A stretch of 42,273 nucleotides of DNA. Origin: Candidatus Omnitrophota bacterium (GTDB lineage: Bacteria > Omnitrophota > Gorgyraeia > Zapsychrales > Zapsychraceae). A program made the translations under genes and the position numbers. Below the pieces are notes generated by a model. The model was not told where the DNA came from and did not search any database. It worked only from the letters and a program-made list of their open reading frames with translations. Position 1 is the first letter of the stretch. The number at the start of each line of letters is the position of its first letter. Location of the stretch: positions 1-42,273 of the forward strand of contig JAHFGL010000019.1 in the NCBI GenBank assembly GCA_023247445.1, in the 5' to 3' direction. Of this stretch, positions 1 to 42,273 are shown piece by piece.

Positions 1-1288
1 CAATCTCCGCCAGCGGCTTTAAACTTTCTCCGGCATTAGGGCTAATAAAAAACGTGACGTGATCTTGGCCATGATGTGTAAACGCACCTGGCTCGGTACG
101 AAAATCAAATTTAACATGCGGCATACCGAGCTCTGATAATTCTTTTTCAATCGTTGTTTTAAGTGTAGTGGCTGTTTTCTTGCGCTCTTTGGTAATTTTG
201 GCCGCCGCTTGTTTTAATTTCTTTTCCAATTCATCTTTATCTTTTCTTAACTGACTATCATTGTGTTCAAGATTCAGCAAAAGATCATATTTCTCTTTCG
301 CCTGCGTATAAAATATTTTGGCCTCAGCTAAAGTCGGTCCATACTTTCTCTTAATATTGTCATAGCTGTCACACAAATCATTAATCTTACGCGCTTCTTC
401 GGGTTCAAAGGAAAGACTCTGTGCGTAATCTTGAAGTTCATTGGCCAGTTGACTGCTGTTATCTTGAATCTGATTCAAATAATCCATCAAGTGAACTGTC
501 TTTTCATCGATTTGATTAAGATTGCGCATGGGAGGGAAGGCCCCACGAATCCGTTCGCTCAAGGCCTCGCCATCACCCTCTAAAATCGCTAGCAAACTAT
601 TTACATGTACATACAACCGCTCGGCGTTATTGATCTTGGTTTGTTCCTGAATTAATTCTTCATATTTAGCTTCATCGAGGGAAACTTGTTCAAGTTCTTT
701 AACCTGATGTGTTAAAAGATCAAGTTCACGATCTCGCGACTGCGCCAACTCTTTTAACTGCGCAAGCTTCTTATCAATCTCTTGATACTTCACAAAGATT
801 GCTTGATATTCATCTAAAATATTTTCAAAGCTAACCAACCGATCCAGCATTCCTAAATGAGAATCCGCGGAAAGAAGCATCTGATGATCATGCGCGCCAT
901 GAAAATCAATGAGATGATTGCCGACTTCACTTAATTGGCCAACGGTGACGTTAAGTCCATTGATCTTAATTTTACTCCGACCACTAGGATCAAGGGTTCG
1001 ATTAATAATTAATTGACTGTCCTCTTGAGAAAGAAAATCTTGAAGTATTTCCAACTTCTTTAAATCTTTATTTTGAGATAAATCAAAGACAGCTTCGAGG
1101 ATGCAAGACGCTTGAGGATCACGCAAGGAAGATGAGGAGATGCGGTCACCTAAAACAATGCGCAAGGCATCGATAATGATCGATTTTCCCGCGCCGGTTT
1201 CGCCGGTTAAAATATTTAAATGCTCATCGAATTCTAAGGAGATCTTGTTGATGAGGCCGAAGTTTTGGATGGTGAGTTGAGATAGCAT
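1..1288 (-). CDS. recN: DNA repair protein RecN, N-terminal part (runs off the window)
   Basis: Reading the minus strand from the ATG at 1288-1286 gives an open frame to the window edge, about 429 residues without a stop. It begins MLSQLTIQNFGLINKISL and carries a Walker A motif GETGAGKS at residues 29-36, followed by a DFHGAHDHQ-type segment and long charged heptad-like stretches. This is the layout of RecN, the SMC-like ATPase of double-strand-break repair: ATPase head, then the antiparallel coiled-coil arm. Family members are about 550-570 residues, so the C-terminal ATPase half (signature and Walker B) lies outside the window. No clear Shine-Dalgarno sequence precedes the start; the ATG is chosen because the conserved N-terminus begins directly there. 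It is divergent from the pilus genes on the other side of a repeat-filled gap. Confidence 0.93.
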   Translation of the reverse strand, partial: MLSQLTIQNFGLINKISLEFDEHLNILTGETGAGKSIIIDALRIVLGDRISSSSLRDPQASCILEAVFDLSQNKDLKKLEILQDFLSQEDSQLIINRTLDPSGRSKIKINGLNVTVGQLSEVGNHLIDFHGAHDHQMLLSADSHLGMLDRLVSFENILDEYQAIFVKYQEIDKKLAQLKELAQSRDRELDLLTHQVKELEQVSLDEAKYEELIQEQTKINNAERLYVHVNSLLAILEGDGEALSERIRGAFPPMRNLNQIDEKTVHLMDYLNQIQDNSSQLANELQDYAQSLSFEPEEARKINDLCDSYDNIKRKYGPTLAEAKIFYTQAKEKYDLLLNLEHNDSQLRKDKDELEKKLKQAAAKITKERKKTATTLKTTIEKELSELGMPHVKFDFRTEPGAFTHHGQDHVTFFISPNAGESLKPLAEI

Positions 1289-1305
1289 TGATAATCGATT
1301 TGAAA

Positions 1306-1414
1306 TGTCATCCCCACGAAAGTGGGGATCCAAAAATAATAATATTATATTATGATTCCCGCTGGAGTTTACCCCGTGATTAAGATCCCCGATTAAAACA
1401 TTCGGGGATGACAT
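1306..1414. repeat. Intergenic palindromic element with TGTCAT/ATGACA ends
   Basis: The stretch opens with TGTCATCCCC and closes with GGGGATGACA, a terminal inverted repeat. Inside are a perfect hairpin CCCCAC-GAAA-GTGGGG (1312-1327) and a second stem GATCCCCGA / TCGGGGAT (1384-1410). Further partial ends (GGGTATGACA, GGAATGACA) follow up to about 1455, suggesting nested or repeated copies. It lies between the divergent recN and pilB genes. Elements with the same ends occur at 1583-1648 and 22514-22580. Confidence 0.75.
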
Positions 1415-1582
1415 ACATGGGGCGGGTATGACAATGCGACGCAGGAATGACATTATTATAGTTATTTTTTATAAATATCCATCTATTTTTTTCTCATTAA
1501 CATGTCCAACTCTGTCCTAGTTGGTACCATTGACAACTAAAACACTACCGGACATACTTTAGCATTCTTGAAAATTTAGCAT

Positions 1583-1648
1583 TGTCATTCTGAGCGAAGC
1601 GAAGAATCACTTAAGAGATCCTTCGTCACTTCGTTCCTCAGGATGACA
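1583..1648. repeat. Second TGTCAT/ATGACA palindromic element
   Basis: It starts TGTCATTCTGAGCGAAGCGA and ends CTCAGGATGACA, with internal GAATC and GATCC next to the two arms. The arms pair imperfectly (TGTCATTCTGAGCGAAGCGAAG against CTTCGTTCCTCAGGATGACA). Closely similar intergenic repeats are widespread in bacterial genomes, where they resemble REP or MITE sequences. It carries no reading frame of its own. Confidence 0.75.
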
Positions 1649-1688
1649 TAGATTTTTTCTCATCATTAAACTCTTTAAATATAATTAC

Positions 1689-1717
1689 TTGCAAAAAATT
1701 GAGAGTTAATTTATAAT
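1689..1717 (+). promoter_or_regulatory. Sigma-70-type promoter for the pilB operon
   Basis: TTGCAA (1689-1694) and TATAAT (1712-1717) are separated by exactly 17 bases, a near-consensus housekeeping promoter. The predicted start near 1724 leaves a leader of about 48 bases before the pilB ATG, which has GGAG at 1758-1761. Seen in sequence; activity is inferred. Confidence 0.7.
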
Positions 1718-1771
1718 CGCAACACAATTGAGGGCATTCAACTTTAGGAATAACCCTGGAGATTAAGATTC

Positions 1772-3460
1772 ATGCATATCGGTGAAGCCTTACAAAGAGC
1801 AGGATTGATCAGCTCCGACTCCCTTAAGAAAGCCTTAGAAGAACAAGAGCGGTCTCATAACCGCCTTGGTGATATTGTTCTAAGCATGGGATTCACGACG
1901 GCTGAGAAAATGGCTCCAGTTCTCGCCCAATATTTCCAAATTCCTTACCTTAAACTCAAAGATGTTTACAAAGACATAAAATCCGAAGTAATTGATATCG
2001 TTCCCATAGAATTAGCCCGGCGCTTTAGCTGCATTCCTGTCGAATGTAATGAAAAGACATTAACCGTTGCCATGTTTGATCCGCTGAATCTGCAAGCCAT
2101 TGATACCTTACGCATTAAGACTGGTTACAAAATTCAAGTTGTCATTTCTTCTGAAAATGATATTAGCGAGGCCATCGAATATTGTTACATGAGTATGGGC
2201 CGCATGACTCAAGATATCGAAAGCTTTCTTGATCTTGAGAGCGAGACAGAAACTTTAAGTGAAAAAGAACTTGAAGGCAAACAATTTGAAGCCAGTGATC
2301 AGCCCGTTGTCAAATACGTCAAATCAATGATTATTCAAGCTGTCACCAGCCGTGCCAGCGATATCCATCTTCAACCCAAAGAAGATAAACCAGAACTGCG
2401 TTTTCGTATCGATAGCGTTCTCTATACTATTGCGCCACCGCCAAAGGCGATGGTGCCAGCGATTACAACCCGTATCAAAATTTTGGCTGGGCTTGATATT
2501 GCCGAACGTAGGTTGCCCCAAGATGGCCGCTTTAAAGTTAAGGTAGGAAAGACCGAGGTTGACTTACGTGTATCAAGCTTTCCAACGATCTATGGCGAAA
2601 GCATGGTCCTACGTATTTTGGATACTTCGCAGCCCTTGATGGGTATTGAAAAATTAGGACTTTATCCCGACGATTTAGAAAAATTTCGTAAAATCATCAC
2701 CCAAAGCTATGGCCTTGTGCTTGTCACTGGACCAACGGGAAGTGGAAAGACAACAACGCTTTACACCACATTAAATGAAATCAAGTCTTCCGAAAAAAAT
2801 ATCATTACCCTAGAAGATCCTGTTGAATACCGCTTAGGTTTTATCCAACAATCACAAGTAAACACTCAAATCGGTTTCGATTTTGCAAAGGGGCTGCGTT
2901 CAATTTTGCGTCAAGATCCGGATGTCATCATGGTTGGAGAAATCCGTGACCATGAAACAGCCGAAATCGCCATGCATGCGGCTTTGACCGGTCACTTAGT
3001 TTTCTCAACGCTTCACACCAATGATGCCGCTGGAGCAAGCACACGTCTTACGAAAATGGGCATTGAACCATTCTTACTGACATCATCACTCTTGGCCGTT
3101 ATCGCTCAGCGTCTTATTCGTACCGTTTGCCCACACTGCGTGGAAAAGCACAAAATGGATAAAGAAGTCTTAAACATGTTGCCTTTTAAAATTGATCTTA
3201 CACATTTTGTCCGTGGACGGGGTTGTCCGAAATGTATGAACAGTGGTTATATGGGAAGACAAGGGATTTATGAACTCCTTGTTCCTAACGAAGATATCCG
3301 TCGATCAATTCTTGCACGTCATTCCTCAGAAGAAATTAGAGCCAAAGCACAAAAAGCGGGGATGAAAACACTACGCCAAATCGGCCTTGAGAAACTTAAA
3401 GAAGGCGTTACCACTCCCGAAGAAATCCTACGTGTAACTCAAGAAACCGAAGATCAATAA
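1772..3460 (+). CDS. pilB: Type IV pilus assembly / type II secretion ATPase, PilB/GspE family
   Basis: A 562-residue protein with full family architecture. The N-terminal MshEN-type domain (about residues 1-140) is followed by the hexameric ATPase domain. Walker A is GPTGSGKT at residues 320-327, and the Asp-box/Walker B region includes DPDVIMVGEIRD. The zinc tetracysteine pair CPHC (453-456) and CPKC (485-488) is typical of extension ATPases and is absent from PilT. It powers pilin polymerisation at the cytoplasmic face of the inner membrane. pilC follows after 4 bases and pilins lie downstream, which favours a type IV pilus over a secretion system, but the two cannot be separated by sequence alone. 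GGAG sits 10 bases before the ATG. Confidence 0.95.
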   Translation: MHIGEALQRAGLISSDSLKKALEEQERSHNRLGDIVLSMGFTTAEKMAPVLAQYFQIPYLKLKDVYKDIKSEVIDIVPIELARRFSCIPVECNEKTLTVAMFDPLNLQAIDTLRIKTGYKIQVVISSENDISEAIEYCYMSMGRMTQDIESFLDLESETETLSEKELEGKQFEASDQPVVKYVKSMIIQAVTSRASDIHLQPKEDKPELRFRIDSVLYTIAPPPKAMVPAITTRIKILAGLDIAERRLPQDGRFKVKVGKTEVDLRVSSFPTIYGESMVLRILDTSQPLMGIEKLGLYPDDLEKFRKIITQSYGLVLVTGPTGSGKTTTLYTTLNEIKSSEKNIITLEDPVEYRLGFIQQSQVNTQIGFDFAKGLRSILRQDPDVIMVGEIRDHETAEIAMHAALTGHLVFSTLHTNDAAGASTRLTKMGIEPFLLTSSLLAVIAQRLIRTVCPHCVEKHKMDKEVLNMLPFKIDLTHFVRGRGCPKCMNSGYMGRQGIYELLVPNEDIRRSILARHSSEEIRAKAQKAGMKTLRQIGLEKLKEGVTTPEEILRVTQETEDQ

Positions 3461-3464
3461 TCCA

Positions 3465-4694
3465 ATGGAATTTAAATACACCGCGACAGATAAAAAAACT
3501 GGAAAGAAAATTAGCGAAGTCACAAGCGCTGATAATATCTCGTCCTTAGTCTTTCGACTTAAGGATCAGGGACTGGTGCCTCTACATATCTCCGAATCAA
3601 AATCAGCAAAAACAAAACGTAAAGCGCCGCCGATGCTCCCGGTATTTCGTAGCAACAGAGTTAAAGGAAAAGAGCTGGCCATCTTTACCCGTCAGTTAGC
3701 GGCAACCTTAAGCGCTGGTCTTTTATTAACCGAAGCCTTAGAAACCATTGCTGATGATTTAGAAAACGCGTATTTTCGTAAAATTATTCGTAATATTAGG
3801 GAAGAAATCCAAAGCGGAACAAACTTTTCTGTCGCCTTAAAGAAATATCCAAAAATTTTCCCCGTGACCTATGTGGCCATTGTTAAGTCTGGTGAGGCAA
3901 CGGGAAACATGCACAAAACTATGATGAATTTAGCCCAATATTTGGAAAATTCTGAACGGATGAAAGAGAAGGTCAAAAGTGCAGTTCGTTATCCTTCTTT
4001 CGTTTTGGGCTTTGCGCTGTTTGTGGTCGCCGTCATTGTTTTATTTTTAATTCCTAAATTTGAAGGACTATTTGCCAATGCCCATGCCAAACTTCCTTTA
4101 TTAACGCTTATCGTTGTTAGTATTAGTCGTTTTTGCTTAAAAAATGCCGTGCCCGTTTTAATTTCTATTGTCGTTTTATGGATCATCTTTCTTTATCTAC
4201 TACGTTTTCCACGAACACGCTATATCATCGATAGTTTTAAATTTAAAATCCCAATTATTGGAAAACACATCATTCACAAAGCTGTTGTTTCTCGATTCTG
4301 TCATACGCTTGGATTCTTACTTTCCGGTGGCGTTGGATTATCAACGGCGCTGGAGATTACCACTCAAGTCGTTGACCATATTCAAGCTGGCCAGGCTGTT
4401 GATAAAATTCGTACCAACGTTATCAGCGGTTCAACGTTGTCTGATGAAATTCGTAAACAAAAAATATTTCCTCGCCTAGTTTCTAAAATGACCGCTGTAG
4501 GAGAGAAGACGGGACGATTAGATGATATGCTTTTACGCACCGCGCAATATTATGAAGATGAATTAGAAACAACGTTACAAAATTTAACCGTTTTAATTGA
4601 ACCGGTTCTTATTGTTTTTATTGGGGCGATTGTTCTCCTTGTGGTCTTAGCACTTTATCTACCAATTTTCCAAATTTCAACAGCTGTCAGATAA
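3465..4694 (+). CDS. pilC: Inner-membrane platform protein, PilC/GspF family
   Basis: A 409-residue protein with two tandem GspF domains. Each is a soluble helical bundle followed by membrane helices, at about residues 170-195, 210-245 and 375-405. The first repeat contains the characteristic TRQLAATLSAGLLLTEAL segment and the second CHTLGFLLSGGVGLSTAL. PilC is the membrane platform through which PilB drives pilin insertion. It begins 4 bases after the pilB stop, so the two are translationally linked. The C-terminus ends IFQISTAVR. A decayed copy of this tail appears downstream at about 5386-5440, beyond an intervening toxin-antitoxin-like pair. Confidence 0.95.
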   Translation: MEFKYTATDKKTGKKISEVTSADNISSLVFRLKDQGLVPLHISESKSAKTKRKAPPMLPVFRSNRVKGKELAIFTRQLAATLSAGLLLTEALETIADDLENAYFRKIIRNIREEIQSGTNFSVALKKYPKIFPVTYVAIVKSGEATGNMHKTMMNLAQYLENSERMKEKVKSAVRYPSFVLGFALFVVAVIVLFLIPKFEGLFANAHAKLPLLTLIVVSISRFCLKNAVPVLISIVVLWIIFLYLLRFPRTRYIIDSFKFKIPIIGKHIIHKAVVSRFCHTLGFLLSGGVGLSTALEITTQVVDHIQAGQAVDKIRTNVISGSTLSDEIRKQKIFPRLVSKMTAVGEKTGRLDDMLLRTAQYYEDELETTLQNLTVLIEPVLIVFIGAIVLLVVLALYLPIFQISTAVR

Positions 4695-4767
4695 ACCTGG
4701 ATAAAAAACATGAAATTTAAAAGGCTTACGAAGACAATTTTATAGATATATGTACAGTAAGTAAAAA

Positions 4768-5229
4768 ATGAAAATTCTAAGGGTTTATATTGATACATCA
4801 GTTATTGGCGGTTGTTTCGATGATGAGTTTGCCCATTGGTCGAATGCTTTGGTTGATAATTTTCGGATGGGATATTTTAAACCAGTGGTTTCCGATATTG
4901 TTGCTAATGAGGTTAATGATGCACCGATACACGTTATTCGTAAATACGGTGAAATTGTCTCTTGTGATGCTGATCTGTTGATCGCTGATGATGAAAGCGC
5001 TAATTTGATGCGGCAATACCGGATTCATAAAATTTTGAGTGATAAATTTGAAGATGATATGATGCATATTGCGCTGGCGACGGTAGCTAAAGTAGACATT
5101 TTGGTCAGTTGGAATTTTAAACATATTGTTCATTATGATAAAATTCGTCAGTTTAATGCGATAAATATTAAGCAGGGATATGCCCCGTTGGTTATTTATT
5201 CCCCGAGGGAGGTGGCTCATGAAAAATAA
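4768..5229 (+). CDS. PIN-domain protein, probable toxin RNase (VapC-like)
   Basis: This 153-residue protein starts with the PIN signature YIDTSVIGG, which gives the first catalytic Asp. It has further acidic residues in the middle (FEDDMMHIALA) and a late VSWNFKHIVH segment, matching PIN-domain ribonucleases of toxin-antitoxin pairs. A 53-residue basic gene overlaps its 3' end by 11 bases and is the likely partner. The pair lies between pilC and the major pilin, where it has no obvious pilus role. The order, toxin first, is the reverse of classical vapBC. Enzymatic activity is inferred from the family. Confidence 0.82.
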   Translation: MKILRVYIDTSVIGGCFDDEFAHWSNALVDNFRMGYFKPVVSDIVANEVNDAPIHVIRKYGEIVSCDADLLIADDESANLMRQYRIHKILSDKFEDDMMHIALATVAKVDILVSWNFKHIVHYDKIRQFNAINIKQGYAPLVIYSPREVAHEK

Positions 5230-5380
5230 ATTGGATGCGGTTTCTATGGTCAGAAAGATCCGTGATAAAAACTATCGTTTAACTAAAGGTATGACTGTAA
5301 AGCAAAGATTGGCTTTCTATCGTAAAGGGGCTGAGGAATTACACAAAAAATTAGCCGTCAACCAGCGAATATTTGCTTAA
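5219..5380 (+). CDS. Small basic protein, putative partner of the PIN protein
   Basis: The ATG at 5219 is preceded by a strong Shine-Dalgarno sequence, GGGAGGTG, and overlaps the end of the PIN gene by 11 bases, so translation is probably coupled. The product is 53 residues, rich in Lys and Arg, and contains the segment TKGMTVKQRLAFYRKGAEEL, which should form an amphipathic helix. Small proteins with a similar GMT...RKGAEEL pattern accompany PIN-domain genes in other genomes, and I infer an antitoxin. No recognisable DNA-binding motif is seen. A frame open further upstream (from 5180) is rejected as the start because of this ribosome-binding site. Confidence 0.65.
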   Translation: MKNKLDAVSMVRKIRDKNYRLTKGMTVKQRLAFYRKGAEELHKKLAVNQRIFA

Positions 5381-5385
5381 TAGCT

Positions 5386-5440
5386 TTCTCAAGAATCTCA
5401 ACAGCTATCAGGTAGACGCGGTCGAAAGAAATTTACAAAG
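5386..5440 (+). repeat. Decayed duplicate of the pilC 3' end
   Basis: The bases at 5386-5415 would read FSRISTAIR-stop in one frame, against FQISTAVR-stop at the end of pilC (4668-4694). The DNA shares TCAACAGCT, then TCAG and TA, at the same spacing. Farther on, GAAATTTACAAAGC here matches GAAATTTAAAAGGC after pilC. The two copies flank the PIN/partner pair as an imperfect direct repeat, suggesting insertion with duplication of the target region. The similarity is short and is judged by eye. Confidence 0.5.
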
Positions 5441-5454
5441 CAACCTAATATCAT

Positions 5455-5467
5455 GTGATATAATCAC
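5455..5467 (+). promoter_or_regulatory. Extended -10 promoter of the major pilin gene, with a symmetric overlap
   Basis: TGATATAAT at 5456-5464 is an extended -10 element (TG-n-TATAAT). No good -35 sits 17 bases upstream; TTTACA at 5432 is 21 bases away. The same bases form an inverted repeat GTGAT-ATA-ATCAC (5455-5467) that could be an operator. The pilin ATG lies about 60 bases downstream behind the ribosome-binding site GGGGAGAG. Confidence 0.5.
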
Positions 5468-5529
5468 TTCACTATAAACGAAAATACAAACAAACGAATG
5501 ATGCGAATAAAAAAAGGGGAGAGAAGAAC

Positions 5530-6111
5530 ATGTCAAACAAACAAGGTTTTACAATGGTTGAGTTACTTGTCGTATTAGTTATCGTCGGTATCTTAGCCGC
5601 CGTTGCAACACCAATCTATCTGCAAAACGTCCAACGATCTCGAGCCGCTGAAGCAATTGCTACGATGGGATTATTGCGCCAAGCCCAGCGAGATTATCAG
5701 TTAAATTCCAATAATTATTTCGATACAAATGGTGGATCAGCTACACCAGACACAACTAATGGACAAATTCAAAATGGCTTACCAACTTCTGTTACTGCCG
5801 CAACCGGAGCTCCATCACCATTAACAGCTGGAGCTAACGTAAATGTTGGGACAGCCCAATATTTCTCTAATTCAGCATTTTCGGTTGATTCTGTTAACCA
5901 AAGCGCTACTGGTGCTTCAGCTCTATTTACTGGCCCAAATTCTGTTAACTTTATTGTTACTGCTAACGGAAATAATAGTCGTGCTTGTTCTGGGGCGATC
6001 ACCAACTGTGCTGTTAAAGCGAGTGAAGTTGCTAATTATCGATTGGAAATGGATAATAGTGGTCGTATTTTTGTTTCTTATGATAATGGAACAACTTGGA
6101 GTGCGTATTAA
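5530..6111 (+). CDS. Major type IV pilin-like protein
   Basis: The 193-residue precursor has a class III prepilin leader MSNKQG cut before F7. The mature N-terminus FTMVELLVVLVIVGILAAVA has Glu at mature position 5, followed by the hydrophobic assembly helix. The globular part is rich in Ser, Thr, Asn and Gly, and a Cys pair at residues 153 and 160 could close a C-terminal disulfide loop. It has the strongest ribosome-binding site of the pilus genes (GGGGAGAG) and its own promoter, and a terminator follows it directly. That is the expected layout for an abundantly made major subunit. A pre-pilin peptidase is needed but is not in this window. Confidence 0.9.
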   Translation: MSNKQGFTMVELLVVLVIVGILAAVATPIYLQNVQRSRAAEAIATMGLLRQAQRDYQLNSNNYFDTNGGSATPDTTNGQIQNGLPTSVTAATGAPSPLTAGANVNVGTAQYFSNSAFSVDSVNQSATGASALFTGPNSVNFIVTANGNNSRACSGAITNCAVKASEVANYRLEMDNSGRIFVSYDNGTTWSAY

Positions 6112-6139
6112 TCCATTGTTTTTTGAAAATTAACCTAAA

Positions 6140-6185
6140 AACCAGACTAGTTGTTTTCTTTAAATAACTAGTCTGGTTCATTTTT
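6140..6185 (+). terminator. Intrinsic terminator / attenuator after the major pilin
   Basis: A perfect 13-base inverted repeat, AACCAGACTAGTT (6140-6152) and AACTAGTCTGGTT (6166-6178), encloses a 13-base loop. It is followed by CA and TTTTT (6181-6185). The next pilin gene starts at 6186, immediately after the T-run, so read-through is required to express the minor pilins unless an unseen promoter exists. Confidence 0.8.
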
Positions 6186-6614
6186 ATGAAAAATTTTCGA
6201 TCAAAAAAAGGATTAACTCTTGTTGAATGTTTAGTTTCTATAATCATTCTAAGCATTATTATGACCTCTGGTTTAGTCATCTATGTTAATTCAAAAGCTG
6301 TACTAGGAATGGCGATGCATAAAAAAATGGCGATTGAGCTTATTAACAATAAGATGGAAGAACTTAAAAATTCAGCTTATGTAACAGGGTTGCCTTCTGT
6401 GCAAACTACATTAGTAGCTGTAACACTCGGAGGAGACGTAATTGGTCACGAGGGAATACCTGGCACCATGTTGATAACCTCTTCAACAATAGATTTTGAT
6501 AGTCCTCCTGATGGGGAAGATGCAAGACAGTTTGATATCGTAATAACTTGGACAGAGCCAGGTCAAAATAGTACGCGAACAATTAGTGCAACGACTTACA
6601 TTGCTAAACCATGA
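6186..6614 (+). CDS. Minor pilin, PilV/GspI-like
   Basis: The 142-residue product has the prepilin site KKG before LTLVECLVSIIILSII: Gly at residue 9 and Glu at mature position 5, then a hydrophobic helix. After it comes a segment KKMAIELINNKMEELKN of the kind found in PilV/GspI minor pilins, and then a short beta-rich domain. The ATG abuts the T-run of the preceding terminator and has no Shine-Dalgarno sequence, so low translation or an alternative initiation mode is likely. It overlaps the next gene by 4 bases (ATGA). Assignment to a specific minor pilin type is tentative. Confidence 0.82.
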   Translation: MKNFRSKKGLTLVECLVSIIILSIIMTSGLVIYVNSKAVLGMAMHKKMAIELINNKMEELKNSAYVTGLPSVQTTLVAVTLGGDVIGHEGIPGTMLITSSTIDFDSPPDGEDARQFDIVITWTEPGQNSTRTISATTYIAKP

Positions 6615-7129
6615 TCTTAAAAACCAAAAAAGGATTTAGCTTAATTGAGCTGCAAGTCACCATCATTATCGCGGCTATCCTCATTCTTATTATTGGCGTA
6701 ATTTCCGATGCCAGCCTTGGATCGTATAATAAAATAAAAAAAGAAGGCGAAGTTTTTAGCGACATTTATTATGGATTTAAACTTTTGCAGAATCGAGTTC
6801 ATGCGGCGAACAATGTAACATCCGGAACGCTTAGTAGCCCATGGATAACAACTAACAATGTAAAAATAATTATCAATAATACAGAACGATACGGCTTATA
6901 TCAACCCGCTGGAACAACGACAATTGAATTGGTACGATTTGCCAGTGCAGCTGCCGAATTAACTCCTAGTTCACGAGAAACTATCCTTTCCATACCAATC
7001 AATGCCACATGGGCCAACCCGACTTTGGCTTTGACTCAAAGTGGGAACTCTTATACAATTACGTTGACAGGAACAAAAGATAATGTGCCATTTAACCTTT
7101 CAAGCACGAGTACTAAAAGGATCCAGTAA
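6611..7129 (+). CDS. Minor pilin, PilW/GspJ-like
   Basis: A 172-residue prepilin with cleavage site KKG before FSLIELQVTIIIAAILILII and the mature Glu5 conserved. The region after the helix (IKKEGEVFSDIYYGFKLLQNRV) resembles GspJ/PilW minor pilins, which sit in the initiating tip complex. Translation is coupled on both sides: an ATGA overlap with the previous gene and a TAATG overlap with the next. The C-terminal half is Thr/Ser/Asn rich with no recognisable motif. Confidence 0.82.
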   Translation: MILKTKKGFSLIELQVTIIIAAILILIIGVISDASLGSYNKIKKEGEVFSDIYYGFKLLQNRVHAANNVTSGTLSSPWITTNNVKIIINNTERYGLYQPAGTTTIELVRFASAAAELTPSSRETILSIPINATWANPTLALTQSGNSYTITLTGTKDNVPFNLSSTSTKRIQ

Positions 7130-8400
7130 TGGGAATTAAAAATAACCGCGGCTCAATCATGATTATCACGATGGGGTTTGTTTTAGTCTTTACCATGCTG
7201 GGACTTGGATCTCTTCATCATGCAGGGCTACAAAATGAGATGGCCGAAAAATTAAAATTTTCGAATCAAGCGTATTGGAGAGCTGAAGCTGGTATTCAAA
7301 AGGCTATTTCAAGAATAAATTATAATAAATGTACTAACTTTTTTCAATGTGGAACATCCCCAGCGATTCAATGCACGGATTGTAATTGCGCGGGAGCTAG
7401 CAAATGTCTCACCGAAACCTTTAATGACTCCCTTGGTGTCCAAATAGCGGATTATAATTTAAATGTAAACACTGACAATTCGATAATCATTTCAGCAGGA
7501 ACATCATATGCTGACACAACGGTAGCTAATCCTCAGAAAAGAAAAATTGGGGTTAGCAGTAGCCCATTTGCGTTTGCGCTTTTCGGGGATGACACAGTTA
7601 ATCTCGATAATAACAATCATGTAGACAGTTACGACTCGTCTAAATTAAAAAGCGATGGGACCCCCTGCCTTTATAATCAAGTTTGCGCGGATGGGTCAAC
7701 TAATGTTAATTCCACAGGAAATGTAGGAACAAATGGTACAGCAACAGACATAACACAAGGCAATGGGACAACAATTTCTGGTCAAGTAAGTTCTGATAAT
7801 AATATTACTCTGCCAACCGTAAGTGTCCCCTCGAATTTCAATGCAACAAATTCCGGGCAAACGGGGACAGCACCTTCAACTATTTCGGGTTCGGGAGATT
7901 ATACGTATGACAATATTTCCGATTCGTTAACAGTCACCGGTACGGTTAGACTTAAACTGACAACTTCCAGTGCTACGAATTCTATTACTTTGGGTAATGG
8001 TAGATTTATACGTCTTACAACGGGTTCAAGTTTAACAATATATGCAACTGGCCCAGGAGGGATAGCCGCTGATAATCCTAATGTTGCGATTAATGATGTG
8101 AATACCCCCTTACCAACAAATTTAATTTTCTATAGCATGGGGAGTTCAGATATAATAATAAAAAATAATTCACCGTTATATATGGCTATTTATGCTCCTA
8201 ATGCGGCTATTCAAATTCACAACACAAATCCGTCTAATGCGGTTTATGGATCGTTTATTGGAAAGTCTGTTAACTTTCACAATAATAACACTTTTCATTA
8301 TGATGAAGCTTTAAAGAAAAAAAGTCCTGGTATCGGTAATTTTGTCATCCTTAGCTGGCAAGAGTGTAACCCCTACGACACGTCCACCAACTGCACTTAA
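7129..8400 (+). CDS. PilX/GspK-like minor pilin with a large Cys-rich exported domain
   Basis: A 423-residue protein with an N-terminal hydrophobic helix after NNRG (residues 5-8), but without the Glu5 of ordinary pilins, as in PilX_N/GspK-type proteins. The helix leads into QAYWRAEAGIQKAISRI, the hallmark of PilX N-terminal regions. Six Cys follow at residues 68, 74, 82, 85, 87 and 93, with four more later. The C-terminal half is Ser/Thr/Asn/Gly rich. It contains an IYAPNAAIQIHN-like segment resembling the DUF7305 domain found in such proteins. It probably forms part of the pilus tip, possibly adhesive; the binding role is inference. It starts within the stop of the previous gene. Confidence 0.8.
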   Translation: MGIKNNRGSIMIITMGFVLVFTMLGLGSLHHAGLQNEMAEKLKFSNQAYWRAEAGIQKAISRINYNKCTNFFQCGTSPAIQCTDCNCAGASKCLTETFNDSLGVQIADYNLNVNTDNSIIISAGTSYADTTVANPQKRKIGVSSSPFAFALFGDDTVNLDNNNHVDSYDSSKLKSDGTPCLYNQVCADGSTNVNSTGNVGTNGTATDITQGNGTTISGQVSSDNNITLPTVSVPSNFNATNSGQTGTAPSTISGSGDYTYDNISDSLTVTGTVRLKLTTSSATNSITLGNGRFIRLTTGSSLTIYATGPGGIAADNPNVAINDVNTPLPTNLIFYSMGSSDIIIKNNSPLYMAIYAPNAAIQIHNTNPSNAVYGSFIGKSVNFHNNNTFHYDEALKKKSPGIGNFVILSWQECNPYDTSTNCT

Positions 8401-8498
8401 TCCCTTTCCCCACTGACGGCCAGATGCTTTATCTCCCGCCAAAACGTTAATTACTCCATTAAAAATCCTGCCTTTTCCACCATAACCTTCAAGCCTTT

Positions 8499-8545
8499 AA
8501 ATAGAATAAATTCTATTTGAAAAATGTCACCTCATAGGTTACACT
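8499..8545 (+). promoter_or_regulatory. higBA promoter and operator-like inverted repeat
   Basis: TTGAAA (8517-8522) and TACACT (8540-8545) are 17 bases apart. The -35 is overlapped by the inverted repeat AAATAGAAT-AA-ATTCTATTT (8499-8518), a likely HigA operator for autorepression. The -10 ends only 6 bases before the higB ATG at 8552, so the transcript should be leaderless or nearly so. Confidence 0.6.
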
Positions 8546-8551
8546 TACATT

Positions 8552-8845
8552 ATGATCAAAAGTTTCAAAGATACCGAAACTGAAGATATCTACAATGGGA
8601 CGAGAAGTAAAAAAGCCTTAAAACAATTGCCTATTGAACTTTGGAAAGTTGCATATAGAAAATTTTACGCCCTGGATCATGCAATATCACTCAACGACTT
8701 AAGATCGCCTCCTAACAACAAGCTCGAAGCGTTGATAGGGAATAGAAAAGGGCGGTATAGCATTAGGATTAATGACCAATATCGGGTTTGTTTTTATTGG
8801 ACATCTCAAGGACCAACGTCAGTTGAAATAGTTGATTATCATTAA
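8552..8845 (+). CDS. higB: HigB-type toxin (RelE superfamily mRNA interferase)
   Basis: This 97-residue protein begins IKSFKDTETEDIYNGT. Its second half has the conserved pattern LEALIGNRKGRYSIRINDQYRVCF, ending in VEIVDYH, which defines HigB toxins that cleave mRNA on the ribosome. Its C-terminal His and the Arg residues of the RYSIRIN-QYRVCF strand match family active-site residues. The antitoxin gene follows with its ATG 14 bases after the stop. The predicted -10 lies 6 bases upstream of the ATG, leaving no room for a ribosome-binding site. The pair interrupts the pilus locus. Confidence 0.9.
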   Translation: MIKSFKDTETEDIYNGTRSKKALKQLPIELWKVAYRKFYALDHAISLNDLRSPPNNKLEALIGNRKGRYSIRINDQYRVCFYWTSQGPTSVEIVDYH

Positions 8846-8858
8846 GGAGGATGTGAGT

Positions 8859-9194
8859 ATGAAATATAACTCTACAAAAACAACAATACGATTACCGCAA
8901 AACAGACCGCCTGTTCATCCTGGGCAAATATTGCTGGAAGAATATATGTTGCCTTATGATATTACGCAACAAGCCATGGCAACGCATTTAAAAATTTCCC
9001 GAAAGCACCTGATTGATATTATTCATGCGTCAAAACCAATCTCTCTTGAAATCGCCCAACGTCTAGCTAAACTTTTTCAAACTTCCATCGATTTTTGGAT
9101 TCAAGGCCAAATGGTTTATGATTTATGGCATGCAATACGTCATCCGAGTCCAAAGCTAAAATCTATTAAACCGCTAAAATTAAGTATGAATTAA
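8859..9194 (+). CDS. higA: HigA-type antitoxin (HTH, XRE family)
   Basis: The start at 8859 is chosen because AAGGAGG (8844-8850) lies 8 bases upstream; a start at 8832 inside higB would lack this site. The 111-residue product has the HigA signature PPVHPGQILLEEYMLPYDIT, then a helix-turn-helix (QQAMATHLKISRKHLIDII) and the AQRLAKLFQTSIDFWI tail. It should neutralise HigB and repress their common promoter through the inverted repeat at 8499-8518. The stronger ribosome-binding site for the antitoxin than for the toxin favours excess antitoxin. Confidence 0.92.
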   Translation: MKYNSTKTTIRLPQNRPPVHPGQILLEEYMLPYDITQQAMATHLKISRKHLIDIIHASKPISLEIAQRLAKLFQTSIDFWIQGQMVYDLWHAIRHPSPKLKSIKPLKLSMN

Positions 9195-9292
9195 ACGTTT
9201 TAAAATAATGGATCTAAAAAACTTCCCTAATGATCATGCAATCAGAGCTCTCTTTATTTTACAGGAAATAATTAATCTTTCTCGCCTTAAGA

Positions 9293-9321
9293 TTGACATA
9301 TTCCAATAGGTATGTTATCGT
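9293..9321 (+). promoter_or_regulatory. Probable promoter for the GspL-like gene
   Basis: A consensus TTGACA (9293-9298) is followed after 17 bases by TATCGT (9316-9321), a weaker -10. A start near 9328 would leave a leader of about 37 bases. No Shine-Dalgarno sequence precedes the ATG at 9365. Confidence 0.4.
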
Positions 9322-9364
9322 TTCACATATTAGAAATTAACCTCTGGCCTAATTCATTGTACCT

Positions 9365-10321
9365 ATGAAAAACTCTTTACTTGCTTTTGCCGCCTCATCG
9401 GCCGAAGAATTAGAAAATAAAATAACTACCAGCCTCAAAGAGAATCCTTCCAAAAGCCGTTTAACAACTTTAGCAATCGGCGGCCCACAGGTTTTAATCT
9501 GTCCATTTAACTTAGAGAAAATGTCCTCAAAAGAACTTCTGGCTCACTTGCGCTCGGAAGCGGTGGGGATGTTATCTCTGCCGCTCGATCAAATTGTCAT
9601 GGACTATCAGATTCTTTCAGGAGAGGACGAGACGGTTGCGGGGATCTATACCTGCCTGCCAAAAAGTTCTTTAGATGGATACTTGGCTGTTTTAAATAAT
9701 GCAAAGCTCATTCCCGTTAAAATCACAACATATTTTCTTGCCACGATCGATTCTTTTTTCCGACAACATGAAACCAAAAACGAGCGATTTTGCCTGATTG
9801 ATTTCTCAAAGGAAACCAATATTAACTTAGCGATTTTCATGGATCATCAATGTGAACTAATTAGGCAAATCCCCTACGATGACGACAATGAGGCTAAAAA
9901 CGAGGTCATCCAGTCACTGCGCAGCGCCTGTTCCAAAAGCCGCAACAAGCAATTTGATAACATTTATTTTTACGGCCATTTAACAAACAAAGAAAATCTG
10001 ATTCTGGAAATAGAAAAGGTCTTTAATACGAAAACCACACGCTACCATTCGATGGACGTAAGCTCCTTAACGACCCAGGATAATTTCTTTACAATAAACC
10101 TATTAAAAGAGCACGCATTTTCGCTTCAAGAGCGCCGTTTGATTTTTCTCGCTGTCCATGCGGTTTTATTAATTGTTCTCTTAGTTAACATCGGATTAGG
10201 GATAAAATTATTTGAAATAAATAAAAACATTACAGATATAAAGTCTTCTTATAACGATTCTGAGTATAGTTATGCGTTAAGTCTCCAAGAACAGGTGAAT
10301 GCACAACATGGCAAAAAATAA
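9365..10321 (+). CDS. GspL/PilM-like cytoplasmic domain with membrane anchor
   Basis: A 318-residue protein. The first 250 residues look like the divergent actin-like fold of GspL/PilM proteins: an alternating hydrophobic pattern with LRSEAVGMLSLPLDQIVMDYQI and, later, FCLIDFSKETNINLAIFMD, a phosphate-loop-like strand. One transmembrane helix follows (about residues 258-282, LIFLAVHAVLLIVLLVNIGL), then a short periplasmic coiled stretch. This arrangement, soluble domain then one membrane helix, matches GspL, which docks the assembly ATPase to the membrane. Sequence similarity is low and the name is inferred from layout and from the position next to pilin genes. The 3' end overlaps the next gene. 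Confidence 0.55.
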   Translation: MKNSLLAFAASSAEELENKITTSLKENPSKSRLTTLAIGGPQVLICPFNLEKMSSKELLAHLRSEAVGMLSLPLDQIVMDYQILSGEDETVAGIYTCLPKSSLDGYLAVLNNAKLIPVKITTYFLATIDSFFRQHETKNERFCLIDFSKETNINLAIFMDHQCELIRQIPYDDDNEAKNEVIQSLRSACSKSRNKQFDNIYFYGHLTNKENLILEIEKVFNTKTTRYHSMDVSSLTTQDNFFTINLLKEHAFSLQERRLIFLAVHAVLLIVLLVNIGLGIKLFEINKNITDIKSSYNDSEYSYALSLQEQVNAQHGKK

Positions 10322-10724
10322 ATTTTACCATTTTCTTACTTCCGATTCTCAATTTCGAATACGGCTCGCGATTTTTATTATTCTACTAATTGTTATCGGC
10401 TGGCAACAGCATGTCATTAAAGTCGAAAACAAACAACTGGCACGAGTCAAAGTCGAAAAAGAGCTCATTTCGCAGACAGCGCAAATGCAGGCCGCATTAA
10501 AGGGAAGATACATAAAAGAGACCGTTGTAAAAGCTCCATCCATTCCATTTCGCTTGCAAGGCATTACCCGTAAAAATGGCGTTTACTATGCCTTAATCGA
10601 TGGGGAAGTGCGCATGATCGGGGATAATCTGCAGGAATATAAGATCATCAAAATCATCAAGGATTTGGTTGTCCTTGAAAATCAATCCAACAAAGCCATC
10701 AAGCAGCTGTATCTTCAGAATTAA
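10308..10724 (+). CDS. GspC/PilP-like inner-membrane protein
   Basis: A start at 10308 is preferred over 10299 because AGGTGA (10293-10298) is 9 bases upstream of it but abuts 10299. The 138-residue product has one N-terminal membrane helix (about residues 20-36, AIFIILLIVIGW). A charged helical linker follows, then a small beta domain FRLQGITRKNGVYYALIDGE ending with VLENQSNK. That domain resembles the HR domain of GspC/PilP, which contacts the outer-membrane secretin. It overlaps the upstream GspL-like gene by 14 bases and closes the pilus cluster. The family assignment rests on topology and a short motif only. Confidence 0.5.
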   Translation: MAKNKFYHFLTSDSQFRIRLAIFIILLIVIGWQQHVIKVENKQLARVKVEKELISQTAQMQAALKGRYIKETVVKAPSIPFRLQGITRKNGVYYALIDGEVRMIGDNLQEYKIIKIIKDLVVLENQSNKAIKQLYLQN

Positions 10725-10770
10725 ATCTTCTCTAACATTAAAATAATAAATTAATTGGTAAGTGACTGGA

Positions 10771-10795
10771 GGGAATCAAATCCTCGCTACCAACT
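10771..10795 (-). pseudogene. tRNA-Gly fragment (T-arm and variable region)
   Basis: GGGAATCAAATCCTCGCTACCA on the plus strand matches the intact tRNA-Gly at 10856-10878 with only G/A and C/T changes, and continues A/G-CTT. It covers the T-arm, the variable loop and the edge of the anticodon stem of a minus-strand tRNA. The rest of the tRNA is missing, and the sequence passes directly into a hairpin (10785-10827). Confidence 0.6.
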
Positions 10796-10827
10796 TCCCT
10801 AAATTTTATTTAAGGAAGATGGTAACG
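10785..10827. repeat. Hairpin element 1 of the tRNA region
   Basis: The arms CGCTACCAACTTCC (10785-10798) and GGAAGATGGTAACG (10814-10827) pair at 12 of 14 positions around an A/T-rich loop. The left arm is part of the tRNA-Gly-like fragment. It resembles elements at 11069, 11141 and 11347 in size and loop composition, but is the most diverged. Confidence 0.5.
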
Positions 10828-10844
10828 ATTCTTTGATTTTAAAA

Positions 10845-10918
10845 TGGAGCGGGAGAAGGGAATCGAACCCTCGCTACCAGCTTGGAAGGCTAGAGTTCTA
10901 CCACTGAACTACTCCCGC
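10845..10918 (-). tRNA. tRNA-Gly (TCC)
   Basis: On the minus strand the gene starts GCGGGAGTAGTTCAGTGGTA and ends CTCCCGCTCCA. The acceptor stem GCGGGAG/CTCCCGC is perfect, the T-loop is TTCGATT and the anticodon loop CTTCCAA gives TCC. Discriminator T and CCA are encoded. It is the last tRNA of the minus-strand Thr-Tyr-Gly cluster. Confidence 0.95.
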
Positions 10919-10943
10919 GCGAGATCTGTAATAAATATTTTTA

Positions 10944-11026
10944 TGGGCAGGGGCGGATTCGAACCACCGAAGCGCAAGCGCAACAGATTTACAGTCTGTT
11001 CTCGTTGACCACTTGAGTACCTACCC
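10944..11026 (-). tRNA. tRNA-Tyr (GTA)
   Basis: On the minus strand it starts GGGTAGGTACTCAAGTGGTC and ends CCGCCCCTGCCCA. The anticodon loop CTGTAAA gives GTA. A long variable arm (GCGCTTGCGC region) marks a class II bacterial tRNA-Tyr. The acceptor stem has one G-T pair and CCA is not encoded, unlike the neighbouring tRNA-Gly. Confidence 0.95.
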
Positions 11027-11068
11027 AAATTTACCAAAGAAATAAAAATTTATTTTTAGAAGAAATTT

Positions 11069-11116
11069 GGGTGGTCCCAGCTTCAAATAATTTATTTAGA
11101 AAAGCTGGGGCTACCC
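11069..11116. repeat. Hairpin element 2 of the tRNA region
   Basis: The arms GGGTGGTCCCAGCTT and AAGCTGGGGCTACCC enclose an 18-base A/T-rich loop. The pairing is complete except for one mismatch and one G-T pair near the base. It lies between tRNA-Tyr and tRNA-Thr and shares its outer-arm pattern with elements 3 and 4. Confidence 0.65.
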
Positions 11117-11140
11117 GTCTTAGTTCTATTTATTCTTGGC

Positions 11141-11183
11141 GCTGCCCCAACTTTCCTAAAATAATTATAGAAGTTGGGACTGC
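11141..11183. repeat. Hairpin element 3 of the tRNA region
   Basis: The arms GCTGCCCCAACTT and AAGTTGGGACTGC enclose a 17-base A/T-rich loop. The mismatch at arm position 3 and the G-T pair at position 5 are the same as in the element at 11347, while the inner stem differs (CAACTT instead of TGATTT) with compensating changes. Confidence 0.65.
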
Positions 11184-11228
11184 TTCTCTTTTTTCTGAAA
11201 TATAATTTGTTAATTTGTTGAAAAGAGA

Positions 11229-11301
<73 letters not shown>

Positions 11302-11346
11302 ATCAATTTACAACTTACAACCAATATTAAATTTGGAGAAAATTGA

Positions 11347-11394
11347 TGCAGTCCTGATTTCCCAAAAAGGTTATCGAGAGAAATCAGGGCAGCA
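11347..11394. repeat. Hairpin element 4 of the tRNA region
   Basis: The arms TGCAGTCCTGATTTC (11347-11361) and GAAATCAGGGCAGCA (11380-11394) form a 15-base stem with one mismatch and one G-T pair around an 18-base loop. It lies in the leader of the tRNA transcript, between its promoter and tRNA-Thr. Confidence 0.65.
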
Positions 11395-11455
11395 AATATT
11401 TTTCAAAATTAAATACACTAAAAATCGACGATCTAAGAGTCAATTTTGAGACCCC

Positions 11456-11484
11456 AATATAACAAATTTATTTAAGGCTGTAAA
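11456..11484 (-). promoter_or_regulatory. Promoter for the tRNA-Thr/Tyr/Gly cluster
   Basis: Read on the minus strand, TTTACA (11484-11479) is followed after 17 bases by TATATT (11461-11456). Transcription from near 11449 would cross hairpin element 4 and then the three tRNAs. Seen in sequence; activity is inferred. Confidence 0.5.
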
Positions 11485-11548
11485 GAATGTTTTTCTTAAA
11501 TCATTCAAAACTTTCCAAAAAACAAATATACATTTAACTCCGCTTCTG

Positions 11549-11554
11549 TATAAT
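11549..11554 (+). promoter_or_regulatory. -10 element just before the glycosyltransferase start
   Basis: TATAAT ends 7 bases before the GTG at 11562, so a transcript starting at the usual distance would begin at or next to the start codon. No convincing -35 is visible, and no ribosome-binding site can fit. Confidence 0.45.
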
Positions 11555-11561
11555 ACCATCC

Positions 11562-12266
11562 GTGAAAGTTACTTTACTTGTCCCAACCCTCAATGAAGTC
11601 GACGGAATAAAAACCGTCATGCCTAAAGTTAAAAAAGAATGGTGTGACCAGATTCTCATTGTGGATGGTCAATCAACCGATGGCACAATAGAAGCCGCTA
11701 AATCCCTAGGATACGAAGTCGTTGTCCAAAAAAAGAAGGGGATGCGCCATGCCTATATGGAGGCCCTGCCGTATATTAAGGGCGATGTTGTTTTGACCTT
11801 CAGCCCCGATGGCAACTCCATCCCGGAGCTTATTCCAGCCTGCATCAATAAGATGAAAGAAGGATATGACATGGTCATCGTCTCGCGGTACGCCCAAGGC
11901 GCCAAGAGTTATGACGATGATGCCGTGACCGCCTTTGGTAATAAATTATTTACGACCTTTATCAATCTCTTTCACGGTGGACATTACACCGATGCGATGG
12001 TCATTTACCGCGCGTACAAGAAAAATTTAATTTTTGATCTTGATCTTTACCAAGAGACTAGTTACGCAACCGAAGAAAAACTTTTTAAAACGGTTGTTAG
12101 CTGGGAACCTCTATTATCTATCCGCGCGGCCAAACGTAAATTAAAGGTGGCGGACATCCCCGGAGATGAACCAGCCCGTGAGGGAGGAGAGCGTAAACTC
12201 CAGGTTCTGCGTTGGGGAGCCGCGTATATGTTTGAAGTCTTTCGAGAAATTTTTATCTGGAAATAA
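11562..12266 (+). CDS. Family 2 glycosyltransferase (dolichol-phosphate-mannose-synthase-like)
   Basis: The 234-residue protein starts with GTG and reads MKVTLLVPTLNEVDGIKTVM, the GT-A nucleotide-binding strand of family 2 enzymes. ILIVDGQSTDGT follows, and FSPDGNS supplies the metal-binding Asp (the usual DxD is relaxed to PDGN). It lacks the C-terminal membrane helices of many relatives, so it probably acts at the cytoplasmic face of the membrane, transferring a sugar to a polyprenyl phosphate or another lipid. Donor and acceptor cannot be told. The GT-C-like membrane proteins that follow would be natural users of such lipid-linked sugars. Confidence 0.85.
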   Translation: MKVTLLVPTLNEVDGIKTVMPKVKKEWCDQILIVDGQSTDGTIEAAKSLGYEVVVQKKKGMRHAYMEALPYIKGDVVLTFSPDGNSIPELIPACINKMKEGYDMVIVSRYAQGAKSYDDDAVTAFGNKLFTTFINLFHGGHYTDAMVIYRAYKKNLIFDLDLYQETSYATEEKLFKTVVSWEPLLSIRAAKRKLKVADIPGDEPAREGGERKLQVLRWGAAYMFEVFREIFIWK

Positions 12267-12271
12267 TAACT

Positions 12272-12330
12272 AGGGTCAAGGGTCATGTAGCAAGGGGCAT
12301 GGCAATCCTTGTCCCCTGCCCCTTGACCCT
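12272..12330. repeat. Long imperfect intergenic hairpin
   Basis: The outer arms AGGGTCAAGGG (12272-12282) and CCCTTGACCCT (12320-12330) are perfect complements. The inner part (CAAGGGGCA / TGTCCCCTG) pairs further with mismatches. A T-rich run (ATTATTTTTT) follows, so it could terminate the glycosyltransferase transcript or be a spreading palindromic repeat. It resembles the element at 27221-27277 in layout, not in sequence. Confidence 0.6.
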
Positions 12331-12350
12331 CGATTATTTTTTCTCACCCC

Positions 12351-14255
12351 ATGCTATCAAGAAATAAAATCCACTCTACCCTTAAAACTCCCTGGTTTAT
12401 TTCTCTTATTCTCTTTAGCATCTTCATGCTTGCGTCCCACTATAAGTTTGGATGGGATGATCAGCACCTGGAAATCCCCCTTTTAAAAAGCCTGATTAAT
12501 CCTGCGCTCTATCAGGGAGACTACTACGTCGAAAGTCTTAAGAAAAACTTTGTTTCTTTCTTTTATACCATCCTGTCGCGCTTAATCACCGTTGATCAAA
12601 TCCCAACGACATATTTCATTCTCTATTGCATCTCACGTTACTTTCTATTTTATTGGATTTATAAACTCTGGTTACTTATTGCTGAAAATCGCTTTAAGGC
12701 CTTTGTCTGTGTTTTAGTTTTTATCTTGGTGGCACGGGTCGATGAATTTTTATATCGAACCTTTTCGCATCAGGAGTTTGCTTTAGCCATCATTTTTGGC
12801 GGCATATATTATTTTTTTAAAGAAAGATTTTTCCTCGCCGCAATTTTTCTAGGAATCGCCGCTAATTTTCATGCCCTTTACAGCCTGTTTCCCATGATCT
12901 TTATGGGAAGCTATTTACTTTGGCAAGTTAGAAAGCACGGATGGATGCTTCTTTTTAAAACATGTGGGTTATTTATTTTAACGAGCCTACCATTTTTGAT
13001 CTGGTTTATAAAAAACAGAGTCGTAGGCGCCGTGGCCCACCCGGTTACTCTAGGTCCCGACTGGATATCTCTATTTATCGCCGCCTGTCCACAAAATTTC
13101 TTTTTTACTGACGCGACACTAGTTCCCTTTTCTGGGATCATAAAAGATGTCAAAATCTTTTTGCACTTTACGCAATCTTATCTTTTACTAACCAGTTTAT
13201 TTTTTCTAAACTTTTTCTTTCATCCTAAATTTCGTTTAAACAAAAAAGCCTTGGCATACAGCGTAGCCGCCTTTGGACTTCTTGGTTTATGCTTTATTTT
13301 CACCTATCTTCATCCGCTGCGATTCTTTATTGATCTTAACTTAACGCGCAACACTCAATTCTTGTTATTTCTCTTAATGGGATATACAACCATCTTTGTC
13401 ATTGAAAGGATAGAAAAGGAGGGGGCACTTTTAGCCCTAGTTGTGGCCATTCTTTTTACCTTTTTAAAATATAACGATGCCATTGCCACGTTTTCTAGTC
13501 TACTCCTGTGGTTTATTTTCTTTAGTAAACAGTGTCTTACATCACATCCAAAAAGTATAGTCACAAAATTTCTGGTTGGGGCGGCCACGATCGTAAGTCT
13601 TCCGCTTATCTACGGAATCATTTATTATTTTAACATTACGATGTACAGCTTTACTGTCCGATTAAATTTAGCCATACTTTTTAGCTTACTCTTGGCTTAT
13701 TATTTTCTTTATCGCTATATCCCTCAAAGAGACACTCTCTTTTTCAAACGCATTTTCATTCTCATTCCACTTTCTATATTTCTTTTTCAATACAGCAGTT
13801 ATCATTACCAACGGTTAAAAAAGGAAAACGAGGGGATGGGATTTTGGCAGTTGCAAAGAAGTTGGGAGGATATGCAAAAATTCGTTAAACAAAATACACC
13901 TATTAATGCCATGATCTTTGTTCCCTACAATATGGAAATGGGTGGATTCCGTATTTTTTCTGAACGAAAAATTGTTGTCTGTTATCGCGACTGTGGCATT
14001 ATTGGCTTTGACTACAATGCCGCACGAGAATGGCAGAAAAGGGTGCATGATGTTGAAGCTTTTAAATATAATATCGGTTCGTCGCCTCAAAAAGCAATTC
14101 AAAATGCGATTGGTAAATACAAAGCGGATTATATTGTCTTTGTCCGCTATGCTTCGCCAACAAAGGATACCGATCTTTTCGAACGCGTTTATACCAACAA
14201 TGATTTGGTTCTTTTTAAAATCCATCGGGATATTATGTTTGATAGATCATTTTAA
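12351..14255 (+). CDS. Large polytopic membrane protein, GT-C-like
   Basis: A 634-residue protein with about a dozen hydrophobic segments over residues 15-480. A first loop carries GWDDQHLE, an acidic pair in the position expected of GT-C glycosyltransferases. A soluble C-terminal domain of about 130 residues follows, with RIFSERKIVVCYRDCGII and YIVFVRYAS. The C-terminal motifs resemble the DUF6798 type of membrane protein. It probably works on lipid-linked sugars at the outer face of the inner membrane. Substrate and activity are unknown, and DUF membership was judged by eye. No Shine-Dalgarno sequence precedes the ATG. Confidence 0.65.
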   Translation: MLSRNKIHSTLKTPWFISLILFSIFMLASHYKFGWDDQHLEIPLLKSLINPALYQGDYYVESLKKNFVSFFYTILSRLITVDQIPTTYFILYCISRYFLFYWIYKLWLLIAENRFKAFVCVLVFILVARVDEFLYRTFSHQEFALAIIFGGIYYFFKERFFLAAIFLGIAANFHALYSLFPMIFMGSYLLWQVRKHGWMLLFKTCGLFILTSLPFLIWFIKNRVVGAVAHPVTLGPDWISLFIAACPQNFFFTDATLVPFSGIIKDVKIFLHFTQSYLLLTSLFFLNFFFHPKFRLNKKALAYSVAAFGLLGLCFIFTYLHPLRFFIDLNLTRNTQFLLFLLMGYTTIFVIERIEKEGALLALVVAILFTFLKYNDAIATFSSLLLWFIFFSKQCLTSHPKSIVTKFLVGAATIVSLPLIYGIIYYFNITMYSFTVRLNLAILFSLLLAYYFLYRYIPQRDTLFFKRIFILIPLSIFLFQYSSYHYQRLKKENEGMGFWQLQRSWEDMQKFVKQNTPINAMIFVPYNMEMGGFRIFSERKIVVCYRDCGIIGFDYNAAREWQKRVHDVEAFKYNIGSSPQKAIQNAIGKYKADYIVFVRYASPTKDTDLFERVYTNNDLVLFKIHRDIMFDRSF

Positions 14256-14265
14256 GAATGAGTTA

Positions 14266-14293
14266 TTGAAGAGAAAATGGAATTAGCTATAAT
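14266..14293 (+). promoter_or_regulatory. Promoter for gpsA
   Basis: TTGAAG (14266-14271) and TATAAT (14288-14293) are 16 bases apart. The expected start near 14300 gives a leader of about 35 bases to the chosen gpsA ATG at 14335. An upstream in-frame GTG at 14299 would be leaderless. Confidence 0.6.
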
Positions 14294-14334
14294 GCAAGGT
14301 GCACATTTGGAAATCCGGATTACCAGTTAAAACC

Positions 14335-15339
14335 ATGTCAAAAATAAAACACATAACGATCATCGGTGACGGCGGCTGGGGAACGGCGCTTGCGATTCAT
14401 CTGGCCCAGCAAGGAGCGCACGTTAAAATCTGGGGACCTTATGCTAAGTATCTAGCCAAAATGCGCCAAACTCGTATTAATAAAAAATTTCTCCCTAACT
14501 TAAGAATCCCTGATTCAGTTGAGTTTGTTGAACAATTATCGATCGCCGTTTACAGTAGTGATCTGGTTGTCTTCGCCGTTCCTTCAAAATATGCTAGAGA
14601 TGTTTTGACCCACCTTAAAAAAACGAAAACGAACTTTTCTAAAAAAATATTTTTAAGTGTGACCAAAGGCGTTGATACAACCAAACTCCAACGAATCACT
14701 GAGATTATTCGAGAGCAATTAGGCGATGTAACCGTTGCTGTCCTTTCGGGTCCTAATATCGCCTCAGAAGTTGCCAAAAAAATTCCATCCTCCGCAGTTG
14801 TTGCCTCTAAAAATGCTAAGGTCGCAAAAATGATCCAAGAAACTTTTAATACTCCAACATTTCGTATTTATACCAATACCGATGTGATTGGAGTTGAACT
14901 GGGGGGAAGCATTAAAAATATTATCGCCATTGCCTGCGGGGTTTGCGATGGGTTAGGATACGGAACAAATACCAAAGCCGCCCTTTTAACGCGCGGGTTA
15001 GCAGAAATGGCGCGGCTTGGAAAGAAACTGGGAGGAAAGCTTGAAACCTTCTCAGGTTTAAGCGGCTTAGGGGATCTTGTGACCACATCATTTAATCTAC
15101 AAAGTCGTAATCGTAGCGTTGGCCAAAAGCTCGGGGAAGGGAAGACCATCAAACAAATTACATCGAAAATGGATATGGTGGCCGAAGGGGTGGAAACAGC
15201 CAAGGCGGTTTATAATCTTAGTAAGAAATACAAAATCCCCATGCCAATTACAACTGAAGTCTACAACATCATCTACAAAAATAAAAAACCACAACAAGCC
15301 GTGTTGGATTTAATGCATCGCAAAACAAAATCTGAATAA
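14335..15339 (+). CDS. gpsA: Glycerol-3-phosphate dehydrogenase [NAD(P)+]
   Basis: A 334-residue enzyme with the N-terminal dinucleotide-binding motif IIGDGGWGTALA. It contains VLSGPNIASEVAKKIP, the substrate-binding ELGGSIKNIIAIACGV and the LSGLGDLVTT segment, all diagnostic of GpsA. It reduces dihydroxyacetone phosphate to sn-glycerol 3-phosphate for phospholipid synthesis in the cytosol. ATG 14335 is chosen because the conserved fold begins there; the in-frame GTG 14299 would add 12 residues with no family match. The stop overlaps the ATG of the next membrane protein (TAATG), so lipid precursor supply and envelope assembly may be co-expressed. Confidence 0.95.
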   Translation: MSKIKHITIIGDGGWGTALAIHLAQQGAHVKIWGPYAKYLAKMRQTRINKKFLPNLRIPDSVEFVEQLSIAVYSSDLVVFAVPSKYARDVLTHLKKTKTNFSKKIFLSVTKGVDTTKLQRITEIIREQLGDVTVAVLSGPNIASEVAKKIPSSAVVASKNAKVAKMIQETFNTPTFRIYTNTDVIGVELGGSIKNIIAIACGVCDGLGYGTNTKAALLTRGLAEMARLGKKLGGKLETFSGLSGLGDLVTTSFNLQSRNRSVGQKLGEGKTIKQITSKMDMVAEGVETAKAVYNLSKKYKIPMPITTEVYNIIYKNKKPQQAVLDLMHRKTKSE

Positions 15340-17264
15340 TGGCTTTTCTTCTCACCAATTTAATTATTCTTTTTGCACACTACACCTTAGTCGTGAGATT
15401 CAAGATCGCACGACTAACCGATAAAATTATCTTTATTTTTGTTTTATTTTCCGCACAAATTATTCTCACGATACTCGTTCTTGGAATCTTTCACTGGCTT
15501 TATCTATCTTGGCTTATTGCCTTTAATCTAACCCTTGCAGCTCTCATCATTCTCTTAAACAACATCCCAACATCTGATATTCTACTGGCGCTACGTGAAG
15601 ACTTCCTTAAGTTAAAAGAAGGGGGTAAATTAATTTTTGCCTCAATCTCAAACATTCTTCTAACCTTATTATTTCTCGTTGTAACGCTATGGATGTTTTT
15701 AGCCTCACATCTTCTTCCACCGCGTGGAGTCGATGATATAACCTATCATTTGCCGGCGATCTATGAATACATCATCCAGCATAGAATCTACACATTGCCA
15801 ACTGATGTGCGCATCTTTTTTGCCTTCCCCCAAAACGCCGAACTTTTATTTCTTTGGCCAACGATCTTTTTCCACAATGTCAGCTGGATTGGTTTGATTC
15901 AATTCTTTGTTACGATCGCTGGCATTATTATTGTTTACGCCCTGGCACGAATCTTAGATATCAAGCCGTCCTTAGCCTATTTTGTGGCGATACAATTCTT
16001 ATTTGCACCGCTGGTATTAGCGCAAGCCGGCAGTGCTTATATTGATACCATGACATCAGTCTATTTTCTGCTTAGTCTTTATCTCTCTGTACAATTTTAT
16101 CGAAAAGGGGGGCTGGTTTATTTATACATGGCGGCACTATCGATGGGGCTAATGATTGGAATGAAATACAGCATGTTGGCCATGGCCGTTATTTTACAAA
16201 TGTTTATTGTTCCCAAAATTTTCAAAGAACATAAACGAACAATATTTATCTACGTAAGCATCATTTTTCTAGCTGGGGGATATTGGTATGTTAAAAATTT
16301 AATCGAATTAAAATCGCCATTTTATCCCATGAGTATTTTCCATAAAGGCTTAGGTGTCTTTGATGGCAATGCCACGATCAACCCTATTGATATGTATCTA
16401 CAATGGCCCGCTAAATATGCGCTGCTTTTTATTGAAGACACTGGGTTAGGGAGTTTCCACGGCGGATTTGGATTAACCTTTCTAGGCATCGCGTTTCCGT
16501 GTTGGGTTTTTGTTTTCTTAAAATCAATCCAACAATTTCGCTTATCTAAAAATCTTATTCCCATTGGTATTTGGGTTCAATTCATTCTCGGCTATTGGAT
16601 CCTTTTTATGGTTCCACTGGGACAATTATATCTTTGTCCGCGCTACTCAATCTTTATTATTCCCATTGGACTTTTGGCCATGGGAACAATTCTTTCTATC
16701 ACCAAGAATAAAATCTACACGACAGCCATTAAAACATTATGTTGTATTTTTTCCATTTTAGCTGTAGTTGAACTGGCTATTGTTCGTTTGCCGTCGTATC
16801 GCATTGATGCCCCCATTAAAGATTTGATCGCAGGAAAGAATGTTTCAAAGAATAAATATCTTAAATTTTCTTCCTTCATGCCGAGCATTAGTTATTCATG
16901 GGAACTTTTGGATCTATTAACTAAAGATGATCCCAAGGGCTTAAGTTGCTATGTTGCCATTGATGGGCAATTCTACTTTGTGGCTCCTACCTATGGTATA
17001 AATTTACAAAATCGCGTCTGGAATCTTCAAAACGATGTATCAACCAAGCCCGATGCCTTGATCTATTATTTAAACGCAAGAGGAGACGCTTTCTATTTTA
17101 AAACAAAAATTCCACTTGAAGAGGCCATGAATGATCCCTATTATGAGTTGATCTTAAAAATCAATCAGGAAAGTTATCTTTTTGTTCGTAAGGACTTTAT
17201 TGATCAACCATCAAAAAGAAAACTTTTGGCCCAATTTCATCACGACTTATTAACCAATGAATAA
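15339..17264 (+). CDS. Polytopic membrane glycosyltransferase-like protein (GT-C fold)
   Basis: A 641-residue protein with about 12 membrane segments. The first large outside loop contains PRGVDDITYHLPAIYEYI, where the Asp pair after the early membrane helices corresponds to the catalytic acidic motif of GT-C enzymes such as family 39/83 transferases. A later loop has the FPQNAELLFLWP pattern common in this class. The last 150 residues form a soluble domain. It probably transfers a sugar from a polyprenyl-phosphate donor; donor and acceptor are unknown. Translation is coupled to gpsA by a 1-base overlap. Confidence 0.7.
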   Translation: MAFLLTNLIILFAHYTLVVRFKIARLTDKIIFIFVLFSAQIILTILVLGIFHWLYLSWLIAFNLTLAALIILLNNIPTSDILLALREDFLKLKEGGKLIFASISNILLTLLFLVVTLWMFLASHLLPPRGVDDITYHLPAIYEYIIQHRIYTLPTDVRIFFAFPQNAELLFLWPTIFFHNVSWIGLIQFFVTIAGIIIVYALARILDIKPSLAYFVAIQFLFAPLVLAQAGSAYIDTMTSVYFLLSLYLSVQFYRKGGLVYLYMAALSMGLMIGMKYSMLAMAVILQMFIVPKIFKEHKRTIFIYVSIIFLAGGYWYVKNLIELKSPFYPMSIFHKGLGVFDGNATINPIDMYLQWPAKYALLFIEDTGLGSFHGGFGLTFLGIAFPCWVFVFLKSIQQFRLSKNLIPIGIWVQFILGYWILFMVPLGQLYLCPRYSIFIIPIGLLAMGTILSITKNKIYTTAIKTLCCIFSILAVVELAIVRLPSYRIDAPIKDLIAGKNVSKNKYLKFSSFMPSISYSWELLDLLTKDDPKGLSCYVAIDGQFYFVAPTYGINLQNRVWNLQNDVSTKPDALIYYLNARGDAFYFKTKIPLEEAMNDPYYELILKINQESYLFVRKDFIDQPSKRKLLAQFHHDLLTNE

Positions 17265-17445
17265 TTCAAATCCGCCAAACAATCAAACTTCGATCACAAA
17301 GAAAGAGGCCCATTTACTCTTTCTGCTGATTCTCATCTTTACCGCTATCCAGCTGATTTTCAATCTAGAACATTACCTGGTGGCGATCCCAAATTTTGTC
17401 CACGTTATGACCAGCATAGGTGACTTTTTAAAACATCTTTTCTAG
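17257..17445 (+). CDS. Small single-span membrane protein
   Basis: A 62-residue frame begins 8 bases before the stop of the upstream GT-C-like gene, indicating coupled translation. A hydrophilic N-terminus (NNSNPPNNQTSITKKE) is followed by one clear membrane helix (LLFLLILIFTAIQLIF) and a short tail. I recognise no family. The overlap, sensible topology and short gap to the next gene support it as real. It may be an accessory of the flanking membrane proteins. Confidence 0.5.
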   Translation: MNNSNPPNNQTSITKKEAHLLFLLILIFTAIQLIFNLEHYLVAIPNFVHVMTSIGDFLKHLF

Positions 17446-17467
17446 TCGTTAAAGGCACACTAAAAAT

Positions 17468-19435
17468 ATGTTTGTTAACAAAAATGGTTGCCAAAAAGCT
17501 TTTCTTTTAGCCAACTCCGTATTTTTATTTATTTTCTCGGCTTACGTCCTAGATTTAATTTCTGAAATTCTATCGGTCGTGTACGGCGGGTTTTCTCTTA
17601 TTTTTATTCCTCTTAAAGTTTATCTTTATAGCGGACTTTATGGTGTGATGGTTGATCTAGTTAGTAGGGAGGCCATCATGCTTGAGTATAGTAGCCTCCA
17701 TCAAAATGCCAAGAAATTCTGGCGGATTTATACGCTTCTATTAATTCTTTGCTTTTTTATCCAAGCATTATTAGTCGCTATCTCTCCAGGACATTTTCTT
17801 ACTTCGTCTTCAATTTTTTACAGGCATATCAGCATTGTTTTTTCTTTCCTAATGATTATTGGGATTCTTCACAAAAAATATCCTGAAAAATTTAAAAAAC
17901 CGTTGCGGGCGATTGCCCTTTCTCGAGAAAATATTCTTGTCATCATATTTTTATATCTATCTGAAATGTTTATTTTTTATCAGCCGCAATTTATCAGTAT
18001 CACCAACATTTTTATACAAAATATTTTAGAGATTGCCGCCAAATATCTTCATTTTCTCGAGTTTCTATATTTGACCATTATCGTCCTTAAACAATATCCC
18101 GAAATAATAGAAGAGAATGATTCTTCCAAAGAACTATTCTTGGTTTATCCTAAAACCTGCGGCAATGAATCACCATTTTCAAGCACTGTTTTCAAACGGG
18201 TCATGACTTTTCATCCTCCTTTTTTTGTGATTCTTAAAGCACTGACACCTAAAAATTATAGAATTCGTAAATTCAATCGTATCTTATGGCGTGATGAATA
18301 TTTTAGGGGTAATAAACTCGTGGCCATTACCTGTTTTAGTTCAAACAGCGCTGAGGCCTACAAAGTTGCAAAAGAATTCAAAAAGCGCGGGTCAAAGGTT
18401 GTGATTGGCGGGCCCCATGTTTCCTTTCTCCCTGAAGAGGCTTTAGAGTTTTGTGATAGCGTAGTTATTGGCGAGGCGGAGGGGGTCTGGCCACAGATTA
18501 TTGAAGATTATGAAAACAATTGTTTAAAACGCACTTATTCTGGAGGAAAAATAGAGGAGTGCCACGAAATCGTTTATCAAGAGCTTCTGGAGTCAGCCCC
18601 AGAGGTGATTAAAGATTTCTTGGAAGTTAGTCGCGGATGTAAATACACGTGCCATTTTTGCACGGTCCCAAGTATCAGCGGATCAGGTGTTCGGACTAAA
18701 CCCGTTTTTCAATTGGTTGAGTTAATTAAAAAAATTCGACATAAATATAAACGACTCATTTTTATCGATAACAATATTTACAATGATCCGCAGTATGCGA
18801 AAGAGCTTTTCAGACAACTGAAGCCACTAAAAATCCAGTGGTTTGCTAATGCCACGCTTGATATGGCCAAAAATGAGGAAGTTCTTCAATTGGCCAAAGA
18901 AAGCGGATGTTATATGCTTCTTTTTGGATATGAAATTAATGACAGTTCGATTGAAAAAAACCGCGGCGGAAAATTTGGAATGGTTGATAAATATTTAGAG
19001 CTTACCCAGAAAGTTCATAACGCTGGCATTCCTTTTAAAGCAACATTTATTCTAGGATGGGATTCACAAAATTTTCGAGGACTTCTTGATTTATGGCGCT
19101 ATTGCCTAAAGCTAAAACCTTGGGTAGCGATTCCGTTTCTTCTGACGCCTTTTCCCGGGACAATCGTTTTTGAGAATATGCTCAAAGAAAAGAGAATTCT
19201 TAGTCTTAATTGGAAGAATTACAATCAATGGCACGGGGTGATTAAATATAAGAATTTTGAGGGAGTTATCCTCGATCGGTTGTTTATTGTGTTTTGCGTG
19301 ATCAGTTATTGCTTCGGCTCAAGATATTTCCGTAAAATCGCTTATATCTTCGGATGGGCCTTTGTCAGCATATTTGTGTTTTTTATAGTTATCATGATAG
19401 GTATTGTTTTCTATAAATTCTTATTAGTTCAGTGA
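17468..19435 (+). CDS. Membrane-anchored B12-binding radical SAM protein
   Basis: A 655-residue protein with three parts. Residues 1-220 contain about six membrane helices. Residues 260-360 form a cobalamin-binding-type Rossmann domain with VVIGGPHVSFLPEEAL and VVIGEAEGVWP. Residues 380-600 are a radical SAM core whose 4Fe-4S cluster ligands are C391, C395 and C398 (CKYTCHFC), followed by LIFIDNNIY and TPFPGT. A last membrane helix lies at about 628-650. B12-dependent radical SAM enzymes often methylate or rearrange lipids or natural products. The attached membrane region suggests a hydrophobic substrate. No such enzyme with this exact domain order is known to me, and the substrate is unknown. 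Confidence 0.85.
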   Translation: MFVNKNGCQKAFLLANSVFLFIFSAYVLDLISEILSVVYGGFSLIFIPLKVYLYSGLYGVMVDLVSREAIMLEYSSLHQNAKKFWRIYTLLLILCFFIQALLVAISPGHFLTSSSIFYRHISIVFSFLMIIGILHKKYPEKFKKPLRAIALSRENILVIIFLYLSEMFIFYQPQFISITNIFIQNILEIAAKYLHFLEFLYLTIIVLKQYPEIIEENDSSKELFLVYPKTCGNESPFSSTVFKRVMTFHPPFFVILKALTPKNYRIRKFNRILWRDEYFRGNKLVAITCFSSNSAEAYKVAKEFKKRGSKVVIGGPHVSFLPEEALEFCDSVVIGEAEGVWPQIIEDYENNCLKRTYSGGKIEECHEIVYQELLESAPEVIKDFLEVSRGCKYTCHFCTVPSISGSGVRTKPVFQLVELIKKIRHKYKRLIFIDNNIYNDPQYAKELFRQLKPLKIQWFANATLDMAKNEEVLQLAKESGCYMLLFGYEINDSSIEKNRGGKFGMVDKYLELTQKVHNAGIPFKATFILGWDSQNFRGLLDLWRYCLKLKPWVAIPFLLTPFPGTIVFENMLKEKRILSLNWKNYNQWHGVIKYKNFEGVILDRLFIVFCVISYCFGSRYFRKIAYIFGWAFVSIFVFFIVIMIGIVFYKFLLVQ

Positions 19436-19515
19436 TGTTGTAATTTATTCTTCTGTACCCCAACACTTTAACACTTATCTGCTTAAGCATACTCACCTAC
19501 GACTAGAGTTTTCGC

Positions 19516-19544
19516 TTTGCATCCAAAAGGGGATAGTGTATAAT
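19516..19544 (+). promoter_or_regulatory. Promoter upstream of tRNA-Pro
   Basis: TTTGCA (19516-19521) lies 17 bases before TATAAT (19539-19544). Transcription from near 19551 would include the tRNA-like fragment at 19595 and then tRNA-Pro, and possibly read into the PilZ-hom-thrC genes. Confidence 0.55.
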
Positions 19545-19594
19545 TGGGGCAATTTATTGTACTTATTATTATATTTATTAGTATGGAGTGTCGT

Positions 19595-19621
19595 GAGCAG
19601 CAGGATTGGCCAGCGCACTTG
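19595..19621 (+). pseudogene. Decayed 5' half of tRNA-Pro
   Basis: Aligned without gaps to 19644-19670 of the intact tRNA-Pro, 20 of 27 bases match, including TGGC and the unbroken AGCGCACTTG that spans the D-stem and the start of the anticodon stem. The acceptor stem, anticodon and T-arm are not present. It lies inside the leader of the tRNA-Pro transcript, 18 bases before the gene. Confidence 0.55.
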
Positions 19622-19639
19622 GCAATAATATAATTTTCA

Positions 19640-19716
<77 letters not shown>

Positions 19717-19778
19717 AATTCCTATAGCACGGGCCAGTTTAATTTTAGAAACATTAACCTAAACAAAACGAGACCAAT

Positions 19779-20171
19779 ATGAATCAAAATCCTCAATCTT
19801 TTTCTGGTGATGACCGACGACAATACAAACGGATTGCGAAAAATTTTATCCTAACCTATTACGACAAAAGTGATCCAAAAAAGAAATACGAAATTAGCCA
19901 ATTGAAGAATATTAGCCTGGGAGGAATGTGTTTTATTACCTCTAAGGGATATCCTCCTGGAACAAAAATTGCCATTGAATTAAAAACACCCTACATTTCT
20001 GACACGACATATTTGGAAGGAACCGTTGTGGGGGCCAATGAAAAGGTTAAAAATATTATTTACGAAACACGGCTTAAATTTGATGTAATTAACCCTCAGG
20101 CTGAATTTTTATTGGCCAAGTTAATTGATTTCTTTATTAGTGGGAGGAAAAGTATCGATGAACAAGATTAA
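19779..20171 (+). CDS. PilZ-domain protein, probable cyclic-di-GMP receptor
   Basis: The 130-residue protein is a single PilZ domain. The two c-di-GMP-binding motifs are intact: RRQYKR (residues 13-18, RxxxR) and NISLGG (residues 44-49, the N/DxSxxG motif). It probably links c-di-GMP to motility, pili or surface polysaccharide. Its 3' end overlaps hom by 14 bases, an unexpected partnership with threonine biosynthesis. It may instead serve the pilus and glycan genes upstream. Confidence 0.88.
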   Translation: MNQNPQSFSGDDRRQYKRIAKNFILTYYDKSDPKKKYEISQLKNISLGGMCFITSKGYPPGTKIAIELKTPYISDTTYLEGTVVGANEKVKNIIYETRLKFDVINPQAEFLLAKLIDFFISGRKSIDEQD

Positions 20172-21453
20172 TGTTGGACTTATTGGTTATGGTGTTGTTG
20201 GTTCCGGCGTTGTTAAACTCCTTAAGCAACGTGAGGAGTATCTGCAAAATAAATTTAACGCCCAATTCTTTATTAAAACCCTAGCTGATCGTAGCATCCA
20301 TAAAAAAGATACTAGAGGACTGGGAAGAACTCTTTTAACTAAAGATTATCGAAAAGTTCTAGAAGATCCAGAGATCGATGTGGTCGTTGAGCTTATGGGG
20401 GGACTACATCCAGCTAAAGAAATAATGATTGAAGCGCTAAAACGTGGAAAGCACGTCGTCACGGCGAATAAGGCAGTCATTGCCGCCGCTGGAAAAGAAT
20501 TATTTCAACTGGCCAAGAAACACAATGCGCATCTATATTTTGAATCCTGCGTTGGGGCTGGAACACCAATGATTAATATCATTACCGATGGCTTAGCTGG
20601 AAATAAATTTTCCGCACTCTACGGGATCATCAACGGAACCTGCAATTTTATTTTAACGGCGATGACCAAAAACAAAATGAGTTTTGGCCAAGCACTTGCG
20701 GAGGCACAGAAGAGAGGATTTGCCGAAAGTAATCCCACCCTTGATATCAATGGTATGGATTCAACGCATAAACTCGCCATTTTAATTTCTCTAGCCTTTG
20801 GAAAATTTATCCACGTTAAAGACATTTACACCGAAGGGATTACGCAAATTTCGCATGATGATATCGAGCATGCGGAAAAATTAAATCTGACCATTAAACT
20901 TTTGGCCATTGCCAAAAAAGTTAATCGCAAGATTGAAGCCCGTGTTCACCCCACCCTTATTTCAAAAGATCATCCGTTGGCTTCCATCAACAATGTTTAC
21001 AATGCACTGTATTTGGAAGCACGCCCGATGGGAGATATTCTTCTTTCAGGAGAAGGGGCAGGACAGATGGCGGCCGCCTCAGGCGTATTAAGCGATTTGA
21101 TTCATTTGGCGTCGAATTGGAAGGGTGACACAAGTTTGTTATCGAACATTTACAGTGAGGTCAAGAATCTTGGGATTCGCCCCATTGGCCAAGTTAAGAC
21201 AAAATATTATTTACGATTTATGGCTTCCGACAAACCAGGGACCCTGTCGAAACTCGCCGGCGTTCTTGGCCGTTACAAAATTGGAATTAATTCTGTCACT
21301 CAAAAAGCGCATTCAGGAAAGTCCACCGTTCCCGTTATTATTCTGACCGATGACGCCCCTGAAAGACTATTTCGTTTGGCCCTGCAAAAAATTGATCAAC
21401 TATCGATTGTCAAAAGTAAACCCGTCGCCATTCGCATGGAGAATCTAAACTAA
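20158..21453 (+). CDS. hom: Homoserine dehydrogenase
   Basis: The start at 20158 follows GGGAGG (20142-20147) inside the PilZ gene; an upstream in-frame start at 20125 lacks this. The 431-residue protein has the nucleotide-binding motif GLIGYGVVGSGVV, the segment HVVTANKAVIAAAG and ESCVGAGTPMI of the catalytic domain. It ends in an ACT domain (about residues 350-425, ASDKPGTLSKLAGVLGR), which usually senses threonine. It reduces aspartate semialdehyde to homoserine. thrC follows with a 1-base overlap and lysC lies 3 kb downstream in the same run. Confidence 0.95.
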   Translation: MNKINVGLIGYGVVGSGVVKLLKQREEYLQNKFNAQFFIKTLADRSIHKKDTRGLGRTLLTKDYRKVLEDPEIDVVVELMGGLHPAKEIMIEALKRGKHVVTANKAVIAAAGKELFQLAKKHNAHLYFESCVGAGTPMINIITDGLAGNKFSALYGIINGTCNFILTAMTKNKMSFGQALAEAQKRGFAESNPTLDINGMDSTHKLAILISLAFGKFIHVKDIYTEGITQISHDDIEHAEKLNLTIKLLAIAKKVNRKIEARVHPTLISKDHPLASINNVYNALYLEARPMGDILLSGEGAGQMAAASGVLSDLIHLASNWKGDTSLLSNIYSEVKNLGIRPIGQVKTKYYLRFMASDKPGTLSKLAGVLGRYKIGINSVTQKAHSGKSTVPVIILTDDAPERLFRLALQKIDQLSIVKSKPVAIRMENLN

Positions 21454-22508
21454 TGTACCAGGGTCTAATCCATCGTTACCGTGAATTCTTACCGGTCACC
21501 GCTAAAACACCTATTGTCACTTTGTCCGAAGGCAACACACCGCTGATCTATTCAGAAGACTTGAGTAGTCGCACAGGCCTCAAAGTTTATTTAAAATACG
21601 AAGGACTTAATCCAACAGGGTCTTTTAAAGATCGCGGGATGACGATGGCGATTTCAAAAGCCAAAGAGAAGGGAGCCAAGATTGTGATGTGTGCCTCAAC
21701 TGGCAACACCTCCGCTTCCGCTGCTGCCTATGCCGCTCGCAGTGGTTCGATGAAATGTATTGTTCTAATCCCCGATGGAAATATTGCCTTAGGCAAACTC
21801 GCTCAAGCGATGATTCACAACGCCAAAGTTTTAGCCATTCAAGGAAATTTTGACGACGCGCTAGATCTCGTTAAAGCCATCACACAAAAATATCCTGTTG
21901 AACTTGTTAATTCCATTAATCCATTTCGTATCGAAGGACAAAAGACAGCCGCCTTTGAGGTCTGCGATGATTTAACCGACGCACCGGAATTTCACGCGAT
22001 TCCCGTCGGTAATGCGGGAAACATCACCGCCTACTGGAAAGGCTACAACGAATATAAAAAGATTGGCAAGGCCAAACAACTTCCTAAGATGCTGGGATTT
22101 CAAGCCGCCGGTGCGGCCCCAATTGTTCTTGGGAAGGTTGTTAAAGATCCAAAGACAATTGCAACCGCGATTAAGATTGGGAATCCAGCTAGCTGGAAAC
22201 AGGCTGAGGCCGCACGCGATGAGTCAAAAGGATTGATTGATTCTGTGACGGATAAAGAGATAATTGACGCTTACAAAATTTTAGCAGCGCACAGTGGGAT
22301 CTTTGCCGAACCAGGCTCAGCAGCAAGTGTCGCGGGACTTCTTAAATTAAAGGCCCAAGGTTACTTTGATAAACACAAAGGCGCACGCGTTGTTTGTACC
22401 TTAACGGGCCACGGACTTAAAGATCCCGATAACGCGATTAAGAATGTCGAAGCTCCGGTCAAAATCAAAGCGGATTTAAAAGCGGTTCTTAAAGAAATAG
22501 GATTATAA
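21453..22508 (+). CDS. thrC: Threonine synthase
   Basis: A 351-residue PLP enzyme. The cofactor Lys is K59 in GSFKDRG, the phosphate-binding loop region includes CASTGNTSASAAAYAARSG, and the substrate loop has PVGNAGNITAYWKGY. It is the short class of threonine synthase found in many bacteria and converts O-phosphohomoserine to threonine. The ATG overlaps the hom stop (TAATG), so both are made together. No GHMP-type homoserine kinase (thrB) is next to it; the apgM gene downstream may fill that step. Confidence 0.95.
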   Translation: MYQGLIHRYREFLPVTAKTPIVTLSEGNTPLIYSEDLSSRTGLKVYLKYEGLNPTGSFKDRGMTMAISKAKEKGAKIVMCASTGNTSASAAAYAARSGSMKCIVLIPDGNIALGKLAQAMIHNAKVLAIQGNFDDALDLVKAITQKYPVELVNSINPFRIEGQKTAAFEVCDDLTDAPEFHAIPVGNAGNITAYWKGYNEYKKIGKAKQLPKMLGFQAAGAAPIVLGKVVKDPKTIATAIKIGNPASWKQAEAARDESKGLIDSVTDKEIIDAYKILAAHSGIFAEPGSAASVAGLLKLKAQGYFDKHKGARVVCTLTGHGLKDPDNAIKNVEAPVKIKADLKAVLKEIGL

Positions 22509-22513
22509 CCACT

Positions 22514-22580
22514 TGTCATTCCCACGAAAGTGGGAATCTAATTTTACTATCAGTGGATCCCCGCTTTCGCGGGGATGACA
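22514..22580. repeat. TGTCAT/ATGACA palindromic element in the thrC-coaB gap
   Basis: The element opens TGTCATTCCCACGAAAGTGG, containing the hairpin CCCAC-GAAA-GTGGG, and ends with the hairpin CCCCGC-TTTC-GCGGGG followed by ATGACA. It occupies almost the whole gap between thrC and coaB. The outer ends match those of the elements at 1306 and 1583. Confidence 0.75.
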
Positions 22581-22590
22581 GTTCTCAAGT

Positions 22591-23205
22591 ATGAAAAAGG
22601 TTCTTATTACCAGCGGTCCAACCTGGGTTCCCATTGATCAAGTTCGGGTTATCAGTAACACATCCACCGGAAAGATGGGGGAGGCGCTTGTTGATGCGTG
22701 CCGAAAAAATCGTTTCGAAGTGACTTTGCTCGAAGGGCCGGTTGCTTATCCCAGTCAGCGTAAAGATATTCGCATTTTAAAATTCAAATTTTATGATGAG
22801 CTTTTAGCGCTACTCAAACAAGAACTTAAAAAGAAATATGATGTCGTAATCCATGTGGCTGCCGTTTCGGATTACAAATTAAAGAATCCATTTAAAGCCA
22901 AACTCAGTTCTCATCTGAAAGAATTAAAATTAAATTTTATCCCAACTCAAAAAATGATTCCGTTGATCAAAAAAATAAACCCAAAAACTTTCTTAGTTGG
23001 ATTTAAACTCGAACCCAAATTAAATATGGGGGCGCTTCGACTTAAAACTCGTGACTTATTTCAAAAATCAAAATGCGATTTGGTTGTGGCGAATTCGACG
23101 AATGCTCATCATTATTGCGGCTATATTCTTAACCGAGAAGGAAAAGTCCTGGCCCACCCCATGTCGCGCGAGGGACTCGCGAGCGCGCTGGTAAAACTCC
23201 TATGA
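22591..23205 (+). CDS. coaB: Phosphopantothenate-cysteine ligase, stand-alone CoaB domain
   Basis: A 204-residue protein made only of the CoaB domain. It starts MKKVLITSGPTWVPIDQVRV and continues ISNTSTGKMG, the nucleotide-binding signature, and later has VIHVAAVSDYKL. In most bacteria CoaB is fused to the CoaC decarboxylase as a protein of about 400 residues; here CoaC is absent, so a separate coaC is expected elsewhere. It makes 4'-phosphopantothenoylcysteine for CoA synthesis. Its stop overlaps the apgM ATG by 4 bases (ATGA). No Shine-Dalgarno sequence is obvious. Confidence 0.88.
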   Translation: MKKVLITSGPTWVPIDQVRVISNTSTGKMGEALVDACRKNRFEVTLLEGPVAYPSQRKDIRILKFKFYDELLALLKQELKKKYDVVIHVAAVSDYKLKNPFKAKLSSHLKELKLNFIPTQKMIPLIKKINPKTFLVGFKLEPKLNMGALRLKTRDLFQKSKCDLVVANSTNAHHYCGYILNREGKVLAHPMSREGLASALVKLL

Positions 23206-24404
23206 AATATATTATTATCGTTCCCGATGGCATGGCGGACCATCCGATTGAAAAAATTGGTAACAAAACACCGCTTGAAGTCGCGCACACAACCAACATG
23301 GATCACATGGCCAAAAATGGTTTAACAGGCCTCGTCCAAATCATTCCAGAAAAAATGAGTCCGGGTTCCGACATTGGTAACATGGCAATTTTAGGATACG
23401 ATCCAAAAGTCTGTCACACCGGCCGCGCGCCCATTGAAGCGGCCAGCCAAGATATTTTACTTGCTGAGGATGAAGTGGCCTTTCGCTGCAATCTTGTCAC
23501 CGTCACAAACGATACCATGACCGATTACAGCGCTGGACATATCTCAACCAAAGAGGCCATTCCACTGATTGAATCGCTCAACAAAGAATTGGGTGATAAC
23601 GACGTTCGATTTTATCCAGGCAAAAGTTATCGCCATCTTTTGGTTTTAAAGGTGCGTGATCCAAAACTATATTTAAGTATTAAAACTGTACCGCCGCATG
23701 ACATTATTGATAAAAAAATTAAATCCTTTTTGCCGCAAGGGCCCCAAGCGCCGATGATTTTAAAGTTAATGGAACGCTCGAAAGAAATTTTCAAAAACCA
23801 TCCCATTAATCAGGTGCGATCAGATTTGAAGGAATCGCCAGTGGATATGATCTGGCTTTGGGGGCAGGGGAGTCGGCCACAACTGCCATCGTTTGAATCA
23901 AAGTTTGGGGTCAAGGGATCGATCATCTCCGCCGTTGACTTGGTTCAAGGCCTAGGGAAACTCGCCCAGTTAGAAATTATTGACGTGCCTGGGGCGACCG
24001 GCTATTATGATACGAATTATTTGGGCAAAGCGCAGTATGCGCTTGAATCTTTGAAGAAAAATGATTTTGTGTACGTTCACGTTGAGGCGCCGGATGAGGC
24101 TGGCCATAATGGAGATTTAAAAGCAAAGATTGCCGCCATTGAAGCCATTGACAAAGATGTTGTTGGCACAATTCTAAATCATTTTAATGAACACGATGAT
24201 GTACGAATTCTTGTTTTGCCAGATCACCCAACACCCGTTGAAAAACGAACCCACACCCATGAACCGGTGCCCTTTGCGATGTTTGGCAAAGACATTAAAC
24301 ACGACGGCGCGGATCACTTAAGCGAAACCGCGGCCCAGGCCAAGGGAATAAAATTTGAAAGTGGCGAAGCCATGATGGCTTACTTTATGAGAAAAACCGG
24401 ATGA
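23202..24404 (+). CDS. apgM: ApgM-family 2,3-bisphosphoglycerate-independent mutase / proposed homoserine kinase
   Basis: A 400-residue alkaline-phosphatase-superfamily protein of the COG3635 type. Metal-ligand and nucleophile motifs are visible: IIVPDGMAD at the N-terminus, GSDIGNMAILGYDP with the catalytic Ser, YVHVEAPDEAGHNGD, and LPDHPTPVEKRTHTHEPVPF near the C-terminus. Family members are annotated either as archaeal-type phosphoglycerate mutase or, when next to threonine genes, as a proposed homoserine kinase. Here hom, thrC and lysC flank it and no thrB is seen, which favours the second role. The assignment between the two functions is inference. Confidence 0.88.
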   Translation: MKYIIIVPDGMADHPIEKIGNKTPLEVAHTTNMDHMAKNGLTGLVQIIPEKMSPGSDIGNMAILGYDPKVCHTGRAPIEAASQDILLAEDEVAFRCNLVTVTNDTMTDYSAGHISTKEAIPLIESLNKELGDNDVRFYPGKSYRHLLVLKVRDPKLYLSIKTVPPHDIIDKKIKSFLPQGPQAPMILKLMERSKEIFKNHPINQVRSDLKESPVDMIWLWGQGSRPQLPSFESKFGVKGSIISAVDLVQGLGKLAQLEIIDVPGATGYYDTNYLGKAQYALESLKKNDFVYVHVEAPDEAGHNGDLKAKIAAIEAIDKDVVGTILNHFNEHDDVRILVLPDHPTPVEKRTHTHEPVPFAMFGKDIKHDGADHLSETAAQAKGIKFESGEAMMAYFMRKTG

Positions 24405-24424
24405 GAGAAGGAGAAGGCTAACCG

Positions 24425-25648
24425 ATGGAAAAGTATATTGTCGTTCAGAAATTTGGCGGGTCATCAGTCGCGAATATCGAACGTATCCAAAACGTCGCGC
24501 GACGTGTTATGGAGACAAAAAATAAAAATAATCATTTGGTTGTGGTTGTCTCAGCGCTCGGTGATACAACCGATGACTTGGAAGCGATGGCTCTAAAGCT
24601 CAGCAGCAATCCTCCCGACCGCGAGATGGATATGCTTATGTCAACGGGCGAACAAATCTCCTGTGCGCTACTTTCCATTGCCATTAATGCTCTTGGCCAC
24701 AAAGCGATTTCATTTACCGGTGGACAAGTGGGGATTCGTACCGACAACACTCACACCAAAGCGCGCATTGAAACAATCGATGCCAAACGTATTAAAAAAG
24801 CTTTGGATGAAAATAAAATTGTTATTGTCGCCGGCTACCAAGGGGTGACCGATGATGATGACATCACAACTTTAGGTCGCGGCGGATCAGACTTAACGGC
24901 CGTTGCCTTAGCAAAAACATTAAACGCACGTGTCTGTGAAATTTTTACCGATGTTAAAGGCATTTACACAACGGATCCCAGGATCGTGCCTGAGGCTAAA
25001 AAAATTGAAACGATTATTTTTGATGAAATGCTCGAGATGGCTTCTTTAGGCGCGCAGGTCATGCAGGCACGCTCCATCGAAGTCGCTAAACGGTTTAATA
25101 TTCCTTTACATGTTCGATCAAGCTTTTCCAAGGAGGAAGGGACAATGATTGTTAAAGAAAATGAAAAAGTTGAAGAAGTCGCTGTGCGTGGCATCACCTG
25201 TAACAAAGCTGAAGCTAAAATTACCATTTGCGCCGTGCCTGACAAACCGGGTGTCGCTTCAAAAATTTTTACGGAACTTGCCAAAGCCGGCATTAATGTT
25301 GACATGATCGTTCAAAACGTCAGCCACACCAAGTTGACCGATATTTCCTTTACAGTTCCCGATGCTGTTTTTAACAAAGCTATCACCGCGACCAAAAAGA
25401 TTTCGCACAAAATCGGAGCGGGAGAAGTTTTAAGCGATGAAAATATTGCGCGCGTTTCAATTGTTGGTTCAGGGATGCGTTCCCATTCTGGAATCGCGGC
25501 GAAAATGTTTCAGACGCTTGCGGAAAACAAAATCAATATTGATATGATTTCGACTTCAGAGATTAGCATTTCTTGTATCATCAACTATAAATTTACCGAC
25601 AAGGCCATTAAGGCGCTGCATAAAAAATTTAATCTTGGAAACAGCTAA
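24425..25648 (+). CDS. lysC: Aspartate kinase
   Basis: The 407-residue enzyme begins with the kinase motif VQKFGGSSVAN (K9, GGSS 11-14), has GRGGSDLTAVALAK in the ATP-binding region and EIFTDVKGIYTTDPR. Two C-terminal ACT domains (about residues 255-405, with AVPDKPGVASKIF and VGSGMRSHSGIAAKMF) give feedback control, usually by lysine or threonine. It catalyses the first step of the aspartate family pathway. AAGGAG lies upstream of the ATG. It is monofunctional, with hom encoded separately upstream and cimA starting 1 base after its stop. Confidence 0.96.
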   Translation: MEKYIVVQKFGGSSVANIERIQNVARRVMETKNKNNHLVVVVSALGDTTDDLEAMALKLSSNPPDREMDMLMSTGEQISCALLSIAINALGHKAISFTGGQVGIRTDNTHTKARIETIDAKRIKKALDENKIVIVAGYQGVTDDDDITTLGRGGSDLTAVALAKTLNARVCEIFTDVKGIYTTDPRIVPEAKKIETIIFDEMLEMASLGAQVMQARSIEVAKRFNIPLHVRSSFSKEEGTMIVKENEKVEEVAVRGITCNKAEAKITICAVPDKPGVASKIFTELAKAGINVDMIVQNVSHTKLTDISFTVPDAVFNKAITATKKISHKIGAGEVLSDENIARVSIVGSGMRSHSGIAAKMFQTLAENKINIDMISTSEISISCIINYKFTDKAIKALHKKFNLGNS

Positions 25649-25649
25649 T

Positions 25650-27221
25650 ATGCCGAACATTACTATTTATGACACAACCTTACGTGACGGATCACAGACC
25701 GAAGGGATCTCTTTTACCGTCAACGATAAATTAAAGATCACGGAGAAGCTCGATCAATTGGGCGTTCATTACATCGAAGGCGGATGGCCGGGCTCTAATC
25801 CAAAGGATCAGGATTATTTTAAGCTGGTCAAAAATCTAAAACTGCGTCATGCCAAAATCGCCGCATTTGGTTCAACCCGTCGGGCCAACGTTAAAGCGGC
25901 TGATGACACAAATCTTAAAGCGATCATTGATTCCGACACGCCAACAGTAACGATCTTTGGTAAAAGTTGGGATCTTCATGTGACCGATGTCATCAAAACA
26001 ACGCTCGATGAAAATATCAATATGATTTATGATTCAGTTCATTTCTTAAAGAGCAAAAAGAAGGAAGTCTTTTATGATGCCGAACATTTCTTTGACGGTT
26101 ACAAACGAAATCCAAAGTATGCTTTGAAAGCAATTTTGGCCGCTCAAAAAGCAAAGGCTGATTGTATTATCTTGTGCGACACCAATGGCGGAACTTTGCC
26201 AGGTGAAGTCCGTAAGATCGTTACAGCCGTCAGAAAAAAAATCAAAATCCCTCTCGGCATTCATACACACAATGATTTAGAGTTTGGCGTGGCCAACACC
26301 TTAGAGGCTGTTTCCGCTGGAGCGACTCAAATCCAAGGGACGTTTAATGGATTAGGCGAGCGCTGCGGCAACGCGAATTTGTGCACGGTGATTGGAATCT
26401 TAGAATCGAAATTAAAATTAAAATCTATTCCTTCAAAAAATATCGCAAAGCTCACTGAGACTTCCTATTTCATTAGCGAGATCAGCAATTTCAAATTAGC
26501 GGACAATGCTGCGTTTGTCGGACACTCAGCTTTTGCACATAAGGGAGGCGTCCACATTGATGCCGTTGTCAAAAATCCAATTGCCTACGAACATGTTGAT
26601 CCAGCCCTTGTCGGCAATCACCGTCGATTTGTTACCTCAGAGCTGGCTGGAAAAATGCCCATTGTTCTAAAAGCCAAAGAGCTCGATGTTGAGTTGGATA
26701 AAAAATCTCCCGAAGCCCAGCAGCTTCTTAAAGATCTCCAAGAAAAAGAACATCAAGGCTATCAGTTTGAAGCCGCGGATGCGTCGTTTGAACTTTTCAT
26801 GAAACGCTCCTTAAAAAAATATACGCCGTTTTTTCAATTGGAAGGATTTAAAGTTTCAACAGAAAAACGGATGGATGGAAAAATATTTGCCGAAGCGACT
26901 GTTCGAATCAATGTTAAAGGCGAAGATAAGTTTAGCGCCTGCGATGGCGATGGACCGGTTGATGCGCTGGATAAAGCCCTTCGCCAATCCTTAACGAAGT
27001 TTTATCCAAAGTTAGCTGAGATGAAATTAATCGACTTTAAAGTCCGCGTGCTAGATTCAAAAGAAGGGGCGGCGGCGAAGGTCCGCGTCTTAATTGAATC
27101 ACAAGACAACAGCGATTCCTGGACGACCGTTGGCGTGCACGAAAACATCATCGAAGCCAGCTGGGAAGCATTGACGGATTCCATTGAATATAAACTATTA
27201 AAAGATCTGAAAAAAACCTAA
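25650..27221 (+). CDS. cimA: (R)-citramalate synthase
   Basis: The ATG at 25650 is preferred over an in-frame TTG at 25635 inside lysC, because the conserved start PNITIYDTTLRDGSQTEG follows at once. The 523-residue protein has the DRE-TIM metal motif (D8, R12-D13), HTHNDLEFGVANT with the metal-binding His pair, and a C-terminal regulatory domain. The form DGSQTEGISFTVNDK and the length match the CimA branch and not LeuA. It condenses pyruvate and acetyl-CoA to citramalate, giving 2-oxobutyrate for isoleucine without threonine deaminase. It starts 1 base after lysC. Confidence 0.92.
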   Translation: MPNITIYDTTLRDGSQTEGISFTVNDKLKITEKLDQLGVHYIEGGWPGSNPKDQDYFKLVKNLKLRHAKIAAFGSTRRANVKAADDTNLKAIIDSDTPTVTIFGKSWDLHVTDVIKTTLDENINMIYDSVHFLKSKKKEVFYDAEHFFDGYKRNPKYALKAILAAQKAKADCIILCDTNGGTLPGEVRKIVTAVRKKIKIPLGIHTHNDLEFGVANTLEAVSAGATQIQGTFNGLGERCGNANLCTVIGILESKLKLKSIPSKNIAKLTETSYFISEISNFKLADNAAFVGHSAFAHKGGVHIDAVVKNPIAYEHVDPALVGNHRRFVTSELAGKMPIVLKAKELDVELDKKSPEAQQLLKDLQEKEHQGYQFEAADASFELFMKRSLKKYTPFFQLEGFKVSTEKRMDGKIFAEATVRINVKGEDKFSACDGDGPVDALDKALRQSLTKFYPKLAEMKLIDFKVRVLDSKEGAAAKVRVLIESQDNSDSWTTVGVHENIIEASWEALTDSIEYKLLKDLKKT

Positions 27222-27277
27222 AAGCGGATAGCGTGTAGCGATTAGTCATTGTCATCTCTCTATACGCTATCCGCTTT
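27221..27277. repeat. Perfect-armed palindrome between cimA and valS
   Basis: The arms AAAGCGGATAGCGT (27221-27234) and ACGCTATCCGCTTT (27264-27277) are exact complements of 14 bases. The centre contains a second partial copy of the motif (GTGTAGCGATTAG). No T-run follows, so it looks more like an intergenic repeat than a classic terminator. Confidence 0.65.
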
Positions 27278-27294
27278 ACCTTTAAAATAAAATT

Positions 27295-29922
27295 ATGGAA
27301 CTCTCAAGCAAATTTGATTTTAAAGCGGTAGAAGATAAGTGGATTAAATACTGGGAAGATAATAATCTTTTCCACGCCAAAGTTAATCCAGCAAAACCAT
27401 CTTACACAATTGTGATCCCGCCGCCAAATGTCACCGGCATTTTACACATGGGCCATGCGCTCAATAATACCTTGCAAGATATTATTATCCGTTACAAACG
27501 GATGAATGGTTTTGAAGTTTGTTGGATGCCAGGCACCGATCACGCAGGGATCGCCACACAAAACGTCGTCGAAAAACAATTGGCAAAAGAAGGCAAACGC
27601 CGTGACGATTTAGGCCGTGAGGCGTTTATTGCAAAGTTGTGGGAATGGCAAAAAGAGTACGGCGGCACGATCCTTCATCAGCTTAGAAAGCTTGGTGCTT
27701 CTTGTGATTGGCCGCGCACACGCTTTACGATGGATGACGCTTACAGTGAAGCGGTCAAATATACGTTCGTTGAACTTTACAAACAAGGGCTCATTTATCA
27801 AGGCGAATATATTATCAACTGGTGTCCGCGCTGCCAGACCGCACTTTCCGATGAAGAAGCAGAGCATCAAGACACACATGGCAATCTTTATCACATCCGT
27901 TATCCACTCAAAGACAATCCCAATGAATTTTTAATTGTTGCTACAACTCGTCCAGAAACAATGTTGGGCGACACCGCCGTTGCCGTTAATCCTAAAGATA
28001 AACGCTATAAAAAACTTATTGGGAAAACTTTAATGTTGCCGCTTGTCAATCGCGAAATTCCTGTCGTGAGCGATGAATTTGTTGATCTTGAGTTTGGAAC
28101 AGGCGCAGTTAAAGTTACACCTGCGCATGACCCCAATGATTTTCAAATGGGTAAGCGCCACAATCTTCCTTTTATTAATGTGATGCATCCTGATGGGCGG
28201 ATCAATGAAAAGGGAGGGGCATTTAATAATCTCGATCGCTTTGACGCGCGCAAAAAAATTATCGAGGCACTCAAAGAAAAAGATCTGCTAGTCAAAATTG
28301 ATCAGCACATGCACGCCGTTGGACACTGCTATCGTTGTAACACCGTTGTTGAACCGTATCTGTCCAAGCAATGGTTTGTGAAGATGCAGCCATTGGCGCA
28401 AAAAGCAATTGAAGTCGTTAAAGACGGCCGCGTCAATATTTATCCCGAACGCTGGAGCAAATTTTATTTAAACTGGATGGAGAATATCCGCGACTGGTGT
28501 ATTTCACGTCAGATCTGGTGGGGACATCGGATTCCAGTGTGGTATTGCGCCAAAGGATGCGCGCCGATTGTGGCGATGTCAACGCCGACTAAATGTCCGC
28601 AATGTAACGAAACAAAATTAAAACAAGACCCCGATGTTTTAGATACCTGGTTTTCATCATGGCTGTGGCCGTTTGCGACGTTTAACTGGCCGCAAAAAAA
28701 TGAAGACTTAAAATATTTTTATCCGGGATCATCGCTGTTTACCGCCTCAGAAATCATTTTCTTCTGGGTCGCGCGGATGATCATGGCCGGACTTCACTTT
28801 ATGGATGACGTGCCGTTTAAAGAAGTCTACATCCACGGCACGGTGCGCGATGCCAAGGGCCGTAAGATGTCAAAGTCTCTGGGTAACGCGATTGATCCTC
28901 TAGAAATTATTAACGAATACGGCGCGGATGCGCTACGTTTTAGTTTGATCATCAACTCCGGCCAGGATCTTTTTATCTCAAAAGAAAAATTTGAGATCGG
29001 ACGCAACTTCGCCAATAAAATCTGGAATGCGTCGCGGCTAGTTTTGATGAACGCGAAAGATATCGATCCTAATTTTGATTTATCAACTGTTGCACAAATG
29101 AAGAATTTAGATCTTTCATCGCGCTGGATTGTTTCAAAGTTTTATTCAACTCTTGAAAAAGTTGGCGTTTCAATCGAGAAATTTCGATATTCAGAAGCAG
29201 AAATTTTGGTTCAGGATTTCTTTTGGGGAAATTTTTGCGATTGGTATTTGGAAATCATCAAAGACAAATGGAATGACCCAACCATTCAAAATATCACTTA
29301 CAAAATTCTTGAGAACTCTTTAAAGATGATTCACCCCTTTATGCCTTTTGTTACTGAGGAGATTTGGAACCATATTCAAAAAGAGAAGGGGGCCTTATGC
29401 GTCCAACCCTGGCCAGCCATACAAAAGCAATTAATTGATAATCAAGTCGAAGGACAGATGCAGTTTGCGGTCATTGATACCGTGTCAGCCGTTCGTAACT
29501 TGCGTGTGCAATGGAATATCAAACCCCAAGAAAAACTAAACTGTCATTTGATGACTAAATCACCGGATGAACTAAAATTACTTCAAGATAGTGCCGCTAC
29601 GATAAAATATCTAGCGCGGCTGGAATCTTTGGCGATTGAAAACCAGATCAAAGACATCAAGAATTCAGCGACCGCGATTGTCGGCAACGCCCGTTTGGTT
29701 ATTCCTTTAAGTGGGGTTATTGATTTAGAAAAAGAGAAGAAGCGAATTCTTGCTGAAATCGATCAAACAAAAAAGGCGGGTGAGACTTTAGCCGCCCGTC
29801 TTAATAATGACGATTTCGTAAAGCGCGCCCCAGAAGATGTTGTCGCAAAGGACAAGGAACGTTTAACGTTACTGCAAACAAAAATCCGAGAGTTAGAGTT
29901 AGTCATCTCGAGTTTAAGTTAA
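27295..29922 (+). CDS. valS: Valyl-tRNA synthetase
   Basis: A 875-residue class I synthetase of the normal bacterial length. HMGH (residues 51-54) and KMSKS (524-528) are intact. The editing domain contains ATTRPETMLGDTAVAV, and the segment DVLDTWFSSWLWPF fits ValS. Cys pairs (NWCPRCQ and TKCPQC) suggest zinc-binding knuckles. The last 60 residues form the expected coiled-coil arm, LEKEKKRILAEIDQTKKAGE. It charges tRNA-Val in the cytosol. It follows a palindrome after cimA and precedes nadC by 4 bases. Confidence 0.97.
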   Translation: MELSSKFDFKAVEDKWIKYWEDNNLFHAKVNPAKPSYTIVIPPPNVTGILHMGHALNNTLQDIIIRYKRMNGFEVCWMPGTDHAGIATQNVVEKQLAKEGKRRDDLGREAFIAKLWEWQKEYGGTILHQLRKLGASCDWPRTRFTMDDAYSEAVKYTFVELYKQGLIYQGEYIINWCPRCQTALSDEEAEHQDTHGNLYHIRYPLKDNPNEFLIVATTRPETMLGDTAVAVNPKDKRYKKLIGKTLMLPLVNREIPVVSDEFVDLEFGTGAVKVTPAHDPNDFQMGKRHNLPFINVMHPDGRINEKGGAFNNLDRFDARKKIIEALKEKDLLVKIDQHMHAVGHCYRCNTVVEPYLSKQWFVKMQPLAQKAIEVVKDGRVNIYPERWSKFYLNWMENIRDWCISRQIWWGHRIPVWYCAKGCAPIVAMSTPTKCPQCNETKLKQDPDVLDTWFSSWLWPFATFNWPQKNEDLKYFYPGSSLFTASEIIFFWVARMIMAGLHFMDDVPFKEVYIHGTVRDAKGRKMSKSLGNAIDPLEIINEYGADALRFSLIINSGQDLFISKEKFEIGRNFANKIWNASRLVLMNAKDIDPNFDLSTVAQMKNLDLSSRWIVSKFYSTLEKVGVSIEKFRYSEAEILVQDFFWGNFCDWYLEIIKDKWNDPTIQNITYKILENSLKMIHPFMPFVTEEIWNHIQKEKGALCVQPWPAIQKQLIDNQVEGQMQFAVIDTVSAVRNLRVQWNIKPQEKLNCHLMTKSPDELKLLQDSAATIKYLARLESLAIENQIKDIKNSATAIVGNARLVIPLSGVIDLEKEKKRILAEIDQTKKAGETLAARLNNDDFVKRAPEDVVAKDKERLTLLQTKIRELELVISSLS

Positions 29923-29926
29923 CTTT

Positions 29927-30769
29927 ATGAGTCTATCCGAAATCAATAAAATTATTTCTCTTGCCCTTAAAGAAGACGCCGCGCATCAAGATATCACGAC
30001 CAATCTTCTTATTCCCAAAGACCAAATTACCGACGCATATATTATCATCAAGGAAGATGCCATCATCTGCGGCCTGGATATTGTCAAAGCAACGCTTAAA
30101 AAATTAGATCGTGCTGTAAAATTTCAAAACTCATTTAAGGATGGCAATAAAGTTAAGAAAAATACAAAAATTTTATTTATTACAGGAAAAACACGTGCGT
30201 TACTAGCGGCCGAGCGCGTTGCGCTTAATTTTTTGAGTCATCTTTCTGGGGTGAGCACCAACACCCATCGATTTGTTCAAAAGGTTCGTCCACTTAAAAC
30301 CGCCATTTTAGATACACGCAAAACTACCCCCGGCCTTCGGGAGCTAGAGAAGTATGCCGTTCGATGTGGGGGAGGGAGCAATCACCGCACCAATTTAGCT
30401 GAGATGATTCTTATTAAAGATAATCACAAAAAGGCTTATCAAGATTTGGCGACATCAGCCCAGGTCATAAAGGGGTTGCGCAAAAAAACGAACAAACCCA
30501 TTGAGATCGAGGTTGAAAGCTTATTCGAATTTAAAAATGTTTTAGCCGCCAAACCTGATTTTATTTTGCTCGACAACATGTCGCCAGCGCAAATTAAACA
30601 AGCCGTTGCCTTAAACAAAAAACTAAAAACAAAAATTCTTCTTGAAGCCTCGGGAGGAATAAACTTAAATAATATTAAATCATTCGCCAAAACCGGTGTG
30701 GACCGAATTTCTATTGGCGCGTTAACGCACTCATCAAAAGCTATCAATGTGTCCATGGAGTTTATTTAA
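29927..30769 (+). CDS. nadC: Nicotinate-nucleotide pyrophosphorylase (quinolinate phosphoribosyltransferase)
   Basis: The 280-residue enzyme contains the QPRTase core: ILDTRKTTPGLRELEKYAVR, CGGGSNHRTNLAEMILIKDNH, the EVE pair (IEIEVESL), FILLDNMSP and the C-terminal LEASGGINLNNI with VDRISIGALTHS. It converts quinolinate and PRPP to nicotinate mononucleotide in NAD synthesis. It begins 4 bases after valS, and its stop is followed directly by the next ATG, so it is embedded in the same transcript. nadA and nadB are not in the window. Confidence 0.95.
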   Translation: MSLSEINKIISLALKEDAAHQDITTNLLIPKDQITDAYIIIKEDAIICGLDIVKATLKKLDRAVKFQNSFKDGNKVKKNTKILFITGKTRALLAAERVALNFLSHLSGVSTNTHRFVQKVRPLKTAILDTRKTTPGLRELEKYAVRCGGGSNHRTNLAEMILIKDNHKKAYQDLATSAQVIKGLRKKTNKPIEIEVESLFEFKNVLAAKPDFILLDNMSPAQIKQAVALNKKLKTKILLEASGGINLNNIKSFAKTGVDRISIGALTHSSKAINVSMEFI

Positions 30770-31483
30770 ATGCTCAACCGCTGCTACCGTGTTTTAGTCA
30801 CCATTTTCATTCTATCGCTGATACTTACCCCACTGGTTTACAGCCAAGAAAATGAAACCAAATCAGAGCCCACGGCAAAACCGGTTGACGTTCTTTCACC
30901 AAACACCATTTTTGACGACAAAATGCTTTTAAATGGTTATGCCGAGAAATATAAGGATCTGGCCCAAGATGTTATTTGGGAAATGATCAAAGACGATACC
31001 GTTACTTCGTATCGCAGTGCGGCGGCGATACGCGTTTTTAAAAATAATTTTGCAAAAGAAATGGTTGGCCGAAATAGAATTTTTGCTGAACGACTCATTT
31101 TAAGACGGATTAACCGTGACGACTCTCCGTTCGTCCAAATAGAGGGGATGCATGCGTTATGCGTCTTGGATCGTTATCGATATTTTGCAACGATGGTTCC
31201 AGCGCTCATCCAAAAATTGGATCATTACAACACCACAGTTAATGAAATAGCTTTTTACAACCTAAAAAATATTATAGAAACTGGAAGCAATCGGCAACGT
31301 GAAGCGAGAATCGTTTTCAACACACTCAACAAAGTATTATTTTTATCTCGACGACGTCTGGCTAATATTGATGCGCCTGGGCTTAAGCTAAAACAAAAAC
31401 TAGAATTACTACGCTGGTCCATTAAAATCTTAGGAACTCAAGAATTAAAAAGACTTCCCAAAGAAGTCTTAAACCTATTGTAA
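30770..31483 (+). CDS. Exported helical protein of unknown function
   Basis: The ATG directly follows the nadC stop. The 237-residue product has a signal peptide (MLNRCYRVLVTIFILSLILT, cut probably near VYS-QE). A short acidic linker follows, then all-helical sequence with regular Arg/Leu patterns (YRSAAAIRVFKNNF, VQIEGMHALCVLDRYRYFATM) suggestive of HEAT-like repeats. I recognise no family. It is probably periplasmic or outer-membrane associated. Its neighbours are a NAD gene and a membrane protease, so context gives no clear role. Confidence 0.65.
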   Translation: MLNRCYRVLVTIFILSLILTPLVYSQENETKSEPTAKPVDVLSPNTIFDDKMLLNGYAEKYKDLAQDVIWEMIKDDTVTSYRSAAAIRVFKNNFAKEMVGRNRIFAERLILRRINRDDSPFVQIEGMHALCVLDRYRYFATMVPALIQKLDHYNTTVNEIAFYNLKNIIETGSNRQREARIVFNTLNKVLFLSRRRLANIDAPGLKLKQKLELLRWSIKILGTQELKRLPKEVLNLL

Positions 31484-31490
31484 TCTGCCC

Positions 31491-33323
31491 TTGAAAATTA
31501 ATTATCGAACATGGATAGTATTTTTCGTCTTAACTATTTTAAGCTTTTTCATTTGGTTTAAACTCAGCTATCCTCAACTCGCCTTTGTTGATTTCTCGAT
31601 TAATCGTAGCGAAGCCTTGACCATTGCCCGAGATTATATACGTAAGGAAGATCCCACCATTGATCAATTTAAATCCGCCATTGTTTTTACTTTAGAAAAA
31701 CAATCCAATCAATATTTACAAAAAACACTTGGATTTACCGGACTTAAAGAATTTGTCAAAGATAATGACTTTGACATGTTTTTCTGGCTGATTCGATTTT
31801 TTAAAGAAAGTCAGAAAGAGGAGTACCGATTAACCGTTAGCTCCGCCACAGGAGAGGTGACGTCCTTAAGCCATACCATTGATGAAACCGCGAGTCGCCC
31901 AACTATTTCTCAAGAAGAAGCTAAAGAAAAGGCAAAAACGTTTCTTCAAAACAAATTTCATATTGATTTTGAGAAATATGCGATTAGCACGGATGCTAAG
32001 AATTCTCTCGATAATCGCGTTGACTATTCCTTTACCTGGCGAAAAAACGGGATTGAAATTCCTTGGAGCAAAGAGAAAAATTCTGGCATCGGGAAATTAG
32101 TAACCGGAGTGACGGTTTCTGGAAACGATATTCTTTCTTTTGCCAAAAACACTTTTATCGTCCCCGATCAATTTAACCGTGATCTAGGGATACGTAGAAA
32201 TACAGGCCAAAATCTCTCAACCCTTATGCGCATTATCTACACGATCCTTTTTGCCGGAGCTGTCTTTTTTGTTGTCGTTCGCCGTAATCATTTGGCCATG
32301 CACAATACAAAAAAATTCTATCTGGGGATTGCGACGATTGCCTTTTTACTATCCATTGCCTCTGAATTTAATCAGTTCCAAGTTATTCTATTTGATTATC
32401 CTACGACATCGTCATTTATTGACTATCTCGGGCGACACTTTGTTCACGTGACCATTGATGCCCTTCTTTATTCAATCGCTCTTCTTATGCCAAGCCTCTC
32501 AGGCGAATTGCTCCAATTCGAGATATTTAAAAATACGAGGGGGGGATCGTTTCTACACTATATTCAATCAACATTCCTCAGTCGTTCTGTTACACAACTA
32601 ATTTTTATCGGATATTTTGCGTGCGTTATTCTTTTAGCGATGCAATCCATCTTGATTAAATTTGGACAAAATTATTTAGGCGTATGGGTTGAATATGACT
32701 GGATGACACATTTGTCCACTGGGTATCTGCCTTTTCTAACCGCCTTTACCATTGGATACATGGCCAGTTTTTATGAAGAGACGATGTATCGTCTTTTTGC
32801 CATCAGCTGGGGGAAGAAAATATTTGGCAGCATTTTTGTGGCTGTCTTATTATCCTCACTCATCTGGGGATTTGCCCATAGCAGTTATCCTGTTTATCCC
32901 ATGTGGTTTCGCGGCATTGAAGTTGCTTGTTTAGGAATTTTCTTATCATTTATTTATTTACGCTTTGGCATTATTCCGGTTATCGTTACCCATTATTTGT
33001 TCGATGCATTTTGGACTAATGCCTCATATCTATTGGGGAACACCAAACCATTCTATTTTTATAGTTCATTGATGGTTTTATTATTACCGCTGATCTTTGG
33101 AATTGTGGCTTGGATGGTCAACCGCAAAGAAGAGATAAAACCACTGCGCTGGCACCTTAACAAACACCAGCTTTATAACTTAGAAATCTTAAAATCCTAT
33201 TTAAAACTCCATCCCGATCAATTTCAAGGGAAAGAAAAGGAACAGATCAAGAAAGAAATTTCTTCCCACGGTTGGGACGTGGCCGTCGTTGATATAGCCT
33301 TAGAAGATATGGACAAAGAATAA
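31491..33323 (+). CDS. CPBP-family intramembrane metalloprotease with N-terminal exported domain
   Basis: The TTG at 31491 is the only sensible start; the nearby ATG is out of frame. The 610-residue protein has one N-terminal membrane helix, then about 200 outside residues. These contain two repeat-like segments (RSEALTIARDYIRKE and QEEAKEKAKTFLQNKF) resembling PepSY-type modules. Next come multiple membrane helices with the CPBP/Abi motifs: E429-E430-x-x-x-R434, F461-A-H463 and H501-x-x-x-D505. The last 70 residues are cytoplasmic and charged. CPBP proteases cleave membrane-associated peptides or process lipoproteins and prenylated proteins. The substrate here is unknown. Confidence 0.82.
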   Translation: MKINYRTWIVFFVLTILSFFIWFKLSYPQLAFVDFSINRSEALTIARDYIRKEDPTIDQFKSAIVFTLEKQSNQYLQKTLGFTGLKEFVKDNDFDMFFWLIRFFKESQKEEYRLTVSSATGEVTSLSHTIDETASRPTISQEEAKEKAKTFLQNKFHIDFEKYAISTDAKNSLDNRVDYSFTWRKNGIEIPWSKEKNSGIGKLVTGVTVSGNDILSFAKNTFIVPDQFNRDLGIRRNTGQNLSTLMRIIYTILFAGAVFFVVVRRNHLAMHNTKKFYLGIATIAFLLSIASEFNQFQVILFDYPTTSSFIDYLGRHFVHVTIDALLYSIALLMPSLSGELLQFEIFKNTRGGSFLHYIQSTFLSRSVTQLIFIGYFACVILLAMQSILIKFGQNYLGVWVEYDWMTHLSTGYLPFLTAFTIGYMASFYEETMYRLFAISWGKKIFGSIFVAVLLSSLIWGFAHSSYPVYPMWFRGIEVACLGIFLSFIYLRFGIIPVIVTHYLFDAFWTNASYLLGNTKPFYFYSSLMVLLLPLIFGIVAWMVNRKEEIKPLRWHLNKHQLYNLEILKSYLKLHPDQFQGKEKEQIKKEISSHGWDVAVVDIALEDMDKE

Positions 33324-33337
33324 TAATTTGATATACT
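33310..33337 (+). promoter_or_regulatory. Promoter for the molybdenum hydroxylase operon
   Basis: TGGACA (33310-33315) and TATACT (33332-33337) are 16 bases apart; the -35 lies inside the end of the protease gene. A start near 33344 gives a 31-base leader to the ATG at 33375. No Shine-Dalgarno sequence is seen there. Confidence 0.45.
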
Positions 33338-33374
33338 AACGCTCATCGTCATAACAAAAAATTAGTTCAATAAT

Positions 33375-34226
33375 ATGCTATTAAATCCCCTAAAATTTCA
33401 CGCTCCGCAGACATTAGAGGAGACCATCAAGCTCTACGGCAGCTTGCCAAACGTCAAACTGCAAGCAGGGGGGACCTTTCTCTTAAATAGTCTTAAACTT
33501 CTTAAGCGTAATGGCGCCAAAACACCTGAAAATGTCATTAGCCTAAATAGGGTTAAGGATCTTAAGGGCATTAAAGCAGATCCACAGATGCTAACGATCC
33601 AATCGATGACCACAATTACCGAAATTTTTGAATCACCACTTCTAACGGATAACTTTGCGGTTCTGCATACGGTTTGTCGAAACATCTCAACAACACCAAT
33701 TCGCAATATGGCCACCGTTGGCGGAAACTTAACCTGCCGATACACCTGGACCGAAATGCCAGCGGTTATGATTGGATTGGAAGCGACACTACATTTTTTA
33801 GGGAAGGATGGAACAAAAGAGGCATTGCCAGCGGAAGAATTCTTTAAAGGCGGGGCAAAAACAGATAAGATTTTAACTCATGTAACAATCAAAAAAGATC
33901 CAACGGCCGCAATCGCATATCAACGGGTTAAAAAAACAATTCACGTTGATATTCCTTTATTATCACTACTGATCAAAACCAATTTTAAAAACAATCGTTT
34001 TACAAACACTCGTGTTTCGATTAATAATTGCGTCGCCTTTGCCCAGCGTGATAAACAGTTAGAAGATTTTCTTAATGACAAGCCAGCATCAGCGACAATT
34101 GCCCAGGAAGCCCTTGACCACCTCGAGAAAACAATTTATGATACGCGAGGAACTGATTACAAAAAACATATGTTTCGTGTTTGCATTAAAAATGCGCTCA
34201 ATGAGTTAATCAAGAAATCCCGTTAA
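33375..34226 (+). CDS. Molybdenum hydroxylase FAD-binding subunit (CoxM/XdhB type)
   Basis: A 283-residue protein with the two FAD-binding motifs of the family: LQAGGTFLLN (a variant of AGGTxL) near residue 33 and RNMATVGGNLT near residue 113. A C-terminal CO-dehydrogenase-flavoprotein-like domain follows. It passes electrons from the Fe-S subunit to FAD and on to an acceptor. It is first in a three-gene operon with the 2Fe-2S and molybdopterin subunits, 4 bases before the next gene. The substrate of the complex (xanthine, an aldehyde, nicotinate or another purine) is not shown by this subunit. Confidence 0.9.
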   Translation: MLLNPLKFHAPQTLEETIKLYGSLPNVKLQAGGTFLLNSLKLLKRNGAKTPENVISLNRVKDLKGIKADPQMLTIQSMTTITEIFESPLLTDNFAVLHTVCRNISTTPIRNMATVGGNLTCRYTWTEMPAVMIGLEATLHFLGKDGTKEALPAEEFFKGGAKTDKILTHVTIKKDPTAAIAYQRVKKTIHVDIPLLSLLIKTNFKNNRFTNTRVSINNCVAFAQRDKQLEDFLNDKPASATIAQEALDHLEKTIYDTRGTDYKKHMFRVCIKNALNELIKKSR

Positions 34227-34230
34227 TCCC

Positions 34231-34704
34231 ATGTCAAAATTAATCATCAATAAAAGAGAATATAATGTCGATCTAAAGGGACATGAAACCCTTCTTGAGG
34301 TCTTGCGTGATAATTTGAGTTTGACTGGAACCAAAACCGCGTGTGAAGAATCCGAATGTGGAACCTGCACTGTTATTATCAATGGCAAGGCAATCCTTTC
34401 TTGCATTACCTTGGCCAGTGCGGTTGAGGGAGAAGAGGTCACAACCATTGAAGGCTTAGCCAATGGTGACGAGTTACATCCAATCCAACACACATTTATC
34501 GATTGCGGGGCCGTTCAATGTGGATTTTGTATTCCGGGAATGATTATGTCTTCCAAAGCTTTACTTGATCAAAATCCCGAACCAACCCAAGAAGAAATTG
34601 AATACGCGCTTGATGGCAACATCTGCCGCTGCGCTGGTTATTTAAAAATTTTTGATGCTGTCAAAGAAGCTGGAAAGATGATGAAACATGACCACCACCG
34701 TTAG
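34231..34704 (+). CDS. Molybdenum hydroxylase 2Fe-2S subunit (CoxS type)
   Basis: A 157-residue protein with both clusters intact. The plant-ferredoxin-type cluster uses C38, C43, C46 and C58 (CEESECGTC plus LSC). The second uses C97 and C100 in QCGFCIPGM, and C132 and C134 in NICRCAGY. Length and spacing are normal for the small subunit of the xanthine dehydrogenase family. It relays electrons from the molybdenum site to FAD. Its 3' end overlaps the large subunit by 17 bases, implying coupled translation. Confidence 0.95.
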   Translation: MSKLIINKREYNVDLKGHETLLEVLRDNLSLTGTKTACEESECGTCTVIINGKAILSCITLASAVEGEEVTTIEGLANGDELHPIQHTFIDCGAVQCGFCIPGMIMSSKALLDQNPEPTQEEIEYALDGNICRCAGYLKIFDAVKEAGKMMKHDHHR

Positions 34705-37033
34705 ACAAAAATTCAATAAAGAATACATCAATCCCGTTGGAAAAAGTATGCCCAGGATTGACGGCCGAGGCATCGTGACCGGTCAAATTAAATACGCCTT
34801 TGATGTTAATTTTCCCAACATGCTTGTTGGAAAAATGATCCGCAGTCCGCATGCGCACGCAAAAATTATCTCGATTGATACCTCAAAAGCAGAAGCCTTG
34901 CCCGGCGTTCGTGCTGTCATTACCGCCAAAGATACATCCAACATTAAATTTGGTTCCAACGAATATTTCTTCCCGCACACGGTTGATCAAATGGCTTTAG
35001 AGTCGGAAAAAGTACGTTATATTGGCGATGAAATTGGGGCCGTCGCGGCGGTCGATGAAGAGACTGCCCTTAAAGCCCTTGAACTCATTGATGTCCAATA
35101 TGAAGTCTTGCCATCGGTTGTTGATCCACTTGAGGCCATGAAGCCAGGGGCGCCATCGATCCATGAATCGCTTAACAATATCGCTGTTATCTTACCTGTT
35201 AATTTTGGTAATCCTGAACGCGCGCTCAAAGAAGCTGATTACATTCGCGAAGATTTCTTTTATGCTCCAGCGGCGCACATGGCCGCGCTTGAACCTCACG
35301 TCTGCGTCGGGCAATGGGAAACTTTTTCCAATAAAGTTACGTTGTGGGCCTCATCGCAAGCGCCATTTAAATGCCGCGAGGCCTTAGCCAAAACTTTAAA
35401 GATGGATTTAAATGATGTCCGCGTCATCAAAATGGCCGTCGGTGGCGGATTTGGTGGAAAACTTGAAATGCTTCCCATGGATTTCTCCGCGTGTTTATTA
35501 TCCAAAAAAGCTGGCGGTCTACCGGTTAAGATTTGCTACAGTCGCGAAGAAGAATTTTTAGCCTCACGCCGCAAACATGGCATGCATTATCGAATTAAAT
35601 CTGGCGTTAAAAAAGATGGGACGCTCGTTGCGATTACAGGTGAAGTCATTGCTGATGGAGGGGCGTATTGCAGTTATGGTCCAACGGTTATCGCCGCCGC
35701 GATTATGCGAATCTTTATGCTTTATAAAATCCAGCATTTTCGTGTTACCGGATATCGTGTTTACACTAACACGCCGATCAGTGGAGCGATGCGCGGATTT
35801 GGCGGCGTTCAAGCAGGGTTCGCTATTGAATCGCACATGGATATGCTGGCCGAAGGGATCGGCATGGATCCGGTTGAGTTTCGTTTAAAAAATATCACGA
35901 CGCCAAATATGGTCACAATTAATAAAATGGTTTTAACGACCAATGGTCTTAAAGAATGTATTGATAAAGCGATCACCTCAGCTCAATGGAATAAAAAACA
36001 TGGAAAACAAAAACATTTATCGCGAGGCATTGGCATCGGCATTGCCGCTGATGTTATGGGATCAAAGATGTATAAATCTCATGAATCCGCTGGATCCATT
36101 GTAAAGGTTGAAGAGGATGGTTCGGTTTATTTATTTACCGGAGCCGCTGACACCGGGCAAGGATCAAACACAGCCCTGTCACAAATTGCCTGTCAAGAAC
36201 TTGGGGTCAGCTATAGCCGTATCAAATGTAAATCCGGTGATACAGAAATTACACCGTTTGATACCGGTAGCTTTGCCAGCCGTGTAACATTTATTTCTGG
36301 CAATGCCACAGTTCTTGCTGCGCGCGATGCAAAAAAACAAATTTTAGAAGTTGTTGCGCAAGAATTAAAACTCGCGATTGATGATTTTGATATTATTGGC
36401 GAAGAAGTCATTAACAAAAAAACTAAAGCGCATGTGATGACATTTGATAAAGCGCTTGAATTAGCTTACTCATTTAATTATGGTCAACAAATTATTGGCC
36501 GCGGCAGTTATAACCCAAAGACAACACCTATCGATTTTAGAACAGGGGAGGGAAACGTCTCTGGAAGTTATGGTTTTGAGGCCCAAATTGCTGAGGTCGA
36601 GGTTAATAAAGAAAATGGTGAAGTCAAAATATTGAAATTGTGGGACGCGCATGACATCGGAAAGGCCATAAACCCCCAGTCTGCGGAGGGACAAATCGAA
36701 GGTTCTTTGGCCATGGGGTTGGGATATACCTTTATGGAGAATTTGCATTTTGACAAAAAAGGACGTCCAGCCAACGGAAATTTTGCCAATTACAGGTTGC
36801 CGCGTTCAATTGGAACGCCACCCATGGAAACAATTATGGTTGAAACCAACGATCCAGAGGGGCCATTTGGAGCCAAAGGAATGGGAGAAGCGGCGCTTTT
36901 GCCAACGGCCGCCGCCATTGCCAATGCCATTTACGATGCCGTGGGAATCAGAATTAAAGAACTTCCCATCACACCCGAAAAAATTATTAAAGCATTAAAA
37001 GAAAAGGAAGATCAGGAAAAAAATAAAATATGA
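34688..37033 (+). CDS. Molybdenum hydroxylase catalytic subunit (xanthine dehydrogenase family)
   Basis: The 781-residue protein has the aldehyde oxidase/xanthine dehydrogenase fold. The N-terminal a/b hammerhead has GIVTGQIKYAFDV and IRSPHAHAKI. The cofactor loop is GGGFGGK at 252-258, and the catalytic Glu lies in GMGEAALLP (E734). The AYRCSFR active loop of form I CO dehydrogenase is absent, so it is not that enzyme. It oxidises a carbon centre with water-derived oxygen; purine or aldehyde substrates are most likely but not provable. The stop overlaps the lipoprotein ATG by 4 bases. A MocA-like gene and xdhC nearby support molybdenum cofactor maturation. Confidence 0.93.
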   Translation: MTTTVRQKFNKEYINPVGKSMPRIDGRGIVTGQIKYAFDVNFPNMLVGKMIRSPHAHAKIISIDTSKAEALPGVRAVITAKDTSNIKFGSNEYFFPHTVDQMALESEKVRYIGDEIGAVAAVDEETALKALELIDVQYEVLPSVVDPLEAMKPGAPSIHESLNNIAVILPVNFGNPERALKEADYIREDFFYAPAAHMAALEPHVCVGQWETFSNKVTLWASSQAPFKCREALAKTLKMDLNDVRVIKMAVGGGFGGKLEMLPMDFSACLLSKKAGGLPVKICYSREEEFLASRRKHGMHYRIKSGVKKDGTLVAITGEVIADGGAYCSYGPTVIAAAIMRIFMLYKIQHFRVTGYRVYTNTPISGAMRGFGGVQAGFAIESHMDMLAEGIGMDPVEFRLKNITTPNMVTINKMVLTTNGLKECIDKAITSAQWNKKHGKQKHLSRGIGIGIAADVMGSKMYKSHESAGSIVKVEEDGSVYLFTGAADTGQGSNTALSQIACQELGVSYSRIKCKSGDTEITPFDTGSFASRVTFISGNATVLAARDAKKQILEVVAQELKLAIDDFDIIGEEVINKKTKAHVMTFDKALELAYSFNYGQQIIGRGSYNPKTTPIDFRTGEGNVSGSYGFEAQIAEVEVNKENGEVKILKLWDAHDIGKAINPQSAEGQIEGSLAMGLGYTFMENLHFDKKGRPANGNFANYRLPRSIGTPPMETIMVETNDPEGPFGAKGMGEAALLPTAAAIANAIYDAVGIRIKELPITPEKIIKALKEKEDQEKNKI

Positions 37034-37404
37034 AAAAACAATTCTTTCTTTTAGCTTCAATTATATTTTTAACCTCCGCTTGCAGCATTTATCATGTTGA
37101 TTCGAAAGATACAACGAGTGAGTATTATCCGCCTAAGAATTCAGCCAATGATGTTGTTTATCTTGAGAAGGTCGATCGACCCCATGACATAATTAGCACC
37201 ATTACGGTTAATACCGAACGCATCCAAACCATGGATAATGTCCTTGAGAAGATAAAACGCGAGGCCGCTATTTTAGGGGCCGATGCTGTTACCGACATCA
37301 AAACCGATGCCACCGGAATCTGGAAAAAACTTCCCGCCCAAAAAGTTATTGGCAACGCCTATGTGCGCGAAAATTTCACCGCTTCGGCAATTATCTTCAA
37401 ATAA
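37030..37404 (+). CDS. Small lipoprotein
   Basis: A 124-residue protein with a lipobox LTSAC giving lipidated Cys at residue 18 after a hydrophobic signal. The mature part contains DRPHDIISTITV and ILGADAVTDI, a pattern seen in small beta-alpha-beta domains such as YbjQ/RcsF-like proteins, though identity is weak. It overlaps the large hydroxylase subunit by 4 bases and so is likely co-translated with it. Its stop abuts the stop of the convergent MocA-like gene with no intervening base. Confidence 0.75.
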   Translation: MKKQFFLLASIIFLTSACSIYHVDSKDTTSEYYPPKNSANDVVYLEKVDRPHDIISTITVNTERIQTMDNVLEKIKREAAILGADAVTDIKTDATGIWKKLPAQKVIGNAYVRENFTASAIIFK

Positions 37405-37992
37405 TTAAATACTCTTCTTTAATTTTTCAAATTCTTCAAGGGTATTAAAGGTCGCAATAATACCTTGATCATTGGTGGGAAAAAGCATTGTTTCGTCTTT
37501 GTGTAAATGATTGATGGTATTAATCCCCACAGAATCATCTAATAATAAAAATTCTTCTTTTAGTTTGGCGTGAAAAATAGGTGGATGTCCTTTTTTATTG
37601 TTAAAGGTGGGGATTAAAATGGTTGGTTTATTCTCTAAGAAGCTCCCAACTAAATCTTCGATTGTCGCTTGACCAACGAAAGGATAATCCACAGGAAGCA
37701 GCATTATTCCCGCCAAACCAGAAGAAATATTTTTCAATCCCACTTTAAATGAAGATGTTTGGCCAAAATTATAATCTTTGTTATAGACAAAGCGAACTTT
37801 TTTGTGGTTTAATAGGGACGATTTAATTTGATCAGAATGAGCCCCTAAGACAACAATTATTTCTTTGACGCTTGTTTCAAGAAGTGTTTTTTGTAAAGAT
37901 TCAATAACATTTATACCATTAAGTTTGGCGAGCGCCTTTGGGGATCCAAAGCGAGAGCTAAATCCAGCAGCTAAAATAATACAAGATATCAT
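37405..37992 (-). CDS. MocA-like nucleotidyltransferase (molybdenum cofactor cytidylyltransferase family)
   Basis: The minus-strand frame encodes 195 residues beginning ISCIILAAGFSSRFGSPKAL, the nucleotide-binding loop of MobA/MocA-type transferases. LPVDYPFV follows near residue 100 and KKGHPPIF later. Enzymes of this group add CMP or GMP to molybdopterin. With a molybdenum hydroxylase and xdhC on either side, MocA (CTP: molybdopterin cytidylyltransferase) is the best guess, since these hydroxylases often use the cytosine form. It has its own near-consensus promoter, and the -10 is 8 bases from the ATG. Specificity between CTP and GTP is not decided here. Confidence 0.85.
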   Translation of the reverse strand: MISCIILAAGFSSRFGSPKALAKLNGINVIESLQKTLLETSVKEIIVVLGAHSDQIKSSLLNHKKVRFVYNKDYNFGQTSSFKVGLKNISSGLAGIMLLPVDYPFVGQATIEDLVGSFLENKPTILIPTFNNKKGHPPIFHAKLKEEFLLLDDSVGINTINHLHKDETMLFPTNDQGIIATFNTLEEFEKLKKSI

Positions 37993-38000
37993 AGTAGCGC

Positions 38001-38030
38001 ATTATACTGACATTCTTATACTTATGTCAA
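38001..38030 (-). promoter_or_regulatory. Consensus promoter for the MocA-like gene
   Basis: On the minus strand TTGACA (38030-38025) and TATAAT (38006-38001) are separated by 18 bases. Both hexamers match consensus. The -10 ends 8 bases before the ATG at 37992, so the mRNA should be leaderless or nearly so. Confidence 0.7.
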
Positions 38031-38102
38031 ATTAGATTTTAAAGGCCTTGCTCAAAAGTAACAGAGAGGGGGGGCCAAAAAGGATTTTAGGGAGGTGTTG
38101 GA

Positions 38103-39485
38103 TTGACATTATTAATCATTCTTGGCAGCATTATTTTTCTTGGGCTTGGTGTCGTTGCCTGGCTTCTTATCAAAGAAAAACCTTCAAATAATCTATCACT
38201 GCAAGACATAAATTCCGAACAAGTTTTTAAAGACACGCCTGCCCCAAAAACAATAGAAGAAAAACCTTCTAAACCTAAATTTGAAATCACAAAAATCTTT
38301 AACTTTCTGGCAAAAAAGAAATCCCTTGATGCTCCAGCAACTCAGCAACAAAAAGTTCCTTTTCCAACTTCTAACCCAATTCTAAAGATTCTTGGAAATA
38401 TCACCGATAAATTAAAAATCGGCAAAAAGAAAAACCAAGAAGATCATCTGGATGAGAATTCTTTGCCCCCTTTAAAAGATATTTTTGAATTAGATACCAA
38501 TAAAAAAGCGCCGATTGCTTTTATTGACGAAAATAACGCCTCAACTCTTCCGAAAGAACCGCAAACTGGAACCATGTCTTTAAAAGCAGATAAAATTGAG
38601 CCCGTTAATTTTGAAGATCTCAAATCAAACTTACTATCCAAAGAAGACGAAAAAAACATTGATCAAGAAATTAACGCAGCAACCGAACTAAGCGAACTAA
38701 AACAAAAATATGAAAAACTAGATGAACTCTTCAAAGAACGCAGCGCCGAATACGAAAAGACCAAAACAGCCTTAGATAATGAACAAAAAATTCGTAAAGA
38801 GTTTAATAAGGTTAAAGATATTTTAGAAAAAGAATTAAGCGAAACAAAAGAAAAAGCTCGTAAGACCCAGGCTGACTTTATTTCCGCCCAAGCTGAAGGC
38901 GAAGGTTACAAAAAACGTATTAGTCAAATAGAAGAAAAAGTGAACAAACTGGAAAAAGAAATATTAGCTAAAGAGAAAGAAATTGATAATTTGGTTAAAC
39001 GGCTACAAACCTTTGCCAGCCCAACGACCGCAGCTACACCGCCTGTATCTGAGCAAAAAACTGTAATAGAAGCACCAACCAATAATACTATCGAAACTCC
39101 ACAAGTTGTGCCAGAACCTATAAAAGAACCACCACCAGCAGTCGAGCCTGAAGCTATAAAGATCCCTGAACCAAATCCAAATCCGCCCACTATAAATGTT
39201 CCTGTAGAACCTCCAGCACAAATTAAACCTGAGCAGCCAATATCTCCACAACCAGCAGAAGAAAATGCATCCACACCTAAAAAACTAATTGATATTATCG
39301 ATCCTAAGTCTATTCAAGAATCGAATGCTCCAGAACAAAAACAAAACGTAGAAAATATTTCCCCTAATAAAGATGTCCCTACAGATCAAACTCAGCTACC
39401 CACAGAAACAGCTCCTGAGTTTCTAAAACTTAATCCTGATATCCTAAAATCAGAAAAAACCGAAGAAAAACCTCCAGAATCTTAA
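38103..39485 (+). CDS. Membrane-anchored coiled-coil protein with Pro-rich tail
   Basis: A TTG start at 38103 is supported by GGGAGGTG (38090-38097) just upstream. The 460-residue product has one N-terminal membrane helix (residues 2-23) and a charged, Lys/Pro-rich segment. A long coiled coil follows (about residues 186-302, ELKQKYEKLDELFKERSAEY onward), then a Pro/Glu-rich, probably unstructured tail. I recognise no family. The topology suggests a cytoplasmic or periplasmic scaffold tethered to the membrane. It sits between the MocA-like gene and xdhC, but a structural link to the hydroxylase is not evident. Confidence 0.7.
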   Translation: MTLLIILGSIIFLGLGVVAWLLIKEKPSNNLSLQDINSEQVFKDTPAPKTIEEKPSKPKFEITKIFNFLAKKKSLDAPATQQQKVPFPTSNPILKILGNITDKLKIGKKKNQEDHLDENSLPPLKDIFELDTNKKAPIAFIDENNASTLPKEPQTGTMSLKADKIEPVNFEDLKSNLLSKEDEKNIDQEINAATELSELKQKYEKLDELFKERSAEYEKTKTALDNEQKIRKEFNKVKDILEKELSETKEKARKTQADFISAQAEGEGYKKRISQIEEKVNKLEKEILAKEKEIDNLVKRLQTFASPTTAATPPVSEQKTVIEAPTNNTIETPQVVPEPIKEPPPAVEPEAIKIPEPNPNPPTINVPVEPPAQIKPEQPISPQPAEENASTPKKLIDIIDPKSIQESNAPEQKQNVENISPNKDVPTDQTQLPTETAPEFLKLNPDILKSEKTEEKPPES

Positions 39486-39494
39486 GCTTTAACC

Positions 39495-40304
39495 ATGGAT
39501 CAAGACTTACTCATTAAAGCCTATAATGCTGCTAAAAAAGGGCAAAGTTACGCCTTAGCCACGGTTATAGAAGCGACCTTAAAAGGCACCCCTCGAAAAT
39601 CCGGGGCTAAAATGATTATTCTTGAAGATGGCAGTTTATTTGGATCAATTGGAGGGGGAAGAAACGAAAAAGCAGCAAAAGAGGAGTGCCTTAAAGCGAT
39701 TAAATCAGGCAAACCAGCAATTGTCACGTATAACTATTTCGGCCAAAAAGGCCAATCGATCTGCGGAGGACAAATCAAAGTATTTATAGAACCCTTTGCT
39801 GCGCAAAAACATTTCATTATCTGTGGGGCCGGGCATATTGCATTACCACTTTCTTTTATTGGTAAAATGCTTAACTTTAAAGTAATAATTATTGATGACC
39901 GCAAAGAATTTGCCAACAAAAGGCGTTTTCCACATGTGGATCAAGTTATTGTTGGGGATTACACTAAAGCCCTAGGCAAACTACCACTGAATTTGAATAC
40001 CTTGGTAATGGTTGTCACGCGTGGCAATGAGCACGATTTTACATGTCTAAAAACTGTCATTAAATCTAATATTGGTTATTTAGGGGTTATTTCAAGTAAG
40101 GCAAAACGGATTAAATTTTTTAACCGCTTAAAAGAAATGGGTATTGCCGAGAAATATCTTAAAAAAGTTAATATCCCAGCCGGGCTAGATATTGGGGCCC
40201 AAACCCCGGAAGAAATTGCTGTTTCCATAACTGCCGAAATGATCACAAAGATTAACGAAAGCCATGTAGGGACTGATAAATTTCAAGATAAAAAAGCTAA
40301 ATAA
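39495..40304 (+). CDS. xdhC: XdhC/CoxI-family molybdenum cofactor insertion protein
   Basis: A 269-residue protein with the XdhC N-terminal domain (YALATVIEATLKGTPRKSGA and FGSIGGGRNEKAA) and a C-terminal Rossmann domain (HFIICGAGHIALPL, then IIDDRKEFAN and the MVVTRGNEHDF segment). It ends with AQTPEEIAVSITAEMI, typical of the family. XdhC binds molybdopterin, promotes its sulfuration and inserts it into xanthine-dehydrogenase-type enzymes. It therefore serves the hydroxylase encoded 3-6 kb upstream. It follows the coiled-coil gene by 9 bases. Confidence 0.93.
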   Translation: MDQDLLIKAYNAAKKGQSYALATVIEATLKGTPRKSGAKMIILEDGSLFGSIGGGRNEKAAKEECLKAIKSGKPAIVTYNYFGQKGQSICGGQIKVFIEPFAAQKHFIICGAGHIALPLSFIGKMLNFKVIIIDDRKEFANKRRFPHVDQVIVGDYTKALGKLPLNLNTLVMVVTRGNEHDFTCLKTVIKSNIGYLGVISSKAKRIKFFNRLKEMGIAEKYLKKVNIPAGLDIGAQTPEEIAVSITAEMITKINESHVGTDKFQDKKAK

Positions 40305-40318
40305 AAGGAGCATTGCGC

Positions 40319-40729
40319 ATGAACAAAGAAGAAGTGATGGATCTAATCAGTGATGCTGGTTTTGGAATGTTGGCCACCGCCCAAGGAAAACAACCCCGTG
40401 TTCGCCCCATGATGCCATATTTAACCGATAGCGGTAAACTTTTAGTTGCTTTATTAGGGCGTTCAAGAAGCATCCCAGAGATCAAGGAAAACCCCCTAGT
40501 TGAAATTTGCTTTGTTGATCGTAAAATGTGGTATTGCCGTGTCTCTGGCAAGGCAACACTGAGCCAGGATAAAGCAGAGAAAACGATCCTATGGGACAAT
40601 ATTCCAATGCTTAAACAGTACTTTGGAGGCATTGATGACCCTAATTTTTATCTTATGGTAGTTGAGATTCAAAATGTTGAGGCCATGACACCACACCAAA
40701 AAACACCAGAAAAAATAAGTTTTAAATAA
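40319..40729 (+). CDS. PNPOx-fold flavin-binding protein
   Basis: The ATG at 40319 is placed 8 bases after AAGGAG (40305-40310); an in-frame TTG at 40313 is less likely. The 136-residue product has the split-barrel pattern of pyridoxamine 5'-phosphate oxidase-related proteins. GMLATAQGKQPRVRPMMPYL is followed by LLVALLGRSRSIPEIKENP, then VEICFVDRKMWYCRVSGKA. Such proteins bind FMN or F420 and have varied, often unknown activities. It is likely last in the transcript that includes xdhC. Confidence 0.82.
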   Translation: MNKEEVMDLISDAGFGMLATAQGKQPRVRPMMPYLTDSGKLLVALLGRSRSIPEIKENPLVEICFVDRKMWYCRVSGKATLSQDKAEKTILWDNIPMLKQYFGGIDDPNFYLMVVEIQNVEAMTPHQKTPEKISFK

Positions 40730-40756
40730 TTTCAAACCAAAAAATATCTCAAAAGC

Positions 40757-40792
40757 CCCCCTCTCTAGACTAAAAACAAAAAAGAGAGGGGG
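40757..40792. terminator. Terminator-like hairpin between convergent genes
   Basis: CCCCCTCTCT (40757-40766) pairs perfectly with AGAGAGGGGG (40783-40792) around a 16-base loop. On the minus strand the stem is followed by TTTT; on the plus strand no T-run follows. It could end both the PNPOx transcript and the DUF134 transcript, better for the latter. Confidence 0.55.
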
Positions 40793-41120
40793 CATATTCA
40801 ATTATCCCGCCTCATTATCCAATCCAGACAAAAGATCCAATATTACATAAATTTGAACAAATCAGTCACTTTTGGGAAGAATCTGGTTTGTTTTAATGGC
40901 CCACATAGATCGATGGTACAGGATGGCACAGAAATGTCACGCCACAATAAGCAATTATAATATAAGTAAGTTTGAGAAGGCTTTTCCACAGGTCAGATTA
41001 ACAACTACATAAACATATGCCAAATAATGCGTTTTGACACATTATCAAATACAATATAGTTAACATAATATGTATTATAAGAAGTTATGTGTAGAGCAGA
41101 AAACTGCAGTTTTTAAGAAT
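40793..41120. other. Gene-free intergenic stretch
   Basis: About 330 A/T-rich bases hold no convincing reading frame, tRNA or repeat. A plus-strand TTGACA at 41034-41039 is followed by TATAGT (15-base gap), but no plus-strand gene follows; it points at the 3' end of the minus-strand DUF134 gene. I see nothing else supportable. Confidence 0.5.
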
Positions 41121-41504
41121 TTACTCCGTCCGCCTATCAAATTTAAGAATATTTTGGCGTGAAACCTCCTCAACCTGCTGAGTCTTTAGTTGCAGATTAA
41201 GCTGGCGGACACCAACCTGAACATCCCCTATGCGGATCCGTATAATCTTACCATTAACAAGGGCATCGACAATGATACGACGTCCCTCGCGAAGAATTCG
41301 ACCAAAAGTTGGCCGAGATATTCCCATAATCTTAGCACCATCAATCTGCTCAAATCCCTCAAAATCAGCCAAACGCAAAGCCTCAAACTGGTCCACCCGA
41401 AGCTCAATCTCATCCGGTCGACCCGGCTTGCCCCGCGGGCTAAACTGAACGGTTTTCGGCATTTTTTGGATATAACGAACCTTTTTTCTTCGACCTTTTT
41501 GCAT
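41121..41504 (-). CDS. DUF134 (UPF0251) family DNA-binding protein
   Basis: The start at 41504 follows AGGAGG on the minus strand; a longer frame from 41558 lacks such a site. The 127-residue product carries the family signature FSPRGKPGRPDEIELRVDQF, then EALRLADFEGFEQIDGA and a helix-turn-helix IMGISRPTFGRILREGRRI. A small beta tail follows. DUF134 proteins are predicted transcription regulators related to sigma-70 region 4-like HTH domains. Two palindromes upstream of the gene (41552-41565 and 41580-41605) are likely operators for autoregulation. The target regulon is unknown. Confidence 0.88.
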   Translation of the reverse strand: MQKGRRKKVRYIQKMPKTVQFSPRGKPGRPDEIELRVDQFEALRLADFEGFEQIDGAKIMGISRPTFGRILREGRRIIVDALVNGKIIRIRIGDVQVGVRQLNLQLKTQQVEEVSRQNILKFDRRTE

Positions 41505-41522
41505 AATTAAAACCTCCTGAAA

Positions 41523-41605
41523 ATTATATAAAAACATCTGACAGATTACTTCAAGCATGTGCTCAAAGTAATCATGGCTTTATTATGAGCATATGCTCAT
41601 AATAA
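41523..41605 (-). promoter_or_regulatory. DUF134 promoter region with two palindromic operators
   Basis: On the minus strand TATAAT lies at 41528-41523 with no good -35. Upstream, AGCATGTGCT (41554-41563) forms the core of a palindrome. At 41580-41605 a perfect 26-base palindrome has half-site TTATTATGAGCAT. The shared core is GAGCAYRTGCTC with one mismatch in the nearer site. The centres are 34 bases apart. The weak -35 next to the nearer site suggests control by a bound regulator. Confidence 0.65.
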
Positions 41606-41675
41606 TATGCCAATTAAAATTTGACAATAAAAAATATTAATTTTTCACTCTATAATTATTGACTCTTTGGGGAAG

Positions 41676-42273
41676 TTAAAAAGCGGAAGAAATTAACTTG
41701 GAGAGGTATTGAAGGTTATCGACATTATCTTCAATTTTTGCTTCATCTTTTTTTGTATGCAAATTAAGAACACCGAAAACACGATTTTTGGCAACTAGCG
41801 GCATAACCAATGATTGCTTAATATCTGACCTTCGAAGAAGTGCCTGCATCGTGCCTTCTCCGTTTTGGCCATTAATGACAAAAGAAATATTTTGCTTAAC
41901 CGCTCTTCCAGAAATACCCTCGCCAACCTTAACCCTTGTATTTTGCACCTGCTCGCCATCAAGACCCCTTGAAACCTTAATAATTAAATCCCCATGGTCA
42001 TCATCCCTCACCATAATTGATCCACATTCCGTATTTGTCATTCGAAGCGCCAAGTCTAAGAATGTCACCAAAAGCTCATCTAAATGAACAGTCGAATATA
42101 TTTCCCGAGCTCCTTGTTTAACGCTTTTAAGATACGTCTCTTGATCCAATTTTATCTGATCAAGCTCTTTTTCCTTTATTGTCAGCTCAATACTATCCTT
42201 AACAATCTCTGCTAATAAATCGAGTATTGAGCCAATCATAAGATTCGAGACAACCCGAATTTCATTAATCTCA
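41676..42273 (-). CDS. GAF-domain protein, C-terminal part (runs off the window)
   Basis: The minus-strand frame is open from the window edge through position 42273 to the stop at 41676. The residues before the internal Met at 42239 read EINEIRVVSNL, so the gene very probably starts outside the window. At least 198 residues are visible: a helical linker (KDSIELTIKEKELDQIKLDQ), then a GAF domain with TECGSIMVRDDDHGDLIIKV, VKVGEGISGRAVKQ and LVMPLVAKNRVFGVLNLH, ending just after the domain. The upstream part could be a PAS, response-regulator or kinase module. It is transcribed toward DUF134, but with an operator region in between. Confidence 0.82.
   Translation of the reverse strand, partial: EINEIRVVSNLMIGSILDLLAEIVKDSIELTIKEKELDQIKLDQETYLKSVKQGAREIYSTVHLDELLVTFLDLALRMTNTECGSIMVRDDDHGDLIIKVSRGLDGEQVQNTRVKVGEGISGRAVKQNISFVINGQNGEGTMQALLRRSDIKQSLVMPLVAKNRVFGVLNLHTKKDEAKIEDNVDNLQYLSKLISSAF

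Follow-up and report, generated by a model that had tools for sequence, protein, structure and literature searches.

Available excerpts of three reports describe restriction-modification genes that were inserted with long direct repeats of the target, variable and on the order of 100 bp, and some of these insertions are given there as unlinked to any known mobile element (PMC3874152, PMC3031569, PMC1643837). Alignments of E. coli, S. aureus and S. pyogenes provide a base rate: repeats flanked 10-18% of the variable segments, and 66-94% of these repeats were shorter than 30 bp, according to the excerpt available (PMC2884548). Among the literature matches listed, which were partial texts and left subscription journals largely uncovered, none dealt with target duplication or flanking repeats at toxin-antitoxin loci, and long target duplication was ascribed to restriction-modification systems only. 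The named sources for the latter observation are reportedly Nobusato 2000 and Furuta 2010. Integron cassettes and gene-end integrative elements form stacks of small cassettes with recurring repeats and use gene ends as sites. To our knowledge, the movement of chromosomal toxin-antitoxin pairs without a transposase is an open question. The locus described here is a 0.7-kb segment in a pil operon, and the explanation that we favour by some way short of certainty is that a putative PIN-nuclease/antitoxin addiction cassette invaded the operon at the pilC end.

The module and the repeat at the pilC end

The window, that is, the whole stretch of 42,273 nt that was analysed, is one contig of the source genome, a Candidatus Omnitrophota assembly of 2.29 Mb in 75 contigs (95.6% complete). 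Features around the end of pilC are listed below.

3465..4694, + strand: pilC (T2SSF family, 409 aa), intact, the target gene (open reading frame; Pfam T2SSF, 1.8e-59)
4673..4744, + strand: repeat copy A, the last pilC codons and ~50 bp of 3' DNA (local alignment, repeat search)
4768..5229, + strand: predicted PIN-domain (VapC-like) nuclease gene, 153 aa, with conserved D9, E48, D97 and N116 (open reading frame, alignment, structure model)
5219..5380, + strand: 53-aa partner, presumed antitoxin, its start overlapping the PIN gene end (direct reading; small-ORF rule)
5386..5415, + strand: orphan pilC tail, in frame, FSRISTAIR-stop, stop at 5413-5415 (direct reading)
5394..5460, + strand: repeat copy B, extent as aligned (local alignment, repeat search)
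5530..6111, + strand: type IV pilin-like gene (Pfam N_methyl match)

Copy A is formed by the end of pilC itself (..PIFQISTAVR*, stop at 4692-4694). The initial annotation had noted that this tail, FQISTAVR-stop, recurs past the PIN and 53-residue genes as FSRISTAIR-stop, and both copies were found in frame with their stop. The shared core followed by a second motif at a similar distance, also noted there, was recovered as TCAACAGCT at 4677 and 5398 and GAAATTTA at 4712-4719 and 5428-5435 in copies A and B, respectively, the spacing between the two motifs differing by 4 bases between copies. Local alignment of 4673-4744 with 5394-5460 gave a best score of 20, and 5000 dinucleotide-preserving shuffles had a mean of 9.3 and a maximum of 17. 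The imperfect direct repeat is therefore genuine, and the suspicion that the similarity is no better than that of shuffled sequence can be set aside, since 0/5000 shuffles reached the score. None of 4951 random window pairs scored 20 or more (maximum 19), and a Gumbel fit to the shuffles gave P ~5e-5. An independent repeat search returned 4673-4711 / 5394-5432 as the longest direct repeat of the region, with 72% identity. The window repeat lies under the score cutoff of 24 used in the family survey below and is weaker than the repeats counted there. Relatives have pilC genes ending in STAVR* (L004, L014) and STAIR* (L007, L008), among other endings, so both ISTAVR* and ISTAIR* are natural pilC variants; only ~7 codons align between the window copies, too few to choose between decay and an ortholog. 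Scanning of 4600-5600 was uninformative, with six promoter-like signals versus 4.0 (sd 1.8) in shuffles and one terminator-like signal versus 0.6.

The AlphaFold2 model of the PIN protein had a mean pLDDT of 94.5, and the nearest PDB structures were PIN-domain proteins, many of them named VapC, at TM ~0.6. A PDB sequence-profile search with the same protein returned no match. The window protein stays under its Pfam cutoff (PIN_3, 21.2 vs 27); PF01850 is passed by the homologs L112 and L129 and not by L002. In an alignment of 84 of the 96 family sequences, 12 being excluded as too short, D9 was present in 82/84 and E48, D97 and N116 in 84/84 each. By its modelled fold and its conserved acidic residues, the module toxin qualifies as a predicted PIN-domain, VapC-like nuclease. 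A simple rule picked a co-oriented small ORF at or overlapping the PIN end at 82/84 loci, with at least three picks (L100, L103, L127) that look wrong. Four partners examined gave no reliable match in Pfam or NCBIfam, and three examined gave none in PADLOC. The PIN family was present in 13/92 genomes searched at E 1e-8, the window's own genome included, and in records of many phyla, where 211/235 pattern matches were confirmed and the best 80 of these 211 were retained. A phage search gave no match. A plasmid search for the module found three Leptospira records, and on two Leptospira plasmids the pair lies shortly after a replication initiation gene, a position that fits a putative addiction role.

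The best pilC match was taken from each of 14 other genomes, 13 of which had readable downstream DNA. A pilin-like ORF lay 33-694 bp downstream of pilC in ten of the 13 relatives, the other three having neither pilin nor PIN within 1.5 kb of pilC, and no PIN motif was found downstream of pilC in any of the 13. The initial annotation had proposed the pilC 3' end as the place where the module came in, parting pilC from the pilins, and had asked whether pilC runs directly into the pilin where the module is absent; the order pilC-pilin in 10/13 relatives and the PIN count of 0/13 agree with that proposal. A second site was compared at argG. In G066 the order is argG, PIN, partner, orphan argG tail and an argH-like start, the last named from its first residues and presumably argH. 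Three of the seven other genomes in which the argG tail was read (G057, G075, G077) have argG followed by the argH-like start, with no module; two of the other four have a different ORF, and two have nothing recognised within the stretch printed. Both empty-site comparisons are between genomes and not between strain-level pairs.

Flanking repeats in the PIN family

The survey compared flanks of 800 bp, with 24 as the score cutoff. From 100 loci with a match, four duplicates were removed to give 96, and 11 with too little flank were set aside, which left 85 non-redundant PIN-family loci. Of these, 25/85 were flanked by direct repeats, which were 35-221 bp long (median 84) and 68-98% identical. 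Control windows of the same geometry on the same contigs, which overlap and so are not independent, had repeats in 8/187 cases from seven loci (Fisher p = 2e-8 against the PIN loci), and pairs made across loci had repeats in 1/400. Members of this family are often flanked by direct repeats in the loci surveyed, and the signature of entry read from the window is borne out by its like around the same module family at other genes. Flanking repeats occurred at 1/28 pilC, 1/29 PF01850 PIN, 4/28 ParE/RelE and 3/24 HigB loci. These four control families (30, 24, 30 and 28 loci fetched, not in the order just given) were drawn entirely from related genomes, unlike the PIN set, which comes from many phyla. 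The PIN family exceeded ParE and HigB combined (7/52, p = 0.024), and ParE/RelE with HigB exceeded VapC-type PIN with pilC (2/57) only at a Fisher p of 0.06. Repeats around the ParE/RelE and HigB pairs hint, short of proof, that the pattern may be general beyond the PIN family.

A relative that has the module with no repeat had been named as evidence against entry at the pilC end. Such loci do exist, 60/85 family members being without a repeat at the cutoff; all of them are at other sites.

Older repeats may be undetectable at family loci below the cutoff.

The segment between the repeats measured 619-1358 bp (median 791), with PIN and partner occupying ~0.65 kb of it. It was shorter than 1 kb at 22/25 loci, which leaves little space for a transposase, and a transposon or IS was rejected as the carrier. 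An integron array was likewise rejected, since the host genes whose ends make up the recognised repeats differ, with glcD alone appearing twice. A separate listing at cutoff 22 (25/78 loci), whose L089 row is an artefact caused by a negative start coordinate, gave a median of 55 bp from repeat onset to partner stop with one artefact row in. In the target-gene listing, L089 and L043 are likewise artefacts, and several of the ORFs are unconfirmed.

Pfam was run on 20 ORFs, of which 12 matched and eight did not (four of the eight on the minus strand), and only the 12 were used. These are the cases in which the repeat falls within a Pfam-confirmed gene, one at a ParE locus and 11 among the 25 PIN loci. 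In nine of them the repeated part is the tail of the gene upstream (FAD-linked oxidase twice, class-V aminotransferase, P5C reductase, argininosuccinate synthase, response regulator, glycoside hydrolase 20, rhamnosidase and protein kinase), and in the other three (L002, L087, L112) it is the head of the gene downstream (cyclase, RecQ-type helicase and glycine cleavage P-protein). All 12 targets, and pilC, are co-directional with the module. Where it can be recognised, the duplicated DNA is the end of an adjacent gene. One of the three heads belongs to the second PIN copy of the window's own genome (L002), which has a version of the start of the following gene, the cyclase, on either side. L087, L054 and L116 correspond to genomes G075, G051 and G035, from the same order as the source genome.

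The repeats of the other loci may lie between genes.

Divergence of the gene ends and the route of entry

The 12 targets pooled had 76 synonymous and 28 nonsynonymous differing codons, against ~35 and ~72 under a neutral-decay null in which the orphan drifts and the gene is constrained; the lowest nonsynonymous total in 300 simulations was 59. Because the L112 frame starts two codons before the start codon, the 28 include one nonsynonymous codon that is not part of the gene. By codon position, in the frame of the intact gene, the differences numbered 21, 18 and 83. Because of the synonymous excess over the null, the pooled copies look like orthologs brought together and not like one decayed tandem copy. 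At L136, 38 codons compared encode the same peptide with 19 nucleotide differences. The in-frame stop is kept at the matching place, as a different stop codon, at L113, L129, L130 and L097, and such retention points to an orthologous gene end. The simple duplicate that decayed, as the initial annotation had it, is not supported by the pooled targets, which differ mainly at synonymous sites and in several cases keep a matching in-frame stop. Taken singly, six of the 12 (L113, L097, L100, L110, L087, L112) did not reject neutral decay at 0.05; L112 has zero synonymous and two nonsynonymous differences, one of them preceding the start codon, and the L087 orphan has lost one codon. Near-identical copies were found at L107 (100%), L083 (98%), L113 (97%), L125 (97%) and L112 (96%), and the L107 and L083 repeats stop at contig ends.

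A paralog was considered as the source of the orphan glcD tail in G092 and rejected: the second glcD there ends RSVKRALDPNN, versus RAIKRAWDPNN. The 28 residues encoded by the orphan tail are identical to those of the adjacent gene.

Which copy looks native varied with the locus. In the source genome (G000), the orphan cyclase head at L002 outscored the intact head against 16/18 relatives (one further locus, L304, had no head by motif), a result that plain decay would not give. The intact recQ copy of G075 outscored the orphan in 7/7 relatives, and at glcD (L129) the orphan was higher in three, the intact tail in two and one was a tie. A single crossover yields mosaics, which would allow either copy to look native. 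The donor search named no donor for recQ (G075), the relatives compared being too distant, and pinned down no donor genome for the cyclase. The two G000 cyclase heads are equally distant from one another and from that of G035 (15-17 of 63 nt). Such divergence makes a poor RecA substrate. The cyclase protein tree placed G000 with G035 and G008 (95/79, flagged open by the program), which is suggestive only. The G000 cyclase protein is closest to that of G035 (90% identity), and the KS neighbour of G000 has 81.8% identity to G035 and up to 84.5% to several family members. Cyclase nucleotide identity between G000 and G035 is no higher than between G000 and G008. Because the nucleotide identities do not single out G035, the transfer of module and cyclase together from a G035-like donor is no more than a suggestion.

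Insertions were also found stacked and shared. The G000 cyclase locus has one module and one orphan head, and G035, from another family, has the order ACP, head, PIN1, partner, head, PIN2, partner, cyclase, which makes two modules with three heads; the second PIN of G035 and the G000 PIN share 71% identity. At L042, three copies of a 79-bp repeat surround two different TA-like modules, one a PIN and the other what we take, from reading of the ORFs, to be an AbrB-like/RelE-like pair. Two Planctomycetales genomes have a common glcD site with PIN proteins that are 89% identical.

The pooled evidence calls for DNA that came from a related lineage and had part of the same gene next to the module. 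We consider it somewhat probable that the cassette and a relative's gene end entered without a transposase, were integrated by a single crossover and were retained by addiction. A cassette without a transposase of its own would enter the cell within DNA from a related bacterium that also holds the adjacent gene end. The incoming DNA would circularise and undergo a single homologous crossover with the gene as present in the recipient, after which one complete gene, a chimera, and a lone orphan end would remain. Repeated entry at the same gene end would produce stacks of n cassettes and n+1 gene ends. Cells losing the module by recombination between the repeats would be killed or stalled by the putatively toxic toxin-antitoxin pair, and because loss would be punished in this way, the structure would last around addiction modules and not around ordinary genes. 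Persistence through addiction would be in line with the lower repeat rates of pilC and the geometry controls. In the part of an E. coli study available to us, 56/60 recombinants obtained with cut incoming DNA were partial duplications (109-950 bp in 14 that were sequenced), which were ascribed to trimming, recircularisation and a single crossover (PMC3240628). A more specific version is tentative and, taken jointly, doubtful: the PIN/antitoxin pair would travel as a small circle that carries the gene end it last adjoined as attachment homology in related species, restoring the gene, stacking and being held by addiction, with other toxin-antitoxin families using the same small-circle route.

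An unlikely alternative, although one with a published counterpart, is long target duplication, in which the cassette copies 50-220 bp of the recipient target and the intact end is later exchanged with diverged alleles. The length range and the target-derived repeats agree with the description in the excerpt available (PMC3874152), and the copies at L107, L083, L113, L125 and L112 are near-identical; however, the L107 and L083 repeats reach contig ends, and the pooled synonymous excess would need extra introgression at many loci with the orphan left unmutated. Homology-facilitated illegitimate recombination of a linear donor, with one end joined by homology, the other illegitimately, and the native gene end left as the orphan, would account for the occurrence of upstream tails as well as downstream heads among the orphans and for the cyclase orphan that is more typical than the intact head. 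The same process is proposed for Vibrio effector-immunity arrays with leftover parts, in the excerpt available (PMC5361080). We nevertheless hold it to be quite unlikely here, since illegitimate joining with one homologous end is described in the accessible text as generally giving deletions and not duplications (PMC3240628), and at recQ the intact copy, not the orphan, is nearer to the relatives.

The remaining two explanations are less probable again. The orphan ends might be under selection, for example as leader ORFs translationally coupled to the module, with synonymous divergence following a simple duplication; the G000 orphan head ORF at L002 overlaps the PIN start with its end, and head 1 of G035 stops two bases before the PIN1 start. 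This is improbable, given that 9/12 orphans are tails without the gene's own start and that coupling needs no conserved peptide sequence. Chance similarity or a common regulatory motif at the window's pilC end, to which the shortness of a repeat under the survey cutoff would be congenial, is very improbable in view of the shuffles (0/5000), the in-frame tail with its stop and the strong repeats of the same module family at unrelated genes.

Under entry by single crossover, the pattern would be a sequence signature of module entry, indicating that the entering DNA carried a piece of a relative's neighbouring gene, and the entry route is open to test in the laboratory. If true, it would explain why long repeats, which are expected to loop out, last around addiction modules. 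The flanking repeats at roughly three in ten of the relatives examined suggest that such pairs can move from one species to another along with part of a neighbouring gene and not by a transposase.

Comparison with known systems

VapBC modules share with this family the PIN fold, the nearest structures (PIN/VapC) and the conserved acidic residues. They differ in that here the toxin gene comes first, the four partners examined matched no known antitoxin family in Pfam or NCBIfam, and a flanking repeat occurred at 1/29 PF01850 PIN loci from related genomes. Integron and gene-end elements are alike in their stacked small cassettes, recurring repeats and gene-end sites; here the repeats leave no room for an integrase at 22/25 loci, and those recognised are parts of genes that differ between loci. 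The type VI effector-immunity arrays of Vibrio, as described in the excerpt available, resemble the present loci in stepwise insertion by a conserved gene with remnants of the older ending (PMC5361080), whereas their effectors swap at few secretion clusters and the present cassette is short, intracellular and found at many unrelated genes.

The insertion of restriction-modification genes is alike in two respects, namely addiction-type genes with long, variable, target-derived repeats (25/85 loci here) and empty sites without duplication in related genomes (argG 3/7, pilC 10/13). It is unlike in that a PIN/antitoxin-like pair is concerned here, with loci from many phyla, and that the copies are ortholog-like when pooled and form three-copy stacks, the restriction-modification cases being compared through partial published descriptions only. 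The pooled synonymous excess argues against the second copy being a copy of the recipient's own target, near-identical cases existing beside it. Insertion of restriction-modification genes with long target duplication thus appears to be the nearest known system, to which the loci described here would add ortholog-like divergence and stacking.

Repeats at a ParE-type locus and at a cyclase gene

The duplicated segments at two loci were as follows.

L136, 955-1878: ParE-type locus with a 137-bp repeat
L311 (genome G035, contig C20), 1916-4537: two PIN modules and three copies of the cyclase head

The repeat at the ParE-type locus is the tail of a response-regulator gene, and the codon differences between its copies are all synonymous (15 synonymous, 0 nonsynonymous). 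In G035, the two PIN modules are flanked by an ACP gene and the cyclase gene, the head of which is present three times; the PIN proteins of the two modules are 52% identical to each other.

PIN modules in other settings

At two loci, a PIN module was accompanied by a second toxin-antitoxin-like pair, named in each case from ORF reading.

L042, 1310-3000: PIN module plus an unrelated pair (antitoxin-like/RelE-like), with a 79-bp repeat present around them in three copies
L126 (Microcystis), 2789-4506: 73-bp repeat (95%), enclosing a PIN module and the second pair

On two Leptospira plasmids (L289, L290), the replication initiation gene is directly followed by a PIN/partner pair.

Other features of the window

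8552-9194: HigB-like toxin gene and HTH_3 gene (HigA-like)
10845-11301, minus strand: three tRNA genes (Gly, Tyr, Thr)

No flanking repeat above the survey cutoff was found for the HigB-like/HTH_3 pair. The ORF listed at 10844-11008, overlapping two of the three tRNA genes, is probably an artefact.

Two glcD copies in G092

In genome G092, the two copies of glcD (L129, L287) have, over the part seen, a nearly identical first half and a divergent second half, and both contigs end at the same position within the gene. The similarity pattern looks as if gene conversion had occurred.

Follow-up and report, generated by a model that had tools for sequence, protein, structure and literature searches.

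A gene within the 42,273 nucleotides of Candidatus Omnitrophota DNA analyzed here (the window) encodes a protein that combines membrane helices with a B12-binding-type domain and a radical SAM core, and it lies downstream of glycosyltransferase-like genes. Does this enzyme work with its neighbors, and on what does it act? An earlier note, made from the DNA letters, took positions 11562-19435 as a candidate for an undescribed envelope modification pathway in which the enzyme could modify a membrane lipid or a polyprenol-linked glycan. The gene order that it gave is correct: GT2, a multi-TM protein with DUF6798, gpsA, a GT-C-like protein, a 62-residue ORF and the enzyme follow one another in the same direction (Table 1).

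Table 1. Features around the radical SAM gene, in positions of the window
Feature	Position	Strand	Basis
Conserved block of GT2, DUF6798 protein and gpsA; old synteny without dependence on the enzyme	11562-15339	+	synteny
GT2	11562-12266	+	gene of conserved block
Multi-TM protein with DUF6798 at its C-terminus	12351-14255	+	Pfam
gpsA	14299-15339	+	gene of conserved block
Lineage-specific insertion of three genes (GT-C, 62-aa ORF, enzyme) in the gap between gpsA and tRNA-Pro	15339-19435	+	synteny
GT-C-like multi-span protein, part of the insertion	15339-17264	+	Pfam, synteny
62-aa single-span ORF, overlapping the stop codon of the preceding gene	17257-17445	+	ORF
B12-domain/radical SAM membrane protein of family c0	17468-19435	+	intact ORF, 655 aa
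Six-helix membrane domain at the N-terminus, residues 1-215	17468-18112	+	model, Pfam search, loop charges
B12-binding-type domain, residues 222-360	18131-18547	+	Pfam PF02310, model
Radical SAM barrel, residues 384-590	18617-19237	+	Pfam PF04055, fold search
CxxxCxxC motif, C391/C395/C398	18638-18661	+	sequence, alignment
C-terminal helices 599-617 and 619-654, the latter membrane-spanning	19262-19429	+	model, loop charges
tRNA-Pro(GGG), boundary of the insertion	19640-19716	+	sequence, synteny

The protein is a member of the radical SAM superfamily, as indicated by its Pfam score (52 bits over residues 386-538, E 1.2e-13, against a cut-off of 29.5), a cysteine triplet that showed no variation in an alignment of 25 relatives, and the barrel in its AlphaFold model (pLDDT 87, pTM 0.83, from a 25-row alignment). 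The fused B12-binding domain (38 bits over residues 284-342, E 1.7e-9, cut-off 32.1), together with a fold match to MgmA and TsrM, places it in class B of these enzymes. In the model, long N-terminal helices at residues 19-39, 42-65, 74-105, 114-137, 153-175 and 181-208 are followed by the B12-type alpha/beta domain, the barrel and the C-terminal helices. Pfam and the model thus bear out the arrangement described in the earlier note: about six N-terminal helices, a cobalamin-type domain, a CxxxCxxC core and a final membrane helix. The note had also called this domain order new, and indeed no described family fits it and the protein falls far under every curated cut-off. We searched for a known family that could account for the N-terminal helices, and no Pfam family matched them.

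By sequence, we assign the window protein to a family, c0, that joins a six-helix N-terminal domain to a B12/radical SAM core; it scored 220.7 bits (E 2.3e-65) against the six-helix profile A3, in which it is itself a row. Residues G56, N80, K137, Y138 and F199 are conserved in the N-terminal domain, while the family's C-terminal TTS motif is FGS in the window copy. Loop charges averaged over the family (many K/R both at the N-terminus and in the 134-154 loop) fit a predicted topology with the N-terminus inside and the catalytic domain in the cytosol. About 50 relatives of the enzyme occur across 45 other loci with unrelated neighbors; their presence is patchy, and a genome that has them carries one to five copies.

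One gene does recur beside the enzyme. It encodes a membrane protein of about 200 aa with four helices, here called c1, and usually lies tail to tail with the enzyme gene, the 3' ends often overlapping. Of 46 loci, 38 have c1 within 6 kb of the enzyme; generic response regulators, the family ranking second, are near 8. A convergent, adjoining c1 accompanies at least 35 of the 53 enzyme copies, with overlapping 3' ends in 20. Other arrangements also occur: c1 is co-directional with the enzyme directly upstream in G011 (L046) and downstream in L083, and in two separate genes of one MAG (847 and 865 aa) it is fused to the enzyme's N-terminus. Of 285 Omnitrophota genomes, the same 13 carry c1 and the enzyme's N-terminal domain. 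A mirror-tree comparison of c1 with the enzyme gave r=0.79 over 33 pairs, a value reached by 0 of 2000 free permutations and by 6 of 5000 within-genome permutations. Linkage, fusion, co-occurrence and co-evolution thus show computationally that c1 is a genetic partner of the enzyme.

Both genes of the pair are under purifying selection (pN/pS 0.13-0.39). An antisense artefact is excluded for c1 by this selection, by the conservation of the protein and by its fused and co-directional forms in other genomes. Homology to the enzyme's own N-terminal domain was rejected at an hhalign probability of 0.3%, and membership of a known family was rejected after searches of Pfam, NCBIfam and PDB folds returned no match; c1 is a previously undescribed small membrane protein.

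An adjacent c1 is usual in the c0 family but not universal. It is absent at the window copy, at L044 and L071, and at the pair of copies in G004, where the contig is short. Between the window enzyme and the PilZ gene at 19779 there is no c1 ORF, and tRNA-Pro comes next. The earlier reader missed the partner because the window copy has none beside it. The sole c1 of this genome lies on another contig (C27:59678-60283), where three tandem paralogues of the enzyme adjoin it. The window copy is an orphan, diverged though seemingly intact, and either makes use of this c1 or no longer depends on it.

The reading we prefer, and hold at about even chances, is that the window gene encodes one of the two components of a membrane-embedded radical SAM enzyme of the B12 type, which acts on a lipid-like substrate at the cytosolic leaflet. 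The six-helix domain and the last helix would anchor the catalytic domains to the inner membrane on its cytosolic side and would let a hydrophobic substrate enter laterally. A polar head group would then sit at the conserved N80, K137 and Y138, which the model places at the cytosolic ends of helices. We infer that c1 and the enzyme form a complex, in which c1 would be a subunit or would present the substrate. The 5'-deoxyadenosyl radical chemistry, probably with cobalamin, would methylate unactivated carbons in the acyl or polyprenyl chain of a membrane lipid, or couple such carbons. Against this reading, genes for lipid biosynthesis are not a recurrent feature of the 46 loci, and some copies, that of the window among them, have no c1 beside them. 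More tentatively, we propose that a six-helix enzyme with a dedicated four-helix subunit would perform undescribed radical chemistry on membrane lipids within the bilayer, and that this system has diversified into several paralogues per genome in Omnitrophota. If true, radical chemistry at a membrane would have a direct model in an enzyme with its own membrane domain and dedicated membrane subunit. Tests that express the enzyme without c1, the second gene, may fail; the natural fusion (L084:2541-5081) offers both in one chain, for simpler tests of structure and activity.

To our knowledge, B12 radical SAM enzymes are all soluble or at most peripherally associated with the membrane, and our literature search found no membrane-fused cobalamin radical SAM protein. 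Those with membrane-lipid substrates must pull a very hydrophobic molecule out of the bilayer. The top match to the enzyme, both by fold (E 2.7e-14) and by PDB-sequence profile (E 1.3e-11), was AprD4 (PDB 6fd2), a radical SAM 1,2-diol dehydratase that is 16% identical, has an aminoglycoside substrate and lacks a membrane domain. AprD4 does not use B12, and a B12-like fold can be free of cobalamin; because the best structural match works without it, cobalamin use by the enzyme is not assured. The catalytic fold is also like that of MgmA (PDB 9ccb), a B12 radical SAM glutamine C-methyltransferase, and TsrM (6wte), with TM-scores by target of 0.61 and about 0.5. Their chains of 417-567 residues have no membrane domain, are 13-16% identical to the enzyme and act on soluble substrates. 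B12 radical SAM proteins 430-474 aa long with a single C-terminal helix (for example L098, and L109 of Ca. Velamenicoccus archaeovorus), which form the outgroup of our tree, are about 33-38% identical in the core but lack the N-terminal membrane domain, and c1 was undetected at their loci. Among enzymes of lipids, Cbl-dependent radical SAM proteins act on hopanoids, and a role for them with ladderane and tetraether lipids has been put forward (PMC13142503). Tes, GrsAB and the ladderane enzymes have been shown or proposed to work by radical SAM chemistry on the chains of membrane lipids (PMC8941075, PMC13142503), and there is no clear prediction of Tes as membrane-integral (PMC8941075). Neither the PDB sequence search (20 matches, down to E 10) nor the 50 fold matches listed contained Tes.

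The likeness to MgmA, which methylates a glutamine of a protein (PMC11796369), also suits an enzyme that methylates or cross-links a membrane or secreted protein, in some genera one encoded upstream. A secreted protein of about 210 aa is indeed encoded directly upstream of the enzyme in three genera (G000 at L031, G010 at L035, G007 at L036). We consider this reading unlikely, as these are only 3 of 46 loci and the catalytic side is predicted to be cytosolic, so that a secreted substrate would be within reach only before export.

A cofactor or terpenoid substrate that is small and membrane-soluble (a quinone, hopanoid or carotenoid) would agree with the nearest curated model, that of the hopanoid enzyme HpnJ (TIGR03471), which likewise has a B12-type domain and a radical SAM core. 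However, the match of 79.9 bits is far below the cut-off of 577.6 and, covering residues 387-575, stays clear of the six-helix domain; we know of no c1-type partner of HpnJ. The models for HpnR (49.4 bits, cut-off 650), BchE (53.1, 481), ladderanes (TIGR04072; 68.6, 360) and MgmA (TIGR04014; 45.8, 360) were likewise missed by far. No terpenoid genes recur near the enzyme across the 46 loci, and patchy presence at one to five copies per genome is ill-suited to a core cofactor. This reading is improbable.

The view that the neighboring GT2 and GT-C proteins make a glycolipid or polyprenol-linked glycan, which the enzyme then modifies, draws on the window itself, where the enzyme, GT-C and gpsA are co-directional with short gaps and overlaps. 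Elsewhere, a PMT_2 GT-C protein is encoded directly upstream of a relative of the enzyme (L034), and GT2-type genes lie near 4 of 46 loci. Synteny, however, led us to reject a glycan-lipid operon. Relatives keep the GT2, DUF6798 protein, gpsA, tRNA-Pro, PilZ and hom block without the enzyme, as do G007, G010 and G030, whose enzyme genes lie elsewhere. In five relatives the gap from gpsA to tRNA-Pro is only about 70-240 bp, with no insertion, and relatives of the 15339 GT-C gene sit in sugar-nucleotide clusters or other enzyme-free places. Conversely, the enzyme occurs without the block, and the scatter of its relatives among unrelated contexts is the outcome that the earlier note had named as refuting its pathway. 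A membrane substrate is still a reasonable inference, but a glycan-lipid role together with the genes at 11562-17264 is not supported, and as a general function glycan modification is already disfavored; we regard it as quite improbable. The note's two GT-C-like proteins hold up loosely, since the 15339-17264 product is below threshold for PMT_2 (22.3 against 26.1) and the other carries DUF6798. Its 62-residue protein is real as an ORF and unproven as a gene, with no credible homologue in any relative locus retrieved. In related Omnitrophota the enzyme and c1 form a self-contained pair outside the sugar-lipid pathway first proposed.

Finally, the idea that these two genes are a mobile or selfish cassette (a defence or conflict system) and not a metabolic enzyme is hardly credible. 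In its favor, the pair is self-contained, patchy, multi-copy and found in unrelated contexts, and G011:C43 has a decayed enzyme copy with an intact c1. Against a defence system, PADLOC gave just a weak match over the radical SAM part and none for c1; against a viral origin, a single-sequence scan found no c1 relative among viral contigs; and orthologous copies are stable inside one genus (G001/G018).

The gene encoding the enzyme is intact and specifies a protein of 655 aa, in which Pfam recognizes both the radical SAM core and the B12-binding domain, each with a score above the curated cut-off. The CxxxCxxC cysteines are invariant in an alignment of 25 members, and the AlphaFold model built from that alignment (pLDDT 87, pTM 0.83) predicts six long N-terminal helices, a B12-type domain, a barrel and a long C-terminal helix. 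Loop charges in 42 full-length copies peak in two places, the N-terminus and loop 134-154, so a cytosolic location is predicted for the N-terminus as well as for the catalytic part. These results confirm the arrangement of membrane helices, B12-type domain, radical SAM core and C-terminal helix described in the earlier note. The curated HpnJ model scored far too low on the enzyme (79.9 bits against a cut-off of 577.6), and the MJ_1487-type, ladderane-type and BchE models gave 75, 68.6 and 53 bits against cut-offs of 251, 360 and 481, respectively. In the model, the fold of the catalytic part is similar to those of AprD4, MgmA and TsrM. For the N-terminal domain (215 residues), none of 24 members had a convincing Pfam match.

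Only one other gene, c1, recurs among the 53 non-redundant enzyme copies and fragments, which occupy 46 loci. It lies within 6 kb of the enzyme at 38 of these loci; generic response regulators are found near the enzyme at 8, and any other family, radical SAM proteins themselves excepted, at 4 or fewer. Usually c1 (about 200 aa) follows the enzyme gene in convergent orientation, and the 3' ends overlap by 4-60 nt in 20 cases, although the convergent counts take in a few fragments. It is co-directional and directly upstream at locus L046 (genome G011), co-directional and directly downstream at L083, and shared as a single copy by each tandem array of two or three enzymes (L031, L050, L088). In MAG SMBSF21, two genes on the same contig carry c1 fused to the enzyme N-terminus. 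Searches of 285 Omnitrophota genomes gave clear hits for c1 in 13 of them and for the N-terminal domain in the identical 13, with one extra weak hit per search in further genomes. Enzyme and c1 distances are correlated (r=0.79, 33 pairs), a value reached by none of 2000 free permutations (maximum 0.28) and by 6 of 5000 within-genome permutations, and both genes are under purifying selection. The predicted c1 structure is all-helical, with four long helices (pLDDT 87); no match was found in Pfam, NCBIfam or PDB folds, and the most conserved residues include D22, W28, L128, Q130 and E133. From fusion, linkage, co-occurrence and co-evolution, we infer that the enzyme and c1 interact physically and would form a two-component membrane complex.

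Coordinates of the enzyme gene, its neighbors and related loci
Feature	Location	Remark
Enzyme	window, 17468-19435 (+)	
GT2	window, from 11562	part of old block
DUF6798 multi-span protein	window, from 12351	part of old block
gpsA	window, from 14299	part of old block
GT2, DUF6798 protein and gpsA trio	window, 11562-15339	
Toxin and antitoxin-like genes	window, 8552-9194	
Three tandem enzyme copies	G000:C27:53856-59650	window's own genome
Natural c1-enzyme fusions	L084:2541-5084 and 8001-10598 (G017:C17)	847 and 865 aa
Secreted protein (~210 aa) loci upstream of enzyme	L031:8389-9777, L035:8269-9616, L036:11332-11952	three genera
Decayed enzyme gene	L182:9727-11659 (G011:C43)	intact c1 at 8949-9554
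Laminin_G/GDSL-lipase protein insert	L222:10692-13433	lineage-specific
Small secreted protein insert	L225:1746-2453	lineage-specific
Soluble B12 radical SAM tandem	L119:7121-12593	Peptoclostridium litorale
Two-span ORF (61 aa)	L098:9788-9973	

The genomes analysed are mostly MAGs, and several loci are cut off at the ends of contigs. When one genome per species was scanned, the family turned up in Omnitrophota and in one MAG labelled Elusimicrobia. Because the scan of the contigs used two short peptide patterns, distant relatives outside Omnitrophota may have been missed. The family is distributed patchily, in 13 of 285 genomes with one to five copies each, and its copies remain stable inside a genus. 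In the enzyme tree, tandem copies are mostly sisters, while the other paralogues of a genome are scattered. Outgroup relatives have the C-terminal helix and lack the N-terminal domain, a pattern that may reflect a single acquisition of the six-helix domain. Directly upstream of one such helix-only relative lies the 61-aa two-span ORF. Distant relatives of the enzyme core that are soluble B12 radical SAM proteins are encoded in tandems of two to four genes at L119, L114, L118 and L124. At L182, the enzyme gene has decayed and is split into several fragments, and the c1 gene next to it is intact.

Of the core residues that at least 95% of copies share, the window enzyme has all but one (Q for the usual D534), and it retains the N-terminal marks G56, N80, K137, Y138 and F199. 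The TTS motif that copies usually have close to the C-terminus is missing from it, and it forms a lone long branch in the tree (0.97). No c1 adjoins its gene, which is followed on the 3' side by a tRNA-Pro and then PilZ. The single c1 found in this genome adjoins the array of three further enzyme copies on contig C27; this c1 may serve the window enzyme in trans, or that enzyme may no longer depend on c1.

Sequence comparison identifies GT2, the DUF6798 protein and gpsA, found together in many relatives, as an old block. Identities across the relatives that have it are 73-84% for GT2 and 43-57% for the DUF6798 protein, and gpsA is followed there by tRNA-Pro(GGG), PilZ and hom. The tRNA lies about 70-240 bp past gpsA at five of these loci (L222, L227, L228, L229, L230) and 1.1 kb past it at L225, where another gene, for a small secreted protein, intervenes. 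In the window, by contrast, the interval is 4.3 kb and contains a GT-C gene, a 62-aa ORF and the enzyme gene, which on this spacing are additions in the window lineage. The inserts at L222 and L225 indicate that the block tolerates insertions. Three genomes (G007, G010, G030) have the block without the three inserted genes, yet carry the enzyme family at separate loci, and relatives of the GT-C protein occur at loci that lack the enzyme, including two sugar-nucleotide clusters. The glycan-lipid pathway proposed for 11562-19435 is therefore unsupported as a conserved unit; the window genes in this interval may well be co-transcribed.

The membrane domain and the conserved polar residues at cytosolic helix ends suggest that the substrate would be hydrophobic and located at the cytosolic leaflet. 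By analogy with its family the enzyme would generate a radical from SAM, and it probably uses cobalamin. Our best guess for the reaction is that lipid chains are methylated or joined by carbon-carbon coupling, for which lipid-acting cobalamin radical SAM enzymes and Tes are the precedents. Hopanoids are substrates of other cobalamin radical SAM enzymes, and ladderane and tetraether lipids have also been proposed (PMC13142503); Tes, a radical SAM protein, joins archaeal lipid chains (PMC8941075). The main rival is a protein substrate, because in three genera the gene immediately upstream of the enzyme gene encodes a secreted protein of about 210 aa. At L031 this protein is Gln-rich, and in two of the three genera it is preceded by a membrane-anchored protein of 229-233 aa. 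Neither protein has a convincing Pfam match, and both are possible extra members of the enzyme module.

Elsewhere in the window, a HigB-like toxin gene (Pfam, 59.9 bits) overlaps an HTH_3 antitoxin-like gene, forming a HigBA-type toxin-antitoxin pair.
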